Part shown: piece after piece, positions 1 to 64,000 of the stretch
Numbering within the stretch: the first letter of the stretch is position 1
Layout of the letters: every line of letters begins with the position of its first letter
From: Terriglobia bacterium
Lineage (GTDB): Bacteria; Acidobacteriota; Terriglobia; Bryobacterales; Bryobacteraceae
Direction: 5' to 3'
Length of the DNA stretch: 64,000 nucleotides
NCBI GenBank assembly: GCA_020073145.1
Contig: JAIQFS010000016.1
Location: 1 to 64,000 of the forward strand
Made by a program: the position numbers and the translations under genes
The notes under the pieces: generated by a model
What the model was told of the DNA's origin: nothing
Databases searched by the model: none
What the model saw: the letters and a program-made list of their open reading frames with translations, nothing else

Positions 1-79
1 GCCCCGGCGCTTCGGCCTGCTCGCTGGCGTAGAACAACTCTTCCTGCTTCTGTCTGGCTCGCTTCGTTCCCATCGCCAT
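1..79 (-). CDS. N-terminus of a probable IS transposase (cut by window edge)
   Basis: An ATG at 79 opens a frame running off the left edge (26 residues visible). It begins MAMGTKRARQKQEELF, which resembles the N-terminus of IS1182/ISNCY-type transposases (MAMG, basic stretch, then a short acidic/aromatic segment). No terminal inverted repeat could be recognised in the ~55 bases between this start and the next gene. The catalytic domain lies outside the window, so the assignment is tentative. Confidence 0.45.
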   Translation of the reverse strand, partial: MAMGTKRARQKQEELFYASEQAEAPG

Positions 80-133
80 GCCTGATTTTACGGCGAAACA
101 TTCCACCAAGGAAGTGTTTTTAGACACGGGCTG

Positions 134-904
134 CTAGGGGGTGACAACCACCGTTACGCGGCGGCGCGAGGGGTCGGTCTGCCCATCTCCGGGTTCCGGT
201 TCGCTCTTCCAATCCAGGGTGACGCCGGCCACACCCAATCCGCGCAGGATCGTCGCGATATTTTGGGCGCGCTTTTCGGCCAGTCCGGCTTTTTCGACCA
301 AGCGATCTCCGCTGGACAGCAGCGTGGTAGCGCGATATCCGGAGACCTTCACGCTCGATGCCCCGATTCGCTTGGCGTAGGCAGTGGCTTCGGTGACGGT
401 GCGGTTGCCGGCGTATTCCAGGTAGTCATCGTTGAACGAGTACAAGACCGTGAACTCTTGCCGGCCCGACAGTGGCTCGCGGGGGGCGCTGACCGTCTCC
501 AGCCTCCGCGAGGAAGGGCCGGCGCCCCGGGATGCCGGAGGCGCCTCGATTCCCGGCTCGGCCGGCAGCAGCGTGTTGCACGCCAGGTTGACTTCCTTGA
601 GCACCGAGATGGAGACAGGCCGGAGCGGGATGCCGCCGCAGATGCGAGGCCCTTCGACTACCCGCCCTTCCACCAGCACCTGGTGCTTGAGCTGGGGTGG
701 GTGAAAGTCGCTGGTGATGTCCTGCTGGATCCCCAAGAAGTAGAGTTCGCCTTCGTACTCGGCCAGGAAACAGGGGACGGTCTTGGTGTCGCGGACGATG
801 GGGCAGGAGACGAAGTTCCGTTGTCCGGCCAACGGCTGGCCGGGCGCCAAGACTGCGGCGAGGAATCCACAGACCAGGCCGGCGCACCCCGCGCGCCGTA
901 TCAA
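134..904 (-). CDS. Secreted protein with C-terminal OmpA-like domain
   Basis: This 256-residue protein has a hydrophobic N-terminal signal (roughly residues 3-28). Its C-terminal ~100 residues look like an OmpA-type peptidoglycan-binding domain: a FND.YLEYAGN strand, the VKVSGYRAT core, LAEKRAQNIA and a closing RRVTVVV strand. I place the start at the TTG at 904, because it overlaps the TGA stop of the upstream cytochrome gene (TTGA), which suggests translational coupling, and because it opens directly into the signal peptide. The frame stays open further upstream, but only inside the neighbouring gene. The domain normally anchors periplasmic or outer-membrane proteins to the cell wall. The middle section, with three Cys, is unassigned. 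Confidence 0.7.
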   Translation of the reverse strand: MIRRAGCAGLVCGFLAAVLAPGQPLAGQRNFVSCPIVRDTKTVPCFLAEYEGELYFLGIQQDITSDFHPPQLKHQVLVEGRVVEGPRICGGIPLRPVSISVLKEVNLACNTLLPAEPGIEAPPASRGAGPSSRRLETVSAPREPLSGRQEFTVLYSFNDDYLEYAGNRTVTEATAYAKRIGASSVKVSGYRATTLLSSGDRLVEKAGLAEKRAQNIATILRGLGVAGVTLDWKSEPEPGDGQTDPSRRRVTVVVTP

Positions 905-2382
905 AGGGCCCCCAGGAAGTTGATCAAGTCTTCCTTCTCCTCGTCGCTGAGTTTCATATCGAAACGCCGATCGTAGAAATCGACGACTTCCCGCAATGTT
1001 TTGGCTGATCCGTTCGCGAAGTACGGCGCCCGCCCAGACAGGCCGCGCAGTTGCTGCATCACGATCGAGCCCACATCCACGCACCGGCCGGAAATCAGCG
1101 CGCGGCCCGGGTCGGTCGTGTAGATGATCCGGCCCAGGTACGGGTGCGGATCAGCATCGCGCGAGCAGGTGATCTTGAAGACCGGAAGTTCGCTCGACTC
1201 GGCCCACGTATTGGGCTCGGTCCAAGTGGGGAAATTGGTGGTGCCGACGTCCACCCATCCGGCCGAGAGGTCTTGCCCCGTCATTTGCGCGTTGTGGCAG
1301 GTGGCGCAGGTGCGCTTGAGCGGGTTGCCTAGGCCGATCGAGTTGATGTGCGCGGTATCGCGGATCCAGAACTGGCGATTCATAAAGAGGTCCGCGCCGC
1401 GTGCCACCGACGAGCGGTAGTAATCGTTTCCCTTCCACGCAGTGAAGAGCCCGAAGACCGGATCGGATTCGTTGTCGCCCAGCACGCCAGCCGGATGATC
1501 GCGCAAGGCCGCCACCCCGAGCCCGGCAGGTCCGCCTGGAACAGCCAGGGGGCCGCCAAAGATGTGCGCCATCTGCGCCACGTAAACTTGAGACTCATAC
1601 TGAACGATGCGGTCGATCTGCTGAGGAGTGGGAACCACACGAGCCTGTTCGTGGCCGAGGACGGCGCTTATCGCTTGGGTCTTCAAGGTCGCCTCGCGGG
1701 CATCGGTCATCAGGTTCATGCTGACCGGCTTGCCGGTTTCGGGATCGACGTCCGCCAGCAAGCCGGTCTTGAGCACGATCGGCTGGCCGCCGGAAAGGAC
1801 ATACTTGAGATTCGCGGCCGGGCGAGGACGGCGGTAGACCGAGACCGTGGGTTGGGCGCTCTGCAACCCGTATTCCCGGCTGGTGTTACACCCGGTCGGG
1901 TCGCGCACCACTTCGATCGTGAACTCCACTTTCTTCGGCGAGCCATCGGCTTTTCGGGGCGGCCACGGCAGCGGAATTCGGTACAGACCGCGCTTCAGCA
2001 GCAGCGAATGCGAGCTTTCTTTGTCCTGCGGGAGGGAAGGACAGTTCGAGCCGTCGAACGCCGCGAAGACCGGATCTTTGCCGTCGGTGGCACGCCACCG
2101 GTCCAGCAGGCTGGCCGCCGACACGCTCATCCCGTAGGTCGGCTGATGGCAGTTGACGCACGCGCGCTTGTTGCTTCCGAGCGCAGTAAAGAATGGATGG
2201 CCTTCGGTGTTCACGGGACCCGAGGCGTTGAGAACCCCGAGCGTTCCGTTGGAGTTGTCAAACGCGTCGAACTCCGGCAAAATCACGTTGCTGCCGGGCT
2301 CAATCCAGGTGATCTTGAACGAGTTCTGGTACTGCGCGCTCAGCGTGAGAGCAATTCCAAAGAGAATGAGCAGTCTGCGCAT
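901..2382 (-). CDS. Di-heme cytochrome c (MauG/CcpA-like), secreted
   Basis: This 493-residue protein has a signal peptide ending near LSAQ and two heme-binding motifs, CVNCH (about residue 75) and CATCH (about residue 360). The C-terminal GLSGRAPYFANGSAKTL segment is typical of the C-terminal heme domain of bacterial di-heme cytochrome c peroxidases and their relatives, where it precedes REVVDFYDRRF. The protein is expected in the periplasm. It is longer than classical CcpA (~330 residues), with an insertion between the hemes, so peroxidase activity is not established. A role in electron transfer or oxidation is the safe reading. It overlaps the OmpA-like gene downstream and lies 75 bases after the preceding minus-strand gene. 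Confidence 0.8.
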   Translation of the reverse strand: MRRLLILFGIALTLSAQYQNSFKITWIEPGSNVILPEFDAFDNSNGTLGVLNASGPVNTEGHPFFTALGSNKRACVNCHQPTYGMSVSAASLLDRWRATDGKDPVFAAFDGSNCPSLPQDKESSHSLLLKRGLYRIPLPWPPRKADGSPKKVEFTIEVVRDPTGCNTSREYGLQSAQPTVSVYRRPRPAANLKYVLSGGQPIVLKTGLLADVDPETGKPVSMNLMTDAREATLKTQAISAVLGHEQARVVPTPQQIDRIVQYESQVYVAQMAHIFGGPLAVPGGPAGLGVAALRDHPAGVLGDNESDPVFGLFTAWKGNDYYRSSVARGADLFMNRQFWIRDTAHINSIGLGNPLKRTCATCHNAQMTGQDLSAGWVDVGTTNFPTWTEPNTWAESSELPVFKITCSRDADPHPYLGRIIYTTDPGRALISGRCVDVGSIVMQQLRGLSGRAPYFANGSAKTLREVVDFYDRRFDMKLSDEEKEDLINFLGAL

Positions 2383-2457
2383 AGCGATGGGCCGTACTCG
2401 TAGGATACCGCGAGGACGGGGGACCCTTCAGCGGCCGTCGAGGAGGCCCGGATGCCG

Positions 2458-3264
2458 CTACTGCGCCTTCATGTGCCGCGCGCTCTTTTCGTTCTCCATG
2501 CAGATTTCGTCGATCAATTCCGTGTCCAGCACCAGCTTGTCGACGAGCTTCATGTTCCACGGCTTCGTGAACGCTTTGGGATCGTTCACGGTAGCGTCGA
2601 TTTCCAGCCTCCCGAAGTTGGGGCGCCGGAACCGTTCCGTCACCCGGGCGCCGGACGTCAGAGGAGTCCCCGCCATGTCCATCCACAGGTCGTCGCGAAA
2701 ACCGTTCGTCTCCACCACTAGGGTGTCGCCCTCCCACTTCCCCGCGGTATACCCGTTCCACGAAGGCTGGGGGTCTTCCGGCAACGGGCGGCCGTCCGTG
2801 AAGATTTGCCGGAAGCCGGCGTTGTATTCATTCATCAGCACCAGCAGCCCGGGCGTCTCGACGATTTTCGTGATGTGCGGCAGAGTGAACATGCGCGGGA
2901 AATTCGAAGGCAGGCACTCCACGTGCGGATCCAGTTTCGCCTTCCGCTCGGCGCGAACTTCCAGCGCCCAGGGCCGAAACGGCAGCCCGCTAGGCACGGC
3001 CTTATTCAGATCGGCCGCGAACTGCGAGATCGGATTCTTCTCCAGGCAGTCGCCCGTTTCATCGGTCAGCAGCTTGGGGCAGGGCAGCGCCTCGCCCATG
3101 GTCCACATTCCCGAAAGATCCGGATGGCCGTCAGCGGTGCGCGGCGCAGGAGCCGACAAGTTCGGCTTTCCATCTTTTCCCTTCGGTACGCCCCGAGTCG
3201 GATATTGAATCCACTGCCCCCACGCCGCCACGCCCACGAGACAGCCGATTGCCAGCACACGCAT
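2458..3264 (-). CDS. Secreted protein of the acidobacterial 'TADGHPDLSGMW' family, unknown function
   Basis: This 268-residue product starts at the ATG at 3264, where a clean signal peptide begins (MRVLAIGCLVGVAAWGQ). After the signal comes the PRTADGHPDLSGMW segment, shared with the gene at 20630-21673, which has PRTADGRPDLQGVW. Both proteins also carry the WEGDTLVV and VTERF segments in their C-terminal halves. Such proteins occur in many copies in Acidobacteria, but their biochemical role is not known to me. The C-terminal strand-rich part may be a lipocalin-like or beta-sandwich fold, which is a guess. It sits 37 bases after the HAD gene in a same-strand run. Confidence 0.7.
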   Translation of the reverse strand: MRVLAIGCLVGVAAWGQWIQYPTRGVPKGKDGKPNLSAPAPRTADGHPDLSGMWTMGEALPCPKLLTDETGDCLEKNPISQFAADLNKAVPSGLPFRPWALEVRAERKAKLDPHVECLPSNFPRMFTLPHITKIVETPGLLVLMNEYNAGFRQIFTDGRPLPEDPQPSWNGYTAGKWEGDTLVVETNGFRDDLWMDMAGTPLTSGARVTERFRRPNFGRLEIDATVNDPKAFTKPWNMKLVDKLVLDTELIDEICMENEKSARHMKAQ

Positions 3265-3301
3265 GGTTTCGATCTTACCAATTCCTCCGAGCTTTCCCGC
3301 C

Positions 3302-3985
3302 TCAGAAGTGTTGGCGCAGGTCCCCGAATCGCTCCACGACCAGCAGCCGCCCGTTTCCCGGACGGATCTCTTCTTTCTCCAGTACCCAGGTGTGCGCATG
3401 CGGCACGAATACCGCGTTGAGTCCGGCCTCTAACGCCGGGTTCACGTCCGATTTCGGGCTGTTGCCAATCATCCAGGCGCGGTCCGGGTTGAGCGAGCGC
3501 TCGCTCAACAAGGTCCGGTAGGCCGCCGTGTCTTTCTCCCGCACGATCGCGGTATGGCGAAAGAACGTCCCGAGCCCCGAACGGTCTACTTTTAGCCGCT
3601 GCTCTTCGGCGTGGCCTTTCGTGAATAGAGTCAGCTCATGGCGCAGCGACAGGTATTCGAGCGTCTCCGGCACTCCTTCGATCACCTCCATGGGGCATTC
3701 CAGGATGCGTTCCGCGAATCCCATCACCGTGCGGAGGTCCTGCTCCCGCACTTCGCGTTCCGCCAGGTGCTGGTAGCATTGCCGCAGATTGCGCGCAAAA
3801 TTCAGCGAGCCGTAGCCGTGGATCTTGGCGTTGGTCTCTTCGATTTCGTCCAGCACGTCGCGAATTTGGCGTGCGCTCATGGATGAGTGTCCCAGGAACT
3901 CCACAAACTCATCGAAGGCGCGCTCGAAGTAGATGTTGTTCTCCCACAACGTGTCGTCGGCGTCGATGATCAGGTCCAGGCGCAT
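3302..3985 (-). CDS. HAD-superfamily hydrolase
   Basis: This is a 227-residue cytosolic enzyme with all four HAD motifs: motif I DADDTLW (residues 8-14, nucleophile Asp 8), motif II LFTKG, a Lys in the VREKD segment for motif III, and the motif IV acidic cluster in GNSPKSDVNPALEAG. The helical cap between motifs I and II is of the C1 type (phosphoglycolate phosphatase/haloacid dehalogenase-like). It is probably a phosphatase acting on a small metabolite; the substrate cannot be told from sequence. It follows the LON-domain gene after 33 bases and is probably co-transcribed with it. Confidence 0.8.
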   Translation of the reverse strand: MRLDLIIDADDTLWENNIYFERAFDEFVEFLGHSSMSARQIRDVLDEIEETNAKIHGYGSLNFARNLRQCYQHLAEREVREQDLRTVMGFAERILECPMEVIEGVPETLEYLSLRHELTLFTKGHAEEQRLKVDRSGLGTFFRHTAIVREKDTAAYRTLLSERSLNPDRAWMIGNSPKSDVNPALEAGLNAVFVPHAHTWVLEKEEIRPGNGRLLVVERFGDLRQHF

Positions 3986-4018
3986 CGAAGAACTCTTGGG
4001 CGAGGTGAAAAGGCGGGA

Positions 4019-4648
4019 TTAGATCCCCGATGGCTTGGCGCCGTGCCCGTTGGTCGGGGCCAGCGTTTTGACGCGCTCAATGGCTTGTTGCCGCGGAATA
4101 TACTGCGCCAGATATCCATTCAATTCCTGAAGGCGCGCGGTTTCCGACCGGTGCCGCAGCAGCCCGCTCAGGAAGTTCAGGTCCGGCACCGCCTGCGCCA
4201 GTTGAAAGCTCAATTGGGGGTCTTGCAGGTCCGGTTCGCCGGCTTCGCGTCCCGCGCCCAACCGGCTCAAGTCCTGATAGTAGGAAAGCGCCTGGTCGCG
4301 CACTTCGTGGGGCGTTTGGGAAAGATCGTCGTCATCGAAAAAGGTCACCTCGGCCTGCAGGTAGTCTTTCTCTTCATTCAGCGACTGGATTTCAAAACGG
4401 CGCCGGCCGCGCGTCACGATGTCCATGCGCCCGTCCGGATACATCTGGGTCACCTTCTCCACCACCACGGTGCATCCGGCGTTCACAATCCCGTCTTCCT
4501 GCGCCAGGACGATGCCAAATTCGGAATTGTCCCGAATTGCATTCCCCACCATTTCCTTGTATCGCTCCTCGAAAATGTGCAGGGGCAGGGCAGTCCGGGG
4601 GAAGACGACAACGTTTAGCGGAAACAATGGGATCAACCCCGATGACAT
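4019..4648 (-). CDS. LON substrate-binding (LAN) domain protein
   Basis: This 209-residue protein starts at the ATG at 4648. The frame upstream overlaps the divergent SDR gene and does not look like protein. The N-terminus (LIPLFPLNVVVFPRTALPLH) is a clear match to the N-terminal domain of Lon protease, followed by the family's EERYKEMV helix and a beta-rich core containing GRRRFEI. No AAA or protease domain is present. Stand-alone proteins of this type are widespread and are assumed to bind protein substrates or act as adaptors. Only 64 bases separate it from the divergent SDR gene, so the two promoters must lie in or overlap that gap. Confidence 0.85.
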   Translation of the reverse strand: MSSGLIPLFPLNVVVFPRTALPLHIFEERYKEMVGNAIRDNSEFGIVLAQEDGIVNAGCTVVVEKVTQMYPDGRMDIVTRGRRRFEIQSLNEEKDYLQAEVTFFDDDDLSQTPHEVRDQALSYYQDLSRLGAGREAGEPDLQDPQLSFQLAQAVPDLNFLSGLLRHRSETARLQELNGYLAQYIPRQQAIERVKTLAPTNGHGAKPSGI

Positions 4649-4712
4649 GCTAATATTATTGCGTTTCCGGCGAACGGGCAGCAATGCAAATCTTCGGAAA
4701 ATATGGGCCCGC

Positions 4713-5498
4713 ATGCAGCTCAACGGCAAAGTAGCGCTCATCACCGGGGCCTCGGAGGGCATTGGCGCGGCCTGTGCCGCCGAATTCGCGCGCGCCGGAG
4801 CCCGCCTGTCTCTCACGGCCCGTTCCGAGGCGGGCCTGCGTGCCGCCAGTAACGCCGCCGGTACCGCCGATGCGCTCCTCACCCCCGGCGATCTCACCAG
4901 CGCCGAGACCCGCAGTGCGGTGGTGGAACGGACGCTCGAGCGCTTCGGCGCCGTCGATATCCTGATCAACAATGCCGGCGCCGGCCTGTACCTGCCGTCG
5001 TGGAGTGCGCCTTTGGATGAGGTGCGCCGGCTCATGGAATTGAATTTCTTCGCGCTGCTCGGAATGACCCAGCTGGTCGTTCCGCACATGCGGGAACGGC
5101 GCAGCGGCACCATCGTCAATGTTGGATCTATCGCGGGCAAAGTGCCGCTCCCCTGGCTAACGGTCTACAGCGCATCGAAGTATGCGGTGGGCGCTCTTAC
5201 GGAGGGTCTGCGAATGGAATTGCGGCGTGACGGCGTCCGCACCATGATCGTCTGTCCCGGCTATGTCCGGACTGCGTTTCAACAGCACGCCCGCGGCGGC
5301 TCCCCGCCGGCCGCTATGCTCAACGCCCGCCGTTTTAGGATCACCGCGGAGACCTGCGCCGCCGCCATCCGCCGCGGCGTCGAACGCGATGCGCGTACCG
5401 TTGTGACACCGCGAACCGGCTGGCTGTTTATTCTCGCCATGCGTCTGTTCCCCGGTTTTGTCGAATCCCGCATGGCCGCTCTTCATCAATCCACATGA
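4713..5498 (+). CDS. Short-chain dehydrogenase/reductase
   Basis: This 261-residue enzyme is a classical SDR: cofactor motif TGASEGIG (residues 10-17), NNAGAG, the catalytic Ser in NVGSIAGK, and YSASK supplying the catalytic Tyr and Lys. Basic residues after the second strand (TARSEAG) favour NADP(H). The C-terminus carries a hydrophobic helix (GWLFILAMRLFPGFV) that may touch the membrane. The start at 4713 is chosen because the coding pattern begins there (MQLNGKVALITGAS). The substrate is unknown. Its TGA overlaps the ATG of aroK (ATGA), making it the first gene of a four-gene operon. Confidence 0.88.
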   Translation: MQLNGKVALITGASEGIGAACAAEFARAGARLSLTARSEAGLRAASNAAGTADALLTPGDLTSAETRSAVVERTLERFGAVDILINNAGAGLYLPSWSAPLDEVRRLMELNFFALLGMTQLVVPHMRERRSGTIVNVGSIAGKVPLPWLTVYSASKYAVGALTEGLRMELRRDGVRTMIVCPGYVRTAFQQHARGGSPPAAMLNARRFRITAETCAAAIRRGVERDARTVVTPRTGWLFILAMRLFPGFVESRMAALHQST

Positions 5499-6025
5499 AC
5501 CTCAAACTCAAAGGCACGCCCGGCATTTACCTGGTCGGCTTCATGGCTTCCGGTAAATCGACGATCGGCCGCCTCCTGGCGCACCGTCTGGGGTGGAGCT
5601 TCTTCGACGCCGACGATGAAATCGAGGCCGCTGAAAAAGTCTCGATTCGCGAGATCTTCGAGAAGCGCGGCGAGGCCGAGTTCCGCCGCATTGAAACCGA
5701 AATCGTGCGCCAGCATGCTCACTGGGTCGAGCGCGGCCGCCCCGCCGTCCTCGCGCTCGGCGGCGGCGCGTTTGTGCAGCCCGAGAACCGGCGCATTCTC
5801 GGGGACCGCGGTGTCTCGGTCTGGCTGGATTGCCCGTTTGCCATCGTGGAGCGGCGGGTCGCCCAGGCAACTCACCGCCCGCTGGCCCGCGACACCGAAT
5901 CCCTCGCTGCTCTCTATGAGGCGCGCCGCGAGGCCTACGCCCTGGCCGACATCTATGTCCCCATCGTGGGCGACGATCCTGCGCCTGCGGTGGACGCCAT
6001 CCTGCACCACGCGCTGCTGAAATGA
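5495..6025 (+). CDS. aroK: Shikimate kinase
   Basis: The 176-residue product phosphorylates shikimate to shikimate 3-phosphate in the chorismate pathway, in the cytosol. Visible motifs are the Walker A GFMASGKST (residues 15-23), the shikimate-binding DDEIE, FRRIETE, the LALGGGAF loop, and RPLARDT in the lid, followed by R..AYALAD. The length is normal for the family. The gene overlaps the SDR gene before it and the glycerate kinase after it by four bases each. It is not next to other aromatic amino-acid genes in this window. Confidence 0.93.
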   Translation: MNLKLKGTPGIYLVGFMASGKSTIGRLLAHRLGWSFFDADDEIEAAEKVSIREIFEKRGEAEFRRIETEIVRQHAHWVERGRPAVLALGGGAFVQPENRRILGDRGVSVWLDCPFAIVERRVAQATHRPLARDTESLAALYEARREAYALADIYVPIVGDDPAPAVDAILHHALLK

Positions 6026-7314
6026 GCACCGTTCGTCTGCGCCGCCAGGCGCTTTCCATTTTTCGGGCGGCGGTGGCGGCGGCAAATCCGGACGATGCCG
6101 TCGCGCGCCATCTGCGGCGCCTCGATGTCGGACGCTTCCGGAATGTCTACGTGGTGGGGGCGGGCAAGGCCGGTGCGTCCATGGCGGCCGCCGCCGAGCG
6201 CGTCCTCGGCCGCCGCATCACTGCCGGCCTCCTCAATGTCAAGGAGGATCTTCCGCGCAAACTCCGCCACATGGAGCTTCACGTCTGCGGCCATCCCGTG
6301 CCCGATGCCCGTGGTGTGGATGGCGCCCAGCGGATCGCTCAACTCGTCGAGTCGGCGGGCCGCGAAGACCTCGTCATCGTCCTCATCTCCGGCGGCGCTT
6401 CGGCCCTGCTCCCCCTGCCCGCTCCAGGGATCACTTTGGAAGAGAAACAGGCGGCCACGCGCTTGCTCCTGGCGTCGGGAGCCAACATCCACGAAATCAA
6501 TACGATTCGGAAGCACATCTCAAGTAGTAAAGGAGGTCAACTGGCGCGCCTTGCCGCCCCTGCTCGCGTCGAGGCGCTGCTGTTGTCCGATGTCATTGGC
6601 GACGATCCCGCGGTGATCGGCTCCGGCCCTGCCGCCCCCGATGCCAGCACTTTCGCCGAGGCCCTCCGCATCCTGGAGAAACACGGCATCCTCGAACGGG
6701 TGGCGGCCTCTCTGCGGGAACGCCTCCAACAAGGCGCGCGCGGCGTACTCCCCGAGACTCCGAAGCCCGCCGATCCGCTCTTTGCGCGCGTGCGCAACAC
6801 TGTGGTCGGCAGCAACCGAATCGCGCTCTCTGCCGCCGCACGGCGCGCCCGTGAGTTGGGTTTTCGCACCCTCCTGCTCTCCAGCCAGATTCAAGGCGAA
6901 ACCCGCGAGATTGCGCGGATGCACGCCGCCATCGCTCGCGAAATCGCAGCTTCCGGCCGGCCCGCTCGCCCGCCGGCCTGCATCCTCACGGGCGGCGAAA
7001 CCACCGTCACGTTGAGAGGCGATGGGCTCGGAGGAAGAAACCAGGAGTTCGTCCTGGCCGCGGCCATCGAGATCGCCGGCCTTCCCGATATCGTCGTGTT
7101 CAGCGCCGGAACGGATGGCACCGATGGACCCACCGATGCCGCCGGCGCCTTTGCCGATGGCGATACGCTCGGCCGCAAGCCCGACGCCCAAGGCTTCTTA
7201 GACCGCAACGATTCCTACCGCTACTTCGACGCCTTGGGCAATCTGGTCAGAACCGGACCCACCCACACCAACGTCATGGATGTGCGCGTGATTCTGGTAG
7301 GATCGCAACAGTGA
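6022..7314 (+). CDS. Glycerate 2-kinase (MOFRL family)
   Basis: This 430-residue protein matches the type II glycerate kinases (DUF4147 plus MOFRL domains), which phosphorylate D-glycerate to 2-phosphoglycerate. Supporting segments are VYVVGAGKAGASMA (about residues 40-53), HPVPDARG, the LISGGASALLPLP loop, INTIRKHISSSKGGQLA, and the C-terminal LTGGETTVTLRGDGLGGRNQE, where the MOFRL domain begins. The end has the family's SAGTDGTDGPTDAAGA motif. The length is normal. It overlaps aroK by ATGA and its own TGA overlaps the GTG start of the next gene, so expression is probably coupled. Confidence 0.9.
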   Translation: MSTVRLRRQALSIFRAAVAAANPDDAVARHLRRLDVGRFRNVYVVGAGKAGASMAAAAERVLGRRITAGLLNVKEDLPRKLRHMELHVCGHPVPDARGVDGAQRIAQLVESAGREDLVIVLISGGASALLPLPAPGITLEEKQAATRLLLASGANIHEINTIRKHISSSKGGQLARLAAPARVEALLLSDVIGDDPAVIGSGPAAPDASTFAEALRILEKHGILERVAASLRERLQQGARGVLPETPKPADPLFARVRNTVVGSNRIALSAAARRARELGFRTLLLSSQIQGETREIARMHAAIAREIAASGRPARPPACILTGGETTVTLRGDGLGGRNQEFVLAAAIEIAGLPDIVVFSAGTDGTDGPTDAAGAFADGDTLGRKPDAQGFLDRNDSYRYFDALGNLVRTGPTHTNVMDVRVILVGSQQ

Positions 7315-7670
7315 GTTTCTGGCGCAAACAAGTCATCGATTTCGCGCTCGATCAGGAAACGCTCCGGCACGTGGAGGAGCAGCGCGCCTTCATCGCCCGC
7401 GAGCCTGCCAATCCGCGCGGGTACCACAACCTTGCGCAGCTCTATCGCATCCAGAGCCGGCAAGAAGAAGCGCTGGGTTTACTGCTCGAATCCGTCCGCC
7501 TCGATGCTTCTTATGCCGACGCCCACGTCGCACTGGCCGAAATTTACGCCGTGCGCGACGACGCCCCCGCGGCATGGAGGCATGCGCGCCAAGCTGAATC
7601 GCAAGGCAACGCGCGCGCCGTCGAGATGCTGGTCCGCCACGGAGTCAAAGAGCCTCTCAATCCCGTGTAG
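7311..7670 (+). CDS. Small tetratricopeptide-repeat protein
   Basis: This 119-residue protein starts at the GTG at 7311, which overlaps the TGA of the glycerate kinase gene. Two TPR-like helical pairs are visible (NPRGYHNLAQLYRIQSRQEE and YADAHVALAEIYAVRDD). There is no signal peptide, so it is presumably cytosolic and mediates protein contacts. Its 3' end overlaps the convergent YjbR-family gene by 14 bases. Confidence 0.7.
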   Translation: MSFWRKQVIDFALDQETLRHVEEQRAFIAREPANPRGYHNLAQLYRIQSRQEEALGLLLESVRLDASYADAHVALAEIYAVRDDAPAAWRHARQAESQGNARAVEMLVRHGVKEPLNPV

Positions 7671-8049
7671 CGTCCTTGATTCCTTTGCCTCCTGCCTTAC
7701 TTTTTTTTCCCAGCTCTTCTTGCCGCTTCTTCGGCAGCCGCGCAAACACCAGGTCGTATGATTGCCGCACCAGCCGCTGGATCTCCGCCGCGGGAAGCGC
7801 GTCTTCGCTCTCCAAAGCGATCCAGCTCGCCCGCGCGGCATACGGCGCTGGGATGATCCCCGGCCGCTCCGTCAGCTCGGCGAATTCCTCGGGCGTGCAC
7901 TTCACCGAAAGCCACACCGGGCCCGGTTCCAGCACCGCCACCGCGTACATCTTCTCCCCGACCTTGAAGACCAGGTCGTGTCCCCATTGAACTTTCTCGG
8001 TGGTGTGAGGCAGCGACAGGCAATAGCGGCGCACCCAGTCGACGTTCAT
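7657..8049 (-). CDS. MmcQ/YjbR-family protein
   Basis: This 130-residue protein has the features of the MmcQ/YjbR (CyaY-like fold) family: an opening WVRRYCLSLPHTTE helix, the QWGHDLVFKVGEKMYA strand pair, and LSVKCTPEEFAEL with PGIIPAPYA in the middle. The family is often called DNA-binding, but its function is poorly defined. The C-terminus is a basic Lys-rich tail. Its stop overlaps the start of nothing on its own strand; instead the upstream minus-strand gene at 8046 ends inside its first codon (ATGA), so the two form an operon. Confidence 0.85.
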   Translation of the reverse strand: MNVDWVRRYCLSLPHTTEKVQWGHDLVFKVGEKMYAVAVLEPGPVWLSVKCTPEEFAELTERPGIIPAPYAARASWIALESEDALPAAEIQRLVRQSYDLVFARLPKKRQEELGKKSKAGGKGIKDATRD

Positions 8050-8366
8050 CCGTCCCTTCCGAACAACCGGAATCCGTCACGGCCCATCACCAGAGTGGCC
8101 TGGCTTCCGAGCAGCGCCGCTCCTTCCGCGGCCGAGTCCACCTCCACCACGCAGTCCGGCTGCGCCCGGTCCAGCACGAACCGCACCGCCGGCAGCAGGT
8201 AGCGGTTCCCCACGCGGCAATATCCGACCGATCCCAGCGCACCGGCCCGGATGAGTTCCCGCGCCGCGCGCAGCGCCGCTCGCCCCGGCGACGCCCGCGC
8301 GCGCACCGGCATCACGAAGACCACCAGGCCGCCTGCCGCTTTTAGAAAAAGTCTGCGGTCCGTCAT
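8046..8366 (-). CDS. Mini Gfo/Idh/MocA-like protein with TAT-type signal
   Basis: This 106-residue protein begins with a twin-arginine-like signal (TDRRLFLKAAGG then a hydrophobic stretch). The rest resembles disconnected pieces of secreted Gfo/Idh/MocA oxidoreductases: the AARELIRAGALGSVGYCRV segment that in full-length enzymes follows the Rossmann domain, and a C-terminal GSQATLVMGRDGFRLF strand. The NAD-binding domain is absent, so it is probably a reduced relative without oxidoreductase activity, or a decayed gene that is still open. I use the ATG at 8366; a GTG at 8375 is possible. Its TGA overlaps the ATG of the YjbR gene. Confidence 0.5.
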   Translation of the reverse strand: MTDRRLFLKAAGGLVVFVMPVRARASPGRAALRAARELIRAGALGSVGYCRVGNRYLLPAVRFVLDRAQPDCVVEVDSAAEGAALLGSQATLVMGRDGFRLFGRDG

Positions 8367-8409
8367 CGTCTCCACCGTTGTATCAGTTTTGCCGCTACTA
8401 TGGAACCTG

Positions 8410-9117
8410 ATGCCTGACTATCGCGCTCTTGAACAACAGATCCAACAGATGCTCGGTTCCACGCGCCGCCCGGTCGCTGTCGCCTACCTCGACGCGGCTC
8501 CCGCCGGTGTCGCGAAGTTCGAAGGGTCTGAGCCTTCCTCCTGCAGCTTCTGGCGCCTGGCGGCGAACGGCCGCGCTTTCTATACCGTGCCCGCGGATCA
8601 TTTCAATTGCCCCGTCGGCGGCTACACCCACAACACCCTCACGCCGGAACGAATGCCCGAGTTGACCCAGGTGCTCAATCTGATGACCGGCATCGGCTAT
8701 ATCCGGATGGAAGAAATCCCCGGCGTCTTTCAGCTTCCCGTGGGACCGAAGGCCGTGGTGTATGCTCCGCTCGGCGACACGCCCGTGCCGCCCTCGGCCG
8801 TGCTGGCCAGCGGCAGGCCCGGCCGCGTCATGATGCTGGCGGAAGCCGCCAACCGCGCCGGCGCCATGTCCAGCCTGCCGCTCCTCGGCCGGCCCACCTG
8901 CATGGCCCTCCCCGCTGCCATTGCCCAAGGAGCGGTCACCAGCGCGGGCTGCATTGGCAACCGCGTGTATACCGATATTGGCGAAGACGAGCTCTACGTG
9001 GTCTTACGCGGGACCGACCTCGAACGCATCGCGGCCGAGATCGCCACCATCCAGTCGGCGAATCAGACCTTGACCGCTTACCATTTGGACCGCCGCCAGA
9101 CGCTGACTACGTCGTGA
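8410..9117 (+). CDS. DUF169-family protein
   Basis: This 235-residue protein matches the DUF169 family by its opening helix plus RRPVAVAYLDAAPAGV, the conserved Cys in SSCSFWRLA, the HFNCPVGGYTHN segment (a second conserved Cys), and the central PVGPKAVVYAPLG and PSAVLASGRPGRVM strands. A later Cys lies in PTCMALPAAIAQG. The function of DUF169 is not established; some members are found with redox or methanogenesis genes, and the conserved Cys may bind metal. No signal peptide. The start at 8410 (MPDYRALEQQ) is where family similarity begins; the frame upstream lies opposite the divergent mini Gfo/Idh gene. Confidence 0.75.
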   Translation: MPDYRALEQQIQQMLGSTRRPVAVAYLDAAPAGVAKFEGSEPSSCSFWRLAANGRAFYTVPADHFNCPVGGYTHNTLTPERMPELTQVLNLMTGIGYIRMEEIPGVFQLPVGPKAVVYAPLGDTPVPPSAVLASGRPGRVMMLAEAANRAGAMSSLPLLGRPTCMALPAAIAQGAVTSAGCIGNRVYTDIGEDELYVVLRGTDLERIAAEIATIQSANQTLTAYHLDRRQTLTTS

Positions 9118-9221
9118 GTCGCGAAACTGTGAGAGGCTTCACAGAAGAAAGGAGTTCCCGAAGTACCCCGGTTGACGGACCGCGCGTCTCTATCCTATCT
9201 GTAAACTGAGGAGAAAACCCG

Positions 9222-10502
9222 GTGCCAGACACTTACGAGAATACGGCTCCAGCGAATCCGCATTTCCGGGTGGACGTCCAGCTTCACGATCTTTTGGTGA
9301 AGACCCATCCCAAGAGCCTGCTCCCCAAGCCGGAACAACCCCTGACGCTTCCCGATCCGGTCTATCCGCAACATCCCGAACTGGCCGAACTACCGGACCC
9401 GGACACCTTTCCCGACAAGCGGAAATGGGACGCGCCCTTGATCTATCGCGCTATGCGCGGCTGGTTGTTTCCGTACATCCGCTCGCGCGCGTTCCCCGGC
9501 GATTTCCACCCCATCATCGCCTACCTGTTCACGGAGTGGAAATGCAACCTGGACTGTCACTACTGCTGGGCCTTCGACAATCAAGTCAAAGGCATGACCG
9601 AAGATGTCGCCCGCCGCTCCATCGACTGGCTCCACGACCACGGCTGCCGAGTTCTCGCGCTGATGGGCGGTGAACCTCTGCTGCGCCCCCAGTTCGTCCA
9701 CAAAGTGGTGTACTATGCCGCCAAGAAAGGCTTCTGGATTTACGTCCCCACCAACGGCCGCCTGCTCCGTCCGGACGTGATCGACCGCCTTGGCGACGCG
9801 GGCGTCGCCACGTTCAATCTGGCACTCGACACGATGGACGAAAAGCCCGGTCTTCCGAAGGCGCTTGCGCCGATCCGCAAGTACTTCGATCATCTGGTTC
9901 GCCGGCAGTACCGCTACGGCTATACGATGTTTTTCAACATCAACATCTGCCGCAACAACCTGGACGACGTGCGGGAGCTGACCGAAATCGCCCGCGACCA
10001 CCGCATCGCCACCGATTACCACATCAACGAAACGCCGATGCTCGAGCCCGAGCACTTCGAGCATTTCGAAAACAACGCCACCTTCATCCGCCGGGAAGAC
10101 TGGCCGCGGGTCGGCGAGCTGGTGGATTGGTTGATCGAGAAAAACCAATCCGGCTGCAAGATGGTGAACTCGGTGCAGCGCCTCCACGAAATGCGCGAGT
10201 TCATGAAAGGCAAGCTGCAGGAGTGGAACTGCCGCGCCGGCCACAACAACGTGATTGTGCGCGTGGACGGCACGCTCGCCCCGTGCTTCCCGATGTACTC
10301 CGCCACCTACGACTGGGGCGCGGTGGGCGCGCACAAGTTCGAAACCCGCCAGCTCCAGGAGATGAAGGTGGGCTGCCAGCCGCACTGCTTCTCGACGCTG
10401 AATCACAACCTGGCGTATTGCTACGACGCCACGCGGGTCGTCAAATGGCTCGCCAAGCAAGCCAGCCATGGCTTCCAAGGCGCCAGCGGCAGCTTCTCGT
10501 AA
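9222..10502 (+). CDS. Radical SAM protein with SPASM-like C-terminus
   Basis: This 426-residue enzyme carries the radical SAM cluster motif C108-x3-C112-x2-C115 (CNLDCHYC), the GGE-type motif LMGGEPLL, and a long TIM-barrel region. The C-terminal part has more Cys (NCRAGHN, APCFPMY, GCQPHCFS, AYCYD), consistent with a SPASM or Twitch region holding auxiliary Fe-S clusters. The start is a GTG at 9222 preceded by GAGGAGA with 7-base spacing. The N-terminal ~95 residues before the core are proline-rich and specific to this group. The substrate is unknown; no peptide precursor gene is seen next to it. Confidence 0.85.
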   Translation: MPDTYENTAPANPHFRVDVQLHDLLVKTHPKSLLPKPEQPLTLPDPVYPQHPELAELPDPDTFPDKRKWDAPLIYRAMRGWLFPYIRSRAFPGDFHPIIAYLFTEWKCNLDCHYCWAFDNQVKGMTEDVARRSIDWLHDHGCRVLALMGGEPLLRPQFVHKVVYYAAKKGFWIYVPTNGRLLRPDVIDRLGDAGVATFNLALDTMDEKPGLPKALAPIRKYFDHLVRRQYRYGYTMFFNINICRNNLDDVRELTEIARDHRIATDYHINETPMLEPEHFEHFENNATFIRREDWPRVGELVDWLIEKNQSGCKMVNSVQRLHEMREFMKGKLQEWNCRAGHNNVIVRVDGTLAPCFPMYSATYDWGAVGAHKFETRQLQEMKVGCQPHCFSTLNHNLAYCYDATRVVKWLAKQASHGFQGASGSFS

Positions 10503-10561
10503 CGGGCAGATCGGGTTCCGCCTTGAGCGGGCTCGGCGCGCGATCCATCGCCGCGCGCCCC

Positions 10562-11104
10562 TCACATCTGGCGCCAGGTCATTTCCACCTTCACCGGGAT
10601 CTCGTTCTTCACCGGGAAGGTCAGCAGCGACGGCGGATCGATCTTGAAATCGGAGAGCGTCGCCGGAATCGTGCCCGTGATCTTCACATCCTTGCCTTGC
10701 GTCACGTGCTGAAACGGCACTTGCTTGTAGTGCGCCGTTTGCCCGGCGAACTCAATCTCCAGATCGGCGGAGATGGTCGCCGCCGAAGACGCTTCCTCCG
10801 GCAGTCGCAGCCGCACCGTGACCAGCGGAAATTCCGCGCCGCGCGTCACTTGCAGCATGTGCAGGTCGCGGTTGCTATCGCCCGAGTCGAACGATTTCAC
10901 CGGCACGGCGATCAACAAGTCACATTGCCCCGCGTGACACACGCCTTTGCCGCGCGCGGTGTGGCTCACGCCGTCCACCTGGTGCAGCGGGTGCGATACG
11001 TGATAGGTCAGCGTGGATTGTTGCAGAACCCACTGGCTGTCGGCTGCCGTCGCCGTTGCGACCAACCCGCATAGCAGAATCGCGCTTCGTACCATTCGGT
11101 GCAT
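10562..11104 (-). CDS. YceI-like periplasmic protein
   Basis: This 180-residue protein has a signal peptide (cleavage likely after ATATA) and a YceI-like lipocalin barrel: WVLQQSTLTYHVSHPLH at the start, VPVKSFDSGDSNRDLHML in the middle, and the FKIDPPSLLTFPVKNEI end. YceI proteins bind isoprenoids in a barrel and sit in the periplasm. Its ATG shares one base with the TAA of the upstream membrane gene (TAATG), so the two are translationally coupled. A Cys pair in GVCHAGQC is unusual for the family and might form a disulfide or bind metal. Confidence 0.8.
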   Translation of the reverse strand: MHRMVRSAILLCGLVATATAADSQWVLQQSTLTYHVSHPLHQVDGVSHTARGKGVCHAGQCDLLIAVPVKSFDSGDSNRDLHMLQVTRGAEFPLVTVRLRLPEEASSAATISADLEIEFAGQTAHYKQVPFQHVTQGKDVKITGTIPATLSDFKIDPPSLLTFPVKNEIPVKVEMTWRQM

Positions 11105-11949
11105 TAGAATTTGACCGTGACCGAGAGCAGCGCCAATCCGTACGCAACGCCCGTGGCAGCGGCTACCACCGAATGCGCTTGCGCGATCCCGTGAACTTTC
11201 TCTCCCTTGCTTCGCTGCTCGTACGCGAGCGCGCCCAACACCGGAGTCAGAATCATGCCCGGCCCATGAATCCACGCCAGCGCTTTGTGCAGCCGGATCG
11301 GTCCGCGGGTCGTGGTCCCGGGGATCCTCGGCGCGAAGATCGAAAAGTAGGCAGTGGTGAAATACATCCCGGCCGTGACTGCCCCCAGCGTGGCGTGCAG
11401 GTCGCGGCCCGACGCGGTGCCTTTCCGGCCCGCCGCCCCGTTGGACGTAATAATCGTCGCCAGCAGCGGAGCGGCCGTGATCAGCCCCAGGCGTTGATGA
11501 ATCTTCAGCATGTGCGACCGGCGATCGAGCCGCGCCTGCGCTTCCGCGTTTCCCTGCGTCTGGTCTGGACTGAAGCCGAGGTCCTTGAGTGAGGGCGCCG
11601 CGTCCGCGCCCGCGGCCGGGAGTGCCAGATCCAGCGTCCGCCGGTCCCCGGCCGCCAGGGTCACTTGGGCCGATTGCACGCCCGCCCCTTCCGCCGAGAC
11701 TGAAATCCGGTACTCTCCCGCCGCGAGATTCGGCGCCAGATAGACGCCGGCCGTATTCGCTTGGGCCTCCGTCGCTTGCCCCGTCGCCGCATTCGTGACG
11801 GTGATTTTGGCGTTGGCCACTGCCGCGCCCGATGGCCCGGTAATGGTGCCTGAGAGCGTGGCGCCCGTCTGCGCCCACAACGGGGCCGAGATCAGCCAAG
11901 AGAGCGCCAGAACCGCGACCCACTTCGCTGCCGTGGAACGAGTTTTCAT
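11104..11949 (-). CDS. Fusion of carboxypeptidase-regulatory-like domain and four-helix His-rich membrane domain
   Basis: This 281-residue protein has a signal peptide (ending near LWAQ), a beta-sandwich of the CarboxypepD_reg type (residues 29-110; [17 protein letters not shown], then [11 protein letters not shown]), a linker, and a membrane part with about four helices (near 153-169, 185-206, 221-243, 258-277). Seven histidines (146, 151, 185, 221, 228, 253, 259) lie at helix ends, as in cytochrome b561-type or related heme membrane proteins. In E. coli the b561-like YceJ is encoded next to YceI, and here the same pairing occurs with YceI. Heme binding is inferred from this context and from the His pattern, not proven. 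Confidence 0.6.
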
Positions 11950-12146
11950 TTTTCCGTCGTAGATTTTCAAAAAGGATGGGACGGCCCACGCCTGAGATCG
12001 GTTGCGATCCTCTCGGCGCAAGTCCACATTACCACGCAGGTTGGAGCGCCGGTTCGGTACTACCGTGTTTCCGTTCCGGTCCACGCTTCGCCTGCCACCA
12101 GGGTCCTAAGTCCCTGATTGTGCGTGTGAAGTGGCCTCTATGGGAC

Positions 12147-12175
12147 TGGCAAACGAGTCGTGGGAATGATATGAT
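12147..12175 (+). promoter_or_regulatory. Putative sigma-70-type promoter for the DUF1592 gene
   Basis: TGGCAA (12147-12152) and TATGAT (12170-12175) are separated by 17 bases, a good fit to a vegetative promoter. They lie about 50 bases before the GTG start at 12226, in the 276-base gap between divergent genes. A strong GGAGGGG ribosome binding site follows at 12217-12223. Confidence 0.45.
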
Positions 12176-12225
12176 CTTCGAGATAGGAAGTGGTGGGAAG
12201 ACTTGAAGTTACCGTCGGAGGGGCT

Positions 12226-14667
12226 GTGAAAACGATACTCCTCGTACTTGTCAGTGTGGCGTCCGTGGCGGTGGCGGCCGATGGCCCGGCAGCGCTCAAG
12301 GCGGCCCCCAGTCCCGCGGCCCGGATCCAGGTTTCCGACCTGGCGTCCCAACGGGCGGTTCTCGACAAATACTGCGTCGTCTGCCACAACACCAAGCTCA
12401 AGACCGGCGGCCTCATGTTGGATCAGCTCGACTTGACCCACCTGGCGGAGCATGCCGAGATCGGCGAGAAGGTCATCCGGAAGTTGCGCGCCGGCATGAT
12501 GCCGCCCTCCGGCATGCCGCGGCCCGATCGCGCGGTGCTCGATGCCCTGGTCTCCTCGCTGGAGAATGAGCTAGACCGCAATGCCGTCACCTATCTACCC
12601 GCACCGGGATTGCACCGTCTCAACCGGACCGAATATACCAATGCGATTCGCGACGTGCTGGGGCTGCAGGCAGACGCTACCAAGTTCCTGCCCGCCGACG
12701 ATTCCACGCATGGCTTCGACAACATCGCTGGAGCGCTCACGCTGTCTCCCGCCTTGATGGAGGCTTACCTGTCGGCCGCCGGAAAAATCAGCCGCCTGGC
12801 CATGGGCGACGTGTCCACTCCGACGCAGGCCGTTTTCGAGGTGCCCGCCGACACCGCGCAAAATTATCACATCGAAGGGTTGCCGTTTGGAACCCGCGGC
12901 GGCATCCTCATCAAATATCAATTCCCGGCCGATGGGGAGTACACCTTCAAGGTGAAGGGGGTCACTGGATACTTTCAGGCGGTCCTCGGCGGCGTCAAGG
13001 GCGAGCAGTTGGAGGTCACCGTCGATGGCGAGCGGGTGCGCCTTTTCGATTGGGATAAGGAAATCGCCAACACCACCGGCAACGGCAAATCCACCCAACG
13101 GATCGCGGTTCGGGCCGGTCTCCACACCCTGGGCGTCACCTTCCTGGCCACCAACGACGTGCCGGGCAGCGAGCTGAATCGCCCCTTCCAGCGCACCATG
13201 AACACGCCGGGCTCCATTCCCGGATTCCTGTTCTATCCGCACGTCGGCCAGGTCTGGATCGAAGGCCCCTACAATCCGGCCGGCGCCCCTGAGACCGCCA
13301 GCCGCAAAAAGATTTTCGTCTGCCATCCGGCATCGGCCAGAGAGGAAGCTCCCTGCGCGCGCACCATCGCAGCCAGTTTAGTCAAGCACGCGTTTCGCCG
13401 GCCGGCTACGTCCCAAGACACGGCGAGGCTCATGGAGTTTTATCAAGAAGGCCGGCTCGATGGCGGAACTTTCGATGACGGCGTCGAGGCTCTGGTGCAG
13501 CGGGTGCTCGCCGATCCCGAATTTGTGGCGCGCCTGGAACCCGAGCCGCTGGGTCTGGCCGCCGGCAAGAGTTATCGCATCAGCGATCTGGCCCTCGCGT
13601 CCCGGTTATCCTTCTTCCTGTGGAGCAGCGTTCCCGACGACCAATTGCTCAACCTCGCCGCGCAGGGCAAGCTAAAAGATCCGGCTGTTTTGGAGAGCCA
13701 GGTGCGGCGGATGCTGGCCGACCCCAGGTCCCAGTCTCTGGTGGCCAACTTCACCGGCCAGTGGCTCAATGTGCGCGGCCTCGGCGCTAGCGAGCCGGTG
13801 GTGAATCTCTTTCCGGATTTCGATGACAACTTGCGCGCCGCCTACCAGCGCGAGATCGAGCTGTTCTTCGGCAGTATTGCCCATGAGGACCGCAGCATCC
13901 TGGATTTGCTGAACGCGAATTACACCTTCGTCAACGAACGTCTGGCGAAGGAATACGGCATTCCCAACATTTACGGCCCGCAGTTCCGCCGCGTGGAGCT
14001 CACTCCGGATCTCGACATGCGCCGTGGTCTGCTCGGCAAGGGCGCGCTCATGACGCTCACCTCGGCGGCCGCGCGGACCTCGCCGGTCACCCGGGGGAAG
14101 TGGTTCCAGCAAACGTTCCTCGGCGTCAGCCCGCCCGATCCGCCGCCCAACGTGCCCAAGCCCAAGGAGCCGCCGGTCGACCCCACGGGCAACACCAAGA
14201 TCCCCACCATGCGTCAGACGTTGGAGGCGCATCGCGCCAACCCGGTCTGCGCCTCGTGCCACAAAATCTTTGAGCCCATGGGATTGGCGCTCGAAAACTT
14301 CGATGCCGTCGGAACCTGGCGCACCTTCGATGGAGATAGCCGGATTGATGCCAGCGGCGTTCTGGTCGACGGCACCAAGATCGATGGCGTCGCCAGCCTG
14401 CGCGATTGGCTCGTGCACCGTTCCGATCAATTCGAGCGCGTGGTGACGGAGAAGCTCCTCACCTACGCGCTGGGCCGCGGCGTCGAGTATCAGGATATGC
14501 CTCTGGTGCGCTCCATCGTCCGCGATTCGGCCGTTGGCAATTACCGTTTCTCTTCCATTCTGCTGGGCATCGTCAAGAGTCCCGCGTTCCAAATGAACAT
14601 GAAGATAGAGGACCCCAACCCCCAACAGGCTGCTCGCAAATCCGCGCCGGTAACCATCAAGAATTAG
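12226..14667 (+). CDS. Secreted DUF1592 protein with planctomycete-type cytochrome c domain
   Basis: This 813-residue protein starts at the GTG at 12226, three bases after GGAGGGG, giving a signal peptide MKTILLVLVSVASVAVA. It then has a single-heme cytochrome c segment (CVVCHN, with MMPPSGMPRP as distal part), and in order the DUF1587 (HRLNRTEYTNAIRDVLGL), DUF1595, DUF1592 (LASRLSFFLWSSVPDDQLL), DUF1588 (RRGLLGKGALMTLTS) and DUF1585 (VTEKLLTYALGRGVEY) segments. A second CxxCH (CASCHK) lies near residue 673. The protein is exported and likely redox-active, but its reaction is unknown. It is paired with DUF1552, as usual in Acidobacteria, Planctomycetes and Verrucomicrobia. Confidence 0.9.
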   Translation: MKTILLVLVSVASVAVAADGPAALKAAPSPAARIQVSDLASQRAVLDKYCVVCHNTKLKTGGLMLDQLDLTHLAEHAEIGEKVIRKLRAGMMPPSGMPRPDRAVLDALVSSLENELDRNAVTYLPAPGLHRLNRTEYTNAIRDVLGLQADATKFLPADDSTHGFDNIAGALTLSPALMEAYLSAAGKISRLAMGDVSTPTQAVFEVPADTAQNYHIEGLPFGTRGGILIKYQFPADGEYTFKVKGVTGYFQAVLGGVKGEQLEVTVDGERVRLFDWDKEIANTTGNGKSTQRIAVRAGLHTLGVTFLATNDVPGSELNRPFQRTMNTPGSIPGFLFYPHVGQVWIEGPYNPAGAPETASRKKIFVCHPASAREEAPCARTIAASLVKHAFRRPATSQDTARLMEFYQEGRLDGGTFDDGVEALVQRVLADPEFVARLEPEPLGLAAGKSYRISDLALASRLSFFLWSSVPDDQLLNLAAQGKLKDPAVLESQVRRMLADPRSQSLVANFTGQWLNVRGLGASEPVVNLFPDFDDNLRAAYQREIELFFGSIAHEDRSILDLLNANYTFVNERLAKEYGIPNIYGPQFRRVELTPDLDMRRGLLGKGALMTLTSAAARTSPVTRGKWFQQTFLGVSPPDPPPNVPKPKEPPVDPTGNTKIPTMRQTLEAHRANPVCASCHKIFEPMGLALENFDAVGTWRTFDGDSRIDASGVLVDGTKIDGVASLRDWLVHRSDQFERVVTEKLLTYALGRGVEYQDMPLVRSIVRDSAVGNYRFSSILLGIVKSPAFQMNMKIEDPNPQQAARKSAPVTIKN

Positions 14668-14681
14668 GAGGGATGACCACC

Positions 14682-16034
14682 ATGAACTTTCTCACCAAGA
14701 AACATCTGTCCCGCCGCACGGTTCTGCGGGGCGCGGGCTCCGTCCTGGCCTTGCCGCTTCTCGACGCCATGATTCCCGCCGGCGTTGCTTTGGCCCAGAC
14801 TGCCGCCACGCCCAAGCCTCGCTTCGTCGGCTGCTTTGTGCCGCATGGCATGGCGCCCGGCTATTGGGTGCCGGACAAAGAAGGCGCCCTCGATGCCACG
14901 CTTCCCTTCAATTGGAAAGCTCTGGAGCCATTCCGCGATCAGACCGTGATCTTGAGCGGTTTGCATTCCCGCTCCGCCGAGCCGCCTCCCGGCGCCACCG
15001 GGGCCGACCATTGGGTCGCCGCCGCGTTCATGTGCGCCAACAAGCCCAGGAAAACTGCAGGCGCCGACGTCTATGCCGGCACCACCATCGATCAGATCAT
15101 CGCCCAGAAGATCGGCCGCGAAAACCTGATGCCCTCGATGCAGCTCGCTGTCGAAGACCCGGGCGCCAATTCCAGCAATTGCGGTGAGGGCTACAGCTGC
15201 ACCTACACCAACACCATCTCCTGGTCCTCTCCCACCGATCCGCTGCCCATGGAGCTCAATCCGCAGGTGGTCTTCGAGCGCATGTTCGGCGATGGCGGCA
15301 CGGTCGAGGTGCGCGCCAGGCGCCGAAAACGCGACGGCAGTATTCTTGACTCGCTCAGCGGCAGCCTCTCCCGTCTTCGCAACGAATCCAGCGCACCCGA
15401 CCGCATGCGGATCGACACCTATACCGAGAACGTCCGCGAAATCGAACGCCGCCTGCAAATCGCCATGAAAGCCTCCACCGTCGCCCCCACCGATATGTCG
15501 GTGCCGGTCGGGGTGCCGCAGACTTTCGACGAGCACATCAAGCTGCAGTTCGATCTGCTGGCACTGGCTTTTCAGGCCGACATTACTCGCGTCGGGACGC
15601 TGTTGTTCGCGCGCGATCTCACCGGCCGCACCTATCCCGAATGTGAAGCGCCCACGGTGGGATTCCACGGCGGATCGCACCACGGCGAAGATCCGCGCCG
15701 CATCGCCGAACTCTCGAAAATCAACCAATATCACGTCAAGATGCTCGCCCATCTGATTGCCAATCTCGCCAAGACCCAGGACGGCGATGGCACCTTGCTC
15801 GATCATTCCCTGGTTCTGTACGGCTCCAACATGGGCAACTCCAACCAGCATGTCCACTACGACGTGCCGCACGTCCTGGTCGGCGGCTTGAACGGCAAGC
15901 TGAAGGGCGGCCGTCACATCGCCTATCCCTCCAAGCAGGTGCCCACCGGCAATCTGTTGTTGACGTTGCTCGACCGGTACGACATTCACCAGGAAAGCAT
16001 CGGCGACAGCACCGGCCGCCTGGAGAATCTGTAA
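14682..16034 (+). CDS. DUF1552 protein with TAT-like signal
   Basis: This 450-residue protein starts at the ATG at 14682; AGGAGG at 14666-14671 sits over the upstream stop codon, with suitable spacing to this ATG but none to the ATG at 14673. The N-terminus SRRTVLRGAGSVLALPLLDAM is a twin-arginine-type signal. The body follows the DUF1552 pattern (FVGCFVPHGMAPGYW, ILSGLHSR, the Cys in SNCGEGYSC, and FDLLALAFQADITRVGT). The central GFHGGSHHGED and LVLYGSNMGNSN segments recall the alkaline-phosphatase-like/sulfatase-like DUF1501 group. It is probably an exported partner of the preceding DUF1592 cytochrome. The reaction is unknown. Confidence 0.9.
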   Translation: MNFLTKKHLSRRTVLRGAGSVLALPLLDAMIPAGVALAQTAATPKPRFVGCFVPHGMAPGYWVPDKEGALDATLPFNWKALEPFRDQTVILSGLHSRSAEPPPGATGADHWVAAAFMCANKPRKTAGADVYAGTTIDQIIAQKIGRENLMPSMQLAVEDPGANSSNCGEGYSCTYTNTISWSSPTDPLPMELNPQVVFERMFGDGGTVEVRARRRKRDGSILDSLSGSLSRLRNESSAPDRMRIDTYTENVREIERRLQIAMKASTVAPTDMSVPVGVPQTFDEHIKLQFDLLALAFQADITRVGTLLFARDLTGRTYPECEAPTVGFHGGSHHGEDPRRIAELSKINQYHVKMLAHLIANLAKTQDGDGTLLDHSLVLYGSNMGNSNQHVHYDVPHVLVGGLNGKLKGGRHIAYPSKQVPTGNLLLTLLDRYDIHQESIGDSTGRLENL

Positions 16035-16043
16035 AGGGAATCT

Positions 16044-17858
16044 ATGAAACGCATCGCCGGAGTTGCTGTTCTGCTGCTGCCGCTGGCCGCCTTTGCCGCC
16101 GTGCGCCCCGACGTTGCCGACGCGCTGATGCGCGGAGATCCCGCGGCCGCGCGCCAGCTGGTCGAGCAACATGCGGACGTGAATGCCGCGCAGCCCGATG
16201 GCGCGACCGCTCTCCACTGGGCGGTCTACCGTTCCGATCGGGAGATGGTCGACCTGCTGCTCCACGCCGGCGCCAACCCCAAGGCCGCCAACCGCGAAGG
16301 CTCCACTCCCTTGTGGCTCGCCAGCATCAACGGCGACGCCTCCATCCTCGGTGCCCTGCTGAAAGCCGGAGCCGACGTCAATGAGCGGCTCCCGCTAGGC
16401 CGGACCCCGCTTATGGCCGCCGCCCGCACCGGCAATATCGATGCCCTCAAGGTGCTGCTCGATCACGGCGCCGATGTCAATGCCAAAGAGACTCTGCGCG
16501 GGACCACGCCCCTGATGTGGGCCGCGGATGAGGGGCACGCCGCCGCCATCCAACTCTTGATCCAACGCGGCGCGAATATCAAGGCCCAATCGGATCTGGT
16601 GGAGCGTGGACGAGGCCCGGCCCTTGGGAAATCGAACGATCCGCGGAAAGCTGTCGCCGCCCAGGGCGCGGCCCTCGCCGCTGGAAAGGCGCTCGACTTG
16701 CGCGACCTCAGCAACCTGAGAGGCGACGCCAACGGCATTGGCGGAACCGCGGGAACGGGCAATGCCACCCCACCGGCTCGCGGCGGCGCCGGACGCGGCG
16801 GCGCGCGAGGCGGCCGCGGAGGCGCAGGGGCCGCAGCCAACGATCAAGGCTTTGACGTGAACGACGACGCCGCGGTCGCCGCATTTGGCTTCCGCAACCG
16901 GATTGCTCCCAAGGATGGCGGCGCGCTCACCCCGCTGGTCTATGCCGTCCGTGCCGATGATCTCGACTCCGTCAAGGTTCTGCTTGCCGCCGGCGCCGAC
17001 GTGAACCAGGTCACCGGCTATGGCTGGAGCCCCCTGCTCGTCGCCACTCAAAATCGCTACTACAAGCTGGGCGCTTATCTGATCGATCACGGCGCCGACG
17101 TCAATCTCGCCAACAAGGGCGCGTGGACGCCGCTCTATCTCGCCACCGACAACCGCAACATCGAATCCGGCGATTATCCCGTCCGCAAGGGCGACATGGA
17201 TCATCTGGAGTTCATCAAGCTCCTTCTCGACAAAGGCGCAAACGTCAATGCCCGGATGAAGGACAGCACCGAAACCCGCACCGTGTTCACCAATCAGTGG
17301 CTGGATGAGAACGGCGCGACAGCCTTTTTGCGGGCGTCTCAGTCGGGCGACGTCGTACTGATGAAACTACTGCTGGCCCACGGAGCGGATCCCAAGATCG
17401 ACACCACGTTGCACGTGACCGCGCTGCAGGTGGCCGCCGGTATCGGCTGGGTGGAAGGCATCACCTACGAGTGGTCGCCCGAGTCCACCTTGGAGGCCGT
17501 CAAAATGCTCCTCGATCTGGGCCTCGACCCGAACGTGCAGGCCGACACCGGCCGCACTGCCCTGCACGGCGCTGCCCACAAAGGCCGCACTGACGTCATC
17601 CAGGTCCTGGTCGACCACGGCGCCAAGCTCGATGTCCGCGACTACGGCAACACCGACAATCGCGGCGGCAAGCTAGCCATCCATACCTGGGAGCCGGTCG
17701 ATTACGCCGACGGTCTGGTGAGAGTCGGCGTCCAATCCGCCATCGCGCACCCCGAAGCGGGCCTTCTCTTACGAAAGCTGATGACGGAGCGCGGCATGCC
17801 GGCCCCGCCCATCGGCCGTACCCTCGAATCCATCTGCGTCACCGAAGCCTGCGAGTAG
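16044..17858 (+). CDS. Secreted ankyrin-repeat protein
   Basis: This 604-residue protein has a signal peptide (cleaved near AAFA) and two blocks of ankyrin repeats: about residues 25-185 (repeats with DGATALHWAVY, GSTPLWLAS, RTPLMAAAR, TTPLMWAADE) and about 290-560 (LTPLVYAVR, WSPLLVATQ, WTPLYLATD, RTALHGAAHKGR). They are separated by a Gly/Arg/Ala-rich linker (near 235-270) that looks disordered. Ankyrin arrays mediate protein binding. It follows DUF1552 after 9 bases with an AAGGGA site and is likely in the same operon, so it may scaffold that exported complex; this is inference. Confidence 0.88.
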   Translation: MKRIAGVAVLLLPLAAFAAVRPDVADALMRGDPAAARQLVEQHADVNAAQPDGATALHWAVYRSDREMVDLLLHAGANPKAANREGSTPLWLASINGDASILGALLKAGADVNERLPLGRTPLMAAARTGNIDALKVLLDHGADVNAKETLRGTTPLMWAADEGHAAAIQLLIQRGANIKAQSDLVERGRGPALGKSNDPRKAVAAQGAALAAGKALDLRDLSNLRGDANGIGGTAGTGNATPPARGGAGRGGARGGRGGAGAAANDQGFDVNDDAAVAAFGFRNRIAPKDGGALTPLVYAVRADDLDSVKVLLAAGADVNQVTGYGWSPLLVATQNRYYKLGAYLIDHGADVNLANKGAWTPLYLATDNRNIESGDYPVRKGDMDHLEFIKLLLDKGANVNARMKDSTETRTVFTNQWLDENGATAFLRASQSGDVVLMKLLLAHGADPKIDTTLHVTALQVAAGIGWVEGITYEWSPESTLEAVKMLLDLGLDPNVQADTGRTALHGAAHKGRTDVIQVLVDHGAKLDVRDYGNTDNRGGKLAIHTWEPVDYADGLVRVGVQSAIAHPEAGLLLRKLMTERGMPAPPIGRTLESICVTEACE

Positions 17859-17905
17859 GGGGGGCGCCTATGCCGGACAAGCCGGCGAAGCGTAGGATGG
17901 ACAGC

Positions 17906-18680
17906 ATGCGCGCGGCTCTCGTTGCGGGTTTTCTCGTCCTGCAGATGTCCACAACGTTCGGCCAATCCGCCGGACGGCCACTTGCGTTTGATGTGGCGTC
18001 GGTGAAGACTAGCCAGCGCATTGTCGGGCCGGATGGCAATCATCGAGTTGCCTTCGAACCCTCCGGGATCACCGCCCGCAATGTCACATTGCGCCGCCTC
18101 GTGGCTGAGGCTTACCATCTGCAATTGCAGCAGGTGCTCGGACCCCGCTGGCTCGACGAGAACGAGTACGAGCTCGAAGCAAAGACCAGCGGCCCTGTCG
18201 CGAGGGAACGACTGGCGCTAATGCTCCAAACCCTCTTGACGGAGCGATTCCGGCTGACTCAGCATCACGAGATCCGAGAGCTTCGCGTCTACGAGCTGTT
18301 GACTGACAAAACCGTCCTGAAGATCCACCCGGTCGAGGGAGGAGGGGCTCCCAGCGTTGGGCCTGGCCTGCATTTCCGCGGAGACATGCGGCAGTTCGCG
18401 GATCTCTTGGCAGTCCAGCTCACGATTCCGGTTTCCGATGACCCGGGCCGGCCCGGTAGAGCGGGCGGCCCTCCGGTTCCGGTGTTGGATAAAACGGGCC
18501 TTGGAGGAATCTACGACTTCAGTCTTCAGTCTAGAGATCAAGCCGGAAGCCGGCGCTGATCCGTTCATCCTCTGGCAAAGGGTGTTACAGGGCGAACTGG
18601 GTCTTAGACTGGCCAGCCGGCGAGGCGCGGTGGACGTCCTGGTGATCGACAACGCCGAAAAAACCCCGACCGCGAACTGA
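17906..18680 (+). pseudogene. TIGR03435-family soil-associated protein, broken by a frameshift
   Basis: The gene begins with a signal peptide (MRAALVAGFLVLQMSTTFGQ; an ATG at 17897 is an alternative) and reads through a typical TIGR03435 body (FDVASVKTSQR, GITARNVTLRRLVAEAY, LMLQTLLTERFRL) to GLGGIYDFSLQ. The reading frame then shifts and ends at 18559. The missing C-terminus (KPEAGADPF, GELGLRLASRRG, VDVLVIDNAEK) continues in the +1 frame to 18680. A 7-base tandem repeat at the junction explains the shift; removing one copy restores YDFSLEIKPEAG. If real in the genome the gene is a very recent pseudogene or phase-variable; otherwise it is an assembly error. Confidence 0.85.
18518..18531 (+). 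repeat. 7-base tandem duplication (TTCAGTC twice) causing a frameshift
   Basis: TTCAGTC occurs at 18518-18524 and again at 18525-18531, directly at the point where the TIGR03435 reading frame is lost. A 7-base insertion shifts the frame by +1, which matches the observed frame change exactly. Confidence 0.9.
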
Positions 18681-18738
18681 AGAGTGCCTCGGGGATGCGA
18701 TCCCTTCGCAGTTGCGGCGGCTTGAGACGGCGGCCTCG

Positions 18739-19539
18739 TTAGCGCGGCCCAGCGCCTGCCCGGCCAAACCGGTACACCACGCCGCCGCCCACCCGAATGT
18801 TGTTTTGAGCCACGACGTAGTGGGTGAACACATAATCGGCAAATGGCTGAACCGCAAATCCGTGCCCCACCGGAACCTGCATTCCGCCGCCAAAAACCGC
18901 GGCCACGCTGTAAAGGCCAATCCCGCGGCTCATCGGCAGGCCGTTCGCTCCCACCAGTGCGTGCGCAAAAAACTGCCGGAAGGTGAACCGCGGCCCTCCC
19001 ACCAGCAAATAATCTTCAGTCTTGAGGCCGTACGTCCCGCTAAAATTGCCTTCCACTCCTACCCAACGGTTGACGTTGATGATGCTGGCGGTCTGCCATC
19101 CGTTGAATCCGAAGCGCCGGATCGCATCCACACTCAGATACGTGTACCCGCCAAAGACTTCCGCGCGCGAGAACCCCGGCTCCGCATGCAGGGGAAGTGG
19201 CGGCTCCGGATTGATGAACGCCGAACCCACCGGCCCGGCCCCTTGGGCCGGAAGCGCCGGCTCGACGGTGGCCCCCTCGGGCTGCGGACTCGGGTGATTC
19301 AACCGCTGTGCCATTGCCTTCACTACCGCCTCGGGCACGTGCGCCTGGCCCAGCGCGATCAGGTCCCCGGGGAGCAGGCCGAACTGGAAGGTGTCCGCCG
19401 CCCGGATCGTCTGAACGATCAGGTCCACTCCTACCCCGGCCTGAACCATGTGGATTACGGTTTCATTGGTGAGGCGTTCGTCGCCCAAGGCGGTCAGAAT
19501 CGAAACAAAGAACAGCAGGAGAATCCGAAGTGACCTCAT
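18739..19539 (-). CDS. Outer-membrane beta-barrel-like protein with N-terminal helical domain
   Basis: This 266-residue protein starts at the ATG at 19539 with a signal peptide (MRSLRILLLFFVSILTALG). A helical module follows (LTNETVIHMVQAGVGVDLIVQTIRAA, then VPEAVVKAMAQR), which resembles one in the gene at 36024-36575. After a proline-rich linker, residues ~130-266 form an OmpA/opacity-like barrel: EVFGGYTYLSVD, alternating strands such as VGVEGNFSGTYG, and FADYVFTHYVVAQNNIRVGGGVVYRFG at the end. It is expected in the outer membrane. Function unknown. It converges with the frameshifted TIGR03435 gene. Confidence 0.7.
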   Translation of the reverse strand: MRSLRILLLFFVSILTALGDERLTNETVIHMVQAGVGVDLIVQTIRAADTFQFGLLPGDLIALGQAHVPEAVVKAMAQRLNHPSPQPEGATVEPALPAQGAGPVGSAFINPEPPLPLHAEPGFSRAEVFGGYTYLSVDAIRRFGFNGWQTASIINVNRWVGVEGNFSGTYGLKTEDYLLVGGPRFTFRQFFAHALVGANGLPMSRGIGLYSVAAVFGGGMQVPVGHGFAVQPFADYVFTHYVVAQNNIRVGGGVVYRFGRAGAGPR

Positions 19540-19808
19540 GTTGCCACAATGGGGGAGGCCGATGCGCGATTCAAGCCCGAAAGGTACGGAGACGGTACTT
19601 TTGCTGGAGAACGCTCCGCCGCTTAGTACTCGGGATAGGGATCGCCTCCGCCCCCGCATTCTCGCCGTCACGAAGCGTGCGTCAGTGGGCGCGCCAATGA
19701 ATTCATCGGCGCAGTAATTTCTTCTCTCGCTCCGGATCCTCAATCCGCGCGAAGCGCCAACGCCGCCGCGCTTGCTCGTGTCAACCCTGTGCCCGTTACA
19801 CTAGGTTC

Positions 19809-20594
19809 ATGAAGCATCCGCGCGCCCGCTACGTTCTCCTCGCTTGGATGTGCGGCCCGCTCCTCGGGCAGGCGCCACCACCCGTCTTCGAAGTTGCGTC
19901 CATCCGCACCGGCGCTCCGTTTTCCATGGACCTGCTCCGCTCCGGAGGCATCGGCATCACGGTCGACCCGGGGCGCGTGACGATCCGGAGTTGGTCGCTG
20001 GCCGACTTCATCGGCGCGGCCTACCGGGTGAGGACCGACCAGATCGAAGGCCCCGATTGGATGGGCGCCGCGCGTTTCGACGTGCAGGCCAAGATGCCGG
20101 AAGGAACCACCGCCGCCCAGGTCCCGGAAATGCTCCAGGCGCTGCTGGCCGGGCGCTTCCAACTCCGGGTCCGCCGTGACCAAAAAGAAATGCCGGTCTA
20201 CGTTCTTTCCGTGAAGAAGGGTGGGCCGAGGCTGCAGGAGTCCCCACCCGGTGACGCTACTCCGTCCGGGTGCGTCATCATCGCCGGTGCTCATCGATCC
20301 TGCCAAAAGATGACCATGGCCGCGCTGGCGGACCTGCTCACGCAATTGAGCCGCATGTACGCCGCTATGCCCCCCGGCGGCATGCCGTGGGGGATTGAGG
20401 CCCCGACCGTCGACATGACCGGTCTCACAGGCGCCTACGACTTCCGGATGGACTACGGTCCCGGCACCGAGGAAACCGGTGGCGGCTCCGTCATGGATGC
20501 CGTCGACCGTCTCGGTCTCAAGCTGGACAAGCAAAAACGCTCCTATGATCGTATTGTCGTTGAATCCCTGGCGAAGGTTCCAACCGACAACTAG
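19809..20594 (+). CDS. TIGR03435-family soil-associated secreted protein
   Basis: This 261-residue protein is a complete TIGR03435 member: signal peptide, VFEVASIRTG near the N-terminus, RVTIRSWSLADFIGAAYRV, the EMLQALLAGRFQLRVRRDQ segment, YVLSVKKGGPRL, and the C-terminal GLTGAYDFRMDY, RLGLKLDKQKR and IVVESLAK. The family is abundant in Solibacter-like Acidobacteria; its function is unknown. It gives an intact reference for judging the broken copy at 17906-18680. It stands alone, with 269 bases upstream that show no other gene. Confidence 0.88.
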   Translation: MKHPRARYVLLAWMCGPLLGQAPPPVFEVASIRTGAPFSMDLLRSGGIGITVDPGRVTIRSWSLADFIGAAYRVRTDQIEGPDWMGAARFDVQAKMPEGTTAAQVPEMLQALLAGRFQLRVRRDQKEMPVYVLSVKKGGPRLQESPPGDATPSGCVIIAGAHRSCQKMTMAALADLLTQLSRMYAAMPPGGMPWGIEAPTVDMTGLTGAYDFRMDYGPGTEETGGGSVMDAVDRLGLKLDKQKRSYDRIVVESLAKVPTDN

Positions 20595-20629
20595 CGGGCG
20601 CCCCCGTGATCAACTGACTCCCTCGGCAG

Positions 20630-21673
20630 CTACTTTGCCGTCCGTTCGGCCTTCTCCTCCGCCCGCGCTCCCGCCAGAATCCCCGTCATTCCGAGATTCC
20701 CCTCGTGGCACGCGTACTCGAACACCGCATCCCGCGAGTGGCTTAACGGAATCACCACGCTCCAGGGTTTCGTCCATGTCGCCGGATCGTCGATCGTCAC
20801 TTCGTACTTCAAGGTTTCCGGTCCCGTTCGCGTGAAGCGCTCCGTCACGTGCAGCTTCTCGCTTGCGTTCATGAAGGCGCCAGCTTTGTAGTTGGTGGTA
20901 TCCACCACCAGGGTGTCGCCTTCCCAATGGCCGCGCGAATCTCCCAGCCAGCTGCGCATCGTTGACGGCAGATGCGGACGGGTGTCGAGTGGAATCATGC
21001 GGACATCGTGAATGGTCTCCATCTCGATCGCCACCGAGTCCGCCGATTGGACGATCTGATAGTAGCTGTTGTATCCTGCGCCCAGCCGGGGCGCGCCGAA
21101 CGTGATGCAGCGCTCGCTGAGCGACCGGTCCTCGGGGCCTTCCGGCCGGCTGTTGCGCACGGCCGCCGTGGCGGCCTGTCGCTTCTGCCCCTCGGGCGTC
21201 AGGGCCGGCAGCCGTCCGTCCGGAGGATCGGTGATCAGCGACGTTCGATTGTCGAAGTTCCTCTCCACCAACCAGACCGAGCTATAATCGCCGGTCCCGC
21301 CATCCACGCTCTGGAAGCCCGCCTTCTCTCCCTTGACGTTCTGCAACACGCTGACGAACACGCTGTCGCCGAACGCGGCGTCGGAATTACCGCCGTCGAA
21401 CAGTTCGTGCGCTTTTCGCTTGAGCGCCGCCACTTCCTGTTCGGTCAGATACGGCCGCCCCGCCAATTCCTTAGGCCGCTCCAGCGGCGTGGCGTTGTTG
21501 TTCGCCCAGACCCCCTGCAGATCCGGCCGGCCGTCGGCGGTTCGCGGCGGCGTCCAGGTCTTCGTCTCAGCCTGGGCGGGTTTCGCGGGGCTCGGCTGAG
21601 CGATGGCGGCTCCCGCGAGCAGCCCGAGAACTACGCCTGCCATACCGATGAAAGTGAGGTTTCGAAAGTGCAT
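20630..21673 (-). CDS. Secreted protein of the 'TADGRPDLQGVW' family, unknown function
   Basis: This 347-residue protein starts at the ATG at 21673, which has GGGAGGG five bases upstream; a TTG seven codons earlier is less likely. The signal peptide ends near AAIAQ. The mature protein opens with the PRTADGRPDLQGVWANNN segment common to a large acidobacterial family, followed by a charged helix (LTEQEVAALKRKAHEL). Its C-terminal half shares WEGDTLVVDTTNY and LHVTERFTR with the gene at 2458-3264. No catalytic motif was recognised. Probably periplasmic. Confidence 0.7.
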   Translation of the reverse strand: MHFRNLTFIGMAGVVLGLLAGAAIAQPSPAKPAQAETKTWTPPRTADGRPDLQGVWANNNATPLERPKELAGRPYLTEQEVAALKRKAHELFDGGNSDAAFGDSVFVSVLQNVKGEKAGFQSVDGGTGDYSSVWLVERNFDNRTSLITDPPDGRLPALTPEGQKRQAATAAVRNSRPEGPEDRSLSERCITFGAPRLGAGYNSYYQIVQSADSVAIEMETIHDVRMIPLDTRPHLPSTMRSWLGDSRGHWEGDTLVVDTTNYKAGAFMNASEKLHVTERFTRTGPETLKYEVTIDDPATWTKPWSVVIPLSHSRDAVFEYACHEGNLGMTGILAGARAEEKAERTAK

Positions 21674-21886
21674 CTCGCCCTCCCTGTCGGACAAGTATAT
21701 ACAACCCGGAACGGGAAGGGGAGCCCGCTACGCGCGGCGGCTGTGTCCAAGGTCCGGCAGGTCAGTTCTGGATGGTGGGGGAGGGGAGTCTAAGGCGGGG
21801 AGGTTTGCTTGCCTGGCGTTCCGCTGATTCTGCTCGCGCGGGAGATTCGTCCCCGTTTCGGTCCGATCTCCCGCGCGAACCCCGTC

Positions 21887-24133
21887 CTATTTCACGCCGC
21901 CGTCATCGGCGTCGCCGTCCGGCTCGTGATTGCCTGTGTTTCCGCCTTTCGGCACGTGGCAGGTGAACGTCGCGGCGGTCGTGTCGCCGGTGCTGTTGGT
22001 GGCGTTCGCGGTCACGGTGTAGATGCGGCCGTTCCCGCTATCCAGCCGGGTCGCCCTCAGTTGAACGACGCGCGGATCGAGGCCCGTCCCCGTGATCACG
22101 ATGTCGTCCACGCCGGCATCGGGAGGCTCGTTGCTCGTCCCTGTCACCGTGAAGGTCGTGGCTTGCGTCGCCTTCAGCTTGGCTACCGTCACCAGGTTGT
22201 TGTTCGGCCACAAGATGCACTGGCGCGGCGCGCCCGTGATCGCCGGGCCCGCGCTGTCGAACTTGACCGTCTTCGTCACGCGGGCGCTCACGTTGCCCGC
22301 GTTGTCGCGGCACACGCCGGTGGCGGTGTGCGCCCCGCCGGCGCTCAGCGTCACCGGTCCGGTGCACGAACCGAGTCCCGACAGGCTGTCGGTGCCGGTG
22401 AAGGTGACGGTGACGTTCGTATGAGACACGCCGGTGGCATCGGGAGCCGGGTCGACGGTGGCTGTCGCCGTCGGATCCGTCTTGTCGATCATCACCACCA
22501 GTGTCTTCGCGGTCTCGCTGTTCCCCGCCTGGTCTGTGCTGAAATACGTCACCGTGGTGGTTCCTTCGGTCGTGAGCGGAATGTACGCCGCCCGGCCGGC
22601 CGCCACGCGGCTCCCGGTCTCGGCGCCGCTCCAGCTGATGTTGATCTGCTTCACTCCGCTACCGCCCGGATTGTCTTGAGCGTAGAAGACCACCGCCACG
22701 TTCGAGTGGTTCCAGCCCTTGCTGTTTGGCTCCGGCACTACGCGGCCCGTGGTGGTCGGCGCGGTGGTGTCGGGAGCCAGCGTGGCGCTGGCTTCATTCG
22801 ACTGGCACGTTTCCGCACCTGTCACACCGGCCTCGCGCACCACATAGAAGTACGTGTGGCCCGGAGCTGCCGATTCATCCACAAAGTCGGTCGACCACCC
22901 CGGCCTCTTTCCAGCCAGCGCGTATCCGCTGCCCGAAGTCGTGCTGCGGTAAATGTTGTAGTGATCGGTGGCGGCCTTGGGCCACGTCAGCCGGATGTCT
23001 CCGCTCGTCGTGACAGCCGCCGTCAAGCCTGTGATGCACGCGCAAGCCGAATTCACAACCACCTGAGTGGAAGCCGTGCCGGTCAGGTTTGCCAGACCGC
23101 TGCTCGGGAAGGAAGCCGCGGTTGACGCCGTGACTCGAAGCTGCGCCGTATATGTGCCCGGCCCCAGGTGCGTGTAGAACGCGGTCACGTCCGGTTGCGG
23201 TCCCGTCGCATCGGTAAACGTGCCCGACCCGTTCAGGTCCCACGCGTATTGGATAATCGAGTCCGGCGTCTTTCCGGGGTCGCTCTTTCCCAACTCCGGA
23301 TCCGTCGAATGCGACCCATCCAGCAGCCACGGTTTGGATTCCGTGCAGAAACTGTACGGTCCCCCGGGGTTCGCCACCGGCGGCGCCGGCGGGTCCGCTG
23401 GAGGATCGGGCTTCACCGGGATAAACGAGTTGGCCAGCAGGGTGAAGAAGGCGGGGTTGTTCAAGCCCAGTTCATTGCCCCCCATCCCGCCGGGATAGAA
23501 ATTGAGGTTGACCACGCCATTCTGGCTGCGCGCGATCAAGTCGATGGCGCCGCTGCCCGTGCCGTCGGCAGCCAACAGGGTCGCCCCCGTCGCCAGTCCC
23601 GGATGCGCGAAGTATTGGTTTTCGAAATAGAAGGTAGTGGTAAGGTCCAGCCCGGTGAAAATTGGATCGCCGGTCACGATCGGCGTGATCGTGCCGCTCA
23701 CGTCTCCGTTGACACCCACGTTGGTCAGGCCCGCGTAGGGCGGCGTCATGATCTTGCCCCCGAGTTCCGGATCCGGAAGGACGAACACACTCGTCGGGTT
23801 CGGGGTGATGTGACTGAATGCGTAGTTGGCAATCGTCAGGCGCCCGCCCTGATCGAAATAACTGGCCAGCACGTCACCCAGCGCCACCTTATCGGCCGGC
23901 GCGGCCGCTGTCCACACCAGCACATCCGTATAAGAGTGCAGCACGTCGATCGTGGGAGTGCTCAGCTGCGTGTCGATGATGTCGACGGCCGTGAATTTCC
24001 CAGTAGCCATCATGGCAGTCTGTACGGCGGTCTCGTTCATCGTGCTGTCCGCGGCCACCAGGGCTAACGTATCCGCGTGTACGGCGCCGGCGGCCATCGC
24101 CAGCGCGAATCCAAGTTGAACAGCGGTTTTCAT
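21887..24133 (-). CDS. Large secreted surface protein with PKD, Fn3 and Ig-like repeats
   Basis: This 748-residue protein has a signal peptide (cut near VHA) and starts five bases after GGGAGG. Residues ~20-240 form an unassigned alpha/beta region resembling ThuA/GATase-like folds (DVLVWTAA, GGRLTIANYAF). Then comes a PKD-like domain (~250-365, with WDLNGSGTFTDATG), an Fn3-like domain (~370-455, IRLTWPKAATDHYNIYRS), and two Ig-like 'YFSTDQAGNSE'-type repeats (~460-640), followed by a final strand-rich part with two Cys. No PEP-CTERM, LPXTG or obvious C-terminal anchor is present; the tail is acidic. Probably cell-surface or secreted adhesion-type protein. Confidence 0.75.
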   Translation of the reverse strand: MKTAVQLGFALAMAAGAVHADTLALVAADSTMNETAVQTAMMATGKFTAVDIIDTQLSTPTIDVLHSYTDVLVWTAAAPADKVALGDVLASYFDQGGRLTIANYAFSHITPNPTSVFVLPDPELGGKIMTPPYAGLTNVGVNGDVSGTITPIVTGDPIFTGLDLTTTFYFENQYFAHPGLATGATLLAADGTGSGAIDLIARSQNGVVNLNFYPGGMGGNELGLNNPAFFTLLANSFIPVKPDPPADPPAPPVANPGGPYSFCTESKPWLLDGSHSTDPELGKSDPGKTPDSIIQYAWDLNGSGTFTDATGPQPDVTAFYTHLGPGTYTAQLRVTASTAASFPSSGLANLTGTASTQVVVNSACACITGLTAAVTTSGDIRLTWPKAATDHYNIYRSTTSGSGYALAGKRPGWSTDFVDESAAPGHTYFYVVREAGVTGAETCQSNEASATLAPDTTAPTTTGRVVPEPNSKGWNHSNVAVVFYAQDNPGGSGVKQINISWSGAETGSRVAAGRAAYIPLTTEGTTTVTYFSTDQAGNSETAKTLVVMIDKTDPTATATVDPAPDATGVSHTNVTVTFTGTDSLSGLGSCTGPVTLSAGGAHTATGVCRDNAGNVSARVTKTVKFDSAGPAITGAPRQCILWPNNNLVTVAKLKATQATTFTVTGTSNEPPDAGVDDIVITGTGLDPRVVQLRATRLDSGNGRIYTVTANATNSTGDTTAATFTCHVPKGGNTGNHEPDGDADDGGVK

Positions 24134-24438
24134 TTTGGCCTCCCGATCGGCATTTCAGATTGGTAGGAGCGGCCTGTTACCGACTGCGTGTTTCCCGCAT
24201 CCACGTTGGTAGAGTACCGGTACCGGTTGGGTGACTCAAGCTATCCAACTATGACAGGGGTACTGACATATATCGCGTTAATTATCGAAGCGGGGCTCTG
24301 GAATTGTTCCCTGAAGTGAACGAGTTACCGTGTCTGGGTCGGGGGCTTCCCGGATCGATGTTAACTAATCCGCGCTGGCTGATGGAGTCAATCTACACTC
24401 AGGGTGACAATCCGCCGATCGACATACAGACACAGGTT
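24134..24438. other. 305-base intergenic region
   Basis: No gene is supported here. It separates the surface protein (minus) from the small membrane protein (plus), so both promoters should lie inside. The only clear structure is ACCGGTACCGGT at 24216-24227, a perfect 12-base palindrome made of two copies of ACCGGT, about 85 bases upstream of the surface-protein start. It could be an operator. Confidence 0.5.
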
Positions 24439-24585
24439 ATGCGCTTTGACAAAAGACTGTTCTTTCCGGCACTCTTATTTGCCGGCAATCTGGGCGCCGT
24501 CTTCGCCTGTATCCTCGCGGGAGATTGGAGGCGTGCCGCCTACTGGGCCGCTTCGTCGGTCTGCATCGCGTGCGTCAGCCTGTAG
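24439..24585 (+). CDS. Small membrane protein
   Basis: An ATG at 24439 opens a 48-residue frame with one or two hydrophobic helices (LFFPALLFAGNLGAVFACI, and AAYWAASSVCIACVSL) separated by a short basic loop (GDWRRA). The frame is open upstream to 24304, but that part looks noncoding. No clear ribosome binding site was seen. Composition fits a real small inner-membrane protein, but there is no family support. Confidence 0.4.
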   Translation: MRFDKRLFFPALLFAGNLGAVFACILAGDWRRAAYWAASSVCIACVSL

Positions 24586-24625
24586 ACGCGGGCGGCGTCG
24601 GCGCCGGGCCGCTGCTCCAAAACGG

Positions 24626-25657
24626 CTAGACACTCCCGTTCAGCCGGAGTTCCGTGGCAGGGGTCTGGCTACCGCCTGCCGCTGGCCACCACGTGTGGAG
24701 ATGCACCAATGCCAGAATGCTAGCTTGCAACACCGCGGCGTGTCCCAGCACTAACGCGAGAAAGGGAATTGGAGTCGCGAGCAGCGTGCCGATCGCCCAT
24801 TCCGAAGGTCTTCGCGATCGCCGTCGCCACGGGCTCTGCAGCCGCGCTCCGCCAGACTGCAGCCACCACTGAAGCGGCGATCAGTCCGGCCAAAACCATG
24901 CCCCCGGTGGTCTGCGTAAGGGCGCGCAATCCGGGCATGGCCTCGAGATGAGGGTGCATCTGGCTGTTCGCCAGAATTGAAAGCCATTGGAAGGGCCAGT
25001 CCCTCGGAGCCACCGCGAAGCTCCACAGGATCAGGGAAGCCGCTCCCACCGTGGCCCCCGCCAGGAAGCGAACATCTTTTCGCAGGGCCATCACGAGTGG
25101 CACGAAAATCACCAAGTGCGGCTTGCCCAGGCAGAGCGAGAAAACCGCTCCCGCCAGAAACGGCCGATTCTGCTTTACCAGCGCTGTGGTGGCGCCGACG
25201 AAAAATAATACCAGGCCCACGTCCTGAGCCAGCGAGATTACCCAAATGACCGGGAGGAAGATCAGGCCCACTGCCACCAGCGCCGGCTTCGGGCCGGGCC
25301 ACAGCTACGGGAATCCGGCGATGGCAAGGCTTACGTGGCCCTCCAAATCGCGAGCGCCACGGGAAATTCCAGCCAGGCTAGCGGCTTGGTCAGAACCGCG
25401 AAGTAAGGCATCCGCGTGTAGTAGAGGCGTGCTTCCTCCACTCGCGCGTGTAAGGAACGCGCGACTTGCGTGAAACCGTGAGGGTCGTAGAGGGAGTGCG
25501 GTCCAATCTTGGCGCCTGCGTACAAATTGAAGAATTCATTGTTCACGGGATCCACGGTCGACCAGAATAGGGCGAAGAGCCCCGCCGAGATCGCTGCCAA
25601 CGCCGCAATCCGAACGAGTTTCCCGAGCGGGCCCGGAGGACTCTGACCGATATTCAT
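24626..25657 (-). pseudogene. Degraded GT87/DUF2029-type membrane glycosyltransferase
   Basis: Three segments in different frames line up in order as one polytopic protein. The N-terminal part starts at the ATG at 25657 (MNIGQSPPGP) and runs to AIWRAT with a stop at 25331. The middle part (WPGPKPALVAVGLIFLPVIW, LAQDVGLVLFFVG, LGKPHLVIFVPLVMAL) lies in another frame, just after an in-frame TAG near 25306. The C-terminal membrane part (SEWAIGTLLATPIPFLALV, then AAVLQASILALVHLH) is in a third frame ending with TAG at 24626-24628. The 'N...G...Q' helix and the layout fit DUF2029 transferases. At least two frameshifts and a nonsense codon make it nonfunctional as read. Confidence 0.7.
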
Positions 25658-25684
25658 GAAGGTCTCGTCTCTCATCACGGCGCA

Positions 25685-27184
25685 TCACTCGGGCGGCGTC
25701 CAGACAGTCACCAGAAGCGCCGCCTGCGCCTGGTCCGAGGTCTTCGAGAAGCCGCGCTGTGCGAGCTCTCCGGACAGCCACTCCTGCCACTGCACCGCGT
25801 TGGTCAATCCCCAGCCAATGAACGAAACCTGTGTCCGTTGGGCGGCCAGCCGCCGCACAATCGCCTGCATGTACTCCTTCTCCTCGGCGCCGAACCGAAA
25901 CGGAACAATGTCTGAATTCTCCGAAGAAATGTCCGGGCGAAACAAGGCAACCGGCGCCGCGAAATACTCCTGCCGCTTGGGTTGCTGCAGCCACTGCAGC
26001 CTCGCGGTCTCGGCAAGTCCCGGGTAGATCAGATAGTGGCCGGCATTGGGAAGCGTTCGCGCCGCGGCGCTCCAGTCCTGGCCGAGATAGTTCAGCACGT
26101 AGCCCGGAACCACTGCCGTGCGGGCTGCCAGCAGCATTCCGAAAATGACTCCGGTGAGGACCGCTCCCTGCCGTAAGCGCGGAGATTCGAAGCCTTCGAT
26201 CAACCAAGCCCATACCAGAACGCCTCCGATCAGCGAGGGAAGCAGATAGCGGCTCAAAAACATATTAGTCACTGTGAGCCGCGACACGGCAAAATAGAAC
26301 ACGGCCGGCACAATCAAGAGCAACAACCCCACCTTCGGCACGTCTCGGTTGCACGCTAGCGGGCGCCATCGGACGCTCGAACCAGCGAGCCACTCGACCC
26401 CGACGATCAAGATGAGGGTCAGCAGCAGGAAGCCGGGAAGGCCGATCAACAGCAGGCTGATCCACTCCGGTTCCGACTGCGAAGAGAGCCATCGGCTCTG
26501 CCGAGCCATCTCGCGCAATTGCGAAGCAAGCGGCAGCAGCAGCAAAATCCCGACGGAGCCACAGATCCCGACCTGCAGGAATTGCGTGCGGGAACGGCCG
26601 ACGAACGTCTTCACCGCGTACAACGCTTCCAGCGCCACCGGCACTAGGAACAGATAATGGAAATACCCAACTGCCACCCCGCAGGCCGTCCAGGCAAGGC
26701 CGTGTTGCAGCCGGCCGGATTTCAGCCAGCGGAAGAAGCACAGCAATCCGGCGCTCTCCAACAACATGGCGATTGCGTACGGCCGCGCGCTGGGGATGTC
26801 AATCGCCACCTGCGGCAGGCTGACGAAGAGGGCGGCCAAAGTCAAGCCGAAGCGGGGGCCGGACACTTCTCTTCCAAGGCGATCCAGGACGAAGACCGTG
26901 ATCAGCCCCGCTGCTAGGCAGGGCAGACGAAACGCGGGCCCGGACGTGGCTCCCAGAGCCAGCGGCACCCACTCCAGCATGGAAAAAGCAAAGGACTGCA
27001 GGCTGATGAAGCATCTGGGAATGATCTGGCCGAAGCCGGCGTGGATCACGTAGAAGATGGCGCACTCGTCGAGCCAGAATCCATTCCACAGCGGCAGCAC
27101 ACACAGGAACAGAACCGCCACCGCCAGCAGGGACCAGAGGATGGGCGTGTAGTAGTCGCGTTCGGACTGCGGCTGCTCCGCCAT
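25685..27184 (-). CDS. GT39/ArnT-type polytopic glycosyltransferase
   Basis: This 499-residue protein has around ten membrane helices and the hallmark first periplasmic loop of the GT-C fold, with the acidic pair in FWLDECAIFY (about residues 37-46) that binds the lipid-phosphate sugar donor. A hydrophilic C-terminal domain (~390-499) faces the periplasm. Such enzymes move sugars from polyprenyl-phosphate to proteins or lipids at the outer face of the inner membrane. It lies 18 bases after OPT and 27 bases before the degraded GT87 gene, so it may come from a surface-glycan locus. Acceptor unknown. Confidence 0.75.
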   Translation of the reverse strand: MAEQPQSERDYYTPILWSLLAVAVLFLCVLPLWNGFWLDECAIFYVIHAGFGQIIPRCFISLQSFAFSMLEWVPLALGATSGPAFRLPCLAAGLITVFVLDRLGREVSGPRFGLTLAALFVSLPQVAIDIPSARPYAIAMLLESAGLLCFFRWLKSGRLQHGLAWTACGVAVGYFHYLFLVPVALEALYAVKTFVGRSRTQFLQVGICGSVGILLLLPLASQLREMARQSRWLSSQSEPEWISLLLIGLPGFLLLTLILIVGVEWLAGSSVRWRPLACNRDVPKVGLLLLIVPAVFYFAVSRLTVTNMFLSRYLLPSLIGGVLVWAWLIEGFESPRLRQGAVLTGVIFGMLLAARTAVVPGYVLNYLGQDWSAAARTLPNAGHYLIYPGLAETARLQWLQQPKRQEYFAAPVALFRPDISSENSDIVPFRFGAEEKEYMQAIVRRLAAQRTQVSFIGWGLTNAVQWQEWLSGELAQRGFSKTSDQAQAALLVTVWTPPE

Positions 27185-27202
27185 GCGAGAAACGTCCCCT
27201 CC

Positions 27203-29290
27203 CTACATCATCGCCACCGGCGGCGCCGGTTCGTTGGGGTCTCCGGCGTTCGCCAGCGGGATGCGGATCAAGATCAGCGCGATCACCGCCATCACCCCGA
27301 TACCCGCCAGATACGACGGGTTCTGGAAAATCACCGGCAGGTTCTTGTCCTGGAAGTCGTAGATCGCTTTCACCAGGCCGGCCAGGGCTTCGCCGGCAAT
27401 CAGGCCGGACGCGGCCAGCACCCCGACGTTCTCCACGCGCGCTCGTTGCGCAGAGTTCAGCCGGCCGCGGCGGGCCAGCGAATCCGTGGCCCAGCGGATC
27501 ATGCCGCCCACGAAGATGGCCGACGTGATCGAGATCGGCAAGTACATGCCAATTGCCACCAGCATTGGGCTCTTGACCTTGAACAGGATCATGGCGAAGC
27601 CCAGCAGAATGCCCGTCACCACCAGCGGCCACGCCATATCGCCGCCGACGATGCCCTGCGCCAGCGATGCCATCAGCCCGGCCTGCGGCGCCGAAAGCGC
27701 TTTGTCTCCAAACCCCGTGCCGCCCTTATTGATGTTGCCCTGATAGAGAATCATCAGCGGGAAATACATCACGGCGCTGGCGATCACCACGGCAATCAGT
27801 TCCGTGATCTGAATGCTCCGCGGCGTGCCTCCCAGAATGTAGCCGACTTTGAAGTCCTGCAGCAGTTCCCCCGCCACGGCCGACGAAACGCAAACCACCG
27901 TTGCTACCCCCAGCACCGCGATCACCCCGCTGGTTCCCGAAACCCCCATCGAAACCATCAGCAGCGCCGCGATTACCAGCGTCGAGAGCGTCAATCCCGA
28001 GATGGGATTGTTGGACGATCCGATCACCCCCACCAGGTAGCCGGATACCGTAGCGAAGAAGAAGCCCACGATCAACATCACCAGTGCCGCCGCGATTCCG
28101 CCGCGGAGCAGCCCAGAGAGGTACACGTAGAGCACGCACATCAACAGGAACGTGCAGCCGATCAGTGAGAACACTACTTTCGAGCTCATGTAGCGCTCGG
28201 TGCGGCCGATCGATTCCGCGTCCGGCGTGCCACCCCTCAACTCGCCGAATGCCTTGGCCAGGCCGGCCACCAGGCTCTTGCGCATGCGGAACAGCGTGTA
28301 GCAGGTCCCTACCATCATGCTGCCCACCGCCACCGGGCGCACGATAAAACGCCAGACGTTATTGGCCAGGCCCAGCCAGCTTTCCTCCGTGGATCCCGCC
28401 GGCAGGAACGACTGCAGCTGCGGCCCAAGAAAAAAGATCAGCAGCGGAATCATCATGCCCCACACAACCACGCTGCCCGAGAAGTTCAGAGAGGCCAGTT
28501 CGGGGCCGATGATGTATCCCACGCCGATGAAGGCCGGGCTGACCGTGGGGGCGGCGCACGTGGAGATGCCTCCGGCAGTCAGCACCTGCGGGCTGCCCGC
28601 CGGTCCCAGCCGCAGCGTGCTGCGGCCCAACTGGCCCACCCGGAAAAAGAAGTCGCGGTCCGGCGCGAACAGGTTGAGGACGCCGCCCAGATACACCGCG
28701 GCTCCGAAGGCGATGTTGTAGAACAGGTACTTGGCCGCGGAAGCGCCGTGCTGTCCCGCCTTATGAATCTCGCTCGCGGCCACCGATTCGGGGAACGGCA
28801 GCTCGGGGTCTTCCACCATCACACGCCGGATCAGCGATACAAAGAGCACGCCCAGCACCGCGCCCACCACCATCAGCGCCGTCGATTTCCAGTAGCTTGG
28901 ATCGGCCGCCAACGCGCCCATGCTGGCCCAAAACCCGAGTCCCTTGGGGATCACCGGCGGCATCCAGACGTGCGCCAGGTAGAAGGCCGGCAGCGTGAAG
29001 ACCGCGCCCGCCGCCACCGATTCCCCAATGGTGCCGGCGGTGCGCGAAATGTTTTCTTCGAGAATGGACCCTTTGCCCAGCCGCAAAATCGCCATGCTGA
29101 TTACCGCGGCGGGATACGTCGCCGCGATGGTTTGCCCCGCGCGCAGGCCCAGGTACGCGTTGGCGGCGCCCAGCAACGCGGTCAAGGCGAGGCCGAGGAG
29201 TACGGCGCGCAGCGTGAACTCCGGCATCTGGACGCTGTCTGGAACAAAGGGAATATGGCGGCGGCGAGGCTGGTCCGGCGAGGATGTCAT
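27203..29290 (-). CDS. OPT-family oligopeptide transporter
   Basis: This 695-residue protein is an OPT-superfamily transporter with about 14-16 membrane helices. Supporting segments are TLRAVLLGLALTALLGAANAYLGLRAGQTI near the N-terminus (shown here only as the start of the first helix region), SISRTAGTIGES-like ENISRTAGTIGESVAAG, PAFIGVGYIIGPELA in the middle, and NPISGLTLSTLVIAAL further on. Bacterial members import small peptides or metal-chelate compounds by proton coupling. It lies 49 bases after the bicupin gene and upstream of the glycosyltransferase gene. Substrate unknown. Confidence 0.9.
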   Translation of the reverse strand: MTSSPDQPRRRHIPFVPDSVQMPEFTLRAVLLGLALTALLGAANAYLGLRAGQTIAATYPAAVISMAILRLGKGSILEENISRTAGTIGESVAAGAVFTLPAFYLAHVWMPPVIPKGLGFWASMGALAADPSYWKSTALMVVGAVLGVLFVSLIRRVMVEDPELPFPESVAASEIHKAGQHGASAAKYLFYNIAFGAAVYLGGVLNLFAPDRDFFFRVGQLGRSTLRLGPAGSPQVLTAGGISTCAAPTVSPAFIGVGYIIGPELASLNFSGSVVVWGMMIPLLIFFLGPQLQSFLPAGSTEESWLGLANNVWRFIVRPVAVGSMMVGTCYTLFRMRKSLVAGLAKAFGELRGGTPDAESIGRTERYMSSKVVFSLIGCTFLLMCVLYVYLSGLLRGGIAAALVMLIVGFFFATVSGYLVGVIGSSNNPISGLTLSTLVIAALLMVSMGVSGTSGVIAVLGVATVVCVSSAVAGELLQDFKVGYILGGTPRSIQITELIAVVIASAVMYFPLMILYQGNINKGGTGFGDKALSAPQAGLMASLAQGIVGGDMAWPLVVTGILLGFAMILFKVKSPMLVAIGMYLPISITSAIFVGGMIRWATDSLARRGRLNSAQRARVENVGVLAASGLIAGEALAGLVKAIYDFQDKNLPVIFQNPSYLAGIGVMAVIALILIRIPLANAGDPNEPAPPVAMM

Positions 29291-29339
29291 GAGATGGGGG
29301 CAGCTCAGGCCGCCCCGTAAGTTGTCAGTGTAGCGCTCG

Positions 29340-30530
29340 TCAGCCGCGCTTGCCGAAGATGCCGGTTTCCCGGAGCGGGAACCGGTCGATCACGTTGCGC
29401 GGCACGCCGGGGAAGTTGGTCTCGAGCATCGAAATCGGATTCTGGCCCAGCCAGTTCGCGAGCGAGATCTCCTGGTACTCGGGGCTGTTGAACAGGATCA
29501 GGATTTCGGTCGGCTCGTCGCCGATCTGCTCGACGTAGTGCCCGTAGCCTTGCTTGATAAAAGCCACTTGGCCGGGTGCGAACTCTTCGGTGCGCGAGCG
29601 TCCGTGCGAGCCGAAAACGCTGACCCGGGAGCGGCCTTTCATGTAATACTGCCATTCGTCGGCGTGCGGGTGCCAGTGCATCTCCCGGAGTCCGCCCGGC
29701 TGGATGACCATGTGCACCGCGGTGAGCGTGGTCTGGATCGGGAACTCCTTGGCCGTGACCAGGTATTCCTTCCCGCCAGGAAACTCGCGGGGCGGTACCT
29801 TGTCCATGCGGAATCGGTGGCTGCTCTGAAACCACTGCACGTCCTTGTCGCGCAGCGCTTCCGTCGCAGGCGGAACCTTGCCCGGCCCGATGTACAGCTC
29901 TTTTTTAGGGAACTGGGCCAGTGCGGATTCCGGCACTCCGAGGTTGCGCGCCACGATGTGCGGCGGCGTCTGCGCGATCCAGTCGGTGATACCGAAGGTC
30001 CCGAACTCGGAGAAGTGACCGTTATCGAAGACCAGCAGGAAATGCGCCGGTCCGGAGCCGAGAGCCTGCAGCGCATGGCCGTGTCCCTTGGGAAAATACC
30101 AGGTGTCGCCCACCTCGAAATCGTCCACTTCGGTCTGTCCGGTGGGAGAAATCACGGTCGTGCGGACGCGCCCTTCGAGCACGTAGGCCCATTCGGCCGC
30201 CAGCGCATGCCAGTGCAGTTCCCGGATGGCGCCTGGGTCGAGACGCATCGAGACGCCGGCCATGCTCTGCGAGACCGGAAACTCCTCGACGGTCGCCTCT
30301 TTCGCCGAACCGCCTGGCCCGACCCAGTGAGTCTGCTTTTCCAGGTCGTACTTGAAGTTCTCGATCTCCTCGATTTTCTTCTTTTCCTCCTCTGGAGGCG
30401 GCGCGGCGTTGGCCTGCCGGGTCCAAAGAGAAGTCGCGGCGATCCCCGCCGTGGCTAGCGAGGCGGCGCCGAAAACATGGCGGCGGCTAATCCCTGCTGA
30501 TTCCGGCGAATCTTTCGGTTCTTGCGGCAT
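29340..30530 (-). CDS. TAT-exported oxalate decarboxylase-like bicupin
   Basis: This 396-residue protein starts at the ATG at 30530, 5 bases after AGGAGG. It has a TAT signal (SRRHVFGAASLATAGIAA). Both cupins keep the manganese ligands of oxalate decarboxylases: H106, H108, E113, H152 in the first (ELHWHALAAEW) and H285, H287, E292, H331 in the second (EMHWHPHADEW), with Arg 103 and 282 before them. The lid of the first site reads SEFGT (174-178) instead of the SENST of Bacillus OxdC, keeping the catalytic Glu (E175). Expected activity is oxalate to formate and CO2 outside the cytoplasm; the changed lid might alter it. Confidence 0.85.
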   Translation of the reverse strand: MPQEPKDSPESAGISRRHVFGAASLATAGIAATSLWTRQANAAPPPEEEKKKIEEIENFKYDLEKQTHWVGPGGSAKEATVEEFPVSQSMAGVSMRLDPGAIRELHWHALAAEWAYVLEGRVRTTVISPTGQTEVDDFEVGDTWYFPKGHGHALQALGSGPAHFLLVFDNGHFSEFGTFGITDWIAQTPPHIVARNLGVPESALAQFPKKELYIGPGKVPPATEALRDKDVQWFQSSHRFRMDKVPPREFPGGKEYLVTAKEFPIQTTLTAVHMVIQPGGLREMHWHPHADEWQYYMKGRSRVSVFGSHGRSRTEEFAPGQVAFIKQGYGHYVEQIGDEPTEILILFNSPEYQEISLANWLGQNPISMLETNFPGVPRNVIDRFPLRETGIFGKRG

Positions 30531-30629
30531 GGATCCTCCTGAGTGCGGAAACTGAGCCCACAATCCGGGATGGCAAACGCAACCCCCGGGTATTTCGGAG
30601 TATACACCAACCCGGGTCTTCTCAGCGCG

Positions 30630-31076
30630 TCAGGACAGCCGCGCCCGCACTTTTTCGCTGAGCGCCTTGCCGTCCACCGTCTTGCCCGCGAGCTTGGCCT
30701 GCGCCGCCTTCATCACCACGCCCATCTGCTTCAGCGAGGTCACGCCGGTCTCGGTCAGGGCGGCGGCGATGGCCGCTTCAATCTCGGCTTCGCTGGCGCC
30801 CGCCGGCAGATAGGTTTCGATCAGGGCCCGCTCGGCTTCCTCTTTGGCAGCCTGCTCGGCGCGGCCCGCCGTGCGGAACATCTCCGCTGCCTCGGTGCGC
30901 TGTTTGATCAGCGACTTGAGCACCTGCATCTCAGCCGCTTCGTCGATCGGTTTCGCCGAATCGACTTTCAGTTTCATGAGCGCGGCCTTGATCATGCGCA
31001 GCGCGCCCAGCCGCGCTTCCTCGCGGCCCTTCATGGCCGCCACCATATCTTGCTGAATCCGGTCAACTAAGGGCAT
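30630..31076 (-). CDS. GatB/YqeY-domain protein
   Basis: This 148-residue protein is a stand-alone YqeY protein, related to the tail domain of GatB. It shows the family's LRMIKAAL helix near residue 25, the LKSLIKQRTEAAEMF helix, the LIETYLPAGASEAEI segment, and a C-terminal GVVMKAAQAKLAGKTVDGK motif. It is expected in the cytosol and may bind tRNA or assist amidotransferase-type reactions, but its role is not settled. The neighbouring minus-strand bicupin gene is 99 bases downstream. Confidence 0.92.
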   Translation of the reverse strand: MPLVDRIQQDMVAAMKGREEARLGALRMIKAALMKLKVDSAKPIDEAAEMQVLKSLIKQRTEAAEMFRTAGRAEQAAKEEAERALIETYLPAGASEAEIEAAIAAALTETGVTSLKQMGVVMKAAQAKLAGKTVDGKALSEKVRARLS

Positions 31077-31312
31077 GCTCTTGCATTATAAAGCGTCCTT
31101 TCCCCTGGCATTGACGGCGAGTGATCTCGTCGCCGCGCCCCGGAATTCGTTCTCGGCCGAGCCATCCTGAGTGATCACCCTGGATCTCTGATTAGCGCAG
31201 GATGGCAACCGCGTCCCATTCATCGATACTGTGCGCCGAAGTCCAGTCTTGGGTCCGTTGTCGTACCTCCGCCCAAGAAGCCGTCTGTTATTCTGGAGGT
31301 CGAAACAGCCTC

Positions 31313-32485
31313 ATGCATATCAAGAAGCAACGCTTGTTGACTCCGGGCCCTACGCCTCTGTATCCGCCGGCCTTGCATGCCATGATGGCGTCGGATATCC
31401 ATCACCGCACGGAAGATTTCCGCAAGGCGTATCGCTCCTGTCTGGCCGATCTCAAAGAAGTCATGGGCACGTCGCACGACGTCCTATTGTTCGCCGCCTC
31501 CGGCACCGGCGCCATGGACGCCACCATCTCCAACCTGTTCTCCAAGGGCGACAAAGTCGTGGTGTGTTCGGCCGGCAAATTCGGCGAGCGCTGGGCCGAA
31601 ATCGCCAAGGCCTATGGTCTCGACGCCAACGTGCTCACGGTGCCGTACGGGCAGGTGGTCCAGCCCGGCCAAGTGGAAGAAGCACTGGCGCGCGATCCGG
31701 CTATCAAGGGCGTATTCGTACAGGCTTCGGAAACCTCCACCGGCGCCGCGCACGACGTCGAGGCCATGGGCCGCGCGGTTTCCAAGACCGGCGCCATCCT
31801 TGTGGTGGACGCCATCACCGGCTTGGGCACCATGCCGCTCGACATCGACGGCTGGGGCCTCGACGTCCTCATCGGCGGGTCGCAGAAAGCCTTTATGATT
31901 CCGCCCGGGCTCACATTCCTTTCGATCAGTCCGAAAGCGTGGAAGCTCACGGAGACCGCCACCCTGCCGCACTATTATTTCAATTTGAAGAAGGAAAAGA
32001 AGAGCGGGGAGGCGGGTGAATCGAGCTGGACGCCGGCCACCTCCCTGATTCTGGCGCTGGCCGAATCGCTTCGGTATATCAAACAACTCGGCATGTCGAA
32101 GCTCGTGGAGAACGCGCAATTGCTAGCGCAGGCTACGCGCGCGGCGGCCCTCCGCATGGGCCTGGAGCTGTTCGCGCCCGGTTCGCCGGCGGCCTCCGCG
32201 ACAGCCGTGAAGGCGCCAGCGGGAATGGATTCCGGCATCATCGTCAAGGAATTCAAAAGTCGTTTCGGGGCCGTGATCGCCAACGGCCAGGGCTCGATGA
32301 AGGGACAGATTTTCCGCATCGCGCATCTGGGCTATTTCGATTTCGCCGACCTCTTCGCCGTCATCGCCGGCCTGGAAATCATACTCAACGCCAACGGATT
32401 TCCGGTGAAGTATGGAACCGGTGTCGCGGCGGTGGAAGAAATCTATGAGCGGGCCGCGGTGAAGCCGCAGCCGGTTCACGCCTAG
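31313..32485 (+). CDS. Class V aminotransferase, probable phosphoserine or alanine-glyoxylate type
   Basis: This 390-residue PLP enzyme starts at the ATG at 31313, after GGAGG at 31295. The fold-type I class V pattern is clear: LLTPGPTPLYP at the N-terminus, ASGTGAMDA binding the phosphate, ASETSTGA, the PLP-ring Asp in VVDAITG (D166), and the Schiff-base Lys in GGSQKAFM (K192). The closest families are alanine/serine-glyoxylate aminotransferases. Because serA begins 37 bases downstream, it most likely acts as the phosphoserine aminotransferase in serine biosynthesis. This is an inference from context. Confidence 0.85.
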   Translation: MHIKKQRLLTPGPTPLYPPALHAMMASDIHHRTEDFRKAYRSCLADLKEVMGTSHDVLLFAASGTGAMDATISNLFSKGDKVVVCSAGKFGERWAEIAKAYGLDANVLTVPYGQVVQPGQVEEALARDPAIKGVFVQASETSTGAAHDVEAMGRAVSKTGAILVVDAITGLGTMPLDIDGWGLDVLIGGSQKAFMIPPGLTFLSISPKAWKLTETATLPHYYFNLKKEKKSGEAGESSWTPATSLILALAESLRYIKQLGMSKLVENAQLLAQATRAAALRMGLELFAPGSPAASATAVKAPAGMDSGIIVKEFKSRFGAVIANGQGSMKGQIFRIAHLGYFDFADLFAVIAGLEIILNANGFPVKYGTGVAAVEEIYERAAVKPQPVHA

Positions 32486-32522
32486 GGCGGGCCATGCCGC
32501 GCCCGTGCATTTCAAATCGACT

Positions 32523-34115
32523 ATGAAAATCTTGATTGCCGAGCCCATCGCGCCGGCGGGGGTTGAATTGTTCCAGTCCCAGGCGGGCTGGACGACCGTC
32601 GTTTCGAATCCGAAGGAATACGCGCAACACCTGGCCGATGCCGATGCGCTGATGGTGCGCAGCGCGGTGCAGGTGGACCGGGCGGTGCTTGCCAAAGCGC
32701 CGAAGCTGCGCGTGATCGGCCGCGCGGGTGTGGGCGTGGATAACGTCGATCTCGAAGCTGCCACCGATGCCGGCGTGCTGGTGATGAACACGCCGGGCGG
32801 CAACGCCATCTCGGTGGCCGAGCACACCCTGGCCCTGATGCTGGCGATGGCCCGCCACATTCCCCGGGCTGACGCTTCGACGCGCGGCGGCAAGTGGGAA
32901 AAGAAGAAGCTGATGGGCAACGAACTGCGCGGCAAAACCCTGGGCATCGTTGGGCTGGGGTCAATCGGCCGCGAGGTGGTGAAGCGCGCACGCGCCTTCG
33001 AAATGCGCATTGTGGCTCACGATCCCTACGTCACCGCCAAACTGGCGGAGGATCTGGGAGTGGAGTTGGCCGACCTGGCCCGGCTCTACGCGGAGAGCGA
33101 TTACCTCACCCTCCACGTGGCCGCCACGCCGGAGACCGAGGGCATGCTCTCGGCGGAGGCGTTCCGGCAGATGAAGACCGGGGTGCGCATCGTCAACTGC
33201 GCGCGCGGCGAGCTGGTGAATGAAGCCGCGTTGCAGGAAGCGCTGGCGTCGGGCAAAGTGGCCGGCGCGGCGCTCGATGTCTACGCCACCGAACCCCCGC
33301 CCGCGGGCTACCCGTTATTCGCCCTCCAGGGCGTGGTGGCGACGCCGCACATCGCCGGATCCACCGAAGAGGCGCAGGAAATCGTGGGAGTGCGGATCGC
33401 CGAGCAGGTGGTGGAATACCTGAAGAGCGGGGTCGCCCTCAACGCCGTCAACATGCCGGCGCTTTCGCGCGACCAGTATCGCGCGCTGGGTCCCTATGTC
33501 GCGCTGGCGGAGCGGTTGGGAACTCTGGCGGTGCATATCGCCAACGGCAATCCGGGGACGGTGCGGCTGGTCTACTTCGGCAAGATCGCGGACAGCAACA
33601 CGAACCTGCTACGCAATGCCGGCGTGGCAGGGGTGCTGGCGCGGTCGACCTCCGGTCGCGTGAACCTGGTGAATGCCATGACCCACGCCGAACAGCGCGG
33701 CTGGACTGTCAGCGAGCGCCACGAGAAACGGTCCGGCCACAGCGATTCGATCCGCCTCGAGTTAGAGACGGATAAGGGGATTACCTCGGTGGAGGGCGGG
33801 GTCGTGCTCGACAAGCCGCGCCTGACGCAAGTGGACGGCATCCAGTGTGAAGCCGCGCTTTCGGGCTTTCTCACGTTCATGAAGAATCAGGACGTACCGG
33901 GAGTGATTGGCCATGTGGGCATGGTGCTGGGACGCAACCGGGTGAACATCGCCAACTTCTCACTGGGCCGCCGGGACGCCGCGCTGCGACAGGGCGAACC
34001 GCTGGAGGCGGTGGCCCTGGTGACAACCGACGAACTCGTCTCCGAATCGGTCCTGGCCCAGCTCCGCGAGAATCCGGCGGTGAAGTTCGCGCGCTCCGTA
34101 GAGTTCCATGAATAA
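32523..34115 (+). CDS. serA: D-3-phosphoglycerate dehydrogenase
   Basis: This 530-residue enzyme oxidises 3-phosphoglycerate to phosphohydroxypyruvate, the first step of serine synthesis. It shows the substrate domain (RSAVQVDRAVLAKAPKLRVIGRAG region), the NAD motif GLGSIGREV (about residues 146-154), catalytic Arg and Glu in NCARGELV and ATPETEG, and the His in ATPHIAGST. The long C-terminus contains the allosteric substrate-binding domain and a final ACT domain (QDVPGVIGHVGMVLGRN), so serine feedback is likely. The length fits the long type I form. The start at 32523 is chosen by homology (MKILIAEPI); a GTG at 32505 is possible. Confidence 0.93.
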   Translation: MKILIAEPIAPAGVELFQSQAGWTTVVSNPKEYAQHLADADALMVRSAVQVDRAVLAKAPKLRVIGRAGVGVDNVDLEAATDAGVLVMNTPGGNAISVAEHTLALMLAMARHIPRADASTRGGKWEKKKLMGNELRGKTLGIVGLGSIGREVVKRARAFEMRIVAHDPYVTAKLAEDLGVELADLARLYAESDYLTLHVAATPETEGMLSAEAFRQMKTGVRIVNCARGELVNEAALQEALASGKVAGAALDVYATEPPPAGYPLFALQGVVATPHIAGSTEEAQEIVGVRIAEQVVEYLKSGVALNAVNMPALSRDQYRALGPYVALAERLGTLAVHIANGNPGTVRLVYFGKIADSNTNLLRNAGVAGVLARSTSGRVNLVNAMTHAEQRGWTVSERHEKRSGHSDSIRLELETDKGITSVEGGVVLDKPRLTQVDGIQCEAALSGFLTFMKNQDVPGVIGHVGMVLGRNRVNIANFSLGRRDAALRQGEPLEAVALVTTDELVSESVLAQLRENPAVKFARSVEFHE

Positions 34116-34280
34116 TCGATCACTGCCGCGCGATCTGTGATTCTCGATACCGACGGCTCCGCTCTTAGCCCGAATGCCTATTGAGCGATCGTCTTCCCGC
34201 TCGTAGACTGAAACAAGGCCCGGCATCCCTGACGGATGCACCCGGCACGACTCAAGATATACGGAAAGGGACTGCCCGCC

Positions 34281-34706
34281 ATGATGCACGAGACTCGTGA
34301 GGGCTTTGTGTGCGCTCTCCTGGTGGGAGGGTGCGCGGAGAGCCGTCTGTTGATCCAGGAAGTTTTTCGAAACGCCGCATGGCGGCTATATCAGGCGCAC
34401 AGCCGCAAACAGGCTTTGGTCTGCCTGTCGCGCTTGCCGCTGCAGGTAGTAATCGCCGCCGACGGCCTCCCCGACTATCCCTGGAAGCGGGTTTGGCACG
34501 ACGTGGCGCGCCTCCGGCGCCAGCCGCAACTGGTGGTGACCTCTGCTGCAGCCGACGATTCTCTGTGGTCCGAGGTGCTCAACTGGGGCGGATACGATGT
34601 ATTGCGAGAGCCCTTGCAGCGGGATGAAGTGGCGCGGGTGATCGCCTCGGCGTGCCGGCACTTCACGAACGGACCGGGCCGCGCACAGGTCGCGGCAGCT
34701 TCCTAA
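34281..34706 (+). CDS. Degenerate receiver-domain protein
   Basis: This 141-residue protein has the beta-alpha pattern of a response-regulator receiver: CALLVGG as first strand, VVIAADGLPD as third, LVVTSAA as fourth, and GGYDVLREPL as fifth. The acidic pair normally following strand 1 is missing (GGCAES), and the conserved Lys before Pro is Glu 110. Asp 61 may occupy the phosphoacceptor place. It is therefore probably a pseudo-receiver working by protein contact rather than by phosphorylation. There is no output domain and no histidine kinase nearby. Starts at the ATG pair at 34281/34284. Confidence 0.65.
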   Translation: MMHETREGFVCALLVGGCAESRLLIQEVFRNAAWRLYQAHSRKQALVCLSRLPLQVVIAADGLPDYPWKRVWHDVARLRRQPQLVVTSAAADDSLWSEVLNWGGYDVLREPLQRDEVARVIASACRHFTNGPGRAQVAAAS

Positions 34707-34730
34707 CCACACATCCGGGATAATAGACAG

Positions 34731-35369
34731 GTGGCCCACACGCTGGCCGCCGAACGCCCGGAACTGGTGAGCCGCGGCCGGCGGCTCGAATATTTCACCA
34801 TCGCCTACAACAGTCTGGAAGGGCTCGTCTCCCTGATCGCGGGATGGCTGGCGGGATCGGTGTCCCTGCTCGCGTTCGGTCTGGACAGTCTGATCGAGGT
34901 CACATCCGGGGCTTCCTTGCTGTGGCGGCTGCGCCACGATGCCGACCCGGTGCGCCGGGAAAACAGCGAACGCGCGACGCTGCGCGTGGTAGGCGGGTGC
35001 TTCGTGGCACTGGCGGCATACCTCGCGGTGGAGGCCGGCTCTAGCCTGATCGAACATCGCGCTCCGGAACGGAGCATACCGGGGATCATGATGGCGGCGG
35101 TCTCGGTGGTGGTGATGCCACTGCTGGCGCGGGCGAAACGGCGCGTGGCCGCGGGCCTCGGCAGCGCGGCGATGCGGGCCGACTCCCGGCAGGCCGATTT
35201 TTGCACGTACCTTTCAGCGATTCTGTTGAGCGGGTTGCTGCTAAACGCGCTGCTGGGATGGTGGTGGGCCGATCCGGCCGCCGGCTTGGGGATGGTTCCG
35301 ATCATCGCCAAAGAAGGCGTGGACGCGCTTCGCGGCAAAGGTTGCTGTGACGGCTGCGGACTTCCTTAG
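34731..35369 (+). CDS. CDF-like cation transporter, transmembrane domain only
   Basis: The 212-residue protein starts at a GTG at 34731. It has five or six membrane helices and the cation diffusion facilitator pattern: the polar site in GLDSLIEVTSG (second helix, D..E instead of the usual H..D) and ADSRQADFCTYLSAI (fifth helix). The C-terminal cytoplasmic dimerisation domain of typical CDF proteins is missing; instead it ends with a short KGCCDGCGLP tail with three Cys that could bind metal. Such short cation transporters are known as a group. Its stop overlaps the convergent gene by four bases. Confidence 0.75.
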   Translation: MAHTLAAERPELVSRGRRLEYFTIAYNSLEGLVSLIAGWLAGSVSLLAFGLDSLIEVTSGASLLWRLRHDADPVRRENSERATLRVVGGCFVALAAYLAVEAGSSLIEHRAPERSIPGIMMAAVSVVVMPLLARAKRRVAAGLGSAAMRADSRQADFCTYLSAILLSGLLLNALLGWWWADPAAGLGMVPIIAKEGVDALRGKGCCDGCGLP

Positions 35370-36040
35370 CGGGCGAGCGGGGGAGGCAGGACGTGCAGCT
35401 TCACCGGAATCTCGGGAGAGGAGGCCGCCTGATCGCCGGAAACGACCAGAGTGGTTTCATACCAGCCCGGCACGAGGTCCTTGGGTAGCACCTCCACGGT
35501 GGCGGCGTCGGCGGAGAGCGCGGAATTGGTAGAAGGGGTCACGCCTTCGGCAAGCCGCACGCGCAGCCAGGGTTCACGAGCGGTGACCGAGTAGGCAAAC
35601 TCCGGCCAAGTGCCTGCGACTAAGAGCGTCAGAGGCCGCGGGACCGGGTCACCAGCGCGGTACTCGAAGCGAAGCGCTTCCGGCGTTACTCGTAAGATGG
35701 GTTTGCCGGTGACGCGCAGCATGAGGGTTCGGTCCGCCGATCCACAAGCGTTGGCGGCGCGCAGGCGGAATGGAAAGACGCCCTGCTGTTTGGGAACACC
35801 AGTGAGCGACGCGCCCTGCACAGTGAGCCCCCGCGGTAAGGCGCCCTCCACTATAGAGAGGGACACATCGCCGAGCGGACAGGCGCCATCCACCTGGGCC
35901 TGGATGTCGGTGTGGTAGGCTTCGCCCACGGCCGCCCAGGGAAGTTCGGTGGTGTTGAACCAAACCGCGGGCGCGGCCGAAGCGGCGACGCAGAGCGCGA
36001 TCAAGGCCGCCAGGCGGCGGGCTTTACGGATAAACGACAT
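35366..36040 (-). CDS. Secreted Ig-like/BACON-like protein
   Basis: This 224-residue protein starts at the ATG at 36040, where a signal peptide begins (FIRKARRLAALIALCVAASA). Residues ~45-125 resemble the putative Ig (He_PIG) fold, with LSIVEGALPRGLTVQ and LTGVPKQQGVFPFRLRAAN. Residues ~130-220 look like a BACON or similar beta-sandwich (LRFEYRAGDPVPRPLTLLV, EPWLRVRL, GWYETTLVVSG). Such proteins are extracytoplasmic, often binding carbohydrate or the surface. It overlaps the end of the upstream gene (36024) by 17 bases and is therefore probably co-expressed with it. Confidence 0.65.
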   Translation of the reverse strand: MSFIRKARRLAALIALCVAASAAPAVWFNTTELPWAAVGEAYHTDIQAQVDGACPLGDVSLSIVEGALPRGLTVQGASLTGVPKQQGVFPFRLRAANACGSADRTLMLRVTGKPILRVTPEALRFEYRAGDPVPRPLTLLVAGTWPEFAYSVTAREPWLRVRLAEGVTPSTNSALSADAATVEVLPKDLVPGWYETTLVVSGDQAASSPEIPVKLHVLPPPLAR

Positions 36041-36575
36041 AGGCAGCAGTCCGGTAGGCGGGACCGGAGGTCCGCGCCGGGGCGTAGGCCTTGCCGAGGG
36101 GCGAGGGCAGGTCATTGGCCGGCGACGCGGGCCCCACTTCGACTCGTTTCTTCCACAACCCCCAGAACAACGACATCGAACGATGGTATGGCGTCTGGTT
36201 GACCAGGGCCACCGCCGTTTCCGACCGCTTGAGCACGTGAACCCGCTCCTCGATTGGGTTCGTTTCGCCGGCGCTCCCTTCGCCGGACACGCTGCGATCG
36301 GCCGAAGGGTGGCGATCGAGCGAGGCGGGGCCGAGCATCACGCGGATGAGGCGTTCGGTGAGACCTTCCTTCGCCAACTCCGCCAGGCCGGTCACGCTGG
36401 TGTCGAAATGCGTCTGGCTGGTGTGAATGAGATCGACGATGAAGTCTTCGTTGAATCCGGCTTTGGCGAGCGTGACGACGTCGCGATTGGCGAGGGCGTT
36501 TGCGGTCAAGGGAACGGTCTGGGCCCCGGCCACGCCTGCCGTCCACGCCAAAAGCCAGAGAGGCATCTTGTGCAT
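36024..36575 (-). CDS. Secreted protein with helical 'LANRDVVTLAKAGFNEDFI' domain
   Basis: This 183-residue protein starts at the ATG at 36575, seven bases after GGAG, with a signal peptide ending near AGAQ. The N-terminal module (LANRDVVTLAKAGFNEDFI, then LAELAKEGLTERLIRVML) is the same kind of helical unit as in the barrel protein at 18739-19539; it occurs widely in acidobacterial secreted proteins. The C-terminal half is hydrophilic and without recognised motifs. Function unknown. It overlaps the Ig-like protein gene by 17 bases. Confidence 0.6.
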   Translation of the reverse strand: MHKMPLWLLAWTAGVAGAQTVPLTANALANRDVVTLAKAGFNEDFIVDLIHTSQTHFDTSVTGLAELAKEGLTERLIRVMLGPASLDRHPSADRSVSGEGSAGETNPIEERVHVLKRSETAVALVNQTPYHRSMSLFWGLWKKRVEVGPASPANDLPSPLGKAYAPARTSGPAYRTAAYVVYP

Positions 36576-36641
36576 AATTTGCTCCAAGGTTCTTATCGGG
36601 TGAACCGGGGGAGCGCTTGAAGGGGATCGCGCGCGGCGCGT

Positions 36642-37016
36642 TCATTGAATGGTCGTGTCCGGTAGATCGGCGAGGTCGATGGGGTCGGGCCGCTTGGCCT
36701 CGGCCGGACGAGCCTTGGCGGGCCCGGAGCGCCGGATACCCTGCAACTGCGCCAGGGCACGAAAGTAAGAGCGCTCAGTGGCGTCAAGGTAGCGCTGCGG
36801 GAAATGGAATCGACGGAGGCGGCGGAGTTCCCAGTCGGCGTAGACGAGGGAATCCACCAGGAAGCGCTCGGTGGGGCCGGCGGGTTGCATCTGGCGGTGA
36901 TAGGCGGCAGTGAGAGCGGCCAGTTCGCAAGGGTCTTCGCCCGGGATAACCAGCGCCCGGGCGTCGATGCCGGTTTTCAGGGCAGCGCCGGAGAGGTCGT
37001 CAGAGGGAGTGTGCAT
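36642..37016 (-). CDS. Conserved hypothetical protein, short relative of the 'ALKHG...LPGED' family
   Basis: This 124-residue cytosolic protein has the segments ALKTGIDARALVIPGEDP, LAALTAAYHRQMQPAGPTE and VYADWELRRLRRFHFPQRYL. They match the middle of a common acidobacterial hypothetical family whose longer members start with a 'STGPKTPEGKARSS' stretch, absent here. The start at 37016 follows GAGAAG. Function unknown. The region between this start and ytrA at 37213 has the divergent promoters. Confidence 0.5.
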   Translation of the reverse strand: MHTPSDDLSGAALKTGIDARALVIPGEDPCELAALTAAYHRQMQPAGPTERFLVDSLVYADWELRRLRRFHFPQRYLDATERSYFRALAQLQGIRRSGPAKARPAEAKRPDPIDLADLPDTTIQ

Positions 37017-37169
37017 AAAGATCTTCTCGATACCCAGGATACCGGGCCGGCTGGAGCGAACCGAGTCTGAGCGTGGCGTATGTGATTGATAAGAAGAGAT
37101 AGGAAATTTTGAAAAGGCCCGTGATCGTGGACGATGGCGTCCCAAAACGAGGTGGTCCCAAGAAAGGGC

Positions 37170-37205
37170 TTGACAGGCCTGTGGATCTGTATATACTGAG
37201 TATAC
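37170..37205 (+). promoter_or_regulatory. Promoter with palindromic operator upstream of the YtrA-type regulator
   Basis: TTGACA (37170-37175) and TATACT (37192-37197) are 16 bases apart, near the vegetative consensus. A 17-base palindrome, GTATA-N7-TATAC (37189-37205), overlaps the -10 box and the expected transcription start. YtrA-type GntR proteins usually repress their own operon through a similar inverted repeat, so this is the probable autoregulatory site. The ATG at 37213 lies only about 10 bases past the predicted start of transcription, with no clear ribosome binding site, so the mRNA may be nearly leaderless. Confidence 0.7.
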
Positions 37206-37212
37206 TGATCTC

Positions 37213-37608
37213 ATGAATGGTGCTTTCACCATCTCGCAAGCCGATAAGCGGCCGATGTATCTGCAAATCATGGAGCAGATCAAGCAGCGGATTGCGGTGG
37301 GCGATTGGAGCGAGGGGCAAGCGATTCCGTCGATCCGGCAACTGGCGGTGGATCTGGAGGTCAGCGTGATCACGGTCAAGCGGGCCTACCTGGAACTGGA
37401 ACGCGAGGGCGTGATCGTGACGCAACAGGGGAAGGGCTCGCACGTGGCATCGAACGGCGGGCTGAGCGCACGGCTGCGCGAGGAAGAATTGGAGCAGCAT
37501 CTGGAACAAGCGAGGCGCCTCGCCGCCATGTTGGGCATCCGCCCCAAAGAACTGGAAGACCGGCTGCGTGAAGCCGGCGATCGTGTCAGGGAAAAGGAAA
37601 CGATATGA
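37213..37608 (+). CDS. GntR-family transcriptional regulator, YtrA type
   Basis: This 131-residue protein has an N-terminal GntR winged helix (residues ~14-80: PMYLQIMEQIKQRIAVGDW, IPSIRQLAVDLEVSVITVKR as the recognition helices, EREGVIVTQQGKGSHV as the wing) and only a short C-terminal helical part, as typical of the YtrA subfamily. These act as repressors of adjacent ABC transporter operons. The gene overlaps the downstream ATPase gene by four bases (ATGA), and a palindromic operator sits in its promoter. Confidence 0.88.
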   Translation: MNGAFTISQADKRPMYLQIMEQIKQRIAVGDWSEGQAIPSIRQLAVDLEVSVITVKRAYLELEREGVIVTQQGKGSHVASNGGLSARLREEELEQHLEQARRLAAMLGIRPKELEDRLREAGDRVREKETI

Positions 37609-38501
37609 GCGATCTCGCCATTGAACTGCGCGGCGTTGGGAAGAACTATCGCTACTTCACGCTCAACAACATTGACCTGAAGGTGCCGGAGGGGCAGATC
37701 ATGGGGCTGATTGGACCAAACGGGGCGGGGAAGTCGACGACGATCCGCATTCTCCTGGGTCTGGTCCATCAGGACTCGGGCGAGGTGCGGGTGCTCGGCC
37801 ACCGCATGCCGGCCGAACAGATCGCCGCCAAGTGGGATGTCGGTTTCGCTTCGGAGGACATGCGCCTCTACGATGCGATGACGCTGGGCTGGCACATGGG
37901 CTTCATGCAACGGATCTATCCGAATTGGGACGCGGTTTACGCGCAAGTGCTGCTGAAGCGGTTCGGCCTGCGGGCGGACCAGAGGATCAAGGGAATCTCG
38001 CACGGACAGCGCGTCAAAGCCACGATGCTTCTGGTTCTGGCCCGGAAGCCGAAGCTGCTGGTTTTGGACGAGCCCACCACGGGCCTCGATCCGGTGGCGC
38101 GTCACGAAATTCTGCGGGAGCTGACGGCGGTGATGGCGGACGAAGGCCGCAGCATCCTGTTTTCGTCGCACAACACACACGATGTCGAACAGATTTCCGA
38201 TCAGATCACGTTTATCGATCGGGGCCACATCATCGATTCCATGGACAAAGAGGTGTACCTGGACCGCTGGCGGCGCCTGCGCCTGGAAGTACCGCACGGA
38301 GTTGAATTGCCGGTTCTTCCGGGAATCATCGGCGTCCAGCAGAATGGCCGGCTGGCCATCGCGACGGCCAACGCGTACGTTCCGGATCTGGCGAACGCGT
38401 ATGAGAGTCGCGGCGCCCGGGTTCAGCGCATCGAGACCATGACGCTCGAAGAAATTTTCGTGGCGAATGTCGAGCATAGCCGCGAGGGGGTGGAAGCATG
38501 A
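37605..38501 (+). CDS. ABC transporter ATP-binding protein
   Basis: This 298-residue ATPase has Walker A GPNGAGKST (about residues 38-46), Q-loop region, signature SHGQR (in place of SGGQ), Walker B LLVLDEPTTGLDP and a switch His in SSHNTHDVEQ. The weak signature is seen in several YtrB-like ATPases of the ABC-2 exporter class. The C-terminal ~75 residues are an extra regulatory domain. It is coupled to the permease gene (ATGA overlap), with the regulator before it. Exporter substrate unknown; related systems respond to cell-wall-active peptides. Confidence 0.9.
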   Translation: MSDLAIELRGVGKNYRYFTLNNIDLKVPEGQIMGLIGPNGAGKSTTIRILLGLVHQDSGEVRVLGHRMPAEQIAAKWDVGFASEDMRLYDAMTLGWHMGFMQRIYPNWDAVYAQVLLKRFGLRADQRIKGISHGQRVKATMLLVLARKPKLLVLDEPTTGLDPVARHEILRELTAVMADEGRSILFSSHNTHDVEQISDQITFIDRGHIIDSMDKEVYLDRWRRLRLEVPHGVELPVLPGIIGVQQNGRLAIATANAYVPDLANAYESRGARVQRIETMTLEEIFVANVEHSREGVEA

Positions 38502-39172
38502 AAGGCTCCGCAGTCGGGCGATTGATTTGGAAAGACTGGCAGATGGGGCGGGTGCCAATCCTGATCACGATGGTGTGGGGCGCGGCTGCTTTGTGTATCG
38601 TGCCGTGGGGCAGCCAGAGCGCCATCGTGACTGGCGGAGTGCTCTTCTTCATACCGTTGATCCTGATGGCTCACATGCTGCCGCTAGTCGGCATCGGGAA
38701 TGAACGAAAGAACAAGAATCTGGCTTTTCTCATGAGCCTTCCCATTTCCTCCATCCAGTACACGACGTCAAAGCTCATTTCAAGCCTGCTCATCTTCCTG
38801 ATCCCCTGGGTGACGCTGGTGAGCGCGGCCGTGTTGCTGGTCGAGATCCGCGGCGTAGTTCCGCGCGGCAGCATTCCGGTGCTGATGATCCTGGCGTTCA
38901 TGCCCGTCATCGGTTTCTGCCTGATTACGGGCGCCTGCCTGGTCGGCGAGAGCGAAGGATGGGGAATCGCGGCCAATGTCTTTTGCAGCTCGACCTACGG
39001 CCTAACCTGGTATTTCATGACCCAGACTCCGGCGCTCATGGCGAACGTGACGAGTCCCCGGGTGGTTTGGAGTTCGACCTCAGTTACGGTCCTGGCCACC
39101 GAGGTTTCCGCGTCTGTGCTGCTGTTGGGGCTGACGTATTTTCTGCAATCCCGTAAAAGGGATTTCACCTAA
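38498..39172 (+). CDS. ABC-2 type permease
   Basis: This 224-residue protein has six predicted membrane helices (for example VPILITMVWGAAALCIVPWG, GVLFFIPLILMAHMLPLVG, LISSLLIFLIPWVTLVSAAV) and the ERKNKNLAFLMSLPISSIQY segment typical of ABC-2 membrane subunits. It forms the membrane part of an exporter with the ATPase encoded four bases upstream. Confidence 0.82.
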   Translation: MKGSAVGRLIWKDWQMGRVPILITMVWGAAALCIVPWGSQSAIVTGGVLFFIPLILMAHMLPLVGIGNERKNKNLAFLMSLPISSIQYTTSKLISSLLIFLIPWVTLVSAAVLLVEIRGVVPRGSIPVLMILAFMPVIGFCLITGACLVGESEGWGIAANVFCSSTYGLTWYFMTQTPALMANVTSPRVVWSSTSVTVLATEVSASVLLLGLTYFLQSRKRDFT

Positions 39173-39176
39173 CTAG

Positions 39177-39198
39177 TTCGTCTAACTTTTTCGTCTAA
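39177..39198 (+). repeat. Short direct repeat (TTCGTCTAA twice)
   Basis: TTCGTCTAA occurs at 39177-39185 and 39190-39198, 13 bases apart, in the 59-base gap between the permease and the next membrane protein. It might be a regulator site; the meaning is unknown. Confidence 0.4.
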
Positions 39199-39231
39199 TT
39201 AGGGTCGCTTTAAAACACGAAAGGAACTGCG

Positions 39232-39888
39232 ATGCGAAACGTGTGTGTAAACGCGAACTTCGCCCGGAACGCCTGGAAGAAAGGCCTGTGCGGTCCGGTT
39301 GAGCCGGCCACTCTGATCGGCCTCTCTCTGCTGGTCGAGACGCTCTCGCTGCTGGCCCTCAACATCGTCGTGCCGCCGCCCTTTGGCACGAATCCGAGCA
39401 GCGGCCTGCCCGAATTGAACGGCGGCATGGCACTGCTGATGCAACCCCTGAACACGGCCGCGTACTTCGTGATTCTGGTGGGGTCGACAGCCTGGCTGCA
39501 GATGCGTTTTCGCGTGAGTGCGGCGCAGTGCGGACGCGCCGCGGCCAAGATCGCATTCCTCGCGGGTGCGCCCGCCTTGCTAGCCGCACTATTGATTCTC
39601 TCCGGCGTGCTGGGAGTAGCGGTCGTGGGCCCGGGAGACCTACCGACCACCTTCCGCGAACATGGATTCGCGTTGACTTACTACAGCGCGCAACCTCACG
39701 CTCCGGCCGGCTGGCTTCTGCTGGCGTCGGTCGCGCTTCGTCTGCCGGTGTCTTTCTGTTGGGGAGTTCTGGGATGGCTGTTGGGACGTGGGTTTACACA
39801 GGGGCGCGGACTTCGTCTCCGCAGTCGTGGTCCCGTGCGATCTTTCTCGGGATGGGCCGTCCATGCACGGAACATCTCGCCGATCTAA
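39232..39888 (+). CDS. Polytopic membrane protein of unknown function
   Basis: This 218-residue protein has four or five hydrophobic helices (LIGLSLLVETLSLLALNIVV, LLMQPLNTAAYFVILVG, LAGAPALLAALLILSGVLG, WLLLASVALRLPVSFCWGVLG) and a basic C-terminal tail. AAGGA lies nine bases before the ATG. No family was recognised. It stands between the ABC exporter genes and the PQQ protein and may serve that locus, perhaps as an extra transport or immunity component; this is a guess from position. Confidence 0.55.
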   Translation: MRNVCVNANFARNAWKKGLCGPVEPATLIGLSLLVETLSLLALNIVVPPPFGTNPSSGLPELNGGMALLMQPLNTAAYFVILVGSTAWLQMRFRVSAAQCGRAAAKIAFLAGAPALLAALLILSGVLGVAVVGPGDLPTTFREHGFALTYYSAQPHAPAGWLLLASVALRLPVSFCWGVLGWLLGRGFTQGRGLRLRSRGPVRSFSGWAVHARNISPI

Positions 39889-39939
39889 ACCGTAACTGAT
39901 TCCAACTGGGGATCAGAACAACTACAAGCCGGAGGAACT

Positions 39940-41778
39940 ATGAGATACGCGTGTCTGTTGGTTTTGTTTCTGCCCGCGGTGTTTGCGCAAGACGGCGCCG
40001 CGATTTATCAGGAGCGCTGCGCATCCTGCCACGATATGCCTCAGGCTCGGGTGCCGTCGCTGAGCACTATCAAAGCCATGACCGGGGAGGCCATCTATGG
40101 CGCGCTCACCAGCGGCACGATGAAGAGCCGGGCGGAGGGCCTGACCACGCAGCAGATCTTCGCCCTGCTGGGCTACATTGCACCCACCGGCGCGGCGCAG
40201 GCGGCGCCGGTCGCGATCACAGCGACCTGTCAGGGGGAGGCAGCGTTTCGGATGGGCCCGAACGATCCGCAATGGAACGGGTGGAGCCCGGGCCTGACGA
40301 ACTCGCGATTCCAGGACGCGGCCGGAGCGAAACTCACGGCCCCCGATGTTCCCAAGCTGAAGCTCAAGTGGGCGTTCAACCTGGGCGCGGTCACCCTGGC
40401 ACGCTCGCAGCCCACGATTGTAGGAGGCCGCGTGTTCCTGGCGTCGCAGACGGGAGCGGTGTACGCGCTCGACGCCGATAGCGGCTGTACGCGGTGGGGC
40501 TATCAAGCCGCACCGGGGCTGCGGGGCGGTATCACGGTCGGAGAGGCCAACGGCGTGCCCGCGGTCTTCTTTAGCGATGCCGGCGCTACCATGTATGCTC
40601 TCAATGCCCAGACGGGCGCGTTGATCTGGAAGATTCGCCCGGTGGATCACTACGCGACGCTGGCGACGGCTACGCCGCGATATTACAAGGGAGTGGTGTA
40701 TCAGCCGTTCTCTTCGTTCGAAGAGGTGGTTGGCGCCGACCCCAAGGCGGAGTGCTGCACGTTTCGCGGCAGCGTGGTGGCCCTGGATGCCGGCACGGGC
40801 AAGAAGATCTGGCAGACGTTCACGATTGCGGAAGCGGCGCAGCCCACGCACAAGAACGCGGGGGGAGTCCAGCAGCGGGGGCCTTCGGGCGCGGGCGTGT
40901 GGGGGAGCCCGACGATCGATGAGCAGCTGGGCGCGCTGTATGTCGCGACGGGTGACAACTATTCGGACCCGCCGAGCAATACTAGCGACGCGATTCTGGC
41001 CATGGACCTCAAGACCGGAACATTACTGTGGTCGCGGCAACTGACGGAGAAAGACGCCTTCAACACCAGCTGCGCGGCCCCGCCGTTTACGAATTGTCCG
41101 GAGGCCAAGGGCCCGGACTATGATTTCGGGCAGTCTCCGGTTCTGGTATCGCTGGGCGGGGGAAAGCGGGCGCTCGTGATCGGACAAAAATCGGGCATGG
41201 TGCACGCGGTGGACCCGGATCAGAAAGGCGAAGTGCTCTGGCAGACGCGGGCCGGTGCGGGAAGCGCGCTGGGCGGCAGCCAGTGGGGCTCGGCCGCGGA
41301 TGGGCAGAAGGTCTATGTGGCGATCTCGGATCTCGGAATCGGTGTCGTGGCGGATCCCAAATCGCCGCAGGGGTTCCGACTGACGCTCGATCCGAAGAAG
41401 GGCGGCGGGCTCCACGCCTTGGATCTGAAGACGGGCAAGATCGTCTGGAGCGCAGCGCCCGCGGCCGCCTGCCCCGCCGGCAGCACCGACTGTTCCCCCG
41501 CGCAATCGGCCGCGGTGACCGCAATTCCGGGCGTGGTGTTCTCGGGTTCCCTCGACGGGCACCTGCGCGCCTATTCAGCGGGGACGGGCAAAGTCTTGTG
41601 GGACACCGATACCGCGCGTGAGTTCGAGACCGTGAATGGCAAAGCCGCCCACGGTGGCTCGATGGACGCGGCCGGGCCCGCCGTGGTCAACGGCATGGTC
41701 TTCGTGAACTCCGGCTACAACCAGTATGGCGGCGCGCCGGGGAACGTATTCCTGGCGTTTTCGGTGGACGGCAAGTAG
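39940..41778 (+). CDS. Cytochrome c-PQQ quinoprotein (polyvinyl-alcohol-dehydrogenase-like)
   Basis: This 612-residue protein has a signal peptide (MRYACLLVLFLPAVFA), a short cytochrome c domain with heme motif CASCH (C27-H31), and a PQQ-type beta-propeller (~residues 95-612) with repeated blades such as GRVFLASQTGAVYALDADSG and GMVHAVDPDQKGEVLW. The PNDPQWNGWSPGLTNSRFQ start of the propeller is characteristic of polyvinyl alcohol dehydrogenase-like quinohemoproteins, with N-terminal rather than C-terminal heme. It should oxidise an alcohol in the periplasm and pass electrons to the cytochrome. GGAGG precedes the ATG. Substrate unknown; neighbours are exporters. Confidence 0.85.
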   Translation: MRYACLLVLFLPAVFAQDGAAIYQERCASCHDMPQARVPSLSTIKAMTGEAIYGALTSGTMKSRAEGLTTQQIFALLGYIAPTGAAQAAPVAITATCQGEAAFRMGPNDPQWNGWSPGLTNSRFQDAAGAKLTAPDVPKLKLKWAFNLGAVTLARSQPTIVGGRVFLASQTGAVYALDADSGCTRWGYQAAPGLRGGITVGEANGVPAVFFSDAGATMYALNAQTGALIWKIRPVDHYATLATATPRYYKGVVYQPFSSFEEVVGADPKAECCTFRGSVVALDAGTGKKIWQTFTIAEAAQPTHKNAGGVQQRGPSGAGVWGSPTIDEQLGALYVATGDNYSDPPSNTSDAILAMDLKTGTLLWSRQLTEKDAFNTSCAAPPFTNCPEAKGPDYDFGQSPVLVSLGGGKRALVIGQKSGMVHAVDPDQKGEVLWQTRAGAGSALGGSQWGSAADGQKVYVAISDLGIGVVADPKSPQGFRLTLDPKKGGGLHALDLKTGKIVWSAAPAAACPAGSTDCSPAQSAAVTAIPGVVFSGSLDGHLRAYSAGTGKVLWDTDTAREFETVNGKAAHGGSMDAAGPAVVNGMVFVNSGYNQYGGAPGNVFLAFSVDGK

Positions 41779-41804
41779 CGCGTGAGTTCAGAAAGGAGAT
41801 TCCA

Positions 41805-42695
41805 ATGAACAACGATTCTTTAGCGGAACTCGCGGCGGTCCACAAGAGTTACGGAAAGACTGTGGCGCTGGCCGGTCTGGATCTACAGGTAGGGCAAGGG
41901 GAGTTGTTGGCGGTGCTGGGCCCCAACGGGGCCGGCAAGACGACGGCGATTACCCTGATGCTCGGACTGCAGCAGCCCGATGCCGGAACGGCACGCCTGT
42001 TCGGCCGCTCCCCGACTTCTTTTGAGAACCGGCGGGGCGTGGGCGTGATGATGCAGGAAGTGTTTCTCGCTCCGGAGTTGCGGGTTCGCGAGCATATCGA
42101 CCTGGTGGCAAGCTACTACCCGGCGGCGCTCCCGGCCGACGCCGTGCTCGAGATGACGCGGACCACGCCGCTGCGCGATCGCCCCTATGGGAAGCTCTCG
42201 GGAGGGCAGAAACGGCAGGCGCAGTTCGCCATGGCGGTGTGTGGCCGCCCGAAACTGCTGTTCCTCGATGAGCCCACGGTGGGCCTGGATATCCAGGCCC
42301 GGGAGATGATGTGGGCCACTCTGCGCCAACTCGTCGCGGAGGGAGTTTCGATCGTTCTCACCACCCACTACCTGGAAGAGGCCGAAGCTCTGGCCGACCG
42401 GGTGGCGGTGCTCAACCAAGGGCGCATGATTGCTTCCGGCAGCGTGAACGAGATGCGAGCCCTGGTGGCCCGCAAGCATGTCACCTGCTCCACGGCCTTG
42501 AGCGTGGAAGAGGTCGAGCGCTGGCCGGAAGTCGAGAGCGCCAGCCGCGACCGGCACGGCCTGCGCATCGTGGCGGGAAATGCCGAAGCCGTGGTGCGGC
42601 GTTTGCTGGCCGCGGACGCGGACCTGCAGGATTTGGAAATCCGGCGCGCCGGGCTGGCCGAAGCGTTCACTGCACTCACCAAGGAGGCTGCGTAA
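41805..42695 (+). CDS. ABC transporter ATP-binding protein
   Basis: This 296-residue ATPase has Walker A GPNGAGKTT (about residues 33-41), the signature LSGGQKRQ, Walker B LLFLDEPTVGLD and the switch HYLEEAE. It belongs to the ABC-2 exporter class (DrrA/NatA-like). An AAAGGAGA site precedes the ATG. Its TAA is followed directly by the ATG of the permease (TAAATG), so they are co-translated. This is a second exporter, different in sequence from that at 37605. Confidence 0.92.
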   Translation: MNNDSLAELAAVHKSYGKTVALAGLDLQVGQGELLAVLGPNGAGKTTAITLMLGLQQPDAGTARLFGRSPTSFENRRGVGVMMQEVFLAPELRVREHIDLVASYYPAALPADAVLEMTRTTPLRDRPYGKLSGGQKRQAQFAMAVCGRPKLLFLDEPTVGLDIQAREMMWATLRQLVAEGVSIVLTTHYLEEAEALADRVAVLNQGRMIASGSVNEMRALVARKHVTCSTALSVEEVERWPEVESASRDRHGLRIVAGNAEAVVRRLLAADADLQDLEIRRAGLAEAFTALTKEAA

Positions 42696-43505
42696 ATGAG
42701 CACCACTTCATTGACCCCAACCCGATTGACCCCAAGCAAAGACTGGACCCGAACCGATGCCCCAACCGGCAATCTTCTTTGGCGCGCGTATCTGACGGAA
42801 GCCAAATACGAATCGATCCGGATGCTGCGGTCGCCGGCATTCGGCGCGCCCCTGATTGCGTTACCGGTGGTCTTCTACCTCTTCTTTGGCGTGCTGATCG
42901 CGGGCGGAGTCAAGGATCCGAAGGTGATCACGGGCCTGTTCTCAGGCTTTGCCGTGATGGGGGTGATGGGGCCGGCCATGTTCGGTTTCGGAGCGGTCCT
43001 GGCGTTGGAGCGCGACCAGGGACTGCTCCGGCTCAAACGCGCGCTGCCGATGCCGCCCGCGGCCAACCTGCTGGCGCGAATGCTGATGGCGCTGCTGTTC
43101 GGCGCGATCATTACGTCCGTAATGGTCGCGTGCGGCCTGTCTCTGGGACATGTGCCAATGGACGCCGGCCACAGCCTGCGTTTTGCATTGATCACGATCG
43201 CGGGGTCGGTCCCGTTCTGCGGGATCGGACTGTTCGTGGGCACGGTGATGAAAGGCCAGGCGGCGCCTGCCGTCGCGAATGTCGTCTATCTGGCGATGGC
43301 CTACCTGGGCGGCCTGTGGTTTCCGCTGCCGAAAGGAGCGCAGTGGATTCTGCAATTATCGCCGGCGTTTCATCTGAATCAGTTGTCGCTCGCTGCGGCG
43401 GGAGCCGCCAGTCTGGGCTCCCCGATGGTGCATGTCGCCGTGCTGGTGGCGGTGACGCTGGTCTTCACCGTACTGGCGGTGCGGCGGCTGGCTCGGGTGG
43501 GCTGA
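42696..43505 (+). CDS. ABC-2 type permease
   Basis: This 269-residue protein has a hydrophilic N-terminus of ~35 residues (Thr/Pro-rich) and six predicted helices. Segments such as ALERDQGLLRLKRALPMPPAA and the PLPKGAQWILQLSPAFHLNQ loop are typical of DrrB/NodJ-like ABC-2 permeases. It pairs with the ATPase directly upstream. Substrate unknown. Confidence 0.85.
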   Translation: MSTTSLTPTRLTPSKDWTRTDAPTGNLLWRAYLTEAKYESIRMLRSPAFGAPLIALPVVFYLFFGVLIAGGVKDPKVITGLFSGFAVMGVMGPAMFGFGAVLALERDQGLLRLKRALPMPPAANLLARMLMALLFGAIITSVMVACGLSLGHVPMDAGHSLRFALITIAGSVPFCGIGLFVGTVMKGQAAPAVANVVYLAMAYLGGLWFPLPKGAQWILQLSPAFHLNQLSLAAAGAASLGSPMVHVAVLVAVTLVFTVLAVRRLARVG

Positions 43506-43691
43506 TCGGTTGCGATTCGAAGGGGCGGTTTGCGGCAGTGGACACAGGGAGTCGTCAAAATTTACAGAGTTTTCCAACTCGAAGATCTCGTGTCGTTGCC
43601 GCACTTAGAAGGCGAGATTCCCCAGAATATCAGGGGAATGCGGGATGGCAGAGATTCTCGAGGGCTCCTAGACTCAGGCCAGGTGAAGAGC

Positions 43692-43943
43692 ATGCTTCGT
43701 CGCTGTCTGACCCGATTCCGAAAAGAGACGCTGGCGCAGGACCTGATCGAGTACACTTTGCTGCTGTCGTTCGTCGCGCTGGCGGTGATCGGACTGTTCT
43801 CGGGGGCCGGAACGAGTGTCGCCGGACTGTGGGGTTCCGCGAACTCGACGATTGCCCTGGGAGCCGGCAGCCCCGGCGGCGGCGCCAGCGCTCCGGCCAG
43901 CAGTCCCGGAGGGGGCGGAGGAGATCACGGGGACGGGCACTAG
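43692..43943 (+). CDS. Flp-type pilin-like protein
   Basis: This 83-residue protein starts at the ATG at 43692, five bases after AGGTGA. The middle shows a Flp/Tad pilin signature: a basic leader (MLRRCLTRFRKETLAQ), then DLIEYTLLLSFVALAVIGLFSG, where the Glu-Tyr pair and the hydrophobic helix match the Flp motif. The C-terminus is a Gly/Ser/Ala-rich tail ending in GDHGDGH, unlike most Flp pilins. No prepilin peptidase or Tad machinery genes are in the window, so it may be an orphan pilin used by a machine encoded elsewhere. Confidence 0.7.
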   Translation: MLRRCLTRFRKETLAQDLIEYTLLLSFVALAVIGLFSGAGTSVAGLWGSANSTIALGAGSPGGGASAPASSPGGGGGDHGDGH

Positions 43944-44230
43944 GGCTGGTAACGGACGGTTCCGCATTCCGAGGCGCGGCTCTCAGGGGTCGACAAAGAC
44001 AGCATCGGAGCCTCCGAGTTCGCGGGGTGGCGTTACAATGCAAACAGGCATGGCTGTTCAGCGAGAGGTTTCCGGCTGCGGCGTGCTGTTCCCGCCCCGC
44101 GGCCGGGAGGCCGGCTTTTCAGCCACGCGGCGCCGTTTCCACGCATCTTGAGAACCGACCGTAGCGGCGTCTGCCATCGAGCGATGCTGCCGGACCGGCT
44201 GGTATTCCGACAGAAGGAGCGAATCCACCG

Positions 44231-44395
44231 ATGACCGACAATCCACTTCCTTCTACCGAGGTTTTGCACTCGGAGAATCACAGCAAGCTTTCCGCCGAAG
44301 AGATTGCGAAAGCGTTGGCGCGCCACAATAAGCATCACTCGGGGGCGAAACCCGAACATGCGGGCGCCAAGGAGAAGAAGGGACCCAAGAAGTAA
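44231..44395 (+). CDS. Small basic hydrophilic protein
   Basis: An ATG at 44231 opens a 54-residue frame ending with TAA at 44393-44395. GGAG lies about 14 bases upstream, a little far. The sequence has an acidic N-terminal half (PLPSTEVLHSENHSKLSAEE), a short helix (EEIAKALARHNKHHS) and a Lys-rich tail (AKEKKGPKK). The composition is protein-like, and a His-rich, Lys-rich small protein may bind nucleic acid or metal. The assignment as a gene rests on the frame and composition only. Confidence 0.4.
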   Translation: MTDNPLPSTEVLHSENHSKLSAEEIAKALARHNKHHSGAKPEHAGAKEKKGPKK

Positions 44396-44556
44396 TCCGC
44401 GCGGGCCAGGCGGGGTGAGGCCATGAGAATCGGTTCCGCCGGATCCTCACTGTACCCCCTTTCGCGCACGTTCCTGGCCTCGCGAAACGACGCAGTTCCG
44501 GGATGAGCGATTTTTCGGGGAGCAGCCAGGGCAGGTGAGCCGCCTGCCCTACCACG

Positions 44557-45174
44557 CTATTTCTCCCCCGGCCGCTTGAGCGTGGGGGCTTTGCGTTGGG
44601 GTTGGCCGACGCCGGCTTTTTTGTCCTCGGCTTGCTGGGCTTTTTGATCTTCGGAGGAAGTCAGGTCCTTCAATTCCTTCTGCTCCTTGGCCTCGCGAGC
44701 TTCTACGTCTTTGGTGCGTTCGCCCGCGTCCTCTTGCGAGGCTTGCAGGCTGTCTTGGGTGGTCTCGATGGCTTGCTGGAGCGCGAAGTCGTAGCGGGAA
44801 AGATCTTTGGGCTGGCTGTCCCGGATTTTTTGCAGGACCGGCAGGATCTGTTTTTCGGTGGCCACCACGGCCTGCAGGCCGAGCGCAACGTCGCGTTTGC
44901 GGATGAGGGCGTCGTCGGTGACGTCGTCAATGGCGTCCAGAATCTTGGAATAATCTTCCAGCGTGTCGTGAATCATGATCGAGCGGCCAGCCTTGTCCTT
45001 GGAGATCAGGTTCTGCACCAGGTCGACGCGCTGCTTGGCGAATTTGGCGTAGAGCTTGAGGCGGAGGACGGGCTCCTGCGCGTCCTTGACCTGATCGATT
45101 TCGTCGGCGGTCAGAAAATCGCGCTGAGCGCACAGCGGCGCGGCCAGCAACAGGCAAATCAGGGCGGACTTCAT
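44557..45174 (-). CDS. Secreted helical protein, unknown function
   Basis: This 205-residue protein has a signal peptide (MKSALICLLLAAPLCAQ) and a long helical body with heptad-like runs (IRKRDVALGLQAVVATEKQ, FALQQAIETTQDSLQASQ). The C-terminal third is highly charged and then Pro/Lys-rich (VGQPQRKAPTLKRPGEK), likely disordered. No family recognised. Its ATG overlaps the TGA of the preceding minus-strand gene (45171) by four bases, so it is the last gene of the sigma-factor cluster. Confidence 0.65.
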   Translation of the reverse strand: MKSALICLLLAAPLCAQRDFLTADEIDQVKDAQEPVLRLKLYAKFAKQRVDLVQNLISKDKAGRSIMIHDTLEDYSKILDAIDDVTDDALIRKRDVALGLQAVVATEKQILPVLQKIRDSQPKDLSRYDFALQQAIETTQDSLQASQEDAGERTKDVEAREAKEQKELKDLTSSEDQKAQQAEDKKAGVGQPQRKAPTLKRPGEK

Positions 45175-45611
45175 TTGTGTTTGCGGCCCTCCATGAGTCC
45201 CATCAGCAGGTCCTCGTGCACCTGCTGGAGCTTGGCTTTTACTCTATCGAAAAGGGGGCGGTCGTTGTAGCCCATCTGGTGCTGGAAATCTTCCACTTTG
45301 CGGAGCAACTCGCGGGTTTCCATTTCAGCGTGCTTGAACCATCGCGGGCTCTTGCGCGGGTTCTTGCCGGTTTCGAGCAGGGAGGCGTAGGCCAGATCGA
45401 CGGACTCCTCAATCGCGCCGCCCTGTTTTTCGGTCTGGGCGGTATCGCCGGCCGCATAAGCTTCGCGAGCGGCCTTGAGGGCGGCGACGGCGTTGTCGAG
45501 CGCCAGCTTGGAGCGCCGCTCGAGATTGGGTTCGGCGCGCGCTTCATCCAGGCCGTCGAAGGCGAGGGCGGCGCCCGCCAGGATCAGGAGAAGGAGGAGG
45601 GCTCGTCGCAT
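45171..45611 (-). CDS. Small secreted helical protein, unknown function
   Basis: The 146-residue protein begins at the ATG at 45611 with a signal peptide (MRRALLLLLILAGAALA); a GTG at 45620 overlapping the upstream TGA is an alternative. The body is helical (LERRSKLALDNAVAALKAAR, AEMETRELLRKVEDFQHQ). It sits between the TPR protein and the coiled-coil protein and overlaps both or nearly so, indicating one transcript. Function unknown. Confidence 0.65.
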   Translation of the reverse strand: MRRALLLLLILAGAALAFDGLDEARAEPNLERRSKLALDNAVAALKAAREAYAAGDTAQTEKQGGAIEESVDLAYASLLETGKNPRKSPRWFKHAEMETRELLRKVEDFQHQMGYNDRPLFDRVKAKLQQVHEDLLMGLMEGRKHK

Positions 45612-45616
45612 GACGC

Positions 45617-46828
45617 TCACCGTTTGCCGGCCTCGCGCTGGAGGAGCTTGACGCGCTGCCGCGCTTGAAATTCCTGGTCGGGATTCTTGCCCTGGCTGAG
45701 AGCGAGAAACTGTTGGTAGGCCTCGAGGGCGGGTTTCGGCTGGTGCATCTTATCGAGGATGATGGCGCGCAGAAACCAATTGCCGGCGTTGCCCAATCCC
45801 AAGTCGCGGGCGCGGTCGAAAGCGGCGAGCGCTTGCGGGTAGTCGTCGGCCATGTAGAGCGCGCTGCCGAGGTCGTTCCAGGTCTGGGCGTCGCCGGGTT
45901 TGAGTTTGGCGGCTTCGGAGAACTGGCGTGCGGCGGCGGGGAATTGGCGCAAATCGCGCAGAGCGCGCGCGTACATGAGGCGCAGAGCCGAGTTGGCCGG
46001 ATCGTCGGCAACGGCTTTGTCGAGCAGCGGCAGGGCTTTTGCGCCCTGCTGGTTGAAGACGTAGGCGGCGGCGAGGGCGGCGCGGTTGGCTGGGGTGGGC
46101 GACTGGGCGTAGGCGGCTTCGAGGCGTGGAACGGCATCGGCATACTCGCGGGAGTCGAGCAGCAGGAGACCGAGGCGTTCGGCGGCGGCGGGGTCATCGG
46201 GAAATTGCCGGTAGATTTCGATGGCGTCGGCGGGCTGCTTATTTTCTTCGTAGAGGGCGGCGAGCTCGAGAAGGGCGTCGCGATAGTTCGGATCGAGTTC
46301 GGCGGCGCGGCGAAAGTACGGGGCGGCGTCGGCCAGCTTGCCTTGCTGGGCGAGAGCATGCGCCAGGCCGAGCTGCGCGGGCGCGGATCGGGCATCCAGC
46401 TCCAGGGCGGCGCGGTAGCTGTGCTCGGCGGGAGCGAAGGCGCCGGTGGCGAGCTGCGCTTCGGCCAGATAGAAGCGGGGCCGGAATTCGGCGGGTTTTT
46501 GGGCCAAAGCGGCCTGGAGCAGCGGCAGAGCGTCGGCGGGCGACTTCTGCTGCAGCAGCAGAATGGCGGCATTGAGCTGGGCCTGGTAGAGCCCGGGTTT
46601 CAATTCGAGGGTCTTGCGATATTCGGCAATGCCTTCGGCATCGCGGTGCAGAAGACTGTAGGCCAGCGCGAGGTTGAAATGTGCGGTGTAGTCGGCGGGA
46701 TCGACGGCGATGGCCTGAGTGAACGCTTGGGCGGCGGCTTCGTAGCGGCCTTCATCCAGCGCCTTCGTGCCGTCGGCGCCGGGATTGGCCGCGGCCTGCA
46801 AGAACAGAAGCACCGCGATCACCCCCAT
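45617..46828 (-). CDS. TPR-repeat protein, secreted or membrane-associated
   Basis: This 403-residue protein begins with a short hydrophobic signal (MGVIAVLLFLQAAANPG) and then about ten tetratricopeptide repeats (e.g. GRYEAAAQAFTQAIAVDPAD, ALAQKPAEFRPRFYLAEAQL, YPQALAAFDRARDLGLGNAG). It acts as a scaffold, probably in the periplasm. It belongs to the cluster driven by the upstream ECF sigma genes (minus strand) and overlaps or adjoins its downstream neighbours. Confidence 0.8.
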   Translation of the reverse strand: MGVIAVLLFLQAAANPGADGTKALDEGRYEAAAQAFTQAIAVDPADYTAHFNLALAYSLLHRDAEGIAEYRKTLELKPGLYQAQLNAAILLLQQKSPADALPLLQAALAQKPAEFRPRFYLAEAQLATGAFAPAEHSYRAALELDARSAPAQLGLAHALAQQGKLADAAPYFRRAAELDPNYRDALLELAALYEENKQPADAIEIYRQFPDDPAAAERLGLLLLDSREYADAVPRLEAAYAQSPTPANRAALAAAYVFNQQGAKALPLLDKAVADDPANSALRLMYARALRDLRQFPAAARQFSEAAKLKPGDAQTWNDLGSALYMADDYPQALAAFDRARDLGLGNAGNWFLRAIILDKMHQPKPALEAYQQFLALSQGKNPDQEFQARQRVKLLQREAGKR

Positions 46829-46902
46829 ACTCAGATTTTAGACCGAGGCACGGGACGCTGCGGGGCTATGTTGTAACAACCGGGGTGCTGGCGGTCGCCG
46901 TG

Positions 46903-47271
46903 CTACCGCTGCTGCTGCAGCATGACTTCGAACTTCTGGCGCTGTTGCTGAGTGAGGACTTGTTCCACGCGGGTTTTGCTGTCGCTGAGCACGGTGCGGT
47001 AATACTGCCACATGTCGTTGAGGATGGATTGCACCTGCTCGGCCTGAACCGGCGTGAGGTCGAGCTCCTTCTGCACTTTTTCAAAGTTGATGGTTTTGCC
47101 GGCGGCAGTATCGAAAGAAGGCTGATGGAGGCGGTTATGGACGCCGAGGTTCATGGCCAGAGCGCCAGCGGCGGCCCCGCACAGGAAAACCAGCGCCAAG
47201 GCCAGGGTGGCGGCCAACCGGGGATCCCAACCCCGCCCGAGCGTCGGCCGCTCCAGGAGGTTAGTGCTCAT
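46903..47271 (-). CDS. CpxP/Spy-like periplasmic protein with membrane anchor
   Basis: This 122-residue protein has one N-terminal helix (LAATLALALVFLCGAAAGALA) and an LTxxQ-type module: LDLTPVQAEQVQSIL followed by helices to QQQRQKFEVMLQQQR. This fits the Spy/CpxP heavy-metal and envelope-stress family (periplasmic sensor or chaperone). It overlaps the end of the anti-sigma gene by 11 bases. With the adjacent ECF sigma and anti-sigma genes it probably belongs to an envelope-stress response. Confidence 0.75.
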   Translation of the reverse strand: MSTNLLERPTLGRGWDPRLAATLALALVFLCGAAAGALAMNLGVHNRLHQPSFDTAAGKTINFEKVQKELDLTPVQAEQVQSILNDMWQYYRTVLSDSKTRVEQVLTQQQRQKFEVMLQQQR

Positions 47272-47722
47272 AGGCGGTCAGACTCACTAGCATGTTGTCC
47301 TGGGCCGGCGCGGAATCGAAAGAAGGAGACTCCTGTTGCGCCATGACGGTTTCCGGGGAAGGGCCGGTGGAGTACGCTGTTTCACGGGAAACGAAATAGC
47401 CGCCCAATACCGCTAAAGTTAATAGCGAGGAAAACACCAAGCGGCGTCCAAAGGCAAAATCCAGTCCCAACAAGCTTGCCACCGAAGGCGTCGGATGCCG
47501 CGATTCCACCTGCTGCCGGACGCGCGCATAAAAGCCGGCTCCCGGGACGATGGGTTCTTCCGAACGCAGCGACCCAAAGCAGAGCGAGACTTCCTGCATG
47601 GAACGGATTTCGGTGCGGCAGGACTCGCACGCGTTCAGATGGGCATCAACGGTTCGTTGAGCCGCCGGCTCCAGCGCGCCGGCAAGGTACTCCTCAAGGC
47701 TCTGCATCACTACCGCATGCAT
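47261..47722 (-). CDS. Anti-sigma factor with zinc-finger (ZAS-like) domain
   Basis: This 153-residue protein has an N-terminal zinc-binding anti-sigma motif, HLNACESC (H-x3-C-x2-C) with a His/Glu earlier in the helix, followed by a single membrane helix (RLVFSSLLTLAVLGGYFV, about residues 90-108) and a short periplasmic tail. I start at the ATG at 47722, after GGGAAG; a TTG at 47740 is possible. It should bind the sigma factor encoded 99 bases upstream and hold it at the membrane. Confidence 0.85.
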   Translation of the reverse strand: MHAVVMQSLEEYLAGALEPAAQRTVDAHLNACESCRTEIRSMQEVSLCFGSLRSEEPIVPGAGFYARVRQQVESRHPTPSVASLLGLDFAFGRRLVFSSLLTLAVLGGYFVSRETAYSTGPSPETVMAQQESPSFDSAPAQDNMLVSLTAYEH

Positions 47723-47820
47723 ACGTTTCTTCCCTTGCAAATGTTACCTATACTACACCCAATCCTGCCCCCTGCGGATCTTTTGCCGTCACCGGCCGCC
47801 CGCTCAGAGGTACTACCTAC

Positions 47821-48486
47821 CTATCCGGCCACCAGGCCGGGACTTCGATCCAGACGCTGGGCGGCCTTCACCAATTTCTGCCGAGCCCGGAAGAGTTTGA
47901 CTTTTACGGTGTTTTCGTTCATTCCGGTACGAGCCGCCAGCTCTTCCACGGAATACCCTTCTACTTCCTTCAGAATCAATAACATGCGTTCCTCTTCGGA
48001 GACGCGCGTGAGGAGTTTCAGGACATAATCGCGCTGCGCCAGGCTGGAATCTGCCGGAATCTGCCTTTCGACGGCCGGATCGGTGTTTTCAACCCGCCGG
48101 ACTTCTTCTTCGCTCAAATCGCTTTCGTAGACCAGCCTCCGCACTTTCCGCTTGCGGAGATAATCGAAGCACTCGTTGACGGTGATTTTATAAATCCAAG
48201 TAATCAGGGAGCTGCGGAAGTCGAAGTTTCGGAGGGACAGGTAGACTTTGGCAAATACTTGCTGTGCAATGTCTTCCACGTCATTACGCTGGCGCACGAT
48301 GCCGTGAATGATGGAAAACACCTTGGACTGGTAGCGTTCGACGATCTCGCGAAATGCGGTTTCATCGCCGGATTGCGCCCGCTGAACCAAGGCCCCTTCC
48401 GGGGTGTTCTGATAATCCACTCTCGAGTTTGCGGCCGCTTTGCTACCGAATGCCGGGAGTGGCAGCGCGCCCGTCAGGGTTCCCAT
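47821..48486 (-). CDS. ECF RNA polymerase sigma factor
   Basis: This 221-residue sigma factor has region 2 (FREIVERYQSKVFSII, then DVEDIAQQVFAKVYLSL and WIYKITVNECFDYLRKR) and region 4 (EERMLLILKEVEGYSVEELA, TVKVKLFRARQKL), as in ECF sigma factors. A ~35-residue N-terminal extension precedes region 2. The anti-sigma gene follows on the same strand. The signal sensed is unknown; neighbours point to the cell envelope. Confidence 0.92.
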   Translation of the reverse strand: MGTLTGALPLPAFGSKAAANSRVDYQNTPEGALVQRAQSGDETAFREIVERYQSKVFSIIHGIVRQRNDVEDIAQQVFAKVYLSLRNFDFRSSLITWIYKITVNECFDYLRKRKVRRLVYESDLSEEEVRRVENTDPAVERQIPADSSLAQRDYVLKLLTRVSEEERMLLILKEVEGYSVEELAARTGMNENTVKVKLFRARQKLVKAAQRLDRSPGLVAG

Positions 48487-48645
48487 ACACCGCTACCGAC
48501 GCAATTCCCCCTAGTTCGGTTTCACTTAGCTTGCGGATGGCACCATTTGCAAGATAGCACGAACGCGAGGTGGCACCGGGCTTGCCGTTCAGGGTCGATT
48601 TTTCGCGACCAGAGGGGCCGGTACCCCATCTAAACAGCTGAGTGA

Positions 48646-48673
48646 TGGACTTAAGCAGTCAGGATTGTATAAT
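48646..48673 (+). promoter_or_regulatory. Putative promoter of the ErpA-like gene
   Basis: TGGACT (48646-48651) and a perfect TATAAT (48668-48673) are spaced by 16 bases, 37 bases before the ATG at 48710. A CAGGAG ribosome binding site lies at 48695-48700. The divergent sigma gene begins at 48486. Confidence 0.55.
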
Positions 48674-48709
48674 GAAAGTCGAGGCTCAACCGATCAGGAG
48701 TTTAAACGC

Positions 48710-49033
48710 ATGGTGCAATTAACCGAAAGAGCAGTGGGCAAAGTCCGAGAGATCATGTCGAGTCAGGAGCCCCAACCGGGCGGGCTGCGCATCGCGGTGG
48801 TGGGTGGCGGGTGCTCCGGCTTCAGCTACTCGATGGCCTTCGAGAACCAACCCAACATCCTGGACAAGACGTACACGTATGACGGCCTGAAGATATTTGT
48901 GGACCAAGCCAGTCTGCTTTATTTGGACGGCGCTGAGGTGGACTATATCGAGACCCTGGAGGGCGCAGGGTTCAAGTTCAATAATCCGCAAGTGAAATCG
49001 ACCTGCGGCTGCGGCAGCTCGTTCCAGGTGTAA
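48710..49033 (+). CDS. erpA: A-type Fe-S cluster carrier (IscA/ErpA-like)
   Basis: This 107-residue protein carries the three conserved Cys of A-type scaffolds: one in GGGCSGFSY (about residue 36) and two in STCGCGSSF near the C-terminus (about residues 100-102). Such proteins carry Fe-S clusters to apoproteins in the cytosol. The start at 48710 follows CAGGAG. The ErpA name rather than IscA or SufA is not certain. No isc or suf genes are adjacent. Confidence 0.88.
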   Translation: MVQLTERAVGKVREIMSSQEPQPGGLRIAVVGGGCSGFSYSMAFENQPNILDKTYTYDGLKIFVDQASLLYLDGAEVDYIETLEGAGFKFNNPQVKSTCGCGSSFQV

Positions 49034-49074
49034 GGCTCCGCCTCGGCGGATTCTCCTTCCTCGAGTTTTTCTGG

Positions 49075-49098
49075 GGCGTCTCACGGGTGTGGGACGCC
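49075..49098 (+). terminator. Strong hairpin after the ErpA-like gene, possible terminator
   Basis: GGCGTCTCAC (49075-49084) pairs with GTGGGACGCC (49089-49098) over a four-base loop, 10 pairs with one G-U. It lies 42 bases after the stop. No U-run follows, so it may act with Rho or as an mRNA stabiliser. Confidence 0.4.
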
Positions 49099-49193
49099 TC
49101 GGCAATCCCTCCTATTCTTCTCTGGCAGCCAGCCGACAGGCGCGAACTGGCGGTTCGCGCGCCGCCTCCGACGGCAGTTATACTAGGAACCTT

Positions 49194-51338
49194 ATGAAAG
49201 GCGGAGGCGCGAGCCTGGTCCGCAATGCGGCGCTGGCGTCCGGGCTGATGATGGCCTGGCAGGTGGCGTCCAAGACCATCCGCGACAGCCTTTTTCTCAC
49301 GGCGTTCGATGCTCGCGCGTTGCCCGCCATGGCGGGGAGCGCGGCGGTCAGCGCGGTATTGCTGGCGGTGGTCAGCGCGAAGCTGTTGCACCGCTTCGGG
49401 CCGTTTCGGGTAATTCCGGCCGGGTATCTGTTGAGCATGGGCCTGCACGCGGCAGAATTTCTGCTGCTGCCGGCTTTTCCGCGCCCGATGTCGGTTCTGA
49501 TTTACCTGCATGTGGTGGCGTTGGGGTCGGTGCTGCTCTCGGGGTTTTGGGCGCTGGCCAACGAGAGTTTCGATCCCCTGGAGGCGCGCCGGCGGTTCGG
49601 GCGCATTGCGGGCTTTGGCACGCTCGGCGGTCTGGGGGGCGGTCTGATGATGTACGCCATCGCACCGCTGCTCGCGCCTTCCACCTGGTTGTTGTTTTTG
49701 TTGGCATTGCAATTGGTGTGCGGGGTGGTGCTGGTGCGCCTGCCGCAACCGAAGTCCGGGGCGGATCGCGCCGAGACTCCGCCGCTGACCAAGGCCTTGG
49801 CGGGCGCGCCGTACTTGCTGGCGGTGGCGGGCCTGGTGGCCCTGGTCAATATGGCGGCAGCCGCGCTGGATTTTCTGTTCAAGGCGCAAGCCCAGGCGCA
49901 TATCGGCCGCGGCGTGGCGCTCACCCAGTTTCTGGCTCTGTTCTGGGTGGTGACCTCGATTTCGAGTTTTGTGGCGCAGACCGGGGCCAGTCAATTCTGG
50001 CTGAATCGCTTCGGCCTGGCGCGCACGGTGGCCACGCTGCCGGTGGGGGTGGCGGGGGCCAGCCTGCTGGCGCTGATTTCGCCAGGAGCGATTGTGCTGG
50101 GATTGACGCGCGCGTGGGAGCAGACGCTGCGCGGGTCGTTGTTCCGCTCCGGGTACGAGCTGTTCTACGCGCCCATGCCGGAAGCCGAGAAGCGATCGGT
50201 GAAATCGGTGATCGATATTGGCGCGGACCGGGCGGGCGATGGGACGGGCTATGCGGCGGTGCAGCTGATCCTGAACGTGCCGGCGGCGGCGGTGCCCTAC
50301 TGCATTCTGGCGCTGGTGGCGGCGGTATCGGGGATGGCCGCATGGCTCTCGTTCCGGTTGGACCGCGCGTACTCGCTGGTGATCCAGAAAAATCTGGCGA
50401 ACAATGCGAAGGACCTGAAGCCGGCGGAGGTGGAGGAATTGACGATGGTCTTCCGCACGGCGCCGGGGTCGGCCACGCTGCCGCTGGATTCCGGGCTGAC
50501 GGACGCGCAGATGCAGCAGCTCACCCAACTGCGTTCGAGCGATCCGCGTCGCGTGAAAGAGGCCTTGCGCGAGATGGGGATGCTGGACCCGATTCTGGTC
50601 CCGCAGGTGATCCGCTTGTTGGCCTCCGACAGCGTGTGCCGGGCGGCGCACGCGGCGCTGTCGCGCGCTACCTTTCGCATTGCGGGGCAGTTGGCGGATG
50701 CGCTGCTCGACGAAAGCCTGGATTATGCGGTCCGCCGGCGCATCCCCCGCCTGCTGGCGACCTGCGAAACGCACCGGGCGTGGGACGGGTTGTTTGAGGG
50801 CCTCAACGATCCGAAGTTCGAATTGCGGTTCCGGTGCAGCCGCGGGCTGGAAGGGATGCTGCTGCGGCATCCGGATTTCCGGCCGGAGCCCGCGGTGATC
50901 TACCGGCTGGTGGAACGCGAACTTTCCGTGAGCCGGCGCGAGTGGCAAGGCCGGCAGCCTCGGGGCGTGGAGGAAGAAAGCGTTCCGGCGGACGGGGACG
51001 CGGCGGCGGAGGAGCCGGTTTCGCACAGCCTGGCGCACGTCTTTGCCCTGCTCGCCCTGGTGCTGCCGCGGGAGGCGGTGCGGACGGCGTTCCGGGCGCT
51101 GCACACCGACGACTCGCGGCTGCGCGCGCTGGCGGTGGAGTATCTGGGCAGTTCGCTGCCGCGCGAGATTCGCGACCGCTTGTGTGAGCGTATCGAATTA
51201 TCGCCGCCGGGGAAGAAGGAAACACTGTCGCAGCGGGTGTTGGGGAATCCGGCTGCGGCCGGTTCATCGACCACGGAACGGCCGGAAGATGCCGGCACGC
51301 CGCGCGAAGAAGGCAAGAGGAGAGGGGCGGGCTCGTAG
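49194..51338 (+). CDS. NTT-like membrane translocator with C-terminal HEAT-like domain
   Basis: This 714-residue protein has about 12 membrane helices (residues ~5-420) in the nucleotide transporter (NTT/TLC) or MFS-like pattern, e.g. ASKTIRDSLFLTAFDARALP near the start, which resembles the NTT 'K..RD.LFL' segment. The C-terminal ~300 residues are cytosolic alpha-helical repeats (AQMQQLTQLRSSDPRRVKEA, YAVRRRIPRLLATCETHRAW, SRLRALAVEYLGSSL), HEAT-like. Known NTT proteins exchange ATP, ADP or nucleotides. The start at 49194 follows AGGAAC; a GTG further upstream is unlikely. It converges with a second NTT-like gene 44 bases away. Confidence 0.65.
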   Translation: MKGGGASLVRNAALASGLMMAWQVASKTIRDSLFLTAFDARALPAMAGSAAVSAVLLAVVSAKLLHRFGPFRVIPAGYLLSMGLHAAEFLLLPAFPRPMSVLIYLHVVALGSVLLSGFWALANESFDPLEARRRFGRIAGFGTLGGLGGGLMMYAIAPLLAPSTWLLFLLALQLVCGVVLVRLPQPKSGADRAETPPLTKALAGAPYLLAVAGLVALVNMAAAALDFLFKAQAQAHIGRGVALTQFLALFWVVTSISSFVAQTGASQFWLNRFGLARTVATLPVGVAGASLLALISPGAIVLGLTRAWEQTLRGSLFRSGYELFYAPMPEAEKRSVKSVIDIGADRAGDGTGYAAVQLILNVPAAAVPYCILALVAAVSGMAAWLSFRLDRAYSLVIQKNLANNAKDLKPAEVEELTMVFRTAPGSATLPLDSGLTDAQMQQLTQLRSSDPRRVKEALREMGMLDPILVPQVIRLLASDSVCRAAHAALSRATFRIAGQLADALLDESLDYAVRRRIPRLLATCETHRAWDGLFEGLNDPKFELRFRCSRGLEGMLLRHPDFRPEPAVIYRLVERELSVSRREWQGRQPRGVEEESVPADGDAAAEEPVSHSLAHVFALLALVLPREAVRTAFRALHTDDSRLRALAVEYLGSSLPREIRDRLCERIELSPPGKKETLSQRVLGNPAAAGSSTTERPEDAGTPREEGKRRGAGS

Positions 51339-51382
51339 AGCTTTGACGGCACGCAGTCCGAGAAGCACGCGGGTGTGGGGCG

Positions 51383-52735
51383 CTAGGCCGGGGCGGCGCC
51401 TTCGGCGGCGGTGAGTTTGCGGTGCTGGCGGATCACGCCGTAGGCCAGCAGCAGCCAGAGGGCGACGGCTGTGATGTTGAAGGCGGCCATTCCGCGGATT
51501 CCGACGTGCAGGAGCACTGCTGCCAAGACGGTGAGGCTGGAGAGCACATCACCGAAGCGGACGCAGAACGTGTCAATGGCCTGCTTAGCTTTGTACTTGG
51601 CTTCGCGGCTGGTGGGCAAGTAGAGGGCCCCGCGAACGGTGTTCATGAGCGAGTAGTCGGTGCTGTTCTCGAGCACCTTCGCTCCCCAGATGACGGCGAA
51701 GACGGGAGCGCCGGCGATGAGCGAGTAACTGCACAGCGCGATGGCTGGCAGCACCAGCAGGGAACCGCGCACCCCCAGATATTTGAAGACGCGGGAAACC
51801 AGGAAGAACTGGATGAGCAAAGCCAGCAGGTTTTGCCAGAACTGGAAATCGGCCGCATAGGTTCCGAGCAGGTTGGTTTCGGAAAGGCCGCCGGCGGTCC
51901 CGTGCGCCACGGCCTGCCGCGCGGCCTGGGTGAAGATCTTGTCGCGCATGTATTCGCCATTGCTGTTGACCAGGTTGAGGGTGAGAATGAGCAGCGCGAT
52001 AAAGAGCAGATACCGTTGGCGGTGGATCAGGCGGAAGGCGCCCTCTCTGGCCAAGGGCTGCTCCACCTCTTTCTGGCGGACGACGTCGTGAATCCGCCGC
52101 TTTTCGCGGCGATGAATGACGTTGGTGAGCAACAGGCACGCCACCAGGATGGCGGCGGAGACCAACATTAGTTCATAGACGCCCAGAGATTTGACCGCCA
52201 GCGCGGTGATGCCGGCCCCGGCCACGCCACCAACGGAAGCGCCCACGCCGATGATGGGGAAGAGCCGTTTGCCCTGATCGGTTGTGTACAAGTCATTGGC
52301 GAACGACCACAACTGGGCCACCACCATGTTGTTGAAGATGCTCACCCACACAAAGAAGGCGATGCCGAGCGGGACGTGAATCTGGCTGAGGAGATAGAAG
52401 ATCACCAGGTTGGACGCGAAGAACAGGAAGACGCAATTGATCAGCCGGATGCGGTTCACCTTGCTCGCCACCGTGCCATACGCCGGGACCAGGAACAACA
52501 GGAGCACGGCCTGGAATCCGCTGCTGTAGCTTTTGAGCTCGGCGCCGCCGCCGGTGAGGATGAGAGCCTCGCGCACCGGTTTGATGATGTAGTAGGCGGT
52601 GAGCAGCAGGAACAGGTTGGCGGTGAGCAACAGGGCGGTAAGGCCCTCTTGGGCGTGGACTTCGGCGACGACATTCAACAGGCGTTCGTGCCAGGCTTTT
52701 CCGCCCGGCGAGGCCTGCACGGTTGCTGTCGCCAT
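51383..52735 (-). CDS. NTT/TLC-family nucleotide translocator
   Basis: This 450-residue protein has about 12 membrane helices and the NTT signature near the N-terminus (AYYIIKPVREALILTGGG, about residues 45-62), plus the WSFANDLYTTDQGKRLFP and STDYSLMNTVRGALYLPTSR segments of the family. It starts four bases after AGGAGGAG. NTT proteins are best known from obligate intracellular bacteria and plastids as ATP/ADP exchangers, but related genes occur in free-living bacteria, with unknown substrates. The start at 52735 was chosen by ribosome binding site. It is convergent with the gene at 49194. Confidence 0.78.
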   Translation of the reverse strand: MATATVQASPGGKAWHERLLNVVAEVHAQEGLTALLLTANLFLLLTAYYIIKPVREALILTGGGAELKSYSSGFQAVLLLFLVPAYGTVASKVNRIRLINCVFLFFASNLVIFYLLSQIHVPLGIAFFVWVSIFNNMVVAQLWSFANDLYTTDQGKRLFPIIGVGASVGGVAGAGITALAVKSLGVYELMLVSAAILVACLLLTNVIHRREKRRIHDVVRQKEVEQPLAREGAFRLIHRQRYLLFIALLILTLNLVNSNGEYMRDKIFTQAARQAVAHGTAGGLSETNLLGTYAADFQFWQNLLALLIQFFLVSRVFKYLGVRGSLLVLPAIALCSYSLIAGAPVFAVIWGAKVLENSTDYSLMNTVRGALYLPTSREAKYKAKQAIDTFCVRFGDVLSSLTVLAAVLLHVGIRGMAAFNITAVALWLLLAYGVIRQHRKLTAAEGAAPA

Positions 52736-52949
52736 TGCTCTCCTCCTGTGACGCCCGGGTGGCTTGGTGTTCCGCGAGCGCTCGAGTCCCCGCCTCACAG
52801 GGGCTGAAATTGGACGGGCTGAAATCAGCCCCAGTGGCGGCTCCCGTACCGGCCGCTTTGGTTTCGAACGCCAGTGGGAGATATGCTACCACAGTGATCC
52901 GGGCATGTTAGACTCTTCTGACATGCGCGGGGCGCACAGAAAGGCGATT

Positions 52950-53792
52950 ATGCGGATCTCTCGACAGGGCCTGCGGCTAGCGGCGGCGGGCACACTTCTT
53001 CTCCCGGCCTTGGTGTGGGGGCCGGCCCGGCTGCGCGCGGCGGATGCGGGGCAGAGTCTGACCTCGGAACAAAAGGAGGAATTCCTTCGGAACGCGCACA
53101 TCGAGCAAGAGAAGGACGCGAAGAAGGGCGTCACCCAGACGTTACGGATCACGCTCAGCGACGGCAAAATGACTCACGATGCCAGCGTGCAGCGGATCAA
53201 CGAATCGAAAGCCGTCTTTCAGGCGCAGGACGGCACGTCGGAATTCAACTTCAAGGACACCTACAAATTCAACATTGCGGCCTGGAAACTGGCTCGCTTG
53301 CTGGGGATCGACGACATGACCCCTCCGTCGGTGGAGCGCAAGTATCGGGGCGATCCCGCCGCATTCACATGGTGGGTTGACGACGTTCTGATGGACGAGG
53401 AGACGCGCAGCAAGCAGAAGGCGAGCGCTCCGAACACCGACGCCTGGAACCAGGAGATGTACGTAGTCCGCGTGTTCGACCAGCTCATTTTCAACACGGA
53501 CCGCAACCTGACTAATCTGCTGATCGACAAGCAATGGCACATTTGGATGATCGACCACAGCCGGGCGTTCCGGATGCGGCACGATCTGCGGGAATCCAAG
53601 AACCTGGTCCAGTGCGACCGCAACCTGCTGGCGAAGATGAAGACGCTGGATCAAGCCACGCTCAAGAAAGAACTCACGCCGTATCTGAACGGTGAAGAAA
53701 TCAAGGGCCTGCTGGCGCGGCGCGACGCGATTGTCAAATTCTTCGAGGCCAAAGGGGAGAGCGCTCTCTACAACCGTCCGCCTCGGACGTGA
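52950..53792 (+). CDS. Secreted protein-kinase-like (PI3/4K- or FAM20-like) protein
   Basis: The 280-residue protein begins at an ATG at 52950 with an AAAGG site and a signal peptide (residues ~6-31). The body has a kinase-like C-lobe: FNTDRNLTNLL (catalytic-loop Asp 184 and metal-binding Asn 189) and WMIDHSRAF (Asp 202, in the place of the DFG Asp). Upstream lies AAWKLARLLGIDDMTPPSVER, a common helix in this group, and candidate lysines lie before it. The two ATPs of a secreted kinase would need a supply in the periplasm. Ends with a helix (IKGLLARRDAIVKFFEAKGE). Kinase activity is inferred from motifs. Confidence 0.6.
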   Translation: MRISRQGLRLAAAGTLLLPALVWGPARLRAADAGQSLTSEQKEEFLRNAHIEQEKDAKKGVTQTLRITLSDGKMTHDASVQRINESKAVFQAQDGTSEFNFKDTYKFNIAAWKLARLLGIDDMTPPSVERKYRGDPAAFTWWVDDVLMDEETRSKQKASAPNTDAWNQEMYVVRVFDQLIFNTDRNLTNLLIDKQWHIWMIDHSRAFRMRHDLRESKNLVQCDRNLLAKMKTLDQATLKKELTPYLNGEEIKGLLARRDAIVKFFEAKGESALYNRPPRT

Positions 53793-53794
53793 CG

Positions 53795-54910
53795 CTATTT
53801 CTCGACGAAGTCCGGCACGGCCCTGCCCTCGATCAGAGTCTCGATCGGGGATGGCGGCGGATCGAGAGCGGCGGCCGCTTTCAGGTAGGGCAAGGGGTCT
53901 ACGCCATCCACCGGTAAATCGAGTTGGTGGCCGCGGTACAGGGCATAGAACTTCGGTCCCTCGATGATCAGCAGCGCCGGGGGCCCTCCATATACTTTCG
54001 AAAGTCCGACATCGATGGTAATGACTCTACCGCCAAAGCGCGGCAGGATCGCGGGCCGCACGGTGTGGCCGATCACCAGGTAGCGGGCTCCGAGATTCTG
54101 GAGCACGCGATCGACGTGTTCCAATAGGCTGCTCTCGGGGCCTTGCGCCAGTCCCCGGTACCAGAGCGGGCCTTCGTCATCGGCCGTCATGCCGTTTTGC
54201 AGTTTCGAAAAATCGTTGAGTTCGGCCTGGATGGTCTGATTGATTTCAGCAAGGGTGCGGGAGGCGTATTTCGGGCCGATGCCGCCGTGCAGGAACACGA
54301 CGTCGTTGATGCGAACGATGGCGTTGTGCTGGCGCAGCCACTTGCCGTATTTGCCCTGGGGGGAGAAGGCCTGCAAATGCTCCACCCAGCCCAGCGGGTG
54401 TTCCTGATCGAAGGTTCGGCGGAAGGCCTCGGGGTCGGCGGGCGGCGTACCTTTTTTCTTCAAAGCGTCGAGGGTCAACTGGAAGTACTGGTCGCGCAGG
54501 TACTCCGAATTCCCATCGCGGTAGGAGGCAAACTCCTCCTTGGAGACGTAGCGCAGGTCGCCATACAGGTTCATGGTCTCGTGATTGCCGAGGAGGGCGT
54601 GGACGCGGCCGCCGGCCTTTTGCGCCTGCGGCTCCAACTCCATGAGCAAGTCCATGACTTTGCGCGAGTCGGGCCCGCGGTCGAGCACGTCGCCAGTCTG
54701 GACCAGGTGGGTCTTGCCGCCGATCCATTTGCCTTTGCGGTCGATGACCCGGGCGGTTTGCAACAGGCTGATGAACTGGGTGTAGTCTCCGTGGATGTCG
54801 CCCACGGCCACTACCCGCTGGACATCCGGAAAGGTATCCTGGGCGCGTCCGGGCAAGCTGAGGATGAGGGGAAGGAGCAGCAGACCGCCAATGTTTCGAC
54901 TGTAAACCAT
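53795..54910 (-). CDS. Secreted calcineurin-like metallophosphoesterase
   Basis: This 371-residue protein starts at the ATG at 54910 with a signal peptide (LLLLPLILSLPGRAQ). All metallophosphoesterase motifs are present: VAVGDIHGDY, TGDVLDRGPDS, LLGNHETMN, FLHGGIGP and VIGHTVRP. These bind a dinuclear metal centre. It should cleave phosphate esters outside the cytoplasm. Its stop lies two bases from that of the convergent kinase-like gene. Possible partner of that gene as the opposing activity; this is inference. Confidence 0.9.
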   Translation of the reverse strand: MVYSRNIGGLLLLPLILSLPGRAQDTFPDVQRVVAVGDIHGDYTQFISLLQTARVIDRKGKWIGGKTHLVQTGDVLDRGPDSRKVMDLLMELEPQAQKAGGRVHALLGNHETMNLYGDLRYVSKEEFASYRDGNSEYLRDQYFQLTLDALKKKGTPPADPEAFRRTFDQEHPLGWVEHLQAFSPQGKYGKWLRQHNAIVRINDVVFLHGGIGPKYASRTLAEINQTIQAELNDFSKLQNGMTADDEGPLWYRGLAQGPESSLLEHVDRVLQNLGARYLVIGHTVRPAILPRFGGRVITIDVGLSKVYGGPPALLIIEGPKFYALYRGHQLDLPVDGVDPLPYLKAAAALDPPPSPIETLIEGRAVPDFVEK

Positions 54911-55035
54911 AGGGCCGATGGAACCTCCAGGCCGTGCGATACGTCGGGACAATTGGACCTATTGTAGCGTGCGCGGGGCACGGAGCCTTGACTTCGGGGT
55001 GTTCGGAGCGCAGGATCAGAGACGGGGGTCATCTA

Positions 55036-56085
55036 ATGCGGCTTAGCCTGGTGGTGCTGTTGGCGGGCTTGTTCGGGGGCGGCGTCTCTCAGGCGCAGCA
55101 GGTGATTTCCGCTCATGCGGGCGTGGTTCATCACATTGAGGGAACGGTATACGTGGGCGCTGTGAAAGTGGCGCCGAAATTTGGCCAGTTTCCAGACCTG
55201 CGTGATGGCGAACTGCTGCGTACCGAGGACGGCAAAGCCGAAGTGCTCCTCACCCCGGGAGCTTTTCTCAGAGTCGCGGCCAACAGCTCCGTGCGCATGC
55301 TGTCGCGCGATCTGTCCGATGCCCGCTTTGAAGTGCTCAGCGGTTCGGTCATGGTGGAGTGCGACGAATTGCTCAAGGACAACTCGCTCACTCTGGTCTA
55401 CGGCAGCCGGAACATTCAACTCGAGAAGGATGGCTTGTACCGGCTGGATACGGATCCGGCCCGGTTTCAGGTGTTCGACGGCAAGGCCGTGGTGCAGTCC
55501 GGAACCGAACGGTTGACGCTCAAGCGCGGTAAACAGACCGACCTCGACGGCGTGCTGGTGGCTTCGAAGTTCAACACCAAGCTGGTCGATCCTTTCTACG
55601 TTTGGAACAGCCAGCGGGCGGGCTATCTGGCTTCGGCGAATGTGTCGGCCGCGCAGTCGCTGCGGTACGGCGGGACCTCGTGGACATCGAGCGGTTGGAT
55701 GTGGAATCCCTGGTTCAACGCCTATACCTTTGTCCCCGGGAACGGGATTGGATACAGCCCCTTCGGCTGGAACTTGTGGAGCCCGGCCTGGGTGGTGTAT
55801 GCGCCGGTCTATGGGTACGGCGGCTACGGTGGCTACGGGCGTCCAGTGACCAACGGAAATCCGGGCAGCGTCACGGCGGGCAACAACGGCAGGCAATCCG
55901 TGGGGAACGGAGGTTCCAGCAATCCCCCCGTTTCCCGGGGCTCCTCGCCCCCTTCGGCGGCGCGGCCCAACTTTGGCGGCGGGTTCGGCGGCGGATCGTC
56001 GTCCGGAGGTTTCTCGGGTGGCGGTATCAGTTCCGGCAGCAGTTCGGGTGGCGTTCGGTCGGGCGGAGCACCGCACTCCCGGTAG
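55036..56085 (+). CDS. Secreted FecR-like protein with Gly/Ser-rich tail
   Basis: This 349-residue protein starts at an ATG at 55036 with a signal peptide (cleaved near SQAQ). Residues ~30-175 form a FecR-type beta fold (VYVGAVKVAPKFGQF, LLRTEDGKAEVLLTPG, VRMLSRDLSDARFEVLSG, RLTLKRGKQTDLDG). After a Trp/Tyr-rich middle (YVWNSQRAGYL, SSGWMWNPWFNAYTFVPG) comes a low-complexity Gly/Ser/Pro tail from about residue 270. Here there is no sigma gene next to it, so a regulatory role as in FecR is unlikely; a structural envelope role fits better. Confidence 0.7.
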   Translation: MRLSLVVLLAGLFGGGVSQAQQVISAHAGVVHHIEGTVYVGAVKVAPKFGQFPDLRDGELLRTEDGKAEVLLTPGAFLRVAANSSVRMLSRDLSDARFEVLSGSVMVECDELLKDNSLTLVYGSRNIQLEKDGLYRLDTDPARFQVFDGKAVVQSGTERLTLKRGKQTDLDGVLVASKFNTKLVDPFYVWNSQRAGYLASANVSAAQSLRYGGTSWTSSGWMWNPWFNAYTFVPGNGIGYSPFGWNLWSPAWVVYAPVYGYGGYGGYGRPVTNGNPGSVTAGNNGRQSVGNGGSSNPPVSRGSSPPSAARPNFGGGFGGGSSSGGFSGGGISSGSSSGGVRSGGAPHSR

Positions 56086-56388
56086 ATTGGTCGGCCGGAC
56101 TGTGGACGTTAGCCTGGCAACCCTCCCCTGGCCGCGGCTTTTCCGCCCATTGCATCAAACACTTCGCGCTTAGTTCCTCAAGCGGTTCTCGATGTTCTTT
56201 GCCCGGGGCGTCAAGGAACGGACGGCGCGGGTTCCCAGTCTCGTTAAGTCGTGTTTGCTACAGTTCCGCAGAAATAGGTCCGATAAGCCTTCCGTAGATG
56301 CCGAAAAGGAATACAGATGCAAATTGGGATCCCGGCCGCATCTACAGTCGCTGGCCGGCGCATCTAATGGATTGAAAGGGGAACCAGG
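56086..56388. other. 303-base intergenic region
   Basis: No gene, RNA element or repeat is recognised here. It separates the FecR-like gene from the AAA+ gene and should hold the promoter of the latter. Two GCATCTA copies (56338-56344 and 56358-56364) lie 20 bases apart within a GC-rich stretch, but no fold known to me is formed. Confidence 0.4.
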
Positions 56389-57489
<1,101 letters not shown>

Positions 57490-57515
57490 GCCGAATAAGG
57501 TTATACTGCGGGTAG

Positions 57516-57896
57516 ATGGACCACACGGCCACAGTTGAGATACCCAATCTCTTCGAGCCCCATCCGCACCTGAGCGACGAAATCAATCGGAATGTGATTC
57601 AGTCGGAGCTCGAAGGCGGCGTTCACCTGCGGGATCTGCCGCCGGGCGCCGTGCTCGAGGTTCAGACCTGCCGCCGCTGGTACACGATTGTGAACCAGGG
57701 GGACGGCGAGGCCCTCATCTCCGGCCACCCCGAGTACTGTCCCGACCCCGTCCTGGTCCGGATCCACGGCTCGACGTGGGGCGGGTCGATGCTCAAGGAA
57801 CAATTCATCGGCCGCGGCATGCACCTGGAATTTCGTCACCCGGCCTTCCTGCCGATTACCACTTCCCGAATCCTCGAAATCCGCGAGCGCACCTAG
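57516..57896 (+). CDS. Conserved hypothetical protein
   Basis: The 126-residue protein begins at the ATG at 57516. It is a compact, strand-rich sequence with [40 protein letters not shown] and [18 protein letters not shown]. It looks like a small beta barrel. Related sequences appear to be common in Acidobacteria, but I know no function. It is 26 bases after the AAA+ gene and may be co-transcribed. Confidence 0.6.
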
Positions 57897-57937
57897 CGTC
57901 CGCAGAAAACCAAGTTGGCGAGGCCGCCCTTCCGAAT

Positions 57938-59140
57938 CTATTCGTGACGCAAGGCTTCGGTGGGGTTGAGGTGTGCGGCGCGGTTGGCCGGCAGCATTCC
58001 GAACACGATTCCCACCAGGCACGAGACCCCGAACGCCACCCCGATGGCCACGGGCGAAATGGGAATTTTGACGTCAGCGAACAACTGGACACTGGAAGGA
58101 ATCGCCACTCCCACCAGAATCCCGATGGAGCCGCCAGCCAGGCTGACCAACACCGCCTCGGTCAAAAACTGCAGCAGGATTTCACGCGGAGCGGCGCCTA
58201 CCGCCAGACGCAAACCGATTTCGCGCGTTCGCTCGGTGACCGTGACCAGCATGATGTTCATGATGCCGATGCCCGAGATCACCAGGGTAATGGCTGAAAC
58301 CAGGAACAACACCGCTGAGAGGATCAGCGAGATGTTCCGCACCGCGTTGAGGATGGCGGTGAGCGTATCGACGTGATAGCTGGCGCCGGGGCGGTGGCGG
58401 GACTCGAGCAACTCCTGCACCCGCATCGCCACTTGATCCACCTGCTTCGCCGACCGGACCTGCACGTACAGCGGATCGATCCGCTCGACCGAATCGAAGT
58501 ACTTCAGCACGGTAATGGGGATGAGAATGGTATCCCGTTCCACCTCGGACTGGCCGAAGGTCTGCACTTTTTCGTGAAATGTTCCGATGACCGTGAATTG
58601 CAGGCCAAACAGCTTGATCACCTGATTGAGCGCGGCGTTGCGGCTGCCATAGAGGCGGTCGGCGAGTTGGTCGGTCAGGAGCGCGACTTTGGTGCGCAGG
58701 GTGACGTCGCTGGTATCCAGGAACCGGCCGGAGCTCGACACGATGTTGCGCACCGACTGATAGGCCTGGTCGGTGCCGATCACCTTGACGTCGCGCTCCC
58801 TGCCATCGATGAGCATGCGGTCGAAGTTCGTCATGACCCCGGTGGCGGCGACGATCTCCGCGGAGAGTTGCTGGCGGATCGCATCCACATCCGCCAGCTT
58901 GACGTAATCGGCGTCGGCAATTGCGTTGGTGGGGCCTGAGGAAGAGTAATAGGCAAAGATGATGTTGGAGCCGACGCCTTCCACCTGTTCGAGGATGTAA
59001 TCGCGGCTCGTGAGCGAGATGGTGACCACCAGGATGACGGACGCGGTGCCGATCACCATTCCCAGCCCGGTGAGCAGCGACCGTACGGGATTGGAGCGGA
59101 GCGCTTGAACGCTGAACCGGAAGGCCTCGCCTACGAACAT
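57938..59140 (-). CDS. MacB/FtsX-type ABC transporter permease
   Basis: The 400-residue protein has one N-terminal membrane helix (SLLTGLGMVIGTASVILVV, about residues 20-38), a long periplasmic domain (~40-270), and three C-terminal helices (NISLILSAVLFLVSAITLVI, LTEAVLVSLAGGSIGILVG, AIGVAFGVSCLVGIVFGML). The middle shows VERDTILIPITVLKYF and the helix links TERTREIGLRLAVGA are typical of MacB. No ATPase or periplasmic adaptor gene is adjacent, so partners must be encoded elsewhere. Its start is 9 bases after the TPR gene, so the two share a transcript. Confidence 0.88.
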   Translation of the reverse strand: MFVGEAFRFSVQALRSNPVRSLLTGLGMVIGTASVILVVTISLTSRDYILEQVEGVGSNIIFAYYSSSGPTNAIADADYVKLADVDAIRQQLSAEIVAATGVMTNFDRMLIDGRERDVKVIGTDQAYQSVRNIVSSSGRFLDTSDVTLRTKVALLTDQLADRLYGSRNAALNQVIKLFGLQFTVIGTFHEKVQTFGQSEVERDTILIPITVLKYFDSVERIDPLYVQVRSAKQVDQVAMRVQELLESRHRPGASYHVDTLTAILNAVRNISLILSAVLFLVSAITLVISGIGIMNIMLVTVTERTREIGLRLAVGAAPREILLQFLTEAVLVSLAGGSIGILVGVAIPSSVQLFADVKIPISPVAIGVAFGVSCLVGIVFGMLPANRAAHLNPTEALRHE

Positions 59141-59149
59141 GCGGCGAGT

Positions 59150-60019
59150 CTATCCACCTTGGATTTGCCGGAGCAACTTGCGCGCGTCGGACTTGGGCGG
59201 GTCATCGGGAGAGACGGTGGAACTCAGATAGCGCTGGAGCAGTTCTTTGGCGGTCCCCAGATTGCGGCGTGACTCGACGTAGCTGTTGGCCCGGGCGAAC
59301 ATCAGCTTGGGGCTGTTCGGTGCGATTTGCTCGGCGCGCGCGAAGCTTTGGTCGGCTTCCTGGTAGCGCCCCTGTTTGTTCAGGAACTTGGCGAGATCAA
59401 CGAAGCGACCCACCTGGTGGGGCGCCAATTCGACCGCTCTTCGCAACTGAGCTTCGGCGCTGCCGAATTCCTTCCGTTTTTCAGCAATCCGGGCCTGGGC
59501 CCAATGGCCCTCCGCGGCATCCACTTGGCTGATGCGTTCCGCTGTCGCCCTCGCCTTGTCGAAACCGCCGCCGAGGAACCCGGGAGCCTCCAGGTAGTAC
59601 TCCAGCAGGTCGTTCAGCGCTTCGATGTTTCGCGGGTTCAACTGCACGGCGCGTTCGAAATATTGCCGCGCTTTGGAGGCATGGCCGAGCGCGGTAAACG
59701 GGTTGGAAGTCTCGGCGCGACGCCCCCAGGCCCGAGCCAGCCAGAGCACCCGATCGGAGTCGCCCGGTTCAGCCGCCACGGCCTTCTCCAAGGTCTCGGT
59801 GGCCTTCTTAAAGTCCCCCATCATGAAGTAGTTGCGGCCCATCAGAGCATAGACAGCGCCATCCTTCTGGGGAAGGGCATGGAGGATTTTCAGAGATTGT
59901 TCGAACTCGGTGAGATCGTAAAAATGACGGGCTTGGTCCAGTTCATCCGAACTGGCTGACAGCACCAGCGTGACAGCCAAAAATGAGGCAGCCCAACGCA
60001 CCCAAATCACCCGTCCCAA
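59150..60019 (-). CDS. Secreted TPR-repeat protein
   Basis: This 289-residue protein has a signal peptide (AASFLAVTLVLSASS) and six or more TPR-like repeats (GAVYALMGRNYFMMGDFKKA, NPRNIEALNDLLEYYLEAPG, HQVGRFVDLAKFLNKQGRYQ, NSPKLMFARANSYVESRRNL). Presumably periplasmic, scaffold-type function. Its stop is 9 bases upstream of the MacB-type permease start, so it may assist that transporter. Confidence 0.82.
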   Translation of the reverse strand: MGRVIWVRWAASFLAVTLVLSASSDELDQARHFYDLTEFEQSLKILHALPQKDGAVYALMGRNYFMMGDFKKATETLEKAVAAEPGDSDRVLWLARAWGRRAETSNPFTALGHASKARQYFERAVQLNPRNIEALNDLLEYYLEAPGFLGGGFDKARATAERISQVDAAEGHWAQARIAEKRKEFGSAEAQLRRAVELAPHQVGRFVDLAKFLNKQGRYQEADQSFARAEQIAPNSPKLMFARANSYVESRRNLGTAKELLQRYLSSTVSPDDPPKSDARKLLRQIQGG

Positions 60020-60264
60020 CTACTAACGAATTATAGCTCAATTGAGTGGATGAATTCGAGCCATCCTTGGTTTCATAAAGACCTAGAAGTACACCAGCAC
60101 GGTATTCAGATGGCATCCCGAAGATGTCGTCTATCGAAACAGCTTTCTGGAGAATAATGGTCCCAGAAGCCATTGAGGGGGCGGCAGCCCCCCGTTTGAC
60201 ACGGTGTAGCGGCACCGATACACTATGAGCCGATCGGGTGAATAGAGCCAGGGCAAGGGGGACT

Positions 60265-61632
60265 ATGAAGGATCGAACGTTTTCCACGCGCCGGAACTGG
60301 GGCATGGCGGCGTTGGCATGGAGCGCCATCCTGACGATGCCGGCGGCCGGCCGCGCGGCGGCAGCCGCCCAGCCGGCGACCTTCGCGAAAGACATCGCAC
60401 CCATCTTGCAGGAGAAGTGCCAGGAGTGTCATCGCAAGGGCTCGATGGCGCCGATGTCGCTGGTGACGTATGAAGAGACGCGCCCGTGGGCGAAGTCGAT
60501 CCGCCAACGCGTGATCACGCGCCAGATGCCGCCGTGGCATATCGACCCGACGGTGGGCGTGCGCCAATTCAAGAATGACATGTCGCTCTCGGACGAGCAG
60601 ATTCAGAAGATCGTCCAGTGGGCCGATGCCGGCGCTCCGTTCGGGAATGCGAAGGAGATGCCGCCGCCCAAGCAGTGGCCGGATGCCGACGAGTGGAAGG
60701 CAGCCAAGGAACTCGGCCAGCCGGATTTGGTCATCAGTTCGGAGCCGTACACCATGGCCGCCCATCACCAGGACGTGTGGTGGAGACCGCTGTCCAATAT
60801 CCCCATCACCGAGCCGCGCTGGGTGCGGGCGGTGGAGATGCGGCCGGGCACGCTGGCGGGGCGGCGAATCACACACCACGCGGTCACCTATCTGGTGCAG
60901 GACGACCCCAACAGCATCATCCCGGGGACCGACGCGGACCTGCGCGGACGCGCCATGCTGATGGAATGGGCCGTGGGCAAGGGCTACGATCTCTATCGCC
61001 CGGATACCGGCAAATTGCTGCTGCCCGGATCGCAGATTTCCTGGGATATCCACATCCACGCGGTGGGCGACGAGATTCGCGATCACGTGGAGTTGGGCAT
61101 CTGGCTCTATCCGAAAGGCCAGGAGCCCAAGTACCGGACGTATCTCACGGCGTTCCAAGCCATCAAGGGTCGGGACCGGCAGCGCCAGATGGACATTCCG
61201 CCCAATACGATCATGGAGTCGCAGAACTTCACGGTGTTGAAGCAGGCGGCGATTCTGGAGAATTTCCAGCCGCACATGCACCTGCGCGGGAAAGCGATGG
61301 CGGTGGAAGCGATCCTGCCCGACGGGAGCACGCAGATGGTGAGCTACGTGGGCAAGTTCAACTTCAACTGGATGACGAATTATATCTACGCCGATGACGC
61401 CGCGCCCGCGTTTCCCAAGGGCACGATGATTCGCGTCACGGCGTGGTACGACAACACGCGCGCCAATCCCAATAATCCGGATCCGGACCAGTGGGTGGGG
61501 TTCGGCGACCGTACGGTGGATGAGATGGGGCACGCGTGGATGAACGTGACCTACATCAGCGACGCCGACTACAACGCGTGGGCGGCCAAGCACGGCAAAG
61601 CGCCATTGACGAGCGAGCTGCGGGCCCGGTAG
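60265..61632 (+). CDS. Cytochrome c fused to a PHM/DBH-type copper monooxygenase domain
   Basis: This 455-residue protein starts at the ATG at 60265 after AAGGGGGAC, with a signal sequence to about residue 34. The heme motif CQECH (C52-H56) defines an N-terminal cytochrome domain. The rest matches ascorbate-dependent copper type II monooxygenases (PHM-like), and all six expected copper ligands are present: H204, H205 and H263/H265 for site H, and H337, H339 (PHMHLRGKAM) plus M421 (DEMGHAWM) for site M. The spacing is close to that of PHM. It should hydroxylate a substrate outside the cytoplasm, with the heme as likely electron entry. Substrate unknown. Confidence 0.8.
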   Translation: MKDRTFSTRRNWGMAALAWSAILTMPAAGRAAAAAQPATFAKDIAPILQEKCQECHRKGSMAPMSLVTYEETRPWAKSIRQRVITRQMPPWHIDPTVGVRQFKNDMSLSDEQIQKIVQWADAGAPFGNAKEMPPPKQWPDADEWKAAKELGQPDLVISSEPYTMAAHHQDVWWRPLSNIPITEPRWVRAVEMRPGTLAGRRITHHAVTYLVQDDPNSIIPGTDADLRGRAMLMEWAVGKGYDLYRPDTGKLLLPGSQISWDIHIHAVGDEIRDHVELGIWLYPKGQEPKYRTYLTAFQAIKGRDRQRQMDIPPNTIMESQNFTVLKQAAILENFQPHMHLRGKAMAVEAILPDGSTQMVSYVGKFNFNWMTNYIYADDAAPAFPKGTMIRVTAWYDNTRANPNNPDPDQWVGFGDRTVDEMGHAWMNVTYISDADYNAWAAKHGKAPLTSELRAR

Positions 61633-61634
61633 GC

Positions 61635-62501
61635 ATGCGCGCGAGGCCGAGGAGAGTTGCCGGGCTGAGCAGCCTGGCGGTGCTGGCGGGCGGGATGGCG
61701 TGGGGCCAGGCGCTGCCGCTGGAGCCATTGCACGATGCCGGCGCGAGCGTGACGGGCGCCTTCGAAGGCTGGTTCCAGAACAAGGACGGCAGCTACAATC
61801 TGCTGCTGGGCTACTACAGCCGGAATCAAAAACAAACCCTCGACATTCCCATCGGTCCGGACAACCGGATCGAGCCCGGCGGGCCGGATCGCGGGCAGCC
61901 GACCACGTTCCTGCCCGGGCGGCAATGGGGCATGTTCGTCATCAAAGTGCCGGCCGACTTTGGAGACGCGAAGCTCACCTGGACGATCGTGGCCAACGGC
62001 CAGACCACGGTGATCCCGGCCAGCCTGAAACCGGACTATGAGGTTTCGCCGCTCGAAGAAGCCGCAGTGGGAAACACACCGCCGTTCCTCGGCTTTGAAG
62101 AGCACGGTCCCACGGCGCAAGGTCCGGCCGGGGTGACGGCCAACCGCACGGCGAAGGCGGGAGTGCCGCTGCCGATCACGGTGTGGGCGTCAGACGATGG
62201 GAAGTTCACGTCGTCGTCCGGGGCGCGGTCGAAGACGCTGGGACCGCCCATCGCCTTGACTTGGCGCAAATTCCGCGGCCCGGGCAAGGTGACTTTCGGA
62301 ACCAACAAGCCGCCCGTCGAATTCGCGGCGAGCGCGCGCCAGGACGCGGGCGTCAGCGGGAAGGCGGAGACCACGGCCACGTTCAGCGAACCGGGCGACT
62401 ACATCCTGCACGTGCAAGCCAACGACTACTCCGGCGAAGGCGGCGGCGGATTTCAGTGCTGCTGGACCAATGGGGAAGTCAAGGTGACGGTAGGCCGGTG
62501 A
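61635..62501 (+). CDS. Secreted beta-rich partner of the copper monooxygenase
   Basis: This 288-residue protein starts at an ATG at 61635, two bases after the previous stop, with a signal peptide ending near MAWGQA. It is strand-rich, with VTGAFEGWFQNKDGSYNLLL and GRQWGMFVIKVPADFGDAKL in the first half and an Ig-like end (TATFSEPGDYILHVQANDYS). A Cys pair (FQCCWTNG) is near the C-terminus. No catalytic motif was recognised. Because it follows immediately after the cytochrome-copper monooxygenase, it probably works with it. Unknown function. Confidence 0.65.
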   Translation: MRARPRRVAGLSSLAVLAGGMAWGQALPLEPLHDAGASVTGAFEGWFQNKDGSYNLLLGYYSRNQKQTLDIPIGPDNRIEPGGPDRGQPTTFLPGRQWGMFVIKVPADFGDAKLTWTIVANGQTTVIPASLKPDYEVSPLEEAAVGNTPPFLGFEEHGPTAQGPAGVTANRTAKAGVPLPITVWASDDGKFTSSSGARSKTLGPPIALTWRKFRGPGKVTFGTNKPPVEFAASARQDAGVSGKAETTATFSEPGDYILHVQANDYSGEGGGGFQCCWTNGEVKVTVGR

Positions 62502-62574
62502 GCGAGGCGCGGAGCCGCACCCTAGGAGCGGTCCGGGGCCCTGGATGCACGTAGATTCCATCCGTATTTCCAAC

Positions 62575-62609
62575 ACAACGCTTCTGTTGATCAGGCAACA
62601 GAAGTGTGG
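62575..62609. other. Stem-loop before the arginine promoter
   Basis: CTTCTGTTG (62582-62590) pairs perfectly with CAACAGAAG (62597-62605) around a six-base loop; CACA (62575-62578) and TGTG (62606-62609) extend the stem past a 3-base bulge. No U-run follows. It may end transcription from the copper monooxygenase genes or be a binding site. Confidence 0.5.
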
Positions 62610-62618
62610 TCCGGCCGC

Positions 62619-62646
62619 TTGACGAAATCCCGCTAATGTGTAATTA
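62619..62646 (+). promoter_or_regulatory. Promoter of the argF-argG operon
   Basis: TTGACG (62619-62624) and TAATTA (62641-62646) are separated by 16 bases. The -10 box lies inside the first of two ARG-box-like sites, so repressor binding would block RNA polymerase. The gene start is at 62683. Confidence 0.6.
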
Positions 62647-62670
62647 TTCACTCAGGTGAATAAAAATTCA
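62637..62670 (+). promoter_or_regulatory. Pair of ARG boxes (ArgR operator)
   Basis: The second box core, TGAAT-AAAA-ATTCA (62657-62670), matches the ARG-box consensus TGAAT-W4-ATTCA perfectly. The first, TGTGT-AATT-ATTCA (62637-62650), matches in the right half. Their centres are 20 bases apart, about two helical turns, as in pairs bound by the ArgR hexamer. Together they cover the -10 region and the expected transcription start. No argR gene is in the window. Confidence 0.8.
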
Positions 62671-62682
62671 AGGAGAATTGCC

Positions 62683-63627
62683 GTGGCCCGCCTTCCCGCC
62701 CGCTCGTCGTTTTTGAAGTTTAGCGGGACGGACCTGCTGCGCGATCTCGATCTCACCAACGATGAGCTGGTGGCGCTGCTGGACCTAGCCGTCGATGTCA
62801 AGAGGTCGCCGACGGAGTACGCGCAGGTGCTGGCCGGCAAGTCGATTGCGCTGCTGTTTGAGAAGCCGTCGCTGCGTACGCGGCTGACGTTTGAGCTGGC
62901 GATCAAACAGTTGGGCGGGGACTCGGTATTCTGCGAAGGACCCGTCGGCGGGCGGGAACCGCTCAAGGACGTGGCGCGCAATCTCGACCGTTGGGTCAAC
63001 GGTATCGTGGCGCGGGTGTTCACGCAGGAGACCGTGGAAGAGTTGGCGGAATGGGCGTCGGTGCCGGTGATCAACGCGCTGAGCGATCTTTACCATCCCT
63101 GCCAGGCGCTGGCCGATGTACAAACCATTCGGGAGCGCTTCGGAAATCTGCAGGGGTTGAAGCTGGCGTTTCTCGGAGACGGCAACAACGTGGCGCAGTC
63201 GCTCATGATCACGGCCATCCGGCTGGGCATGGATTTTGCGCTGGGATGTCCGCAGGGCTACTCGCCGAATCCGGAGACCGTGGCGCAGGCCGAGGGGCTT
63301 GCGGCCATTTCGGGCGCCGCGCTGGCAATTACGCACGACACGGCCGAGGCTCTGCGGGGAGCGCACGCGGTGTACACCGACGTGTGGACCAGCATGGGGC
63401 AGGAGCGGGAAGCGGCCAAGCGCAAGAAAGCGTTTCGGCCTTACCAGGTGGACGATTCCCTGCTCGGGCTAGCGCGGTCGGACGCCATCTTCATGCACTG
63501 TCTGCCGGCGCGGCGGGGCGAAGAAGTGACGGATGCCGTAATGGAGCATGGCCGTTCGGCGGTATTCGATCAGGCTGAGAACCGGCTGCACGCGCAGAAG
63601 GCGCTGCTGCTCATGATGCTGGGATAG
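62683..63627 (+). CDS. argF: Ornithine carbamoyltransferase
   Basis: This 314-residue cytosolic enzyme converts ornithine and carbamoyl phosphate to citrulline. It has the carbamoyl-phosphate loop EKPSLRTR (residues 60-67; Ser-Thr-Arg-Thr of many enzymes is Ser-Leu-Arg-Thr), HPCQALAD (138-145), the ornithine-specific DVWTSMGQE, and HCLPARRGEE near the C-terminus. The start is a GTG at 62683, seven bases after AAGGAGA; a GTG at 62656 would lie in the second ARG box. The ARG-box pair upstream and argG downstream confirm the arginine role. Confidence 0.93.
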   Translation: MARLPARSSFLKFSGTDLLRDLDLTNDELVALLDLAVDVKRSPTEYAQVLAGKSIALLFEKPSLRTRLTFELAIKQLGGDSVFCEGPVGGREPLKDVARNLDRWVNGIVARVFTQETVEELAEWASVPVINALSDLYHPCQALADVQTIRERFGNLQGLKLAFLGDGNNVAQSLMITAIRLGMDFALGCPQGYSPNPETVAQAEGLAAISGAALAITHDTAEALRGAHAVYTDVWTSMGQEREAAKRKKAFRPYQVDDSLLGLARSDAIFMHCLPARRGEEVTDAVMEHGRSAVFDQAENRLHAQKALLLMMLG

Positions 63628-63657
63628 GCAGGCTCCACCCTGTTACCTTAGGAACTT

Positions 63658-64000
63658 ATGAATCAACCGAAAAAAGTGGCGCTCGCCTACTCCGGCGGGC
63701 TGGATACCTCCGTGATTATTCCGTGGCTGAAAGAGAACTACGGCTGCGAAGTGGTCGCCGTCTGCGGCGATATCGGGCAGGGCGGCGACGAACTCACGGG
63801 GCTCGAAGAGAAGGCGCGCAAGACCGGCGCGTCGGAAGTCTACATCGAGGACATGCGCGAGGAGTTCGTTAGCCAGTACCTCTGGAAGATGGTGCGCTCC
63901 GGCGGCTTGTACGAGCACAAGTATTTGCTGGGCACGTCGATCGCGCGGCCGCTACTGGCCAAGAAGCAGGTGGAAGTGGCGCTGAAGAGCGGTTGCGACG
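63658..64000 (+). CDS. argG: Argininosuccinate synthase (cut by window edge)
   Basis: An ATG at 63658 opens a frame that runs off the right edge (114 residues visible). The [10 protein letters not shown]-loop of N-type ATP pyrophosphatases is at residues 9-17, followed by [20 protein letters not shown] and [13 protein letters not shown]. The enzyme joins citrulline and aspartate with ATP. AGGAAC lies before the start. It is 30 bases after argF, in the same operon. Confidence 0.93.

Follow-up and report, generated by a model that had tools for sequence, protein, structure and literature searches.

The repeated association of a FAM20-like kinase, a PPP phosphatase and relatives of the NTT nucleotide translocators in soil bacteria of the Acidobacteriota probably reflects a reversible phosphorylation module of the extracytoplasmic space; no activity or substrate has been shown for it. 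Computation established the genes themselves, export signals at the N terminus, a predicted fold that resembles FAM20 and active-site residues conserved in both kinase and phosphatase. It also showed that the three families are linked across the phylum and that the kinase and phosphatase genes were joined or split repeatedly. In the mechanism suggested here, NTT-related inner-membrane proteins would supply the periplasm with a nucleotide, most likely ATP. An exported FAM20-like kinase may use it there to phosphorylate proteins that are secreted or belong to the envelope, and a PPP phosphatase, likewise exported, would take the phosphate off again; the direction and substrate of transport, the use of ATP and protein as the target are inferred. 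More specifically, and with somewhat less than even confidence, we suggest that Acidobacteriota possess a dedicated reversible extracytoplasmic protein phosphorylation system made up of a FAM20-type kinase, its own phosphatase (on the same polypeptide in some lineages) and its own NTT or NTT-HEAT nucleotide exporter, and that the kinase of one large clade works with Gln-Asn instead of Lys-Glu.

Gene layout and linkage of the three families

The window, i.e., the whole stretch of 64,000 nucleotides analysed here (Terriglobia bacterium, contig JAIQFS010000016.1), contains the following features:

49194..51338, plus strand: NTT-like (TLC) membrane protein, 714 aa (P0001); PF03219 at 21.5 bits, cut-off 21
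51383..52735, minus strand: NTT-like nucleotide translocator relative, 450 aa (P0002); PF03219 at 53.3 bits
52736..52949, no strand: intergenic region of 214 bases between NTT gene 2 and the kinase gene; read from the sequence
52950..53792, plus strand: FAM20-like kinase-fold protein with export signal, 280 aa (P0003); AF2 model and structural match
53795..54910, minus strand: Shewanella-like PPP phosphatase with export signal, 371 aa (P0004); Metallophos match and phmmer match to 2z72

All four genes of the first-pass annotation, i.e., two NTT-like genes, one for a kinase-fold protein and one for a phosphoesterase, are present where it had placed them, and the kinase and phosphatase genes are convergent as it had described, their stop codons lying two bases apart. 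The starts of the kinase gene and of the divergent NTT gene 2 (51383) are separated by 214 bases, and reading of the sequence alone makes it possible that 52736..52949 is a promoter region shared by both. The window genes do not form a single operon.

In the class sample of 220 genomes the kinase is present in 32 and lacking in 188. PPP phosphatases occur in 30 of the 32 kinase genomes vs. 10/188 without kinase, and NTT relatives in 32/32 vs. 25/188, so that the co-occurrence whose absence would have refuted the earlier proposal does hold (Fisher p = 4e-26 and 3e-23, respectively, over 220 genomes and without correction for kinship). Counted by hand at the genus level, PPP is found in 18/20 kinase genera vs. 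5/67 and NTT in 20/20 vs. 18/67 (p = 3e-12 and 1e-9, without a species tree). The NTT relatives have other uses too, as their presence in genomes without kinase indicates. Copy numbers are lower bounds, because only the best candidates of each genome were scored (at most 12 for the kinase, seven for PPP and four for NTT). The PPP matches in G088, G172 and G195 are pieces at contig ends, and an in-frame stop in the PPP match of seven kinase genomes (G088, G099, G107, G111, G127, G223, G232) counts against the module; some of these matches merely read beyond the gene end, and the gene of G107 is split between frames (L189).

A PPP gene lies less than 10 kb from a kinase copy in 24 of the 32 kinase genomes and an NTT gene in 22, and one or the other is linked to the kinase in 27. 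Per kinase copy, PPP is within 10 kb at 28/50 and NTT at 25/50; the 22 copies without PPP and 25 without NTT within this distance, some of them on short contigs, count against the module. A search for related loci with the single P0003 sequence returned none, while an alignment-based search led to 79 other kinase loci (from the best 80 of 120 candidates, many cut by contig ends), whose flanks contain PPP in 29, an NTT relative in 24 and both in 16 cases according to tblastn. When neighbours were clustered, any third family was present in at most 18/80 loci; these single-linkage clusters are partly impure (short ORFs in the NTT cluster), and the tblastn flank counts are firmer.

The lack of a single operon, and the fact that the window genome has its two further kinase copies elsewhere, without PPP or NTT within 10 kb, would suit a neighbourhood that arose by chance or hitch-hiking without any functional link. 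This explanation is already contradicted by the linkage in 27/32 kinase genomes, by gene fusion in several lineages and by the concordant presence and absence between genera, and we give it practically no credence.

Kinase and phosphatase share a single ORF at 14 loci (L179-L182 and ten of 20 further loci), with NTT nearby at 12 of them. The fusion state changed at least six times on the kinase tree, and three of these changes are forced by well-supported branches. Since loci were partly picked for long open frames, the share of fusions is not a rate, and several loci of this screen repeat contigs of the 79-locus set. Physical linkage and repeated fusion exceed what the first-pass annotation had proposed for the module, which the co-occurrence supports.

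Fold and catalytic residues of the kinase-fold protein

No Pfam or NCBIfam model matches P0003 at or above its cut-off, and a PDB search with the single sequence gave only one weak, unrelated match. The AF2 model of residues 31-280 has a pLDDT of 95.2. Foldseek alone ranked PI4K/PI3K at the top of its matches, but with poor rmsd, and re-ranking by VIA-align brought FAM20 entries into all of the first six rows, led by hydra Fam20 with sugar (5xoo; Z 19.8, rmsd 3.5, 232 residues) and followed by Z scores of 18.6 for FAM20C, 17.8 for FAM20A, 17.7 for PI4KII and 11.1 for CotH. The lead over PI4KII is two units for 5xoo and zero for FAM20A. The comparison with PI3/4K, HipA and FAM20 folds that had been recommended thus yields a predicted fold of the FAM20/PI4K type, and judged by the model the FAM20 kinase fold is met. 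HipA, CtkA, CotH and PI4K were rejected as nearest kin on their lower Z scores; relatedness remains possible. The CotH spore-coat kinases share a bacterial kinase fold, but their structural similarity to P0003 is far below that of FAM20, and when 22 members of the kinase family were compared with Pfam, CotH was not one of the ten families that matched.

With the animal secretory-pathway (Golgi) kinases FAM20A/B/C the protein shares export, the fold over 228-234 of 250 residues, a weak profile match, the catalytic and DFG-type Asp and an acidic residue (D103) at the position of FAM20C E306. This equivalence rests on a gapless alignment of the IAAY/IAAF segment, in which HMMER's alignment has a two-residue gap. 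The differences comprise an identity of only 16-19%, an Asn (N189) five residues past the catalytic Asp, Gln in place of the beta-3 Lys in the clade of the window kinase, and the lack of a Pfam match: the Fam20C model PF06702 does not match P0003 at E<=0.1 and matches 5/22 relatives, with a best E of 0.0016. The FAM20 disulfide pattern is unmet by the single cysteine (C222) of the mature protein. Such a conserved pattern is named for FAM20 in the title of PMC5413348.

A phage or plasmid origin of the kinase is not supported: viral contigs yielded no relative (a phages collection lay outside the search), and plasmids gave one weak partial match only (27.6% over 54% of the query).

The first-pass annotation regarded the catalytic residues as intact, which is true for D184, N189 and D202 and fails at the positions of the beta-3 Lys and alpha-C Glu, assigned through sequence alignment, where P0003 has Gln81 and Asn108. 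D103, D184, N189 and D202 are identical in 80/80 sequences (the window kinase and 79 relatives), and in a wider set D202 is retained in 143/143, D184 in 134/143 and an acidic residue 103 in 142/143. Position 81 is Gln in 76/80 and Lys in 0/80 sequences of the window kinase's clade, which counts against the module reading; the phosphate-binding lysines of FAM20 are accordingly unmet in P0003, in which R66 may presumably correspond to FAM20C K271. A sister clade of 37 sequences has Lys or Arg at 81 paired with Glu or Asp at 108. The pair switched only once on the kinase tree (quick method, SH-aLRT only, columns 81 and 108 kept in the alignment), so a repeated origin of Gln81/Asn108 through compensation is unsupported.

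The replacements of Lys by Gln and of Glu by Asn, fixed within one large clade, could indicate that its kinase-like domain binds a nucleotide or partner and controls the phosphatase, with no phosphate transfer of its own. Such a regulatory domain would suit the fusion to a phosphatase, and at five loci (L199, L201, L205, L213, L214) the catalytic loop is disturbed in the PPP-fused or adjacent kinase domain and intact in tandem copies. FAM20A, moreover, is a pseudokinase that activates FAM20C, according to PMC5413348 and PMC7948968. We nevertheless regard a pseudokinase as rather unlikely, given the residues identical in all 80 sequences, among them the acidic residue that is lost in FAM20A but retained in this family. 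The window genome has three kinase copies, all of the Gln/Asn type, and no further copy, Lys/Glu or otherwise, was found at E<=1e-20 (12/19 candidates scored); were this type dead, its phosphatase and NTT would be without any partner kinase from this family. Activity of the Gln81/Asn108 kinases is inferred, none having been shown.

Protein as the substrate of an active kinase likewise has an alternative, in which a glycan or other envelope polymer is phosphorylated, as FAM20B does with xylose, and dephosphorylated by the phosphatase. The top-ranked structure is a sugar-containing hydra Fam20 labelled glycosaminoglycan xylosylkinase, ahead of FAM20C, and D103 matches its Asp152, the counterpart of FAM20C E306 and ceFam20 E213 (PMC5865150). 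Bacterial PPPs can also be broad in specificity (PMC535813). However, the second hydra Fam20 entry (Z 18.5) is level with FAM20C, identities of 16-19% do not predict a substrate, and the nearest match of the phosphatase is a protein-tyrosine phosphatase. We consider a non-protein target unlikely and retain protein as the inferred one.

Export, phosphatase and NTT relatives

Judged by eye, a signal covers about residues 1-31 of P0003, and P0004 combines an N-terminal signal peptide with its Metallophos match, in agreement with the secretion that had been claimed for both. Strongly hydrophobic N-terminal stretches are present in 126/130 kinase and 53/55 PPP ORFs vs. 68/143 neighbour ORFs, membrane proteins included; the measure is a count of hydrophobicity, not a trained predictor, and the ORF set includes repeated contigs.

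P0004 is related to the Shewanella protein-tyrosine phosphatase 2z72/1v73 (phmmer E 4.2e-45 to 2z72), and D38, H40, D74, N109, H208 and H282 are invariant in 21/21 aligned phosphatases. By its relation to Shewanella PPI and its conserved PPP metal-site motifs it qualifies as a Shewanella-like PPP. It shares the invariant motif residues with the Shewanella-like phosphatases (Shelph/SLP), from which the module phosphatase differs by its export and by its linkage or fusion to a kinase.

The case for ATP transport by the NTT proteins is weaker than the first-pass annotation had put it. Both meet the TLC Pfam model, and P0002 is related to solved ADP,ATP carriers (9j3n, phmmer E 2.4e-08; also 9j3j). 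The four charged exchange residues of the ATP/ADP translocases, AtNTT1 K155, E245, E385 and K527 (PMC4256464), are by contrast mostly replaced, reading R/S/E/R in P0002 and R/V/D/Y in P0001. Among 20 aligned module NTTs, no member combines all four, carries an acidic residue at position 245 or has Lys at 155 or 527. Since all lack the full set, the identity of the transported molecule, including ATP, is unproven. These columns were placed from sequence alignments.

Changed transport residues would also be expected if the NTT moved a nucleotide or phosphorylated metabolite that the PPP hydrolyses outside in an ApaH-like manner, the kinase-like protein acting on small molecules. P0004 does match ApaH-type models, though under their cut-offs; with E values of 4e-45 for the Shewanella phosphatase and about 2e-3 for ApaH entries, it is much nearer to the former. 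We know of no nucleoside kinases with a FAM20-like fold, which counts further against such nucleotide handling, and we hold it to be quite improbable.

Proposed nucleotide supply beyond the cytosol

To our knowledge no standing periplasmic phosphorylation system is known in bacteria, partly because periplasmic ATP is not expected. The conserved combination of exported kinase, exported phosphatase and NTT relative makes the question of periplasmic phosphorylation directly testable, and with it bacterial kin of the secretory kinases of animals can be sought more widely. Among the matches listed in open-licence PMC full text (FAM20-like, exported or periplasmic kinases; NTT, phosphatase, ATP import) there was no publication on the module. 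The proposed supply would work like SLC35B1/AXER, a transporter family unrelated to NTT, in which a membrane transporter provides ATP to enzymes beyond the cytosol, with the difference that this is a eukaryotic organelle. ATP import into the ER by SLC35B1/AXER serves lumenal enzymes, as stated in PMC12267056 and PMC6113206.

If correct, the module would provide a first function for the NTT-HEAT proteins, which are widespread, uncharacterised and described as of unknown function in PMC5381601. The C-terminal part of P0001 has only a weak HEAT_2 match (21.8 bits, under the cut-off of 27.7), and of the module NTTs, the three long ones that were scanned (L135, L151, L153) have strong HEAT repeats, with additional cyclic-nucleotide-binding domains in L153. 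Relatives of both NTT genes adjoin each other in G015 C204, G004 C326 and L100, and at L104 the phosphatase sits between them.

Linkage and fusion of the module genes

Positions 49194-54910 of the window, whose contig belongs to a genome of 6.3 Mb (G000), are occupied by four genes:

within 49194-54910, two NTT-like membrane-protein genes, mutually convergent
within 49194-54910, exported kinase-like protein gene, divergent from the second NTT gene
within 49194-54910, exported phosphatase gene, convergent with the kinase gene

In Pfam both NTT-like proteins fall under TLC, at 53.3 and 21.5 bits against a cut-off of 21, and the phosphatase under Metallophos. The first-pass annotation had inferred a possible extracytoplasmic phosphorylation module from this neighbourhood. 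The idea gains support from many genomes other than the window's own; activity, donor and target are not shown.

Among 61 relative genomes, the kinase is present in 12, the phosphatase in 17 (including 10 of the 12 kinase genomes) and a relative of the second NTT protein in 21. Phosphatase and kinase share a contig, within a few kb of each other, in G000, G009, G015, G025, G027 and G037, and an NTT relative lies near the kinase in the 61 genomes only in the window and, at about 5 kb, in G004. The flanks fetched for 79 named-genome loci, taken from the best 80 of 120 candidates, held a phosphatase at 29, an NTT at 24, both at 16 and either at 37. Clustering of neighbours over 80 loci, the same 79 plus the window, returned phosphatase (30) and NTT (25) as the commonest families, followed by a small secreted protein (near kinase genes in 18) and a cluster (12) represented in the domain scan by a histidine kinase.

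The pattern extends to an evenly drawn class sample of 220 genomes. Here 32 genomes carry the kinase, 30 of them with the phosphatase and all 32 with an NTT relative, versus 10 and 25 of the 188 genomes lacking it, which upholds the grouping proposed from the window. Links within 10 kb were found in the 32 kinase genomes for the phosphatase in 24, the NTT in 22, both in 19 and at least one in 27. Counted by genus, 18/20 kinase genera have the phosphatase and 20/20 the NTT, versus 5/67 and 18/67 without kinase. Phylum-wide, the kinase occurs in 58 of 297 genomes.

At four loci (L179-L182) phosphatase and kinase form a single open frame of 731-742 codons, directly followed at L180-L182 by an NTT-HEAT gene. 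Twenty phylum-sample loci, partly picked for long frames, comprised 10 with the fusion, 14 with a phosphatase and 11 with an NTT relative; the fetched stretch contained an NTT relative at 12 of 14 fused loci. In the kinase tree the fused state switches at least six times, three of these switches being forced by well-supported branches. This repeated joining or splitting is the strongest sign that kinase and phosphatase work together.

The small secreted protein has a sub-threshold DUF5666 match and sits between kinase and phosphatase at L123, L125, L127, L150 and L151; it is a candidate substrate or partner. In one phosphatase-kinase frame of 1059 codons (L209:4769-7945), about 420 unidentified residues precede the phosphatase domain.

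Kinase fold and active site

The window kinase reaches no Pfam model at cut-off and has only weak matches to HipA_2, ABC1 and PI3/PI4 kinase. Matches at E<=0.1 among 22 members were to PI3/PI4 kinase (15), ABC1 (13), HipA_2 (13) and Fam20C (5), and FAM20A is the top solved structure, weakly, for family profiles (E 5e-5 with 22 members, 7e-5 with 72). AlphaFold2 modelled residues 31-280 confidently (mean pLDDT 95.2, pTM 0.92). The supposed kinase fold, to be weighed between PI3/4K, HipA and FAM20, was borne out: Foldseek alone ranked PI4K and PI3K entries top, and VIA-align on the Foldseek candidates placed FAM20 entries at ranks 1-6, with hydra Fam20 (5xoo) at Z 19.8 and rmsd 3.5 over 232 residues. 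PI4K II (Z 17.7), CtkA (15.9), HipA (11.9) and CotH (11.1) follow, FAM20A (17.8) tying with PI4K II. By Pfam, lysine and disulfide tests, however, the window kinase is not a FAM20 member.

In the window kinase and 79 relatives (best 80 of 120 candidates), D103, D184, N189, D202, R205, F207 and R208 are invariant (80/80); at position 81, 76 sequences carry Gln and none Lys, and at position 108, 74 carry Asn and none Glu. From a gapless FAM20 alignment, inferred from sequence spacing, we take 81 to correspond to the beta-3 Lys, 103 to FAM20C E306 and 108 to the canonical alpha-C Glu, with the caveat that HMMER's own alignment of that stretch has a two-residue gap. The catalytic residues earlier called intact, D184, N189 and D202, are so; by the inferred mapping the beta-3 Lys and alpha-C Glu positions are Gln81 and Asn108. 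The pseudokinase status of FAM20A is due partly to Gln at the acidic E306 position, where hydra Fam20 has an Asp ion-paired with a Lys (PMC5865150; PMC7948968). On the inferred mapping the window kinase keeps the acidic residue lost in FAM20A, with Gln at the beta-3 Lys position.

Of 143 distinct kinases, 37 have Lys/Arg at 81 with Glu/Asp at 108, 105 are Gln/Asn-like and one is uncalled; 16 rows were gapped at 81, 15 being scored as Lys because they contain a WKN motif and the sixteenth being the uncalled one. A single branch (99% SH-aLRT) parts the Lys/Glu type from the Gln/Asn-like state. D202 is retained in 143/143 of this wider set, acidic 103 in 142/143, D184 in 134/143 and N189 in 133/143.

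Multiple kinase copies are clustered at L199, L200, L201, L205, L213, L214 and L215. The phosphatase-adjacent or fused copy has a disturbed catalytic loop (YDQCLDQDD-like) and the tandem copies appear intact, reminiscent of the FAM20A/FAM20C pseudokinase-kinase pair.

Phosphatase, transporter and export

The phosphatase residues D38, H40, D74, N109, H208 and H282 of the PPP motif, which serve as metal ligands, are invariant in 21/21 aligned members. Among solved structures it is closest to the protein-tyrosine phosphatases of Shewanella (E 4.2e-45), with ApaH entries far behind (about 2e-3). Its group is named Shewanella-like phosphatases, and specificity is not predictable without experiment (PMC535813).

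The proposed module would work in the manner of the animal FAM20 kinases, which are supplied with ATP in the lumen. Kinship of the module NTTs with ATP/ADP carriers shows in a profile match to 9j3n (E 1.4e-31), and all three long ones scanned have strong HEAT repeats; PMC5381601 calls NTT-HEAT proteins widespread but uncharacterised. Four charged residues are important for ATP/ADP transport (PMC4256464). These positions are mostly replaced (R/S/E/R in the 450-residue window NTT, R/V/D/Y in the 714-residue one), and none of 20 aligned module NTTs has the full set. ATP supply is therefore only plausible and unproven; the cargo could instead be another nucleotide or metabolite. Adjoining the kinase gene of one locus is an NTT-HEAT protein whose C-terminal part bears cyclic-nucleotide-binding domains (L153:5410-9096), which suggests regulated transport.

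A strongly hydrophobic N-terminal stretch is present in 126/130 kinase ORFs not fused to the phosphatase and in 53/55 phosphatase ORFs; a twin-arginine-like motif was seen by eye in 2/2 phosphatase and 1/4 kinase exceptions. The measure is crude, being also passed by 68/143 other neighbour ORFs.

Other genes and kinase copies in the same genome

Further genes flank the module:

46903-48486, minus strand, ECF sigma factor (Pfam) with two downstream genes, on the other strand upstream of the module
55036-56085, plus strand, exported-looking protein adjoining the phosphatase gene, matching FecR below threshold and ending in a Gly/Ser-rich tail

The latter did not cluster with neighbours from other loci. 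Of the two genes downstream of the sigma factor, one resembles by eye an anti-sigma factor of the zinc-finger kind, the other a small protein anchored in the membrane. The kinase has two more copies elsewhere in this genome (67-71% identity), at C2:86263-87039 (L002) and C25:23170-23994 (L003); no match to the phosphatase or an NTT lies within 10 kb of either. Near the C2 copy is a gene that by eye resembles an ABC-transporter ATPase.
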